A stretch of DNA of 32,116 nucleotides from Bacteroidales bacterium (lineage in GTDB: Bacteria; Bacteroidota; Bacteroidia; Bacteroidales; VadinHA17): positions 1-32,116 of the forward strand of contig JAFGXK010000295.1 of the NCBI GenBank assembly GCA_016936695.1, in the 5' to 3' direction. Below are positions 1 through 32,116 of the stretch, in pieces (the first letter of the stretch is position 1; every line of letters starts with the position of its first letter). Under the pieces are notes generated by a model. The model was not told the origin of the DNA and did no database searches. It was given only the letters and a program-made list of their open reading frames with translations. A program made the position numbers and the translations under genes.

Positions 1-694
1 ATGCAACATGCGCCAGTGAGGAATAGAACACCCTTCCCTTGCCATAGACCTTTTTCCAGACTACCGGCACCACATTTCCTCCAATCCATTCAGAGTGTTT
101 GTCGGTGAAGGTTGTTGTGGCAAGAACCTTTACGTTGGGATCCACATGAACGTAATACTGCTCGGAGTGCATGTCGAAGTCCTCTAGGCCCTTTGTTACC
201 GGATCAATGTGGTCCGTAATGTTCACCCTGTAATCAATTACACCTCCCGGATGTGCAACCCATTGTCCACCAACCATGAACTGGTATTCGGTATTGTTCC
301 TGAATGAGTCGCCGAGACCTCCGTGCCATCCGGCAATTCCCGTTCCTGACTTGACGGCTTCAAGAAGGGCTCTTTCCTGGTCGTTCTTGATTGTACCCAT
401 CGTCCATGTCTGAATGATCAGGTCGAAATCCTTCTTGAGATCGAGCTGGGTATAGGAGTCGAGGGTATCGGACACAAGCACCTCCGCACCTTCCGATTTC
501 ATCCATGGGACAAAGATATCGCGGCACTTGTCGGGTTCATGGCCCATCCATCCGCCCCAGACGAACAGAACCTTCTTTCCGTTAAGTACAGTTGCCGGGG
601 GTTCCGGGAATTTCATCCCTGCCACCCGGGGAGCAATTATTGCACCGGCTGCAAGAGCAGCGCTTTTTGAAATAAATGACCTGCGTGAAACCAT
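1..694 (-). CDS. ThuA-like domain protein (partial, runs off left edge), Tat-type signal
   Basis: Open minus-strand frame from ATG at 694 to the left edge, not in the ORF track. My translation begins MVSRRSFISKSAALAAGAIIAPRVAG (twin-Arg SRRSFI) and continues VLFVWGGWMGHEPDKC...GIAGWHGGLGDSFRNNTEYQFMVGGQWVAHPGG...DHIDPVTKGLEDFDMHSEQYYVHVDP, a ThuA/glutamine-amidotransferase-like pattern. Confidence 0.85.
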   Translation of the reverse strand, partial: MVSRRSFISKSAALAAGAIIAPRVAGMKFPEPPATVLNGKKVLFVWGGWMGHEPDKCRDIFVPWMKSEGAEVLVSDTLDSYTQLDLKKDFDLIIQTWTMGTIKNDQERALLEAVKSGTGIAGWHGGLGDSFRNNTEYQFMVGGQWVAHPGGVIDYRVNITDHIDPVTKGLEDFDMHSEQYYVHVDPNVKVLATTTFTDKHSEWIGGNVVPVVWKKVYGKGRVFYSSLAHVA

Positions 695-901
695 GTTTTA
701 AGATTTTCACGTAAGATAATAAATTTAATTTTCTGATATCCATTGATGGGCATAAAACCTGATTATTGCTCTTCATATGGAGCCTGGTAATGTACAGGTT
801 AAGGCAGCTCTTTTGTTTAAAATTATTCTTAATTAAATTTTCTTTGAAGCAAAACCATAATTTATCCGTCTTTAATGCGGACATGAAAAGAATGACAACA
901 A

Positions 902-3556
902 ATGAGAAAGAATAGCCTGGTTTTTATCTGTTTGCTGCTTATATCCGCAGTCGTAACCGGACAAACGACTGAAAAGAAGAGATATACAGCAACAAAAGTA
1001 ACAAGCGCCCCTTCAATCGACGGAATTCTGGATGACGAAACCTGGAAGGAGGGTACGTGGATAGATGACTTTACCCAGTTTGAACCATACAACGGAGCAA
1101 AGGCATCGCAGAGGACTGAGTTCAAGATCCTGTTTGACAATGACAATATCTATGCTGCCTTCAAGGCTTATGACACCAGTCCCGACAGCATTGTACACCG
1201 TTTAACAAGACGTGATGAACCTGACGGCGACCTTGTTGCAGTTATATTCGACAGCTTCCACGACCTCCGCACCGCTTTTATGTTCGGAATTGCTTCAAGC
1301 GGAGTCAAGTATGATCAGATGCTGACCAACGATGGGGATAATGAGGACACCTCGTGGGATCCCAACTGGTGGGTGAAGACATCGGTTAACAGCGAAGGCT
1401 GGATAGCCGAAATGAAGATACCTTTCAGCCAGGTGAGGTTTGAAAAGAATTCGGGGGAAATATGGGGCCTTGAGGTTGTACGCAGTCTGTACAGGAAAAA
1501 CGAAATGTCCTTCTGGCAGCATATCCCTAAGGATTCCCCTGGTCTGGTTCACATGTTCGGGGAACTTGCCGGACTGGAACAGATTAAGCCGCGGAAGATT
1601 TTCGATGTTACCCCCTACGGGGTGGTGAAGCTCGAATCGTTCAGGGCTGAACCCGGAAATCCGTTTCTTGCCAAAGGAAGAAAGTACGGCATTAACGGAG
1701 GGATTGATGCCAAGATCGGGGTGACCAACAATATGACAATGGACCTCACAATCAATCCTGACTTCGGGCAGGTGGAAGCTGACCCGTCGGAAGTGAATCT
1801 TTCAGCTTATGAAACATTTTTCAGTGAAAGACGGCCTTTCTTCATCGAGGGTAACAATATCACCAATTTCAACCTGGGAATCGGCGACGGCGACGTGGGA
1901 AATGATAATCTCTTCTATTCCAGAAGGATAGGACGACGTCCACAGGGGAATCCCGATCTTGAGGACGGGATGTATTCAGACGTACCGAATTTCACTACAA
2001 TTATCGGAGCAGCCAAACTCACAGGAAAAACCAAGAACGGGCTTTCACTCGGATTCATCGAAGCGGTTACAAGTGAAGAAAAGGCTGAGATCGATAACAA
2101 CGGAGAAAGAAGTTATGAAACCGTCGAGCCTTTAACCAACTACATGGTTGGCCGGGTTCAGAAGGATTTCAATGAAGGGAAGACAATTGTGGGAGCCATT
2201 TTCACAGGCACAACACGGAATCTTGATGAAAACCTGGATGATATAATGCATAAGTCGGCCTATTCAGGCGGAGTGGACTTCACCCAGTACCTGAAGGGAA
2301 AGGACTGGATGATAAACATCAACACCGCTTTCAGCCAGGTGAGGGGAACAACCGACGTCCTTGAACGCACACAGAAGTCATCGGCAAGGTATTTCCAGAG
2401 GCCTGATAAGGATTATGCAATATACGATCCGACGCGGACATCTCTATCAGGAGCTGGAGGAAGAGTGCAGGTCGGAAAACTCAACGGGCATCTGAACCTT
2501 ATGAGTGTTGTTTTATGGAAGACTCCCGGATTTGAAATCAACGACATCGGATACCTTATGCAGGCCGACAGAATTATGCCCTTGCTCTGGGCAGGTTACA
2601 ACCAGTGGGAGCCAAAAGGTATTTACCGCAGCTTCAATGTGAACACCGATATCTGGTCAATGTACAACTTTGGCGGAGTTAAAATTCAAACCGGACTGGA
2701 GGCAAACATCAGAATGACATTCAAAAATTTCTGGAACGCATGGATATATGGCAACATCCAGACAAACGCCAACGACCCGTCGCTTCTGAGGGGAGGACCG
2801 ATAATGATTACTCCCGGCCGTTATTTTACAAATGCAGGATTCTCGACAGATGACAGGAAAAAACTGGTGTTGATTTTCTACGGGAATTACAGCCGGGGAT
2901 TTGAGAACAACCAGGATAACCTGAATCTCGGAACAGGACTTTCATACAAACCGACCAACTACCTGAGAATTTCGCTGAACCCTGGGATTTCAAAATCATT
3001 CACTGAACTTCAGTATGTTACCAAAATAAACATAGGCGACAACGACAGATATATCTTTGCCAGCATCGACCGAAGAACCATAAATACATCCCTGAGGGTG
3101 AATCTAAACCTCAGTCCCGACCTTACCTTACAATACTGGGGCCAGCCCTTTATAGCTTCCGGAAAGTATTACGACTATAAATATATTACCGATCCTGTAG
3201 CAGATCAATTCAGGGACAGGTTCCATATCTATTCAGGTAATGAAATAATCCGGGCTGAGAATTCTGCTGAAATTGATGAAAACCTTGATGGAACAGTCGA
3301 TTACAGTTTTAGCACCGGAGACTTCAATGTACAGGAAATCCTATCAAACCTTGTGGTAAGGTGGGAGTATTCTCCCGGTTCATCCCTGTACCTCGTATGG
3401 AGTCAGACCAGAAGCGGATTCAATCCGTCGGGACAAATGGAATACCTGGATAATATGGGCGATCTCTTCAATCGCAGTCTTTTCCGCAACGACGACGATT
3501 ACCGGTTGAAGAATGTGTTCCTTGTAAAATTCAGCTACAGGTTCGGGCTGAATTAA
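902..3556 (+). CDS. DUF5916 domain protein with N-terminal CBM9-like domain, secreted
   Basis: 884 aa ORF, signal peptide, N-terminal APSIDGILDDETWKEG...FKILFDNDNIYAAFKAYD, then INPDFGQVEADPSEVNLSAYETFFSERRPFFIEG, typical of the DUF5916 family. Confidence 0.85.
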   Translation: MRKNSLVFICLLLISAVVTGQTTEKKRYTATKVTSAPSIDGILDDETWKEGTWIDDFTQFEPYNGAKASQRTEFKILFDNDNIYAAFKAYDTSPDSIVHRLTRRDEPDGDLVAVIFDSFHDLRTAFMFGIASSGVKYDQMLTNDGDNEDTSWDPNWWVKTSVNSEGWIAEMKIPFSQVRFEKNSGEIWGLEVVRSLYRKNEMSFWQHIPKDSPGLVHMFGELAGLEQIKPRKIFDVTPYGVVKLESFRAEPGNPFLAKGRKYGINGGIDAKIGVTNNMTMDLTINPDFGQVEADPSEVNLSAYETFFSERRPFFIEGNNITNFNLGIGDGDVGNDNLFYSRRIGRRPQGNPDLEDGMYSDVPNFTTIIGAAKLTGKTKNGLSLGFIEAVTSEEKAEIDNNGERSYETVEPLTNYMVGRVQKDFNEGKTIVGAIFTGTTRNLDENLDDIMHKSAYSGGVDFTQYLKGKDWMININTAFSQVRGTTDVLERTQKSSARYFQRPDKDYAIYDPTRTSLSGAGGRVQVGKLNGHLNLMSVVLWKTPGFEINDIGYLMQADRIMPLLWAGYNQWEPKGIYRSFNVNTDIWSMYNFGGVKIQTGLEANIRMTFKNFWNAWIYGNIQTNANDPSLLRGGPIMITPGRYFTNAGFSTDDRKKLVLIFYGNYSRGFENNQDNLNLGTGLSYKPTNYLRISLNPGISKSFTELQYVTKINIGDNDRYIFASIDRRTINTSLRVNLNLSPDLTLQYWGQPFIASGKYYDYKYITDPVADQFRDRFHIYSGNEIIRAENSAEIDENLDGTVDYSFSTGDFNVQEILSNLVVRWEYSPGSSLYLVWSQTRSGFNPSGQMEYLDNMGDLFNRSLFRNDDDYRLKNVFLVKFSYRFGLN

Positions 3557-3639
3557 GAGGTACCAGGTATGCGGTACGAGGTACGAGGCGATCTTACCGC
3601 GAATCGCATGCTGAATAGCGCAAACCGTATTTCACGGTC

Positions 3640-4758
3640 TCATGGCTTCTGATCAGCAAGTATGAGCATTTCTTCGTACAGAGCCCTGAAACAATTCGCA
3701 GGTGTATTGCTGCCTTCTTCCTTTCTTCGGTCGTAGTATGTATCGAGGAACTGGCTGCTGCCCGACCATACGGTCTGAACCATTCCAAGGAATCGTCCCT
3801 TCATTTCCTGGGTTGAGCTGTTCCTGAACTTTAGCATATCTCCTGCCTGAATAACGGCGTTCTCAGGCATGCGCCAGGGACAGGTCACCACCCTTAATCC
3901 CTTCATTGCAAAATATACAGCAGTCTGATCGGGGCGCTCATAATGCCAGTCGCATATTACAACATCCTTTGGGATCATGTCGACAGCCCTGTAGGTATTG
4001 TTGAAGCTTGCTTCCCATTCGCCCAGTCCTGTTGTCTTACCATCAATCAGCCTGTCACCCCATATCCATAACTCTCTCCCCTTGAGAGCCAGGTGATCCC
4101 GGATCTTTCTTACCTCCCCTGCGAAGAGCTCCGCCGGGTCCCTTCCCGAGCATCTCGGGCACTGACGCTCGCCGATGTAGAACACCTCATCCATACCAGC
4201 ATGGAAAGCATCTGTTTCGAAGGCATGGCATACCTCATCGACCAGAGCGAAAACAACATCATGCACATCCGGATGAAGCGGACAGTAACTCTTGCAATAC
4301 AAGCCGTCGGGATTCGGCCAGACATACTTTTCAGGCATTTTTACATTTGGCGTCTCGTCAAATTCAGGATATTCCCTCAGCAGATTGCCGATCGTGCCCG
4401 CCCACGACTGATGCCCCAGTAGGTTTATCTGGGGAATTATCCGGATATCATGCTTGCGGCATTCCGTTACCAGCCGTTTCACATCCTGCATCGACAGGGC
4501 AACGGAATCCCTCAGTTCAGGATGGCTTTCGTAATGAAAATTGAAATCAACCCTGAGAATCAGTGTATTTACCTTTCGCGGTGCAAGCTCTTCCCCGATG
4601 AACTTTATGAATTCATTCAGCCCATCGGGTTGGGGCGCCCCGATGCAAAAACCCCGCACCGGAAAAATTGAATCAATCTTTTCGGTGTTTCCCGGCCATG
4701 CTTCTGCCGGATTGATAAAGAATAGTGCAGCCAGCACTGCAATAATTGACTTCTTCAT
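3640..4758 (-). CDS. GH20-like (beta-N-acetylhexosaminidase-like) secreted protein
   Basis: Signal peptide; TIM-barrel-like segments RIIPQINLLGHQSW and FHAGMDEVFYIGERQCPRC with an Asp-Glu pair as in the GH20 active site. Confidence 0.6.
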   Translation of the reverse strand: MKKSIIAVLAALFFINPAEAWPGNTEKIDSIFPVRGFCIGAPQPDGLNEFIKFIGEELAPRKVNTLILRVDFNFHYESHPELRDSVALSMQDVKRLVTECRKHDIRIIPQINLLGHQSWAGTIGNLLREYPEFDETPNVKMPEKYVWPNPDGLYCKSYCPLHPDVHDVVFALVDEVCHAFETDAFHAGMDEVFYIGERQCPRCSGRDPAELFAGEVRKIRDHLALKGRELWIWGDRLIDGKTTGLGEWEASFNNTYRAVDMIPKDVVICDWHYERPDQTAVYFAMKGLRVVTCPWRMPENAVIQAGDMLKFRNSSTQEMKGRFLGMVQTVWSGSSQFLDTYYDRRKEEGSNTPANCFRALYEEMLILADQKP

Positions 4759-4769
4759 AGCAGGAATTA

Positions 4770-5915
4770 TCAGATTTTTGTTATTCCAAGTCCCGGCCTG
4801 TAAGGCAGGGCAACTATACCATCAACGACACTCAGGCCTGAGAAAGGATCGTTGCTTATCAGAAGGTTGCCATCGAGGTCGCACCAGTCGACCAGTGGTG
4901 AGAGTTGCGCGGCAGCAGAAATGGCGCATGATGTTTCGGTCATGCATCCTATCATTACTTTCATCCCGAAGGCCCGTGCCACATTCACAAGTTTCATTGC
5001 AGCATTCATCCCTCCGCATTTCATAAGCTTAATATTGATGCCTGAGTAAACACCTTTATTATCCAACAGGTCGGAGATATTCTTGATGGCTTCATCCCCG
5101 ATTATCGGAATGGGACTTTTCTCCGTAAGCCAGGCATTGTCATCCTTCATTTCCTTCGGAAGCGGCTGTTCAAGGAAGAGAACTCCTTTTTCCTTTAGCC
5201 ACCATGCCATTTCGAGAGCGTGATTACGGTCCTTCCATCCCTGGTTTACGTCAGCGCAGAGCGGTTTGTCGGTTATCGACCGGATGACCTCAATCATTTC
5301 CCTGTCGTTATCCCTTCCAAGTTTGACTTTAAGAACCTTGTAGGGTTCGGCCTCGAGTACCTTCTGCCTGATGACCTCAGGGGTATCAAGGCCTATTGTG
5401 AAGCTTGTGAGAGGTGCTTTTTCAGGATTAAGTCCGAACAATTTATAAAAAGGCTCACCGACCAGTTTTCCAATCAGGTCGTGCAGGGCAATGTCGATCG
5501 AAGCCTTGGCGGCAGGATTGCCCGGCATCACATTTTCGACATATTCGAGTATGTCGACCAGAAGGAAGGGATCGCTGAACTGCGAAAGGTTGACCCGTGA
5601 TAAGAATGTTGCCACCGATTCGTGGCTCTCTCCAAGGTAAGGCGGCATTGAGGCCTCGCCATACCCTATCACCCCATCGAACTCAACCTCTGTAAGCATC
5701 ACGGGGGTTGTGGTCCGCGAACTTGTGGAGAGAGTGAATGCGTGCCTGAGCTGAAGTGTATACGGGGTGAAAGTGAGTGCGAGCCTTCCGCCGGCTTTTC
5801 TTTTCCGTCTTAAGCTGGGGCTTATAAAAGAAGTCTCAGCGGCAGCGGCCTGAGTCCCTACCAATGTGCCGCCTATCAGGTAGCTGCTGTATTTTAGAAA
5901 ATCTCTTTTATTCAT
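4770..5915 (-). CDS. Dipeptide (L-Ala-D/L-Glu) epimerase, enolase superfamily, with N-terminal export signal
   Basis: Enolase-superfamily motifs KVLKVKLG, LCADVNQGW, FLEQPLP, PIIGDEAI, GINIKLMKCGGM; N-term MNKRDFLKYSSYLIGGTLVGTQAAAA resembles a KR-type Tat signal. Confidence 0.8.
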   Translation of the reverse strand: MNKRDFLKYSSYLIGGTLVGTQAAAAETSFISPSLRRKRKAGGRLALTFTPYTLQLRHAFTLSTSSRTTTPVMLTEVEFDGVIGYGEASMPPYLGESHESVATFLSRVNLSQFSDPFLLVDILEYVENVMPGNPAAKASIDIALHDLIGKLVGEPFYKLFGLNPEKAPLTSFTIGLDTPEVIRQKVLEAEPYKVLKVKLGRDNDREMIEVIRSITDKPLCADVNQGWKDRNHALEMAWWLKEKGVLFLEQPLPKEMKDDNAWLTEKSPIPIIGDEAIKNISDLLDNKGVYSGINIKLMKCGGMNAAMKLVNVARAFGMKVMIGCMTETSCAISAAAQLSPLVDWCDLDGNLLISNDPFSGLSVVDGIVALPYRPGLGITKI

Positions 5916-5956
5916 GTTAAACTTTAATTAAAATTAACTACCAGCCATCAAATTAA

Positions 5957-7162
5957 CTAAAAATACCAATGGTGTTCCAGCAGGGGCATGGCTCCCTTCC
6001 CTGACGGTGTCCCGATCATCCTTCTTGCCCCCAGGTAGGAATCCCTCCGCGATTCGCTGAAATTGGTCCTTGTAGAATCGAGACTATTAATTTTTACCAT
6101 TCCTGAACAATGGATGAATTCACCGTTTCCGATATACATCCCCACATGGGTTGCCCTCGGCCGTCCGCGCCGTGATGACCCGAAGAACATCAGATCGCCT
6201 GTCTGGAGCGAATCGGGGAATGACTCCCTCCTTGCCCTGATTCTGATGCCGTTCTGAAACTGCTGCGATGCATCACGATCGAGGATTATTCCATTAAGAT
6301 AATAAACAGTTTTTACAAAGCCGCTGCAGTCGAATCCCTTCAGGGAGGTGCCTCCCCAGAGGTAAGGAATACCCATGAACGACTCTGCGGAAGAAACAAG
6401 GTTTTCCGGTGTAAGAAGTTCCCCGGCAGAAAGTTTTTCAAGACTGACAGCCCTGCCTGCCGGAATAAATCCACGGCGTCCGTCGGGAAGCTTAACATCA
6501 AATCCCTCACTGCCTGTTCCGGCGATTTCAACAATACAGCCGGCAACGATATCGGATATTGGCTTTTTCATTGATCTGTCAGCAAAGACATCACCCGTTT
6601 TGTCTGTATATAAGAGCCTTTCTGATGATCTCCACAACCTGTGTTCTTCAACTGATTTAACTGCAATGGCATCACTATCGACCCAGCCCAGGTACATATC
6701 GGGAGTCTGAACAAGAAGCCATCCTCCGTTCTGTTTGAAAATCTTCATGGGAGTACCCATCACTGCCTGGCTTACCATTTCGGCATCATACGATGATGTG
6801 AACCGGATATTGCAAACGCTCACAGTCACCAGTCCCCATGGAGAGGCTGCCAGCCCGGCTTCAGGCAGCACGATAAGGCTGTCCTGGAAAGTCACTCCCT
6901 TTTTTTCGAGAATGCCGGTTATTGCATCTTTTGATTCAGGAACCGTGGTTTCTCCCCTGAGAACAAATCCCGATTCAGAAGAGGTGAGTTGCACATCGAA
7001 GATTCCTTCCCTCAGATCAGGCACCCAGTCTATCCCTATAGAATCGATCAGATGGGTGAGATCTGGAGCAGCGCTTTCCTTCCGGGCACACCCGGTTGTT
7101 AAAAGAATAACAATGGGAAAGATTAATCCATTTAACCATGCTTTATGCCGTATCGTTCTCAT
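5957..7162 (-). CDS. NlpC/P60 (C40) peptidase lipoprotein with SH3-like domains
   Basis: Lipobox LLTTGC; GTSLKGFDCSGFVKTVYYLNG (Cys) and RPRATHVGMYIGNGEFIHCSG (His) typical of NlpC/P60. Confidence 0.88.
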   Translation of the reverse strand: MRTIRHKAWLNGLIFPIVILLTTGCARKESAAPDLTHLIDSIGIDWVPDLREGIFDVQLTSSESGFVLRGETTVPESKDAITGILEKKGVTFQDSLIVLPEAGLAASPWGLVTVSVCNIRFTSSYDAEMVSQAVMGTPMKIFKQNGGWLLVQTPDMYLGWVDSDAIAVKSVEEHRLWRSSERLLYTDKTGDVFADRSMKKPISDIVAGCIVEIAGTGSEGFDVKLPDGRRGFIPAGRAVSLEKLSAGELLTPENLVSSAESFMGIPYLWGGTSLKGFDCSGFVKTVYYLNGIILDRDASQQFQNGIRIRARRESFPDSLQTGDLMFFGSSRRGRPRATHVGMYIGNGEFIHCSGMVKINSLDSTRTNFSESRRDSYLGARRMIGTPSGKGAMPLLEHHWYF

Positions 7163-8559
7163 CTATCGTATATTATTTCCATTTCGTAATCCCACTTGTC
7201 AAAATAGAGGTTCCCTCCCTTCCATTCAACCTCACCCCTCTGGAAATCGAAGGGCTCGCTTCTCATAAAGGTCTTTTCGGGCCACAATATGCCTGCCACA
7301 CCTTTATTGATTATCAGCCTGTACGAATCGATTCCAGAAATATAGAATTCCCTGAGTTTCCTGTCGTCTGTATACTGAAGTCCGTAAGATATATCGGCCG
7401 GGATCCATCCGGTACCTTCAAAATAAACCTCGCACCAGTCGTGAAGGTTCTTCCCTCCGGGTGGCACCTTCCACCCGCTCTGCCATCGCACAGGGATTCC
7501 CTTGTAACGCAGCATCGACATCAGCAGGAAGGTCTGCATACCACAATCTCCCCTCCTGTTCTTAATTACATATTCCGGAATGTTGCTCATTAATGAGTAC
7601 TCCTGAGCGCCTGCCCAGGGTATGTTGTCAGTGAACCACAGATAGATCTTCCTGTAAATTTCAAAAGGGATTCCTTCCTCACCGGCAATGGAATCGGCAA
7701 GCCTCTTTACGTCCTCAGTAAAACAGATATGAGGGAGCTGTTCTGCAGTATACTTCATGTAAATCGATGAGGCCGTATCATATGGAAGAGAGCTGATTTT
7801 GACGGGATCGAAATATTGTCCCCGGGCTTCAAGGCTGAAGGATGTATTAAAGACCACCGGTTTTTCCTTTTCCGCCTTTGCCTCGAGATAGAGGGTCCGG
7901 TGAACAGCTGAATCGGGGGCAATCAGATAATTTCCCGGCAAAGCTGATATGAGTTTTACATTACCCTGTCTGGGATGATCCTCCCTGGGATAAGGCAGCC
8001 AGCATCTGACAGTCTCTCCGTGCGGAACTGCATCGGGAAACACGGTAAGGGTGTAGTTAATTGTCATGTTCATCGGGAGAACAGGGTTTGCTCCCGTTTC
8101 AGAGTCATTTATTATCGATTTTGTATGACTTTTTCTGTGAATGATCTCAGGCAGTGAAGCTTCTGCGCTGTCGCGTGAAGCCCGGTTAAAGTGAAAATCC
8201 ATCATGAGCTGAAGATTCAGGGCTGCCCTGCTAAAGTATCTCTTTTCCCCCTTTATTACCTTGTATTCCAGCCAGTTTCTTCTTTCCATTTCAGTCTTTT
8301 CCTCAGCAGTCAGCTTTCCGATCCTCTTTCTCAGTTGCCTGTCGATCTCCATCCCGGTATAAGGGAAATCAAGTGCAATCCTTTCTTCAATGATTGCTAG
8401 GGTATCGGAAGGTAAAACATGCTTTGTTGCAATTTCAGGAGACTGCCCGCATCCTGCCGTAATTGTCAGCAGCAATAGTGAAGCCAGTTGAAAAAGGTTG
8501 ATTTTCATTTGTTGATTTCGCAAGCGTAAATTTATAAAAATAGGAATACAATCATGCAT
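7159..8559 (-). CDS. Transglutaminase-like domain lipoprotein
   Basis: Lipobox TITAGC; RRGDCGMQTFLLMSMLRYKGIPVRWQSG...HDWCEVYFEGTGWIPADISYG. 4-bp overlap with the downstream NlpC/P60 gene. Confidence 0.85.
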   Translation of the reverse strand: MHDCIPIFINLRLRNQQMKINLFQLASLLLLTITAGCGQSPEIATKHVLPSDTLAIIEERIALDFPYTGMEIDRQLRKRIGKLTAEEKTEMERRNWLEYKVIKGEKRYFSRAALNLQLMMDFHFNRASRDSAEASLPEIIHRKSHTKSIINDSETGANPVLPMNMTINYTLTVFPDAVPHGETVRCWLPYPREDHPRQGNVKLISALPGNYLIAPDSAVHRTLYLEAKAEKEKPVVFNTSFSLEARGQYFDPVKISSLPYDTASSIYMKYTAEQLPHICFTEDVKRLADSIAGEEGIPFEIYRKIYLWFTDNIPWAGAQEYSLMSNIPEYVIKNRRGDCGMQTFLLMSMLRYKGIPVRWQSGWKVPPGGKNLHDWCEVYFEGTGWIPADISYGLQYTDDRKLREFYISGIDSYRLIINKGVAGILWPEKTFMRSEPFDFQRGEVEWKGGNLYFDKWDYEMEIIYDR

Positions 8560-8602
8560 GACATTCCTTCTCCTGATAATATGTAGCTCCTTACCTGAGA
8601 CT

Positions 8603-8884
8603 CTAGTATTTAACCCTGAAATCCCTGTGATTCACAGGCGGATAAACATCTGTAGTGACCGATTCCACATATCCGGGCCCCTTTCTGCACCATTCGGTGA
8701 AATCCCTCAACTGCTTTCTTGTTCCCTCGGCCTCGATATAAACACTCCCGTCGGGCATATTTTTCACATACCCCTTTATCCCGCGGCTTGCAGCTTCCCT
8801 TACTGTCCGCCAGCGGAATCCCACTCCCTGAACATAACCCGTAACATGGATGCGGTACTGAAGTAATTCATCATTTTCCTTCAT
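8603..8884 (-). CDS. acyP: Acylphosphatase
   Basis: Signature GYVQGVGFRWRTVREA and GYVKNMPDGSVYIEAEG. Confidence 0.92.
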   Translation of the reverse strand: MKENDELLQYRIHVTGYVQGVGFRWRTVREAASRGIKGYVKNMPDGSVYIEAEGTRKQLRDFTEWCRKGPGYVESVTTDVYPPVNHRDFRVKY

Positions 8885-9025
8885 AATGAATGACGATGGG
8901 GTTTTGAGTATTAAAATTACTAAAAATTAAAAATCCGGGAGTAGTTCTTATAAAAACATTCCATCCATCCGGAACCTGAATTCAAAAATCCATTACCTTT
9001 AAAATTCAAGAAACACTTCATCATC

Positions 9026-10327
9026 ATGGAAAAAAGAATTAAAACCTGTCTGCCGATAATTCTGGCAGTATCTATGTTCATTCCCTGCCTGAGCCATGCT
9101 TCCGGACCGGGAATTGATGAACCAGTTCAGTCCGGTCAGGAAAGTCTGAACAAGTCATTAGACACTAACCGGAAAGGGAAAATAATCGTCAGTGCCCGAC
9201 CGGGTGCAAAGATCAGCATTGAACAGCTGCGCCATGAATTCTGGTTCGGGTGCGCAATAAGCAACGGGCTTTCTGACGGCTGGATGAAGGAAGAAGACCT
9301 GAAACAGTACAAGGAAAAATTCCTTCAGAACTTCAATTCGGCCGTAACTGAAAATGCGGTTAAGTGGTACAGCATGGAACAAAAAAAGGATCAGGTGAAT
9401 TATGCCATCGTAGACGGGATACTTAAATGGACCGATGAAAACAACATACCGCTCAGGGGGCACAATCTCTTCTGGGGCATTCCAAAATTCGTTCAGCCCT
9501 GGATCAAGGAGCTTAACGATGAGGAACTAATGAGGAGGATAAAGGACAGGGCAATAACCGTTACTTCAAAATATAAAGGCAGGTTTGCCGGCTACGATCT
9601 TAACAATGAAATGATCCACGGTAATTATTATGAGGAGCGTCTGGGTCCGGAAATCACAAAGCTCATGGCACAATGGGCTCACGAGGGCGATCCCGACGCA
9701 CAGCTTTTCGTTAACGATTATGAGATTCTCACCGGGAAGCGGCTGGCCGACTACATGGCTCATATCAGATCTCTCCTCAGGCAGGGAATTCCCATTGAAG
9801 GCATTGGCGTCCAGGGCCACTCTCATTCAGACACCTTCGACCGCCGGCAGCTTCAGATAGCACTCGACTCACTTTCAGTTTTTAAACTTCCGATACTTAT
9901 CACCGAATTCAATATGCCCGGACAACGGTCAAAGTACTATAATGAGAAGATCATGACCATGACACCGGAAGAAGAAGAACAAAAAGCAAGGGAACTGGTT
10001 GATTTTTACAGGATCTGTTTTGCTCATCCTGCAGTTGAAGGAATACTTATGTGGGGATTCTGGGAAGGAAACAACTGGATACCCGTTTCATCGCTTTACC
10101 GCCGCGACTGGTCGCCCACACCTGCAGCCGGGGCTTACCATGACCTAATCTATAAGGAATGGTGGACCAGCGAGACTGGGACTGCCGGAGCAAACGGCAC
10201 CCTTACGGTTCCTGCCTTCTTTGGAAGGTACAGGATCACGGTCGACGGGGTATCCGCCGAAGTTGAACTAAGCAAACAAAAAGGAAGTGTTGATATTGAT
10301 CTCAGGTTAGCTTCATCGGTGCTATGA
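9026..10327 (+). CDS. GH10 endo-1,4-beta-xylanase-like, secreted
   Basis: RGHNLFWG, GYDLNNEMIHG (acid/base Glu), VQGHSH, LPILITEFNMPG (nucleophile Glu), GILMWGFWEG. Confidence 0.85.
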   Translation: MEKRIKTCLPIILAVSMFIPCLSHASGPGIDEPVQSGQESLNKSLDTNRKGKIIVSARPGAKISIEQLRHEFWFGCAISNGLSDGWMKEEDLKQYKEKFLQNFNSAVTENAVKWYSMEQKKDQVNYAIVDGILKWTDENNIPLRGHNLFWGIPKFVQPWIKELNDEELMRRIKDRAITVTSKYKGRFAGYDLNNEMIHGNYYEERLGPEITKLMAQWAHEGDPDAQLFVNDYEILTGKRLADYMAHIRSLLRQGIPIEGIGVQGHSHSDTFDRRQLQIALDSLSVFKLPILITEFNMPGQRSKYYNEKIMTMTPEEEEQKARELVDFYRICFAHPAVEGILMWGFWEGNNWIPVSSLYRRDWSPTPAAGAYHDLIYKEWWTSETGTAGANGTLTVPAFFGRYRITVDGVSAEVELSKQKGSVDIDLRLASSVL

Positions 10328-10359
10328 CAATATAAATAATTTAATAAACCCTCAATACA

Positions 10360-11331
10360 ATGAAATACAGAATATTCGGAAGGACAAACTGGAAGGTCAG
10401 CGAGATTGGCTACGGGATGTGGGGAATGGCAGGCTGGACCGGTTCAGATGATGAAGAATCGCTGGAATCACTTCAGCTTGCTGCCGACCTGGGCTGCACA
10501 TTCTTCGACACTGCCTGGGGATACGGTGCAGGTAAAAGCGAAGGACTGCTCGGAAAACTGGTAAGGGCAAATCCTGATAAAAAGCTTTACACGGCTACCA
10601 AGATGCCGCCAAAGAACTTCAAATGGCCGGCAAGAAGGGAATACACACTCGACGACTGCTTCCCTCCCGACCATATCGAGGAATACGTAAACAGAAGTCT
10701 TAAAAATTCAGGACTTGATTCGTTCGATCTGATGCAGTTTCATACATGGGAAGACAGCTGGCTCGAGGATGACCGTGGAATAAAAAAGATGCTCGAACTA
10801 AAGGAACAGGGCCTGTTTCATGCCATTGGCATCAGCGTTAACCGCTGGGAACCATGGAACGGAGTAATAGCAGTGAGAAGCGGACTGATCGATTCAGTGC
10901 AGGTTATTTACAACATCTTCGATCAGAATCCCAAGGATGAGTTATTCCCTGCCTGCCGTGAGATGAATGTGGCCGTAATTGCCCGTGTTCCCCTCGATGA
11001 AGGCACTCTTACCGGAACACTTACCAAAGATTCAAAGTGGCCCGAAGGCGACTGGCGTAATACCTATTTCGTCCCTGAAAACCTCAATGCCAGTGTTGAC
11101 AGGGCTGAAGCCCTCAGGCCACTGATCCCTGAAGGTATGACCATGCCGGAAATGGCTCTCCGGTTTATTCTTGGCGAACCGACTGTAAGCACTATTATCC
11201 CCGGTATGAGGAAGCCATCGCATGCAAAGGCAAACATAGCTGCAAGCGATGCCGGTCTGCTGGAGCCTGAACTGATGAAGCAGCTCGAAAAACACCGCTG
11301 GGACAGGAGACCGACGAAATGGTCGCAGTAG
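10360..11331 (+). CDS. Aldo/keto reductase
   Basis: RIFGRTNWKVSEIGYGMWGMAG...FFDTAWGYGAGKSEGLLGK...FDLMQFHTWED; 33 bp after the GH10 gene on the same strand. Confidence 0.85.
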   Translation: MKYRIFGRTNWKVSEIGYGMWGMAGWTGSDDEESLESLQLAADLGCTFFDTAWGYGAGKSEGLLGKLVRANPDKKLYTATKMPPKNFKWPARREYTLDDCFPPDHIEEYVNRSLKNSGLDSFDLMQFHTWEDSWLEDDRGIKKMLELKEQGLFHAIGISVNRWEPWNGVIAVRSGLIDSVQVIYNIFDQNPKDELFPACREMNVAVIARVPLDEGTLTGTLTKDSKWPEGDWRNTYFVPENLNASVDRAEALRPLIPEGMTMPEMALRFILGEPTVSTIIPGMRKPSHAKANIAASDAGLLEPELMKQLEKHRWDRRPTKWSQ

Positions 11332-11370
11332 TGTAAACCGCCCCGGCCGGGTTCAGGACAGACGAAAAAC

Positions 11371-11400
11371 GAAACGGCCTTTTCTGAGGCCGTTTCTCTT
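11371..11400. terminator. Bidirectional-looking rho-independent terminator between converging genes
   Basis: Perfect 10-bp stem GAAACGGCCT/AGGCCGTTTC (11371-11380 / 11387-11396), 6-nt loop, T-rich 3' side and A-rich 5' side; lies between the AKR (+) and GH50-like (-) stops. Confidence 0.8.
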
Positions 11401-11408
11401 TTCTTCAT

Positions 11409-13280
11409 CTATTGGGTCTTTGCTACCCTGTCAACAGGAGGGATCTTTCCGGAATGGATTTCATAAAGCCTCGCATTAGTCTCCCTTGCCGCATCAATAA
11501 GCTCCCCGTATGGCCTGTCGGCGACATCGACCATGCCGATATTGTAGTTCTCCCCGTCACCTCTTCCGGTTGAGGGCTGGTCCCACCACTGGAACCAATG
11601 TGTTCCTATCAGATTAGGATGAGCAACAGCATTCTCAACATAATAACGGTATGCAGCTCCGCGTTCCTCCTGGCTGATGGTCTGCCTTAAACCGGGTGAC
11701 AGTCCCCTCTCGGTGGTCCCGAAATGAAATTCTCCAATTATTATTGGAAGACCGGTAAACTCAGCAATCCTGTCAAGCCTCCTGTGATCAGCGAAATAGC
11801 TGTAAATATTAAGGCTGAACACATCAAAGCCCACTGAAGCAGAAGATTTAACAAGATCTTCCGGAGGGTCACCTCCGAAACGCAGTCCGAGGTTCAGGTG
11901 ATTCGGGTCATGCTTCCTTATCGATTTGTTCACAAGGGTGATAAATCTGGTATAAGTGTCATAAACAAAAGCCTTCCGGCGTTCGGGAGTATCGCCTCCC
12001 TTAAGAAATTCCTGAAGAGCCTTCTTCATGGGAGTGTCATCACCTTCCAGGATAACCCTTACCAGCTCCATCTCCCTTCCGGGCCATGGTGGTTCATTTC
12101 CTACAAAATAACCCAGCAGGAAGGGATCGTTCCTGAGAGGCTCACACTGACGGGCGGCAGCAGCATCAACCATAGCCTCGTAATCAGGGGAATAGACATC
12201 AGGCATACCCATGGTTTTTGCATCAAAACCCCACCCCGACAGTGTTGCCACATAAGGCATGCCGACTGCTCGTCCCAGGGTGGGATCCGACCAGTTGGCA
12301 ACTGTATTCAGCCCCCAGTCGTCCATGCGCCTGGCGGTAAACTCCATCCATTTCTGGTAATAATCTGGACCAAACCTCCTGTAGAGATTCCAGGTAAAGA
12401 ATGAAGCCTTCCCAAGCCTGCGGTCGGAGGTTTTAAGTTCTTCGGGAACAAATGATTTGTAAATATATTCCCTTCCTTCTGTGCGGGCAAATGAACCACC
12501 CGCACTTATTCCGGTACTGCCGGCAGAAATGAAATAATGGCCCTGCGGGTCGATGAACCACCATATTCCGTCGATCTTCTCCACCCTGAAAAATCCGGTA
12601 GCTGCGGCCCTGGTTTCAAGATAACCTCCATAATCCGATACATTGAACCGATCGGTCCGGAGAGCCTTGTCTTCCTCATTCCAGGCAGCCTGTAGATCCT
12701 CAATGGCAGCCGCTTTGCCCGGCCATCCGGCGGGGATCCATTGTCCGAATTCATCCACAAGGGGGACCGGGCTGAGAACTGAATCCTCTGGCGTCATTGT
12801 AAGCCGAAGATTTCTTATTTCAAGGACAGGAGAGCCAATGGGCTGGTCCATAAGGAATCCTATTGAATCGACCTGGTTTATGGTTCCGACACTGCCGCTG
12901 AAACCGAGGCCGTAGCCGGGCATCCCCTTTTGTCCTATTGCGGCCATATCGTGCCCTATAACGTTCCTAAACTGAAAGTTGGCAAGGGGAATGGAAGCCC
13001 TTACCCATGCTCCCTGAAACGGGAGAATTCTGAGCCTTCTGACCCCTCCTGTATCGTAAAGACTTACATGGAAACGTTGTGTGGAGGAGGCCCTGAAATC
13101 AATTGTCAGAAAGCCGAACGAGGACCAGTCAGCCGGCAGATCCGGATTAAGATCCTTAACAGCCCATTTCTTCTCAAAGGACTTACCTTCGAAAGTAACT
13201 GTTTTGACATCATCGCTCTTTCTGCAGGAAGTCCCGGCAATCAGAGACAGAAAAATAAGAATAAAAGGAATCTTTTTCAT
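11409..13280 (-). CDS. GH50-like (beta-agarase-like) glycoside hydrolase lipoprotein
   Basis: Lipobox IAGTSC; FWWFIDPQGHYFISAGSTGIS, GYFVGNEPPWPG, LPIIIGEFHFG suggest a beta/alpha-barrel retaining glycosidase; exact family from recognition only. Confidence 0.5.
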   Translation of the reverse strand: MKKIPFILIFLSLIAGTSCRKSDDVKTVTFEGKSFEKKWAVKDLNPDLPADWSSFGFLTIDFRASSTQRFHVSLYDTGGVRRLRILPFQGAWVRASIPLANFQFRNVIGHDMAAIGQKGMPGYGLGFSGSVGTINQVDSIGFLMDQPIGSPVLEIRNLRLTMTPEDSVLSPVPLVDEFGQWIPAGWPGKAAAIEDLQAAWNEEDKALRTDRFNVSDYGGYLETRAAATGFFRVEKIDGIWWFIDPQGHYFISAGSTGISAGGSFARTEGREYIYKSFVPEELKTSDRRLGKASFFTWNLYRRFGPDYYQKWMEFTARRMDDWGLNTVANWSDPTLGRAVGMPYVATLSGWGFDAKTMGMPDVYSPDYEAMVDAAAARQCEPLRNDPFLLGYFVGNEPPWPGREMELVRVILEGDDTPMKKALQEFLKGGDTPERRKAFVYDTYTRFITLVNKSIRKHDPNHLNLGLRFGGDPPEDLVKSSASVGFDVFSLNIYSYFADHRRLDRIAEFTGLPIIIGEFHFGTTERGLSPGLRQTISQEERGAAYRYYVENAVAHPNLIGTHWFQWWDQPSTGRGDGENYNIGMVDVADRPYGELIDAARETNARLYEIHSGKIPPVDRVAKTQ

Positions 13281-13447
13281 TTAGTCAGGCTTTTCAAGGT
13301 TATCAGTAGGCTTAAAGTTATGAAAACAATGGCAGAAAATCAACATCCGGTCTGGCGAAGAAATGTTCTGCCGGTTTTGCTGTTCTGCCGGTTCTTCTGG
13401 TTAAACAGATTCAGCAAGCATATCATCTGCGAAACTTCTGCGAATAA

Positions 13448-13470
13448 ATCTGCGTTAATCTGCGAGAACT
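13448..13470. repeat. Intergenic ATCTGCGTTAATCTGCGAGAACT repeat element, with extra TCTGCGAA units upstream (13425-13447)
   Basis: Sequence ATCTGCGAAACTTCTGCGAATAAATCTGCGTTAATCTGCGAGAACTT; a diverged copy occurs at 21211-21240. Confidence 0.6.
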
Positions 13471-13539
13471 TTTTTCTTGCCAGCCCTATTAACCATACAC
13501 GATCATCTCTATGTATGGTATCTTTCTGTTCAAATAAAA

Positions 13540-13590
13540 TTTGCATAACAAAATTATTATTGATTCCTTTGTTATAACAATGTTATAACA
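13540..13590 (+). promoter_or_regulatory. Putative mazE promoter and double palindromic operator
   Basis: Two identical 10-bp perfect palindromes TGTTATAACA at 13570-13579 and 13581-13590 (11-bp phasing), just before the mazE ATG at 13602. TTTG (13540-13543), 20 nt, then TTCCTTTG (13564-13571) resembles Bacteroidota TTTG-N19/21-TAnnTTTG. Confidence 0.6.
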
Positions 13591-13601
13591 TCGTCTAACC
13601 A

Positions 13602-13811
13602 ATGGAAATACAGGTAATTCAGATCGGGAATTCAAAGGGGATCATTCTCAGCAGAGCGATCCTCGAGAGGTATAACATCCAGAACAAGGTAGTGCTTGAG
13701 CTGAGGAAAAACCATATCAACATCACGCCGTTAAAACAGCCGAGGGAAGGCTGGGATAAGTCACTTACCGACATGAATGCAAAGGGAGAGGATATTCTGC
13801 TTTTGAAATAA
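13602..13811 (+). CDS. mazE: MazE/AbrB-fold antitoxin-like protein
   Basis: MEIQVIQIGNSKGIILSRAILERYNIQNKVVLELRKNHINITPL: AbrB/MazE swapped-hairpin pattern; followed by a MazF-like ORF 27 bp downstream. Confidence 0.85.
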   Translation: MEIQVIQIGNSKGIILSRAILERYNIQNKVVLELRKNHINITPLKQPREGWDKSLTDMNAKGEDILLLK

Positions 13812-13838
13812 ACAACCATTCAGTAAAACCGAAATGTA

Positions 13839-14162
13839 ATGGAAGCAAACCAGTACAGCATAGTGCTTGTAGCTCAGGATTCAGCATCAGGCAACGAACC
13901 ACCCGACAGCATGCAATGCGTGGTCATCTCTCCCGCTGAGATGAACAAGTCTCTGAGAACAGTTACAGTGGCTCCTATTGGAGCTGATACGGGAGATTAC
14001 CCGACCAGGGTGAAAATAAAAGCAGGTAACAAACCGTCCAGAATAATGCTCGATCAGATCATCACTATAGAAAATAAAAGGATCCTGAAAATCACTGGCG
14101 ATCTGGCGCCTGCAGAAGTAAAGAAGGTAAGGTCGGTTCTGAAGGAAATCTTTATCGATTAG
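13839..14162 (+). CDS. MazF/PemK-like protein with substituted catalytic residues
   Basis: YSIVLVAQDSASGNEPPDSMQCVVISPAEMN...TVTVAPIGADTGDYPTRVKI...IMLDQIITIENKRI...ITGDLAPAEVKKV aligns with MazF over its length. Confidence 0.8.
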   Translation: MEANQYSIVLVAQDSASGNEPPDSMQCVVISPAEMNKSLRTVTVAPIGADTGDYPTRVKIKAGNKPSRIMLDQIITIENKRILKITGDLAPAEVKKVRSVLKEIFID

Positions 14163-14224
14163 CACAACTCCGTGAATATTATCAATATTTTAATCTTCAC
14201 TTTGTAAAACTGTAAAGAGTTACC

Positions 14225-14821
14225 ATGAATGGCATAAAAAGGATATCGGTCTTTTGTGGCTCAAGCCGGGGGAACGATGATATCTTTGAAAAGCAGGCAT
14301 TCAGATTGGGCGAGACACTTGCTTCAAGGAAGATAGGACTTGTTTACGGGGGTACGAAAATCGGTTTGATGAATGCGGTCGCAAACGGCGCTCTGAGCAG
14401 AGGCGGAGAGGTTACGGGAGTCCTGCCGCGGTTCATTAAAGACAAGGGAATAGCACACGACAACCTTACCGAACTTGTCCTGGTTGATACAATGCATGAA
14501 CGAAAGACCAGAATGCACGAGCTGTCCGAGGGGATAATTGCCCTTCCCGGAGGCTTCGGCACTATGGAGGAATTCTTTGAGATACTCACCTGGGGCCAGC
14601 TCGGACTTCACAGAAAACCCGCGGGACTGCTTAACATCAACGGATTCTATGATCCGCTTATGGCTCTTGCATCGACAATGAATGCGTATGGTTTTATCAG
14701 GGAATCGAGCAGGCGGATGCTTCTCATAAGCGACAATATCGACACACTTCTTGATATAATGGAGGATTATACTGCTCCGGCAGTCGACAAATGGTCAGTT
14801 AAAAAGGATTTGCAGGCATGA
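14225..14821 (+). CDS. LOG family protein (TIGR00730; nucleoside 5'-monophosphate phosphoribohydrolase-like)
   Basis: VFCGSSRG, VYGGTKIGLMNAVANGAL, ERKTRMHELSEGIIALPGGFGTMEEFFE. Confidence 0.92.
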   Translation: MNGIKRISVFCGSSRGNDDIFEKQAFRLGETLASRKIGLVYGGTKIGLMNAVANGALSRGGEVTGVLPRFIKDKGIAHDNLTELVLVDTMHERKTRMHELSEGIIALPGGFGTMEEFFEILTWGQLGLHRKPAGLLNINGFYDPLMALASTMNAYGFIRESSRRMLLISDNIDTLLDIMEDYTAPAVDKWSVKKDLQA

Positions 14822-14855
14822 CCTTCGATCTTAAAACAAATAACAGCTTCAATAC

Positions 14856-15554
14856 ATGACAAGCAAACAGGATAAAAAGAAAAAAACTGCAGTTGTTTTC
14901 GGAGCAACCGGCCTTATCGGGAAAGAACTTGTAAAGACTCTTCTCAACGACGATTCATACGAAAGAGTAACGGTTGTTGTAAGGAGCCCTCTGGCTCTTC
15001 CCGACTCAAAGCTAAGCCAGATAAAGCTTACTGATTTCTCAAAGCTTTCTGAACTGAAGGGACATCTGAAATCAGGCAACTGGTTCTGCTGTCTTGGGAC
15101 CACAATCAAAACTGCAGGTTCCCGGGAAGCCTTTGCCAACGTCGATCTCGAAATGCCGAAAGCGATTGCCGGACTTGCCGAAGCTGCTTCCGCAGAATCG
15201 CTGGTAGTTATATCATCGATCGGGGCTAATGCTTCTTCTTCAAATTTCTACCTCAGGACCAAGGGAGAAATGGAGATGGCTGTGATGGCTATCTACAAAG
15301 GGAACCTCAAATTCGTACGACCCTCTCTGCTGATGGGCGACAGAGTCGAATTCCGCCTTGCAGAAAGTATTTCAGCCGTTTTCATGAAAGCATTCGGATG
15401 GATGATGATCGGAACCCTGAGGAAATACCGGGGCATTAAGGCCGGTGATCTGGCCAGGGCAATGATAATAATTTCAAATGGCCCTGCTGAAAAAGTAACC
15501 TATGAATCGGATGAACTGCAAAAAGTTGCAAAAGAATCAAATATGTTGAAATAA
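14856..15554 (+). CDS. NAD(P)-binding Rossmann protein (atypical SDR, HTATIP2-like)
   Basis: AVVFGATGLIGKELVKTLLND...VVISSIGANASSSNFYLRTKGEMEMAV...LKFVRPSLLMGDR. Confidence 0.8.
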   Translation: MTSKQDKKKKTAVVFGATGLIGKELVKTLLNDDSYERVTVVVRSPLALPDSKLSQIKLTDFSKLSELKGHLKSGNWFCCLGTTIKTAGSREAFANVDLEMPKAIAGLAEAASAESLVVISSIGANASSSNFYLRTKGEMEMAVMAIYKGNLKFVRPSLLMGDRVEFRLAESISAVFMKAFGWMMIGTLRKYRGIKAGDLARAMIIISNGPAEKVTYESDELQKVAKESNMLK

Positions 15555-15583
15555 GAAATACAATCTTATAATACAATCCAAAA

Positions 15584-16819
15584 ATGAAAAGAATAATCAT
15601 ACCCGTAATTTCATGTATCCTGCTGGCACCGTTTGTCAGCGGGCAGAACAGGGACAAGGCAGTTTTCAGGGAATCGAAGCCTGGATTTTATCAGAATTCA
15701 ATAATGAAGGATGACCGTGAAGTAAGGGAAAAAGCCAGTCCGCTCCAGGTCACAAGGACTTTTTCGGTTGACCTGGCCGGAGCATCGCTACCCAACAAGA
15801 TCGACCTTTACAAGAACCAGTGGCATACTCCCCCTGTGTCGCAGGGAAACACAAGCACATGCTGGAGCTTCAGCACCACATCATTCCTTGAATCAGAGGC
15901 ATACAGGATAAGCAAGCAAAAGGTAAAGCTGTCGGAGATGTACACCGTTTACTGGGAGTATGTTGAAAAAACAAAGCGTTTCGTGAGGGAAAGAGGCAAC
16001 TCGGCATTTGCCGAAGGTTCGGAAGCAAACGCCGTCACAAGGATGTGGAAGCTTTACGGGATAGTGCCCCTTGAATATTACACAGGTCTGACCGGCGGCC
16101 GTAAGTATCACAATCATGAGGATATGTTCAGCGAACTGAGCGGTTTTCTTGCATCTGTAAAGGCAAATTCTTTGTGGAACGAAGATTATGTAATCGAGAC
16201 CATAAAATCGATAATGAACCATCACATGGGAGTGCCGCCCGCTGAGATCACGGTAAACGGCCGGAAGATGACTCCGCTTCAGTACCTGACCGATGTGCTC
16301 AGGATAAATCCCGATGATTATGTCGACATCCTCTCCTACCGGCAGGAACCATTCTACAGGCAGGTTGAATACAAGGTCCCGGATAACTGGTGGCACAGCG
16401 ATATTTATTATAACATCCCGCTCGATGAATTCATGTCAGCCCTTAAAAATGCAGTCAGGAAAGGCTTCACTGTAAGCATAGGAGGAGATGTGTCGGAACC
16501 AGGTCTTGACCGCACCACACAGTGCGCGGTAATACCTGATTTTGATATCCCGGCTGAATACATAAACGATGATGCCCGGCAGTTCAGGTTCTCGAATCAC
16601 ACTACCACCGACGATCACGGGATGCATATCGTGGGTTACGCCGAGAAGGACGGGAAGGACTGGTACATGCTGAAAGACTCGGGCGCCGGATCAAAGAACA
16701 ATGATCCCAATGCCAGGGAGTGGGGCTATTATTTCTTTTCTGAAGGCTACGTGAAACTTAAGATGATGGATTTCATGGTCCACAAGGATGCAGTAAAGGA
16801 AGTTATGGCAAAATTCTAA
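15584..16819 (+). CDS. C1 family (bleomycin hydrolase/aminopeptidase C-like) cysteine peptidase, secreted
   Basis: Signal peptide; PPVSQGNTSTCWSFSTTSFLESE (Cys), DDHGMHIVGYAEKDGKDWYMLKDSGAG (His). Confidence 0.85.
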   Translation: MKRIIIPVISCILLAPFVSGQNRDKAVFRESKPGFYQNSIMKDDREVREKASPLQVTRTFSVDLAGASLPNKIDLYKNQWHTPPVSQGNTSTCWSFSTTSFLESEAYRISKQKVKLSEMYTVYWEYVEKTKRFVRERGNSAFAEGSEANAVTRMWKLYGIVPLEYYTGLTGGRKYHNHEDMFSELSGFLASVKANSLWNEDYVIETIKSIMNHHMGVPPAEITVNGRKMTPLQYLTDVLRINPDDYVDILSYRQEPFYRQVEYKVPDNWWHSDIYYNIPLDEFMSALKNAVRKGFTVSIGGDVSEPGLDRTTQCAVIPDFDIPAEYINDDARQFRFSNHTTTDDHGMHIVGYAEKDGKDWYMLKDSGAGSKNNDPNAREWGYYFFSEGYVKLKMMDFMVHKDAVKEVMAKF

Positions 16820-16879
16820 AATTACTGCACTCCTGATTCAGATGCTTCGTTCATCGATTGCCTGCATTCAGGACTTCTT

Positions 16880-17062
16880 TCACCTTTTACGGTAAGAATA
16901 AGCATCCCTGTAAACCTTGTTGATGCCGTCGGCCCGGTACGACTTTTTCTGAAAGGCTGACGATGTAACATTGTTTGCAGAATCGCTGTATGCAGGACAT
17001 ACCTCACTGTTGCACGAAGCAAGAAGGATAACGGCCGATATTATCAACAGAAATTTCTTCAT
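16880..17062 (-). CDS. Small lipoprotein (60 aa), unknown function
   Basis: MKKFLLIISAVILLASCNSEV: clear lipoprotein signal with lipobox LASC. Confidence 0.5.
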   Translation of the reverse strand: MKKFLLIISAVILLASCNSEVCPAYSDSANNVTSSAFQKKSYRADGINKVYRDAYSYRKR

Positions 17063-17154
17063 AGGTGTAAATATAAATATTCAGACTCAATTATCTTACA
17101 ATTTCTCCATCTGAACATTTATATTATTCCCTTGTTTAAATAAAAAAGCTACCT

Positions 17155-17658
17155 ATGAAACAAGCGTCTGGCATACTTACAAGGATCGTTAATACAACAG
17201 ATGACAGCAAACTTGTTTTTGTGAGGATGATCGTGGGGGTGATTTTTGTCTCTGAGGGAATTCAGAAATACCTCATTGTTTCCCTTCTCGGACCTTCCTA
17301 TTTTCAGGATATCGGGTTCGGACATGCAATGTTCTGGTCTTATTTCACAGGTACCTTCGAGCTTTTATGCGGGCTGCTTGTGATTGCGGGTCTTTTTACA
17401 AGGCTTGCGACCATTCCGCTGCTGACAATAATGATAATAGCTTACTTCACTGCCAAACTCCCCGTGCTTATAGACAAAGGATTTCTGTCGTTCGCCCAGG
17501 TTTATAGGATCGATTATGCTCTTACGATACTGATCGTAATGCTGTTGATCTATGGCGGCGGACGATGGTCAGCTGATCTCAGAATACTAAGATCTCCAAA
17601 GAAGAGAGACATGGGGGGACAGGACAGCAAAAATCCTGGGAATAAATTACCTGCGTGA
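17155..17658 (+). CDS. DoxX family membrane protein
   Basis: RMIVGVIFVSEGIQKYL...GFGHAMFWSYFTGTFELLCGLLVIAGLFTRLATIPLLTIMIIAYFT. Confidence 0.85.
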   Translation: MKQASGILTRIVNTTDDSKLVFVRMIVGVIFVSEGIQKYLIVSLLGPSYFQDIGFGHAMFWSYFTGTFELLCGLLVIAGLFTRLATIPLLTIMIIAYFTAKLPVLIDKGFLSFAQVYRIDYALTILIVMLLIYGGGRWSADLRILRSPKKRDMGGQDSKNPGNKLPA

Positions 17659-17915
17659 AAAAGCACTTAATGACACCTGAAAAAAGTACACTTTTATTTA
17701 GCCGCCTTATTGTTGAAAAAGAAAGGTAAAATTTAGCTATGTGATGAACGGATGTTTTTCATTGATGAAGGCACATATTTCTTTGACTAATGAGATTGAC
17801 TTTGGCAGCGCAATTTCTGAAATTTGTATGTGAATCTCAGTGGGAGCATCACAGTTCTCTCAAGATGTTGATAATTTCTGCGCACCACAAAGAATTAAAT
17901 AGTATAATCTGGTGA

Positions 17916-18170
17916 ATGTCATTCAAATCTGAAATATATCAAAAGGATTACCTGTTCTGGATAACACCTTTTGTTATTCTCTTTGCAATATTCTGCATGA
18001 TAAAGAGGGATAACAGGGACAGGGAATCAGCAATATTGCATCACGACAGTTTTCGCTCCGACACCACTCTCACCCTGAATATAAACAAAACAGAAGGAGT
18101 AAATAAAATCTTACCTGCCGACAGCACTTTCGTGTTTTTCGCAGACATAAATGGGAAGGTATCGAGATAA
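17916..18170 (+). CDS. Small single-TM protein of unknown function
   Basis: 84 aa ORF with one hydrophobic segment (FWITPFVILFAIFCMI), followed by a strong terminator. Confidence 0.45.
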   Translation: MSFKSEIYQKDYLFWITPFVILFAIFCMIKRDNRDRESAILHHDSFRSDTTLTLNINKTEGVNKILPADSTFVFFADINGKVSR

Positions 18171-18190
18171 CACTTTCCCGCCTGACAATT

Positions 18191-18230
18191 AAAAACACCC
18201 TGCAGTTTTCACTGCAGGGTGTTATTTTTA
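18191..18230. terminator. Bidirectional rho-independent terminator
   Basis: Perfect 12-bp stem AACACCCTGCAG/CTGCAGGGTGTT (18194-18205 / 18212-18223), loop TTTTCA, flanked by AAAAA and ATTTTTA; lies between converging ORFs. Confidence 0.92.
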
Positions 18231-18243
18231 TCCGGTAAACGGA

Positions 18244-19005
18244 TCACCATCCATTTCTGTTACGGTTACCGAAGCGGCCATTGCCCTGCCCCTGAGCCCG
18301 GGAACCTCTGCCTGTTTCATTCGGCGAGCTGGTAATCTCGTCGTATTCTTCCTGAGTTATATATACTGGAGTATAGGTCGCTCCTATCCTCTCCAGCTGA
18401 CGGGTGAATGCCCTTAAATGGTTCCTGGAACCCCTGAGCAAATTTTCGAAAACCAAAAGGATATTCTCGTTGGAAGCCACACCAAGATACTCTTCAAGAT
18501 CTTTGATATCCATATCTTCTATCAGCGCGCCCGTTTTGAAAGCAGCTTCGATTGATTCAGAACCCTGCTCTACAAGTTCTCCGTACAATTCCTGAAAATC
18601 AGGATTTGTAAAAACACCCGGGTCGCCTGCCAGTTTGTATTCATCACCATAACTTTGCAGAAGCAATAATACCGCATTCATATGGGTTTCTTCAGCACTT
18701 GAAATATTTGAGAAAATCGGTGTTCCCCATTTTTCATATAAGGCGGCATAGACATCTCTTGCAAGTTTTTCTTCTTCTTTCATGTGCATAAGAATATCCA
18801 GCTCACCATCAGTGAAAGAAAGATCATCCGTTAAGCATGATCCAAGGCTGCTCTGAACCATTATGGTTGTTCCATCGGCTGCAACTTCGATAATACTATC
18901 GGTCATCAAGTCAGCCTGGCCATTATTGTCCTTTGTGCATGAATTCATTCCGAAAAGCAGGCTTGTCATAAAGCTGCCAAGAACTATAAACATTTTGAAT
19001 TTCAT
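18244..19005 (-). CDS. DUF2202 (ferritin-like) lipoprotein
   Basis: Signal and lipobox FGMNSC; LMHMKEEEKLARDVYAALYEKWGTPIFSNISSAEETHMNAV...GALIEDMDIKDLEEYL. Confidence 0.88.
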   Translation of the reverse strand: MKFKMFIVLGSFMTSLLFGMNSCTKDNNGQADLMTDSIIEVAADGTTIMVQSSLGSCLTDDLSFTDGELDILMHMKEEEKLARDVYAALYEKWGTPIFSNISSAEETHMNAVLLLLQSYGDEYKLAGDPGVFTNPDFQELYGELVEQGSESIEAAFKTGALIEDMDIKDLEEYLGVASNENILLVFENLLRGSRNHLRAFTRQLERIGATYTPVYITQEEYDEITSSPNETGRGSRAQGQGNGRFGNRNRNGW

Positions 19006-19026
19006 AATTTCTGGGTTTTTAAGTTT

Positions 19027-19380
19027 TTACTTTTTATTGGTTGTTTCCCTATAGTCACAGATTCCGTTTTTATCAGCGTCGGCAAAGTTCCCGTTTCCGT
19101 TACCATTTCCCTGTCTCATGCCTCGCTGACCCTGTCCATTACCAAGACCATCGCCGGATCCTCTGCGATTGATCCCTTTTCTTCCGGTTTGCTGATTTCT
19201 TGCGTTACTATTCTCAAAGTTGTCGCAAACACCATCTTTATTGGCATCCACAAAAGCAGCAGTGGCGTTGCCTTTTCCGTTCATCGACCGTTGTCCCGCT
19301 CCCTGATTCTGAGCGCTTGCCATTGTTGTTATTGCCACCAGGGCAATTCCTGCGATAAAAAGTTTTGTTTTCATAATCAT
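19027..19380 (-). CDS. Secreted protein with two EF-hand-like loops
   Basis: Signal peptide; DANKDGVCDNFE and DADKNGICDYRE match the 12-residue DxDxDGxxxxxE Ca-binding loop, each with Cys at loop position 8. Confidence 0.65.
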   Translation of the reverse strand: MIMKTKLFIAGIALVAITTMASAQNQGAGQRSMNGKGNATAAFVDANKDGVCDNFENSNARNQQTGRKGINRRGSGDGLGNGQGQRGMRQGNGNGNGNFADADKNGICDYRETTNKK

Positions 19381-19400
19381 AAATTTTTCAAGTTTGATAA

Positions 19401-19955
19401 CTAATTAATAAATCGTCTTCCTCTTCCCCTTCCGGATGGACCACCGGGTTCGTGTTGTCCCGAATGAATATCCGTGGTAAACATCTCCGCGAATAATTGG
19501 TCGAGTCTTTCTGTCTGATCCTTGTTGCATATTTCCTTAAAATCCAGATAATACCTGTATGTCAGCTTTTTAAGATCAGCATGTAAATGTCCGACTGAAT
19601 CGGACAACAAATTCAGTTTTGATGAATCAACGATGGATGATGACATCTCTTCCAGCATTCTCCCTCTGATGTCATTGAGTTCAATATTGATATCCCTTAC
19701 ATGGTGCCTGAAATCAGGATTGAACTCCCTGAAACGGGCCATCTGTTCGTTGGTAAGGTTAAGCTGATCACGGAAATAACGGCCGCTGTACTCGAGGGAA
19801 GCCACTTCGTCCCCTATCGTGCCGGATTCCGGAACCGTTAATTCCAGCCTTTTAGGATTTCGGTTATAGACAACCGTGGCAACTGTGGCAATATTCAATA
19901 AGGCCAGTGCAATTATTGCCCAAATCATCCATCTGTTTCTGCTTTCAGGTTTCAT
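19401..19955 (-). CDS. Spy/CpxP-like periplasmic (heavy-metal/envelope stress sensor) protein
   Basis: N-terminal TM anchor; YFRDQLNLTNEQMARFREFNPDFRHHVRDINIELNDIRGRMLEEM, an LTxxQ-type helical protein. Confidence 0.75.
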   Translation of the reverse strand: MKPESRNRWMIWAIIALALLNIATVATVVYNRNPKRLELTVPESGTIGDEVASLEYSGRYFRDQLNLTNEQMARFREFNPDFRHHVRDINIELNDIRGRMLEEMSSSIVDSSKLNLLSDSVGHLHADLKKLTYRYYLDFKEICNKDQTERLDQLFAEMFTTDIHSGQHEPGGPSGRGRGRRFIN

Positions 19956-19965
19956 TGTCAGCCTC

Positions 19966-20391
19966 CTATTCTATTGAAAGAACATCCACTGATTCGAGAA
20001 CTGCATCATTTATAAGCGCCAGTTCAACCGGGATTTCGGCCGTATTTCCGGCTGGACGAGATAAATTACCTGCCAGAACACCCAGAAAGACAGCAGCTGC
20101 CATTGATGCTGCTATTAGTACCGGCCTGAGCATCCGGATAAATCCCGATTCACTTTCATGACCGGCAGTTTCGAGGGAAGCGATCCCTGCCATCACTCTT
20201 GTGACAAGAAAAGGATCCGTATCCGTATTCCTTTCCATTTCGACTACCCTGTCCGCCAGCAACAATACATTGTAGATTTGTTTACATGAATCACATGTTT
20301 TTAGATGTGACTCAACCTGATTCCTGATATCCGGGGACAATCTGCCCTCGTGATAAGCATCCAGATTTTTTTGACATAACTGACAATTCAT
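19966..20391 (-). CDS. Anti-sigma factor with zinc-finger (zf-HC2-like) N-terminus and one TM
   Basis: CQLCQKNLDAYHEGRLSPDIRNQVESHLKTCDSCKQIY, then a TM segment (PVLIAASMAAAVFLGVLAG). Confidence 0.85.
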   Translation of the reverse strand: MNCQLCQKNLDAYHEGRLSPDIRNQVESHLKTCDSCKQIYNVLLLADRVVEMERNTDTDPFLVTRVMAGIASLETAGHESESGFIRMLRPVLIAASMAAAVFLGVLAGNLSRPAGNTAEIPVELALINDAVLESVDVLSIE

Positions 20392-20443
20392 TTTTGATTG
20401 GTTTTTATGATTAGAAACAAAACTTGACTTTTTCCTTCGTTCA

Positions 20444-21022
20444 TTACGGATTTTTCCCCCTTCCTGCCGATAATTTTCCCCTGAGATTCCTTTTAGCTCT
20501 CTGCAGAAGTGACTCTACGGCGCCTTCGCTAATATTCATTATCGCTGCAATCTCCTTTTGTGAAAGATCGTCGTACTTGCTAAGGATAATTGCAGTCCTT
20601 TGATTTTCGGGCAAAGAATCAAGAGCTTTCTGAACCCAGCTGATATGTTCCTTACGGACCAGGATGTCTTCAGGATTATCTGAATCAGCTAGTGATACAT
20701 GGATATCATTGGTTTTTTCAGAACCAAATAATGAATTGAATCTCTGAATTATGAAATTTTTCGATGATCTCCTGACACTATTGAGTGAAGCATTAACGGC
20801 AATCCGGTAAAGCCAGGTTGAAAAAGCTGAATCACTCCTGAACCGCGACAATGACTGATAAGCCTGAATAAATACTTCCTGGGTCAGGTCGTCAGCATCG
20901 TCTTTGTCATGGACAAATCCAATGCAGGTCCTGAACACCAGAGGTTGGTACTTTTCCACAAGCAACCTGAATTTCTCCCTGTCGCCATCAAGAATATCCC
21001 TGATTATTTCACTCTCATTCAT
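20444..21022 (-). CDS. ECF RNA polymerase sigma factor
   Basis: FRTCIGFVHDKDDADDLTQEVFIQAYQSLSRFRSDSAFSTWLYRIAVNASLN...LPENQRTAIILSKYDDLSQKEIAAIMNISEGAVESLLQRAKRNLR. Start set to MNESEII (21022), since the first about 44 aa of the 21154 ORF look non-homologous. Confidence 0.9.
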   Translation of the reverse strand: MNESEIIRDILDGDREKFRLLVEKYQPLVFRTCIGFVHDKDDADDLTQEVFIQAYQSLSRFRSDSAFSTWLYRIAVNASLNSVRRSSKNFIIQRFNSLFGSEKTNDIHVSLADSDNPEDILVRKEHISWVQKALDSLPENQRTAIILSKYDDLSQKEIAAIMNISEGAVESLLQRAKRNLRGKLSAGRGKNP

Positions 21023-21210
21023 TATTCCTTCATGCATCGAATTGAATCTCAATAAGGAAAGATAATATACCCACCCCAACTTAAAAATTTCTGTCCCTAA
21101 GTAAGTCCGCTGCAAATGTAAATATAATAATGAAATAAATCGCTTTAATATCACCCTTGGCTCCAGGATCGCGATTTTATTTGATTCTCGAGAAAACTTC
21201 GCCCGTTGTT

Positions 21211-21240
21211 ATCCGCGTGGGTTAATCTCCGGGAAAAACT
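21211..21240. repeat. Diverged copy of the intergenic ATCTGCGTTAATCTGCG element
   Basis: ATCCGCGTGGGTTAATCTCCGGGAAAAACT compared with ATCTGCGTTAATCTGCGAGAACTTTTT at 13448. Confidence 0.45.
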
Positions 21241-21261
21241 GCTTTGGTTGTTCCGGAAAAC

Positions 21262-21663
21262 TCAGCCGGTAATTTTTTTTACAATTTCCATGGTTTCTCC
21301 TGATGCAGCCTTCATCACCCGTGCAACTTTTTCAGGCATCTGGTCTGACATTTTGGCTTCGTTCATAACGGCTGCATAGATAAGCCCGTCGTCCTTGAGA
21401 TAAACTGAGATACGGCAAGGCATCATTACCGACATCAGCCGTTCGTCGTTAAGTTCGAGTATCTGGCCTGAATAAGCCGGTTTGCAAATCTCGATCACCT
21501 TGACCGGTAATACTGTTTTTCCAGCTTTAGCAAGTGAGAGTTGGAGATCGTGAATGGCCGGAACCTTCCAATCCCTCGATTCAGCTTCTTTTACAATCAT
21601 ATTGACTGTAGTATCAAAATCGAATCCGGAGGGTTGTTCGATTACGAAACTGTTTGTATCCAT
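21262..21663 (-). CDS. DUF302 domain protein
   Basis: GFDFDTTVNMIVKEAESRDWKVPAIHDLQ...VKVIEICKPAYSGQILELNDERLMSVMMPCRISVY. Confidence 0.88.
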   Translation of the reverse strand: MDTNSFVIEQPSGFDFDTTVNMIVKEAESRDWKVPAIHDLQLSLAKAGKTVLPVKVIEICKPAYSGQILELNDERLMSVMMPCRISVYLKDDGLIYAAVMNEAKMSDQMPEKVARVMKAASGETMEIVKKITG

Positions 21664-21837
21664 GGCACCTGTATATTAGTCAGATTACTTTAAATATTCC
21701 TGCTGCAAAGATATCCTCTTTATTCAGTTAGTACAAAAACAGCCTTATTAGTCTTTCAGACAGTTGCGACCGCTTAACAAACAGAAACAGGGATGATTTA
21801 GTTATCGTCCCTGCTTTCAGTTACTGCTAAAATGTTT

Positions 21838-22251
21838 TCAGAGGTATTTCCTGTATTCTTCCGGAACATCAAAATATTTAGTATACCTGGGAGCATCCGG
21901 ACCTGCGATCTCAATATTATCCTCTCCCAGCTTGAAAGTACATTTTTCGCCGCCAATATCTGAAAAATATACATCATACTCTTTCCCGTCCTCTTCAACC
22001 CGGATTATCCTGACCAGGTGCTTGTATTTTCCACTGTTGAGCTGCGAATGGCATATCGGACAGGTATAGACGTATTCTGCATCTTCCTCGATTTTGAATG
22101 GGGGGTGCGTTGTGGTAGTATAGTTTCCCAGTTCGGGGTCAAGAAGAACCAGTCCTCTTTGCGAACTGTTCATTTTAGATGCTGCAAGGATAATAGATGT
22201 CTTTACCTTCAGGTGTCCCTTGCACATTTTACATAAATAATCGACTGCCAT
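21838..22251 (-). CDS. Uncharacterised zinc-ribbon-like protein in hydrogenase operon
   Basis: Two CxxC pairs (YLCKMC, YTCPICH); ATG at 22251 lies 3 bp from the stop of the maturation protease gene. Confidence 0.65.
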   Translation of the reverse strand: MAVDYLCKMCKGHLKVKTSIILAASKMNSSQRGLVLLDPELGNYTTTTHPPFKIEEDAEYVYTCPICHSQLNSGKYKHLVRIIRVEEDGKEYDVYFSDIGGEKCTFKLGEDNIEIAGPDAPRYTKYFDVPEEYRKYL

Positions 22252-22253
22252 GG

Positions 22254-22706
22254 TTACCTCCTCTTGTTTATAAGGTTAATAATCTCGTTTGACACAATTC
22301 TTACAAGGTAGGAAATATTTTCACCAAAGTCAATACTCACCGGCTGAATCCCCAGAATGTAGACTTCAGCGGTGAAAAAGTCCGCTATATTCTTAAGAGA
22401 TATATTATGAGTATTGAATGTAAGGTCCATCACCCTTTCAACTGGCAGAAGCACAGCGCTTCCGGGGGGGGAACCCGTGTTCATACAATCGATAAGGACC
22501 AGGATATCAGGGTTCAGGGAATTGATTTTGCCAATATAATTCTCGATGCTTACCTCCACCGTGAGCGTTCCGATATTGTCTCTCTCAACAATCCTGTTGC
22601 TTATATAAACTCCGGCACCGTCATCCTGCTTAAGGACATTCCCGATCCCGACAAAAAGGATCTTCCTGCCGGTTTGTGTCAGAATTTTCTCAAGGTCTTG
22701 CAGCAC
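22254..22706 (-). CDS. Hydrogenase maturation endopeptidase (HycI/HyaD family)
   Basis: KILFVGIGNVLKQDDGAGVYISNRI...DILVLIDCMNTGSPPGSAVLLP...TFNTHNISLKNIADFF. Confidence 0.88.
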   Translation of the reverse strand: MLQDLEKILTQTGRKILFVGIGNVLKQDDGAGVYISNRIVERDNIGTLTVEVSIENYIGKINSLNPDILVLIDCMNTGSPPGSAVLLPVERVMDLTFNTHNISLKNIADFFTAEVYILGIQPVSIDFGENISYLVRIVSNEIINLINKRR

Positions 22707-22711
22707 TCCGT

Positions 22712-23320
22712 TCAGAGATATTTAACCAAAACTAGTCTCAGGCAGTTCGGGCAGAGTATATTGAACATGTCCTTTCTCTTCAGCCCGTCACGGACCTCTA
22801 TCTCAACATCCTGTCCTTCTGAAAGTTTCAGTTTTTCGTTCAGCATGTTGAGGTTCAGGATGGATGAAAATGCCTTAGGCCCCAGTTTCCTGTGAAGAAA
22901 CTGAAGATGTTCCCTGGTAGTGATAACAGCTCCGCAGTTCGAGCAGATAAGAAGTTCCTTTTCCTGGTATTCTACTACCTGTGTCCGGTCCAGGGTGGCC
23001 ATGTCGAAAATAAGGTCGGAGAGAACCACCCCCTTTCCTGTAATACAGTGCTCCTCGCATTGTCCGCAAAAAATGCATTTTCCGTAATCCCTCACTATAG
23101 TACGGATTCTCTTTTCGGGATCGTCGGTAAAAGTTATAGCCTGAGGCGGACAGACGTTTGCACAGGTTTCACATCCCACGCAGTTTTCGTTATCCACTAC
23201 CGGTTTACCCCTGAATTTCTCGAATGGAATATGTTCTTTAAAAGGGTATTTAGTGGTATAAGCCGGCGTAACGAGAGAAATAACGGCCTCCTTCAATTCT
23301 CTTAGCTTTGGATACTTCAT
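22712..23320 (-). CDS. 4Fe-4S ferredoxin subunit, HycF/MbhN/NuoI-like, with C-terminal CxxC pairs
   Basis: CVGCETCANVCPPQAI, CIFCGQCEEHC, and C-terminal CSNC and CPNC. Confidence 0.88.
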   Translation of the reverse strand: MKYPKLRELKEAVISLVTPAYTTKYPFKEHIPFEKFRGKPVVDNENCVGCETCANVCPPQAITFTDDPEKRIRTIVRDYGKCIFCGQCEEHCITGKGVVLSDLIFDMATLDRTQVVEYQEKELLICSNCGAVITTREHLQFLHRKLGPKAFSSILNLNMLNEKLKLSEGQDVEIEVRDGLKRKDMFNILCPNCLRLVLVKYL

Positions 23321-23634
23321 TTTACAACATCCTTATAATCATCCATAATGCTCTTATCGCTCATTTTCACTCCAAAACGGTATGTACCCCGTACCAGGGC
23401 GTGTGCTGCAACCGTTGCACTGAAGAAGAGCAGGGGAATAGCAATAATTGCCTTAATGCCTGCCGCTGAAATCCCATTATGAAGGAATACTCCCAATAGT
23501 ATACTGCAGCATCCGAGTGTAACACATTTTGTTGCTGCCTGCAATCTGTTATAAACATCCGGAAGCCTTAATAATCCTATGCATCCGAACAGGTTAAACA
23601 GAACACCAATGCTTATTACTATTATAGCTGCCAT
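23317..23634 (-). CDS. mrpG: Mrp-type Na+/H+ antiporter subunit G
   Basis: VLFNLFGCIGLLRLPDVYNRLQAATKCVTLGC signature; 4-bp overlap with the ferredoxin gene. Confidence 0.9.
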   Translation of the reverse strand: MAAIIVISIGVLFNLFGCIGLLRLPDVYNRLQAATKCVTLGCCSILLGVFLHNGISAAGIKAIIAIPLLFFSATVAAHALVRGTYRFGVKMSDKSIMDDYKDVVK

Positions 23635-23635
23635 A

Positions 23636-23902
23636 TCATTGGTTTAATTGTTTACCGCTCAGGTATTTTGCCAGGGTCAGTGTGCCGATAAAACTCAGAA
23701 TTATCCATGCAATACCAATATCCAGTATAAAGCTTTTGCCGGTTTGAACTGAGATAATGGCACATATACCGACTACAAGAATGCCGAAAATATCAATGGC
23801 AACCATTCTGTCGGGTATCGTTGGGCCCCTTATGATCCTGTACAGACAGAGTCCGCTGAGGCCTATCTGGAAATACAGCAATATTTCAAGCCATGTGTTC
23901 AT
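23636..23902 (-). CDS. mrpF: Mrp-type antiporter subunit F
   Basis: YRIIRGPTIPDRMVAIDIFGILVVGICAI signature. Confidence 0.9.
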   Translation of the reverse strand: MNTWLEILLYFQIGLSGLCLYRIIRGPTIPDRMVAIDIFGILVVGICAIISVQTGKSFILDIGIAWIILSFIGTLTLAKYLSGKQLNQ

Positions 23903-24384
23903 TCAACAAAATTTTTAATATATTTTTCAAATACCCCGGTGATCATCCTGGTATATGTTTCGGGATCTTGTGAACGTATATAAATCCAGTGTATGTAATA
24001 GTCGTCTCCTATTATATCGACTGTAAGTGTTCCCGGAGTCATTGTGATTGAATTGGCAAGAAGCATCCTGGCAAATTCCGATTTAAGTGTGGTTCTGACT
24101 TTTACAATCCCCGGTTTTATAGGCATCCGGGGATGCAGTACCCTGTAGGCAACGTCAAAATTAGCCTTAATACACGACCAGATAAAGACTGACAGGTAGG
24201 CCAGGAACCAGAACCAGCGCCGTGGGTTGATCAGCTTGCCTGTATTTTCAAAAAAATACCTTGCAAAGATCAGGGTACAGATCAGTGATGCCGCTGATCC
24301 GACAATAACATTCTGCAGGGAAATCCTGAAGGTTAAAAGAAGCCAGAAAACAAGACCGAGTATAAAAAACGTCAGATATCTCAT
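23899..24384 (-). CDS. mrpE: Mrp-type antiporter subunit E
   Basis: NVIVGSAASLICTLIFARYFF...SIT MTPGTLTVDIIGDDYYIHWIYI pattern; 4-bp overlap with mrpF. Confidence 0.9.
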   Translation of the reverse strand: MRYLTFFILGLVFWLLLTFRISLQNVIVGSAASLICTLIFARYFFENTGKLINPRRWFWFLAYLSVFIWSCIKANFDVAYRVLHPRMPIKPGIVKVRTTLKSEFARMLLANSITMTPGTLTVDIIGDDYYIHWIYIRSQDPETYTRMITGVFEKYIKNFVE

Positions 24385-24385
24385 A

Positions 24386-25924
24386 TCATATCTTTAATAT
24401 GGTTGAAGAGTACGTTTGAGGATCTGTCAGGACATTTATGGCAGGGGTCAGGAAAAGGTCGCGCACCTGCGGAATAGCGACAAGGCTCAAGATGACACAA
24501 AGAATACTTAGAACAACCATGCTGAAGACCATGGGAAACGGCACTTCCTTAAGGTTTTTTTGCTCTCCGTCCTGTTCCTTGTTATAAAAGGCATACCTCT
24601 GGAATTTAAGGAATGAGGCAAGGGTGATTATGCTTACAATAACGGCAATAAGAGCAAGAAGGTAAAACTTACCCATTACAGCCGCAATTATTATAATCAG
24701 CTTGCTGAAGAAGCCGTTGAAGGGTGGTATTCCGGAAATAGACATAGATGCAATGAATGAGGTCGCGGAGGTTGCCGGCATATACCGTGCAATCCCCCCC
24801 ATCTCCTTCAGATTCCGGGTCCCTGTCCTGTATTCAATGGCTCCGGCGTTAAGGAAAAGAAGACTCTTGAACGCTGCATGATTTATGAGATGAAAAATAC
24901 CTCCGGCAATTGCCAGAGATGCGATTTCAGGGTTTGTCCCCCTGGCAAGGAGTATCATCCCCATCCCGACTGATAGTATTACATAACCCATCTGACTTAT
25001 GCTGTGGTAAGCCAGCAGCCTCTTGATGTCCCACTGTCCGATAGCCAGGAAAACGCCGGTTACCATCGACAGGGCACCAAGGGTGGTAATCAGCACTGCA
25101 ATTTCATTGCTTATGAGGAACATGTTGAAGAAGATCCTTATCAGAACATAGATCCCGACGGCCTTTATCAACACACCCGAAAGCATGGCCGAGATCGGAG
25201 AGGGAGCTGATGAATGAGCATCGGGCAGCCATGCGTGAAATGGTATTACTGCGGCCTTCAGTCCGAATCCGCAGAGAAACAGAAGCTGGATAAGCATATA
25301 ATGCACCTTGTCGGGACTGCTTCCCATAGCAGCTTTGACATCCGCAATGTTGAGGGTTTTTGCCTTCCAGTAAATAAGTCCGATTCCAAACAAGATCAGC
25401 AATGAGGCCAGCCCTCCCAGCACCTGATATTTGAAAGTAGCTTCAAGCTGTTCCCTTTCAACTCCGAATGCGACGAGTGCATAGGAGGAGATCGCAGCAA
25501 TCTCGAGGAAAACAAAGATATTGAAGAGATCGCCGCTCAGAACAACACCGTTCATCCCTGCCACCATCAGACAGAAAAGGGCGTAATAATTACTCTCCGA
25601 TGTGTACCGGCTTATATAGGTGAGTGAATAAACTATTGAAAGAAAACCGACAATGTTGATAATACACAGTAAAAGTGCTGTGAAGTTGTCCATTACCATG
25701 TATATGCCTATTGGAATGCCGTTGACAGGTTCCCATCCCCCGACTTTATAGACTGAAATATCTCCCCTTGCGGTGGTTATTGCAATAAGGCTCATGGCTG
25801 CAAGCAGGAGCAGCACCAGAAGACCGATATACTTGTTGATGTTCTTCAGAAACCTGTCAAGGATCATTGTCAGGAAGGCTCCGGCAAGTGGTACTGCTAC
25901 AAACCAGGGGATCAGCGAATTCAT
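24386..25924 (-). CDS. mrpD: Mrp subunit D/MbhH-like proton-conducting antiporter subunit
   Basis: NIFVFLEIAAISSYALVAFG (TM5 Glu), GFGLKAAVIPFHAWLPDAHSSAPSPISAMLSG, SGIPPFNGFFSK. Confidence 0.9.
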   Translation of the reverse strand: MNSLIPWFVAVPLAGAFLTMILDRFLKNINKYIGLLVLLLLAAMSLIAITTARGDISVYKVGGWEPVNGIPIGIYMVMDNFTALLLCIINIVGFLSIVYSLTYISRYTSESNYYALFCLMVAGMNGVVLSGDLFNIFVFLEIAAISSYALVAFGVEREQLEATFKYQVLGGLASLLILFGIGLIYWKAKTLNIADVKAAMGSSPDKVHYMLIQLLFLCGFGLKAAVIPFHAWLPDAHSSAPSPISAMLSGVLIKAVGIYVLIRIFFNMFLISNEIAVLITTLGALSMVTGVFLAIGQWDIKRLLAYHSISQMGYVILSVGMGMILLARGTNPEIASLAIAGGIFHLINHAAFKSLLFLNAGAIEYRTGTRNLKEMGGIARYMPATSATSFIASMSISGIPPFNGFFSKLIIIIAAVMGKFYLLALIAVIVSIITLASFLKFQRYAFYNKEQDGEQKNLKEVPFPMVFSMVVLSILCVILSLVAIPQVRDLFLTPAINVLTDPQTYSSTILKI

Positions 25925-25926
25925 TT

Positions 25927-26265
25927 TCAGCCTCTTAGATTATTAATTTCTCTGATATCAAGCGTCTTGTATTTCCTGTAAATCCTTATTATCACAGACA
26001 TCAGCATTGCGGTGGTGGCAAGACCAATCACAATGGCAGTAAGGACCATTGCCTGCGGCAGGGGATCGACATAGATAGCGTCAGGGCTGGCCGGATCAAC
26101 TATCGGTGCTTCACCATGATGGACATATCCTATCAATGCCAGAAAAAGGAAAACGCTGAACTCCATAACCGATAGTGAAATGACTATCTTGACAAGGTTT
26201 CTCCTGGTAATGACTCCATAAAGTCCGACCAGGAAAAGAATAAAGCAAAGAAGGTAAACTGTCAT
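25927..26265 (-). CDS. mrpC: Mrp-type antiporter subunit C (NuoK-like)
   Basis: LYGVITRRNLVKIVISLSVMEFSVFLFL...PLPQAMVLTAIVIGLATTAMLM. Confidence 0.9.
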   Translation of the reverse strand: MTVYLLCFILFLVGLYGVITRRNLVKIVISLSVMEFSVFLFLALIGYVHHGEAPIVDPASPDAIYVDPLPQAMVLTAIVIGLATTAMLMSVIIRIYRKYKTLDIREINNLRG

Positions 26266-26699
26266 TTTGTTATTTCTTCCTTAAATATTACCAGTGCCAG
26301 AAAAATTGTCAGTATCGAAGCCGCAACTTCAATCCCTACGCTTATATTGAAGAGAGGTATCACACCTGCGCTTATCAGTTCTCCGACTTTACCTGCCGGC
26401 AGCCAGTTATTGAAAAAGATCCTGGCTCCAAGAAGCATCCCTGCCAGGGCGATAATAAGAACAAAGAGTATCGCCAGATTCTCCGTTATAGTCGTGCCTG
26501 TTTCTTCCCTGGTCAGGTTTATGAACTCACTTCCATTTGCCAGGATAAGAAGGATGAATGAACCTGCAATTATAACACCTCCTGCAAAGCCCCCTCCCGG
26601 GGAAAGATGTCCATGGATTATCACATATATACCGTAAAGAAATACTATGCCAGCTATAAGCTGGGTCGTCTTCTTTACTATGATTGTCATTCCTTTCAT
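26262..26699 (-). CDS. Mrp subunit B-like
   Basis: YGIYVIIHGHLSPGGGFAGGVIIAGSFILLI: MnhB signature; 4-bp overlap with mrpC. Confidence 0.9.
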   Translation of the reverse strand: MKGMTIIVKKTTQLIAGIVFLYGIYVIIHGHLSPGGGFAGGVIIAGSFILLILANGSEFINLTREETGTTITENLAILFVLIIALAGMLLGARIFFNNWLPAGKVGELISAGVIPLFNISVGIEVAASILTIFLALVIFKEEITK

Positions 26700-26750
26700 T
26701 GGAACTCAGTTTTTCTCCGTTTTACTATCAGTTTTCTTCGGTCTTAAAAG

Positions 26751-26973
26751 AACCCACCCCTACCCCTCCCGGGAGGGGATCCTTATTGTTCCTGCCCTAT
26801 GCTCTGTGCCCTGTGCTTTTCTTTCTCACTCTCACTCTGTTTTAACCCATCCCTACCCCTCCCGGGAGGGGATCCGTATTGTTCCTGCCCTGTGCTCTGT
26901 GCCCTGTGCTTTTCTTTCTCGCTCTCACTCTCACTCTGTTTTAACCCACCCCTACTCCTCCCTGGAGAGGATT
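26751..26973. repeat. Three-copy direct repeat carrying the palindrome CCCCTCCCGGGAGGGG
   Basis: AACCCAYCCCTACCCCTCCCGGGAGGGGATCC at 26751 and 26844, degenerate copy at 26943; near-identical intervening CCTGCCCTRTGCTCTGTGCCCTGTGCTTTTCTTTCTC... blocks; periods 93 and 99 bp, differing by a 6-bp CTCACT unit. Confidence 0.9.
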
Positions 26974-27515
26974 CGTCCGGGCTTATCTTCCTTCTTTCCC
27001 TTTAATCTCAGTATCGTCAGCACTCCCAGAACCGCAGTGATCAGGACAGTAGCCTCGCCGAGAGTATCGAAACCCCTGAAGTCAAATATTACTCCGGTTA
27101 CGAGATTTGCACTGCCGGTCTTCTCCGCGGCGCCGGAAATATAATACTCAGACATCCTGAGCGATCCTTCACCGAAAGCATCGAGCGATCTTGTTGCAAG
27201 GCTCAGGAAATAAAAGATCACGCCAACTATCAGTATTGCTGTTGCCATTGTCACATATCCCTGCCTGTCAGATTTAGTGTATGGTTCCTCCCGTGTACTG
27301 TCGATTACCACTGCCACCATTAAGACCAGGGAAATTGTTTCCACGACAATCTGGACTATTGCCAGGTCGGGAGCTTTCAGCAGCAGGAAGCAGATAACAA
27401 GGCCGTATCCCACAATACCGCAGGCAATTACTGCCGAAAGCAGGTCTTTTGCATGAATTGCAAAGATGGCCCCGAGGATCATAAAGACAAGAATTACTGA
27501 AACAGCTGCTTCCAT
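26952..27515 (-). CDS. MrpA C-terminal-like / MbhD-MbhE-like membrane subunit (DUF4040 type)
   Basis: [49 protein letters not shown]...[24 protein letters not shown]. Confidence 0.88.
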
Positions 27516-27528
27516 AGGGTAATCTTAA

Positions 27529-29382
27529 TTATATCATAATCAATAACATAATGATTAATCCGGCAAATATCCAGATAATATAGCCCGACAGAACTCCGGT
27601 GTGAGCCAGACTCAACCGGTGACTGGACCATAACACTATTCCCTTTGACAGGTCATAGATGTCAAACCATTTCTCCCTGGCTCTGTTGTAAACAGCTGAC
27701 AGGAATCTGAATTCAGTAAATGTCTTGTAAAATTCAGGTGTCGGATAACCCGCAAGATCATGGAACTTTTCTCCGCCGATAAAACTGTCTGAAGTCCTGA
27801 ATTTTTTAATGTCAGATGCGAGATAGATAATTATCCCGGCCACAATTGACAACAGAACCATTACCGAAACCATCCCGGAATTCCAGTAACCTGAAAACTC
27901 GAACTCACCGGTTACCGGCATGAATAGCTTCGGTACTACCTGGTTTGTCGCAAAGACACCCAGTAAAATACAGAAAAGTGCAAGCAGGGCAACCGGGATC
28001 CACATAGCCCAGGGCACCTCCTTTACATCCGCCAGCTCTGCCCTGCGCCTGCTGAGGAAAACGCCGCCGATAAACTTGATGAAACTGGCCAGTGTAAGTG
28101 CGGATCCGAATACTGCTAGTCCAAGCCATATCACCCATAGTTTGTTCGGTATGCCTGGCTCTCCTCCAAAATCAATAATCGCCTGGTAAATCATCCACTT
28201 GGATGCAAATCCGTTCAGGGGAGGGATCCCCGATATCGACATTGCGAAGATGAGAGCGGCAATAAATGTTACGGGCATAGCCTTTGACAATCCCCCCAGG
28301 TCGTCTATTTCACTAAGGCCTGTACGGTGTTCTATTGAACCGGCAGACAGGAACAGACCGCTCTTATAGATTGCATGGTTGACCATATGGAACAATCCTG
28401 CGGCGATGCCAATCACTGATCCCAGACTCAGTCCGAGTATCATGTATCCGACCTGAGATACGGCATGATATCCGAGCAGCTTTTTATAGTTATGCTGAAT
28501 CAGGGCCATCATCACCGCTGTTATGATGGTTGTTACGGCGATCAGGAGTAAGATTAGAGTCATCCATTCGCCAGTGATAAACATTCCGTTGATGATCCTG
28601 GCCAGGAAGTATATACCAAGGAGCTTATCGAGTGAGGCCGGCAGGAATGCAGAAGATGAAGCCGGAGCATCCTTTGCATAATCCGGCACCCAGGTATGGA
28701 AGGGGAAGGCTCCTGCCTTTGTGAAACTTCCCGCAAGAAGAGCCAGGAAGGCGGTAACGGTAAGAGCATTCCCGGTTGAAAGGGAAATTTCGCTCATATT
28801 AAGGGTTCCCGTGATCTTCCAGACGATTGCAATCCCGATAATCATTATGCTGTCGGAGGCTCCTATCATAATAAGAGTTTTCTTGGCTGTTGCCGAGCTC
28901 TCTTCATCACTGCCCTGGATAAGCTTGTAAAGGGTTATACCCAGTATTCCCCAGAATGCAAGGAAAAGAAGAAGATTATCGGCCAGCACGGCACCATAGG
29001 AACAACCCATTGTAACAAGGATCCAGGAATAGTAGTTCCTTATCCTCTTCCCCTTCATGTATACTATTGAATACAGAAGTATCAAAATGGAGAAGAGACT
29101 GATGAACATAAGAACCAGCCTGCTCAGGTTATCAATTCTGAGCGTAAGATACCTGCCAATGTTCCAGAGCTCAGGCATAAACATCTGCGCATCTGATGTA
29201 TAAATTCCGGCTGTCAGTACTCCTGCAGTCACAGCTGCAGCGAGAGCAAGGATCCCTTTGGCAAGGGAAGCCTTATCCGGAATAATGAACAGGATGATCC
29301 CGGCAATAATCGTTATCAGAATTGCGGATTCAAGGTTCGCCATCACGGCATTATTGGATATGAGGTCTATAAATTCCTTCAT
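27529..29382 (-). CDS. Second proton-conducting antiporter-like subunit (MrpD/NuoL family) with C-terminal MbhI-like extension
   Basis: FTKAGAFPFHTWVPDYAKDAPASSSAFLPASLDKLLGIYFLARI, SGIPPLNGFASKW; C-terminal FYKTFTEFRFLSAVYNRAREKWFDIYDLSKGI...LAHTGVLSGYIIWIFAG. Confidence 0.85.
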   Translation of the reverse strand: MKEFIDLISNNAVMANLESAILITIIAGIILFIIPDKASLAKGILALAAAVTAGVLTAGIYTSDAQMFMPELWNIGRYLTLRIDNLSRLVLMFISLFSILILLYSIVYMKGKRIRNYYSWILVTMGCSYGAVLADNLLLFLAFWGILGITLYKLIQGSDEESSATAKKTLIMIGASDSIMIIGIAIVWKITGTLNMSEISLSTGNALTVTAFLALLAGSFTKAGAFPFHTWVPDYAKDAPASSSAFLPASLDKLLGIYFLARIINGMFITGEWMTLILLLIAVTTIITAVMMALIQHNYKKLLGYHAVSQVGYMILGLSLGSVIGIAAGLFHMVNHAIYKSGLFLSAGSIEHRTGLSEIDDLGGLSKAMPVTFIAALIFAMSISGIPPLNGFASKWMIYQAIIDFGGEPGIPNKLWVIWLGLAVFGSALTLASFIKFIGGVFLSRRRAELADVKEVPWAMWIPVALLALFCILLGVFATNQVVPKLFMPVTGEFEFSGYWNSGMVSVMVLLSIVAGIIIYLASDIKKFRTSDSFIGGEKFHDLAGYPTPEFYKTFTEFRFLSAVYNRAREKWFDIYDLSKGIVLWSSHRLSLAHTGVLSGYIIWIFAGLIIMLLIMI

Positions 29383-29386
29383 TTCG

Positions 29387-30589
29387 CTATCCTTGTGGTT
29401 TTCTGAGCTGTTTGGTAAGGCTGACCGACATTTCTATCAATTCTTTTGCATTGTGGATTTTTAAACCCGTTTCCGTATCGTAGGCTGCAGCAAGCCTTTC
29501 CGTGCAGCAGTAGCATGGATCAACTGCAGCAAGTGTTATGGTTGCATCGGAGATAGTCTGTCCGATACATGATTTTTTGAACGTGGCGATGTTCACATAG
29601 CTCGGAGCCCTTATTTTATGCCTTAACGGAGAATTGGAACCATCTGAGAATACACAATGGAACACCTCTCCCCTTGGAGCTTCGGCTCTGCCTGTACCAA
29701 TTCCTTCGGGTATCTCCTTAACCTTTACGGAAATGTCACCTTCCTTTTCATTTTTGATCTTTTCAAGACATTGCTCAATGATCGAGACTGATTCAAACAT
29801 TTCCAGAAGTCTCACTTCCGTTTTGGCAAATACATCACCGGTATCTGCAGTAATCACCTTCCAGTTCACGAGCGGATACGCGGCGTACGGATCATCCCTC
29901 CTGATGTCGATTGCCAGCCCGGAGGCTCTTGCCGTCGGACCGACGGCGCCATAATCGATCACATCCTGTTTTGTAAGGACTCCCACTCCCTTGGTTCTTA
30001 AGTGTATAACCGGGTCATCCATTACTGCACCTGTAAGAAGTGAAAGCTTCTTTTTTAAATCCGACATTGCCTTAAGAATCACCGGTATCTTTGATTCTTC
30101 AATATCACGTCTTACCCCTCCGACCTTGAACATCGCATAGCTGTTCCTGTTACCCGTGATCATCTCGAACAGATCGAGGACAGGCTCACGGTATTTCCAT
30201 GCCCACATGAACACAGTGTTGTAGCCCAGGAAGTGTCCTGCCAGTCCAAGCCAGAGCAGATGACTGTGAATACGTTCAAGTTCGCCAATTATACTTCTTA
30301 TGTATTTGGTCCTGTCTGTTATATCAATCCTGCATATTTCCTCAACTGCATTGGCAAAGGCAAAGGGATGGGATGTCGAACAGATCCCGCAGATCCTTTC
30401 AACCAGAAAAAATACCTGGTCGTAGGTCTTCGATTCAGCAAGTTTTTCAATACCCCGGTGGTTGTAGCCGGTTTCCCATTTTATATCCTTAACAATTTCA
30501 CCGTCACAATAAAGCTTGAAAAGCTCAGGCTCTTCCTGGAGCGGGTGATACGGACCAATGGGTATGAAAAATTTCTTGCTCATGATCAT
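29387..30589 (-). CDS. Group-4 [NiFe] hydrogenase large subunit (MbhL/EchE/HycE-like)
   Basis: GYNHRGIEKL, VERICGICSTSHPFAFANAVE (C67xxC70), VDPCYCCTER (C359xxC362): both Ni-Fe ligand motifs intact. Confidence 0.93.
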   Translation of the reverse strand: MIMSKKFFIPIGPYHPLQEEPELFKLYCDGEIVKDIKWETGYNHRGIEKLAESKTYDQVFFLVERICGICSTSHPFAFANAVEEICRIDITDRTKYIRSIIGELERIHSHLLWLGLAGHFLGYNTVFMWAWKYREPVLDLFEMITGNRNSYAMFKVGGVRRDIEESKIPVILKAMSDLKKKLSLLTGAVMDDPVIHLRTKGVGVLTKQDVIDYGAVGPTARASGLAIDIRRDDPYAAYPLVNWKVITADTGDVFAKTEVRLLEMFESVSIIEQCLEKIKNEKEGDISVKVKEIPEGIGTGRAEAPRGEVFHCVFSDGSNSPLRHKIRAPSYVNIATFKKSCIGQTISDATITLAAVDPCYCCTERLAAAYDTETGLKIHNAKELIEMSVSLTKQLRKPQG

Positions 30590-30591
30590 TT

Positions 30592-31041
30592 TTATTTGAA
30601 CTCTTTTCTATAAGGATAAACTCCCTCTGCCCAGTTGCCTTCGGAGATTAGTTTCTCCTGGTTTGGATGGTTAAGGAAATCGATCCCGAAAAGCTCATGC
30701 ATCTCCCTTTCTATCCAGTTGGAGGCGTTGAACATATTTGAAAGTGATTCTATTTGCGGTTTGTCTGATTTGAGAATAACGTGGATGTTAAGCACAAGTC
30801 CGATCTCATCCTTGCTGAAATGATAGTGAATCTCGAATCCTTTCCTGGTATGGATTGCGGAAGCTATTATAAACCTGAGCCCGGCCTCCCTGTAAAGATG
30901 ATCTGCAACCTTCAGGAGGGCATCGGGTTCTATCATGACCGACCATCTTGTGTCGCTCCTCTTCTCGGTTTCAAGAACATCACTCCCGAGCTTAACCTTT
31001 ATTTCTTCTATGATTGCTTCACTGTTCATCATGTCCGTCAT
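30592..31041 (-). CDS. Hydrogenase/NADH dehydrogenase subunit C-like (MbhK/NuoC)
   Basis: NWIEREMHELFGIDFLNHPNQEKLISEGNWAEGVYPYRKEF. Start moved from 31182 to 31041 (MTDMMNSEAI), because the upstream part of the listed ORF is repeat-encoded. Confidence 0.88.
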   Translation of the reverse strand: MTDMMNSEAIIEEIKVKLGSDVLETEKRSDTRWSVMIEPDALLKVADHLYREAGLRFIIASAIHTRKGFEIHYHFSKDEIGLVLNIHVILKSDKPQIESLSNMFNASNWIEREMHELFGIDFLNHPNQEKLISEGNWAEGVYPYRKEFK

Positions 31042-31073
31042 TTCATTTTCCTTATACTTCAAACCTTTTGCCC

Positions 31074-31115
31074 TTGCCCTTCGCCCCTTGCCCTTCGCCC
31101 CTTGCCCTTCGCCCT
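31074..31115. repeat. 14-bp tandem repeat TTGCCCTTCGCCCC x3 at the NuoB/NuoC gene junction
   Basis: 31074-31087, 31088-31101, 31102-31115 (last copy one mismatch at end). Confidence 0.9.
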
Positions 31116-31121
31116 GCGCCT

Positions 31122-31535
31122 TCATTTGCTCTTCACCAGCGCCATAATGCCTGCTATTATTGCTTCCGGCTTGGGAGGGCATCCCGGTATGTATGCATCC
31201 ACAGGAATTATTTTATCGACAGGCCCTGCGAAAGTATTTCCCTCGGCGAAAATGCCGCCGGTACAACCACAAGCGCCGATGGCAACAACCAGTATCGGCT
31301 TCGAAGCCTGGTGATAGATCTCCAGCAGCCGCTCCTTGTCACGTCTGTTAATTGATCCGTTTACCAGGAGCACATCGGCATGCCTGACGCTGCCGACCAG
31401 CAGAATACCGAACCTTTCAAGATCATACCGTGGTGTGAGGCAGTCGAGTATTTCAATATCGCAATTGTTGCATGAAGCTCCTCCGAAATGGAAGACCCAT
31501 AATGATTTTTTGAAGCAAAAACTTTTAAAGCCCAC
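31122..31535 (-). CDS. Hydrogenase small subunit (MbhJ/NuoB-like)
   Basis: KKSLWVFHFGGASCNNCDIEILDCLTPRYDLERFGI, IGACGCTGGIF, PGCPPKPEAI (Fe-S cysteines). GTG start at 31535 proposed; the ATG ORF (31703) overlaps the upstream gene by about 157 bp. Confidence 0.8.
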   Translation of the reverse strand: MGFKSFCFKKSLWVFHFGGASCNNCDIEILDCLTPRYDLERFGILLVGSVRHADVLLVNGSINRRDKERLLEIYHQASKPILVVAIGACGCTGGIFAEGNTFAGPVDKIIPVDAYIPGCPPKPEAIIAGIMALVKSK

Positions 31536-31546
31536 GGTTTTATCTG

Positions 31547-32116
31547 TTATAAGCCAAAAAATGCAAGAACTATAGCAACAATTGCAATAAGATTCATCCA
31601 TATCATGAAGAAACTTATTGCCTGCCTGATCTTGATCCTCGGATTCGTGTTCCGGATCAGTGTCAGCAGGAGCACAACACCTGCTACTTTGAGAAAAGCC
31701 CACAGGATGTTTATCCCGCGGAGGTTAAAGCCTTTCATCAGTAATGCAACAAGGAAGCAGGGCAGGACAAGGAGCATTATATATTTCGTGAGTTTGATAA
31801 GTGCATAGGGCGGACCCGAATACTCAATGAATGAACCTTCTGACAGCTCGGTCTCTGCTTCAGCCATATCGAAGGGGACAAGGCCAAGTTTTGCCTGGAT
31901 GCAGAATATGCCAGCAATGAAAAGCAGGATTCCCGAGATGCTTCCTATGAATGGTGCTCCATCCTTCTGCAACTGTATAATGGAATAGAGGTCAAAATTC
32001 TGTGAAGCTTTTACAATTATGCCGGCGACAACCAGAAAGAAGGTAAGCTCATAACTCAGAATCAGTTTCATTTCCCTCGAAGCTCCCACCGAAGCAAGAG
32101 GGTTTCCTGATGCCAC
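31547..32116 (-). CDS. Membrane subunit, MbhM/HyfC/NuoH-like (partial, runs off right edge)
   Basis: LGLVPFDMAEAETELSEGSFIEYSGPPYALIKLTKY: NuoH/HyfC-type loop with acidic residues. Confidence 0.9.
   Translation of the reverse strand: MASGNPLASVGASREMKLILSYELTFFLVVAGIIVKASQNFDLYSIIQLQKDGAPFIGSISGILLFIAGIFCIQAKLGLVPFDMAEAETELSEGSFIEYSGPPYALIKLTKYIMLLVLPCFLVALLMKGFNLRGINILWAFLKVAGVVLLLTLIRNTNPRIKIRQAISFFMIWMNLIAIVAIVLAFFGL

Follow-up and report, generated by a model that had tools for sequence, protein, structure and literature searches.

A MazF homologue without its catalytic residues, and genome-wide copies of the mazE operator, in a clade of Bacteroidales

A toxin that has lost its activity is usually taken as the sign of a decaying module. 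In the toxin-antitoxin (TA) system Kis-Kid, octamers in which toxin dimers alternate with antitoxin dimers bind two operator regions via two Kis dimers (PMC4803016). DNA-binding proteins may also be put to structural use, as is the case of SlmA, structurally a transcription factor of the TetR type (PMC3116907). SymE, a nucleoid-associated protein of E. coli, has a MazE-like DNA-binding domain, which shows that such a domain can structure the nucleoid (PMC11894785). As to the sites recognized by such proteins, in ParB and Noc a few protein changes switch the DNA site read chromosome-wide (PMC7383237).

The window, meaning the whole stretch of 32,116 nucleotides analyzed in this work, hosts at 13839..14162, on the plus strand, a gene here called mazF', encoding a 107-aa protein (MEANQYSIVL...LKEIFID). 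The product is matched by PF02452 (PemK_toxin) over profile positions 2-109 of 109, with E=2.4e-18 and 66.7 bits, the Pfam cut-off being 23.1 bits. By full-length sequence and fold mazF' is a member of the MazF/PemK family. The catalytic Arg25 and Thr48 of the family are replaced by Met25 (codon ATG, 13911..13913, plus strand), followed by Gln26 for Pro26, and by Gly48 (codon GGA, 13980..13982, plus strand). Homologues of full length, taken from the genus and the family of this bacterium, align to mazF' ungapped, and read KKTRPCVVISPDEMN...VIIAPMTTSSKNYPTRV at these columns. Changes in mazF' are R25->M, P26->Q, T48->G, T49->A, W68->R and R75->I, the homologues carrying Thr followed by Thr or Ser opposite Gly48-Ala49. 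Since the alignment is ungapped over the full length, residue columns are unambiguous, and a misalignment hiding Arg or Thr is ruled out. R25 plus T48 or S48 are kept by all homologues tabulated across the order, except the window clade and L077, L079 and L103; in three partial matches R25 was not scorable. An earlier note on this DNA had described a full-length MazF homologue carrying Met25 and Gly48, and both statements are borne out, the former by the Pfam match and the predicted structure, the latter by the two codons and the alignment. An alternative Arg or Thr in the active site, which the note had named as contrary evidence, was looked for at the pocket positions of the alignment, and is absent.

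MazF of B. cereus carrying both R25A and T48A has almost no RNase activity left (PMC7354611). This precedent, and the lack of R25 and T48, lead to the strong prediction that the window MazF' is RNase-dead. The structure prediction proposed at the outset gave a MazF fold: the AlphaFold model, obtained from a shallow alignment (pLDDT 76), matched MazF structures in Foldseek with TM scores of 0.74-0.85, 4mdx and 4me7 being among the best matches. The nearest structures are those of S. aureus, B. subtilis and M. tuberculosis MazF, MazEF complexes included. Literature searches retrieved no inactive MazF homologues or domesticated toxins of matching kind.

The gene upstream, mazE' (13602..13811, plus strand), encodes a 69-aa antitoxin with a MazE-like N-terminus (IGNSKGI), and ends 27 bp before mazF'; the tail motif RxGW...M...L is kept. 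No Pfam match was found for mazE', and homology to the MazE of canonical operons was assessed by tblastn. The locus has the make-up of a type II TA operon, with an upstream antitoxin gene encoding a DNA-binding N-terminus and a toxin-binding tail, and a palindromic operator-like site at 13571-13589, whereby autoregulation is predicted. The site (13571..13589, GTTATAACAATGTTATAAC) has the structure GTTATAAC-AAT-GTTATAAC, that is two 8-bp palindromes 11 bp apart, and is located 12 bp upstream of the mazE ATG, a distance which is the same in all four species discussed below, with either type of site. About 80 homologous mazE operons share this layout, with a pair of GT....AC palindromes which are in most cases GTAATTAC-like, and whose usual distance is 11 bp. 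On the sequence comparison, such a double-palindrome operator before mazE is ancestral to the family. Canonical operators (as an example, L009 and L016) contain TAACTTTG, which fits the -7 element of Bacteroidetes promoters, TAnnTTTG. The AAT spacer of the window clade removes the -7 element, and the promoter must therefore have moved.

The DNA-reading positions predicted in mazE' are Gln7 and Ile15; in homologues these residues are mostly K/R/Q and Arg, respectively. Residues 7 and 15 are presumably the DNA contacts of MazE, as assumed from the E. coli protein, and from the co-variation seen here. When residue 15 is I or L, 17 of 18 arms have T as their outer base; when it is R, 5 of 160 do (Fisher 2e-18, phylogeny ignored). 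Ile15 is found in the window clade, and in a separate, distant subfamily (L030, L031, L072, L128, L129). The MazE of G048, one of the four species, has Arg15, and its own operator is of the GTAATTAC type. The half-site type follows MazE residue 15, and this provides indirect evidence that MazE may read these half-sites.

Four species of one genus, with R25 replaced in their MazF, form one clade in the tree (support 100/99). Residues 25/48 are M/G in the window, I/G in G034 (L001, L004), V/C in G052 (L005) and S/T in G048 (L006). Thr48 is kept in the latter, and the loss of both catalytic residues is thus confined to three species. P26Q, D50, R68 and E78 are fixed, and R75 is lost, in all four; E20 is missing in L004. 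Tree and residues show a single loss of R25, in the ancestor of the four species, and a later loss of T48. A sequencing error as the source of M25/G48 is ruled out, as the change is shared by three further species. Under neutral decay dN/dS would be about 1. For MazF' it is 0.149 (95% CI 0.077-0.285) in the comparison of the window with G034, and 0.126 (0.039-0.238) with G052; for MazE' it is 0.111. Pairs of intact MazF mostly have lower values, about 0.03-0.06. Constraint on MazF' is relaxed, by a factor of 2-4 with respect to intact MazF, but is clearly present. Such purifying selection denotes that MazF' is not decaying, and dN/dS, synteny and the intact length in four species rule out a pseudogene. 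The view that simple decay is not at work was already held in the earlier note, which suggested searching for homologues sharing the replacements and estimating dN/dS; it agrees with the three sister species found, with the two dN/dS values and the four-species synteny, and with a MazE partner (13602-13811) which proved intact, as had been supposed, and conserved.

A 323-aa AKR-like gene (10360..11331, plus strand; assigned by sequence) precedes mazEF' in all four species of the clade, and LOG and peptidase-like genes lie downstream in three of the four. In the window, the former is separated from mazEF' by a 623-aa gene with no Pfam match (11409-13280, minus strand), which is missing from the same interval in G052 and G048, and is found only as fragments in G034 (L001 2731-3645), where mazEF' is intact. 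The lysine-decarboxylase/LOG-family gene (14225..14821, plus strand) downstream of mazF' is syntenic in G034 and G048. No AKR/LOG synteny was observed at the intact mazEF copies of other species, where checked (L036-L038). A recent import by plasmid or phage finds no support, the locus being syntenic in all four species. Elsewhere in the window (24386-31182, minus strand) lies a cluster encoding complex-I/Mrp-type antiporter and 49-kDa/NiFe-hydrogenase-like subunits, that is a membrane-bound hydrogenase or oxidoreductase operon.

The operator is not confined to the mazE promoter region. Exact GTTATAAC-N3-GTTATAAC sequences number 30 in this genome (G000), 29 in G034, 40 in G052 and 0 in G048. 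In turn, GTAATTAC-N3-GTAATTAC is found 40 times in G048, and once or never in the others. About 0.001 double sites per genome are expected by chance, and the reversed pattern used as control is absent from all four genomes, which are fragmented drafts of 70-343 contigs. Among 62 genomes of the genus, further GTTATAAC-N3-GTTATAAC sites were detected only in G064 (19) and G050 (1). The canonical operator pattern occurs exactly once in each of 12 genomes of the genus hosting intact MazF, and never in the clade; genomes with intact MazF have one operator, or none matching the pattern. The counts show that, G064 apart, this clade is the only one whose genomes have about 30-40 exact copies of the putative operator type. 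In this genome, 27 sites correspond to the exact 19-mer, in either orientation of the A-W-T centre, and near matches are almost absent. Exceptions are C213:5462, half old and half new (GTAATTACAATGTTATAAC), and C164:5052, which is of the old type. Lone half-sites near the site loci are at chance level, and the unit is therefore the double site.

In G064, which has the 19 exact GTTATAAC-N3-GTTATAAC sites, neither MazE nor MazF was matched; the assembly is 83% complete, and the AKR gene is missing too. The mazEF' locus may be unassembled, or the sites may have outlived the protein. The single site of G050 (L274) is on a contig encoding a protein 93% identical to that of G052, while the AKR gene of G050 is 81% identical to that of the window, and the contig is read as stray or transferred. 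Isolated dead MazFs, otherwise canonical, were encountered elsewhere: L077 (G142) carries R25S, L079 (G417) R25W, L103 (G449) T48A. Disarming was probably independent and recent in these, and their genomes have one operator copy each, which rules out that loss of catalysis in MazF always leads to genome-wide binding.

Sites were placed at 24 loci in this genome. The orthologous locus has a site for 20 of the 24 in G034, for 20 in G052, and for at least 10 in G048, a lower bound, since the comparison covers 32 G048 loci. Between G000 and G052 the 19-mers are 0.97 identical and their flanks 0.50, the centre being the sole free base. Of the 11 pairs shared by G000 and G048, 10 show the switch in each of the four arms; the exception, L273/L212, is of the old type in both genomes. 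Intragenic sites (7 of 24 loci) are always found in a single open frame, and override codons: when the orthologous site exists in G048, the residues it encodes differ accordingly, as in a GH97 protein which reads RYNNVITQ in G000 and RNYNVITY in G048. Another 7 of 24 loci are at gene 3' ends, often with the TAA of the site as stop codon, and in about 10 of 24 a gene start is found within ~215 bp (classification by inspection). Two double sites in tandem make up four-half-site arrays at L175, L179, L271 and L182; for three of these, a gene start follows 16-33 bp downstream, which suggests that arrays are stronger sites at promoters. Inverted repeats at gene ends recall intrinsic terminators, a role ruled out for these sites, which are exact, AT-rich, devoid of T-runs, and found also within genes and in four-half-site arrays.

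These data make it probable that MazE'-MazF' is a TA module domesticated as an RNase-dead DNA-binding complex, with anchor sites throughout the genome. According to this model, MazE' dimers would bind both GTTATAAC half-sites of each site. Binding of MazE' to GTTATAACAWTGTTATAAC would be specific, and strengthened by MazF', and the G048 proteins would prefer GTAATTAC. The MazF' dimer would join two MazE' dimers on the same face of DNA, and perhaps also distant sites, in the way Kid joins Kis, and half-sites spaced 11 bp, both on one face of the DNA, would suit a complex of this kind. As an active RNase would be dangerous in a constitutive complex at dozens of sites, catalysis would have been lost before constitutive use of the complex, and the fold, along with the MazE-binding surface, kept. 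The output would be either chromosome organization, as for MatP and SlmA, or broad regulation. The former is slightly favored, at chances not far below even, over the latter, which is possible but somewhat less so, because the sites are exact, non-degenerate and often outside promoters. In its full form the proposal is tentative: MazE' would mark 25-40 exact sites, dead MazF' would bridge them in a TA-derived chromosome organizer, and the specificities of protein and sites would have switched together in speciation, from GTAATTAC to GTTATAAC, intragenic sites included. Three readings had been offered beforehand, and the evidence supports them in part. The non-RNase regulator is the best supported, in a stronger form than originally worded, as the mazE operator is dispersed genome-wide only in this clade; the neutralized toxin is correct as far as it goes, and for a different active site no positive evidence was obtained.

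Alternatively, MazE'-MazF' could be a global transcription regulator, repressing or activating at promoter sites, while intragenic and 3'-end sites would act as roadblocks or be tolerated. The possibility has to be taken seriously, though the balance is on the whole against it. The mazE site and three four-half-site arrays are 12-33 bp upstream of gene starts, the ~10 loci with a nearby gene start would fit, and MqsA is a precedent of an antitoxin regulating other genes (PMC4803016). Yet the intragenic and 3'-end loci, 7 of 24 each, are hardly those of a regulator, typical regulons are not made of almost non-degenerate sites, and genes beside the sites are functionally unrelated (DHFR, MutS2, GcpE, mnmA-like, mfd-like, GH97). 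That the dispersed sites are repeats or mobile elements rather than binding sites, as many near-identical 19-mers might intimate, is scarcely credible: flanks are random and carry almost no information, positions are orthologous across species with coding adjustment, and at 10 of the 11 loci shared by G000 and G048 the half-sites have changed together.

The remaining alternatives concern the proteins. MazF' might be just a neutralized toxin within a self-regulating module, the dispersed sites being owned by another protein that came to bind the mazE operator. G064, which has sites and no detected mazEF', and the isolated dead MazFs with one operator copy, are in line with this scenario. The scenario is unlikely, as it has to face a two-palindrome mazE operator ancestral to the family, a half-site type tracking MazE residue 15, and multi-copy sites restricted to the dead-MazF clade and G064. 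Even less likely is that MazF' is still an enzyme, its active site having been re-built with Gln26, Asp50, Arg68 and Glu78, common to all four species, in the place of R25 and T48. Positions 25 (M/I/V/S) and 48 (G/G/C/T) vary freely, R75 is lost in the clade and E20 in L004, and the site pattern needs no catalysis.

If MazE'-MazF' is a domesticated complex, a conserved dead toxin accompanied by genome-wide sites matching its operator would mark a testable route from a selfish TA module to a cellular DNA-binding system, in which the toxin is given a structural role. The switch between close species would be a natural case of concerted rewiring of a DNA-binding protein and dozens of sites, some of them in coding sequence, and is relevant to the way in which multi-site systems change specificity.

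Tens of exact dispersed sites, many of them away from promoters, are what characterizes chromosome organizers, and the sites described here conform to this picture. SlmA with its SBS, MatP with matS, and SeqA similarly have tens of exact non-degenerate chromosomal sites, many not at promoters. In contrast to these unrelated proteins, MazE'-MazF' is a TA-derived, two-protein system. SymE shares with MazE' a DNA-binding fold of the MazE type, recruited in SymE to nucleoid structuring; unlike MazE'-MazF', it consists of one protein, with no MazF partner, and the accessible part of the SymE report describes no comparable set of exact sites (PMC11894785). MqsA, as proposed here for MazE', acts beyond its own operon, on other genes (PMC4803016), but has few targets, and its toxin, MqsR, is active and works as a derepressor. 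ParB and Noc differ from MazE' in fold, and the two specificities belong to two related proteins rather than to orthologues of related species. The closest likeness in layout is with MazEF and PemIK (Kis-Kid), for operon order, MazF fold, MazE-like partner, and a palindromic operator before the antitoxin gene; in contrast to them, mazF' lacks the catalytic Arg and Thr, and the operator, instead of occurring once, is found 30-40 times per genome.
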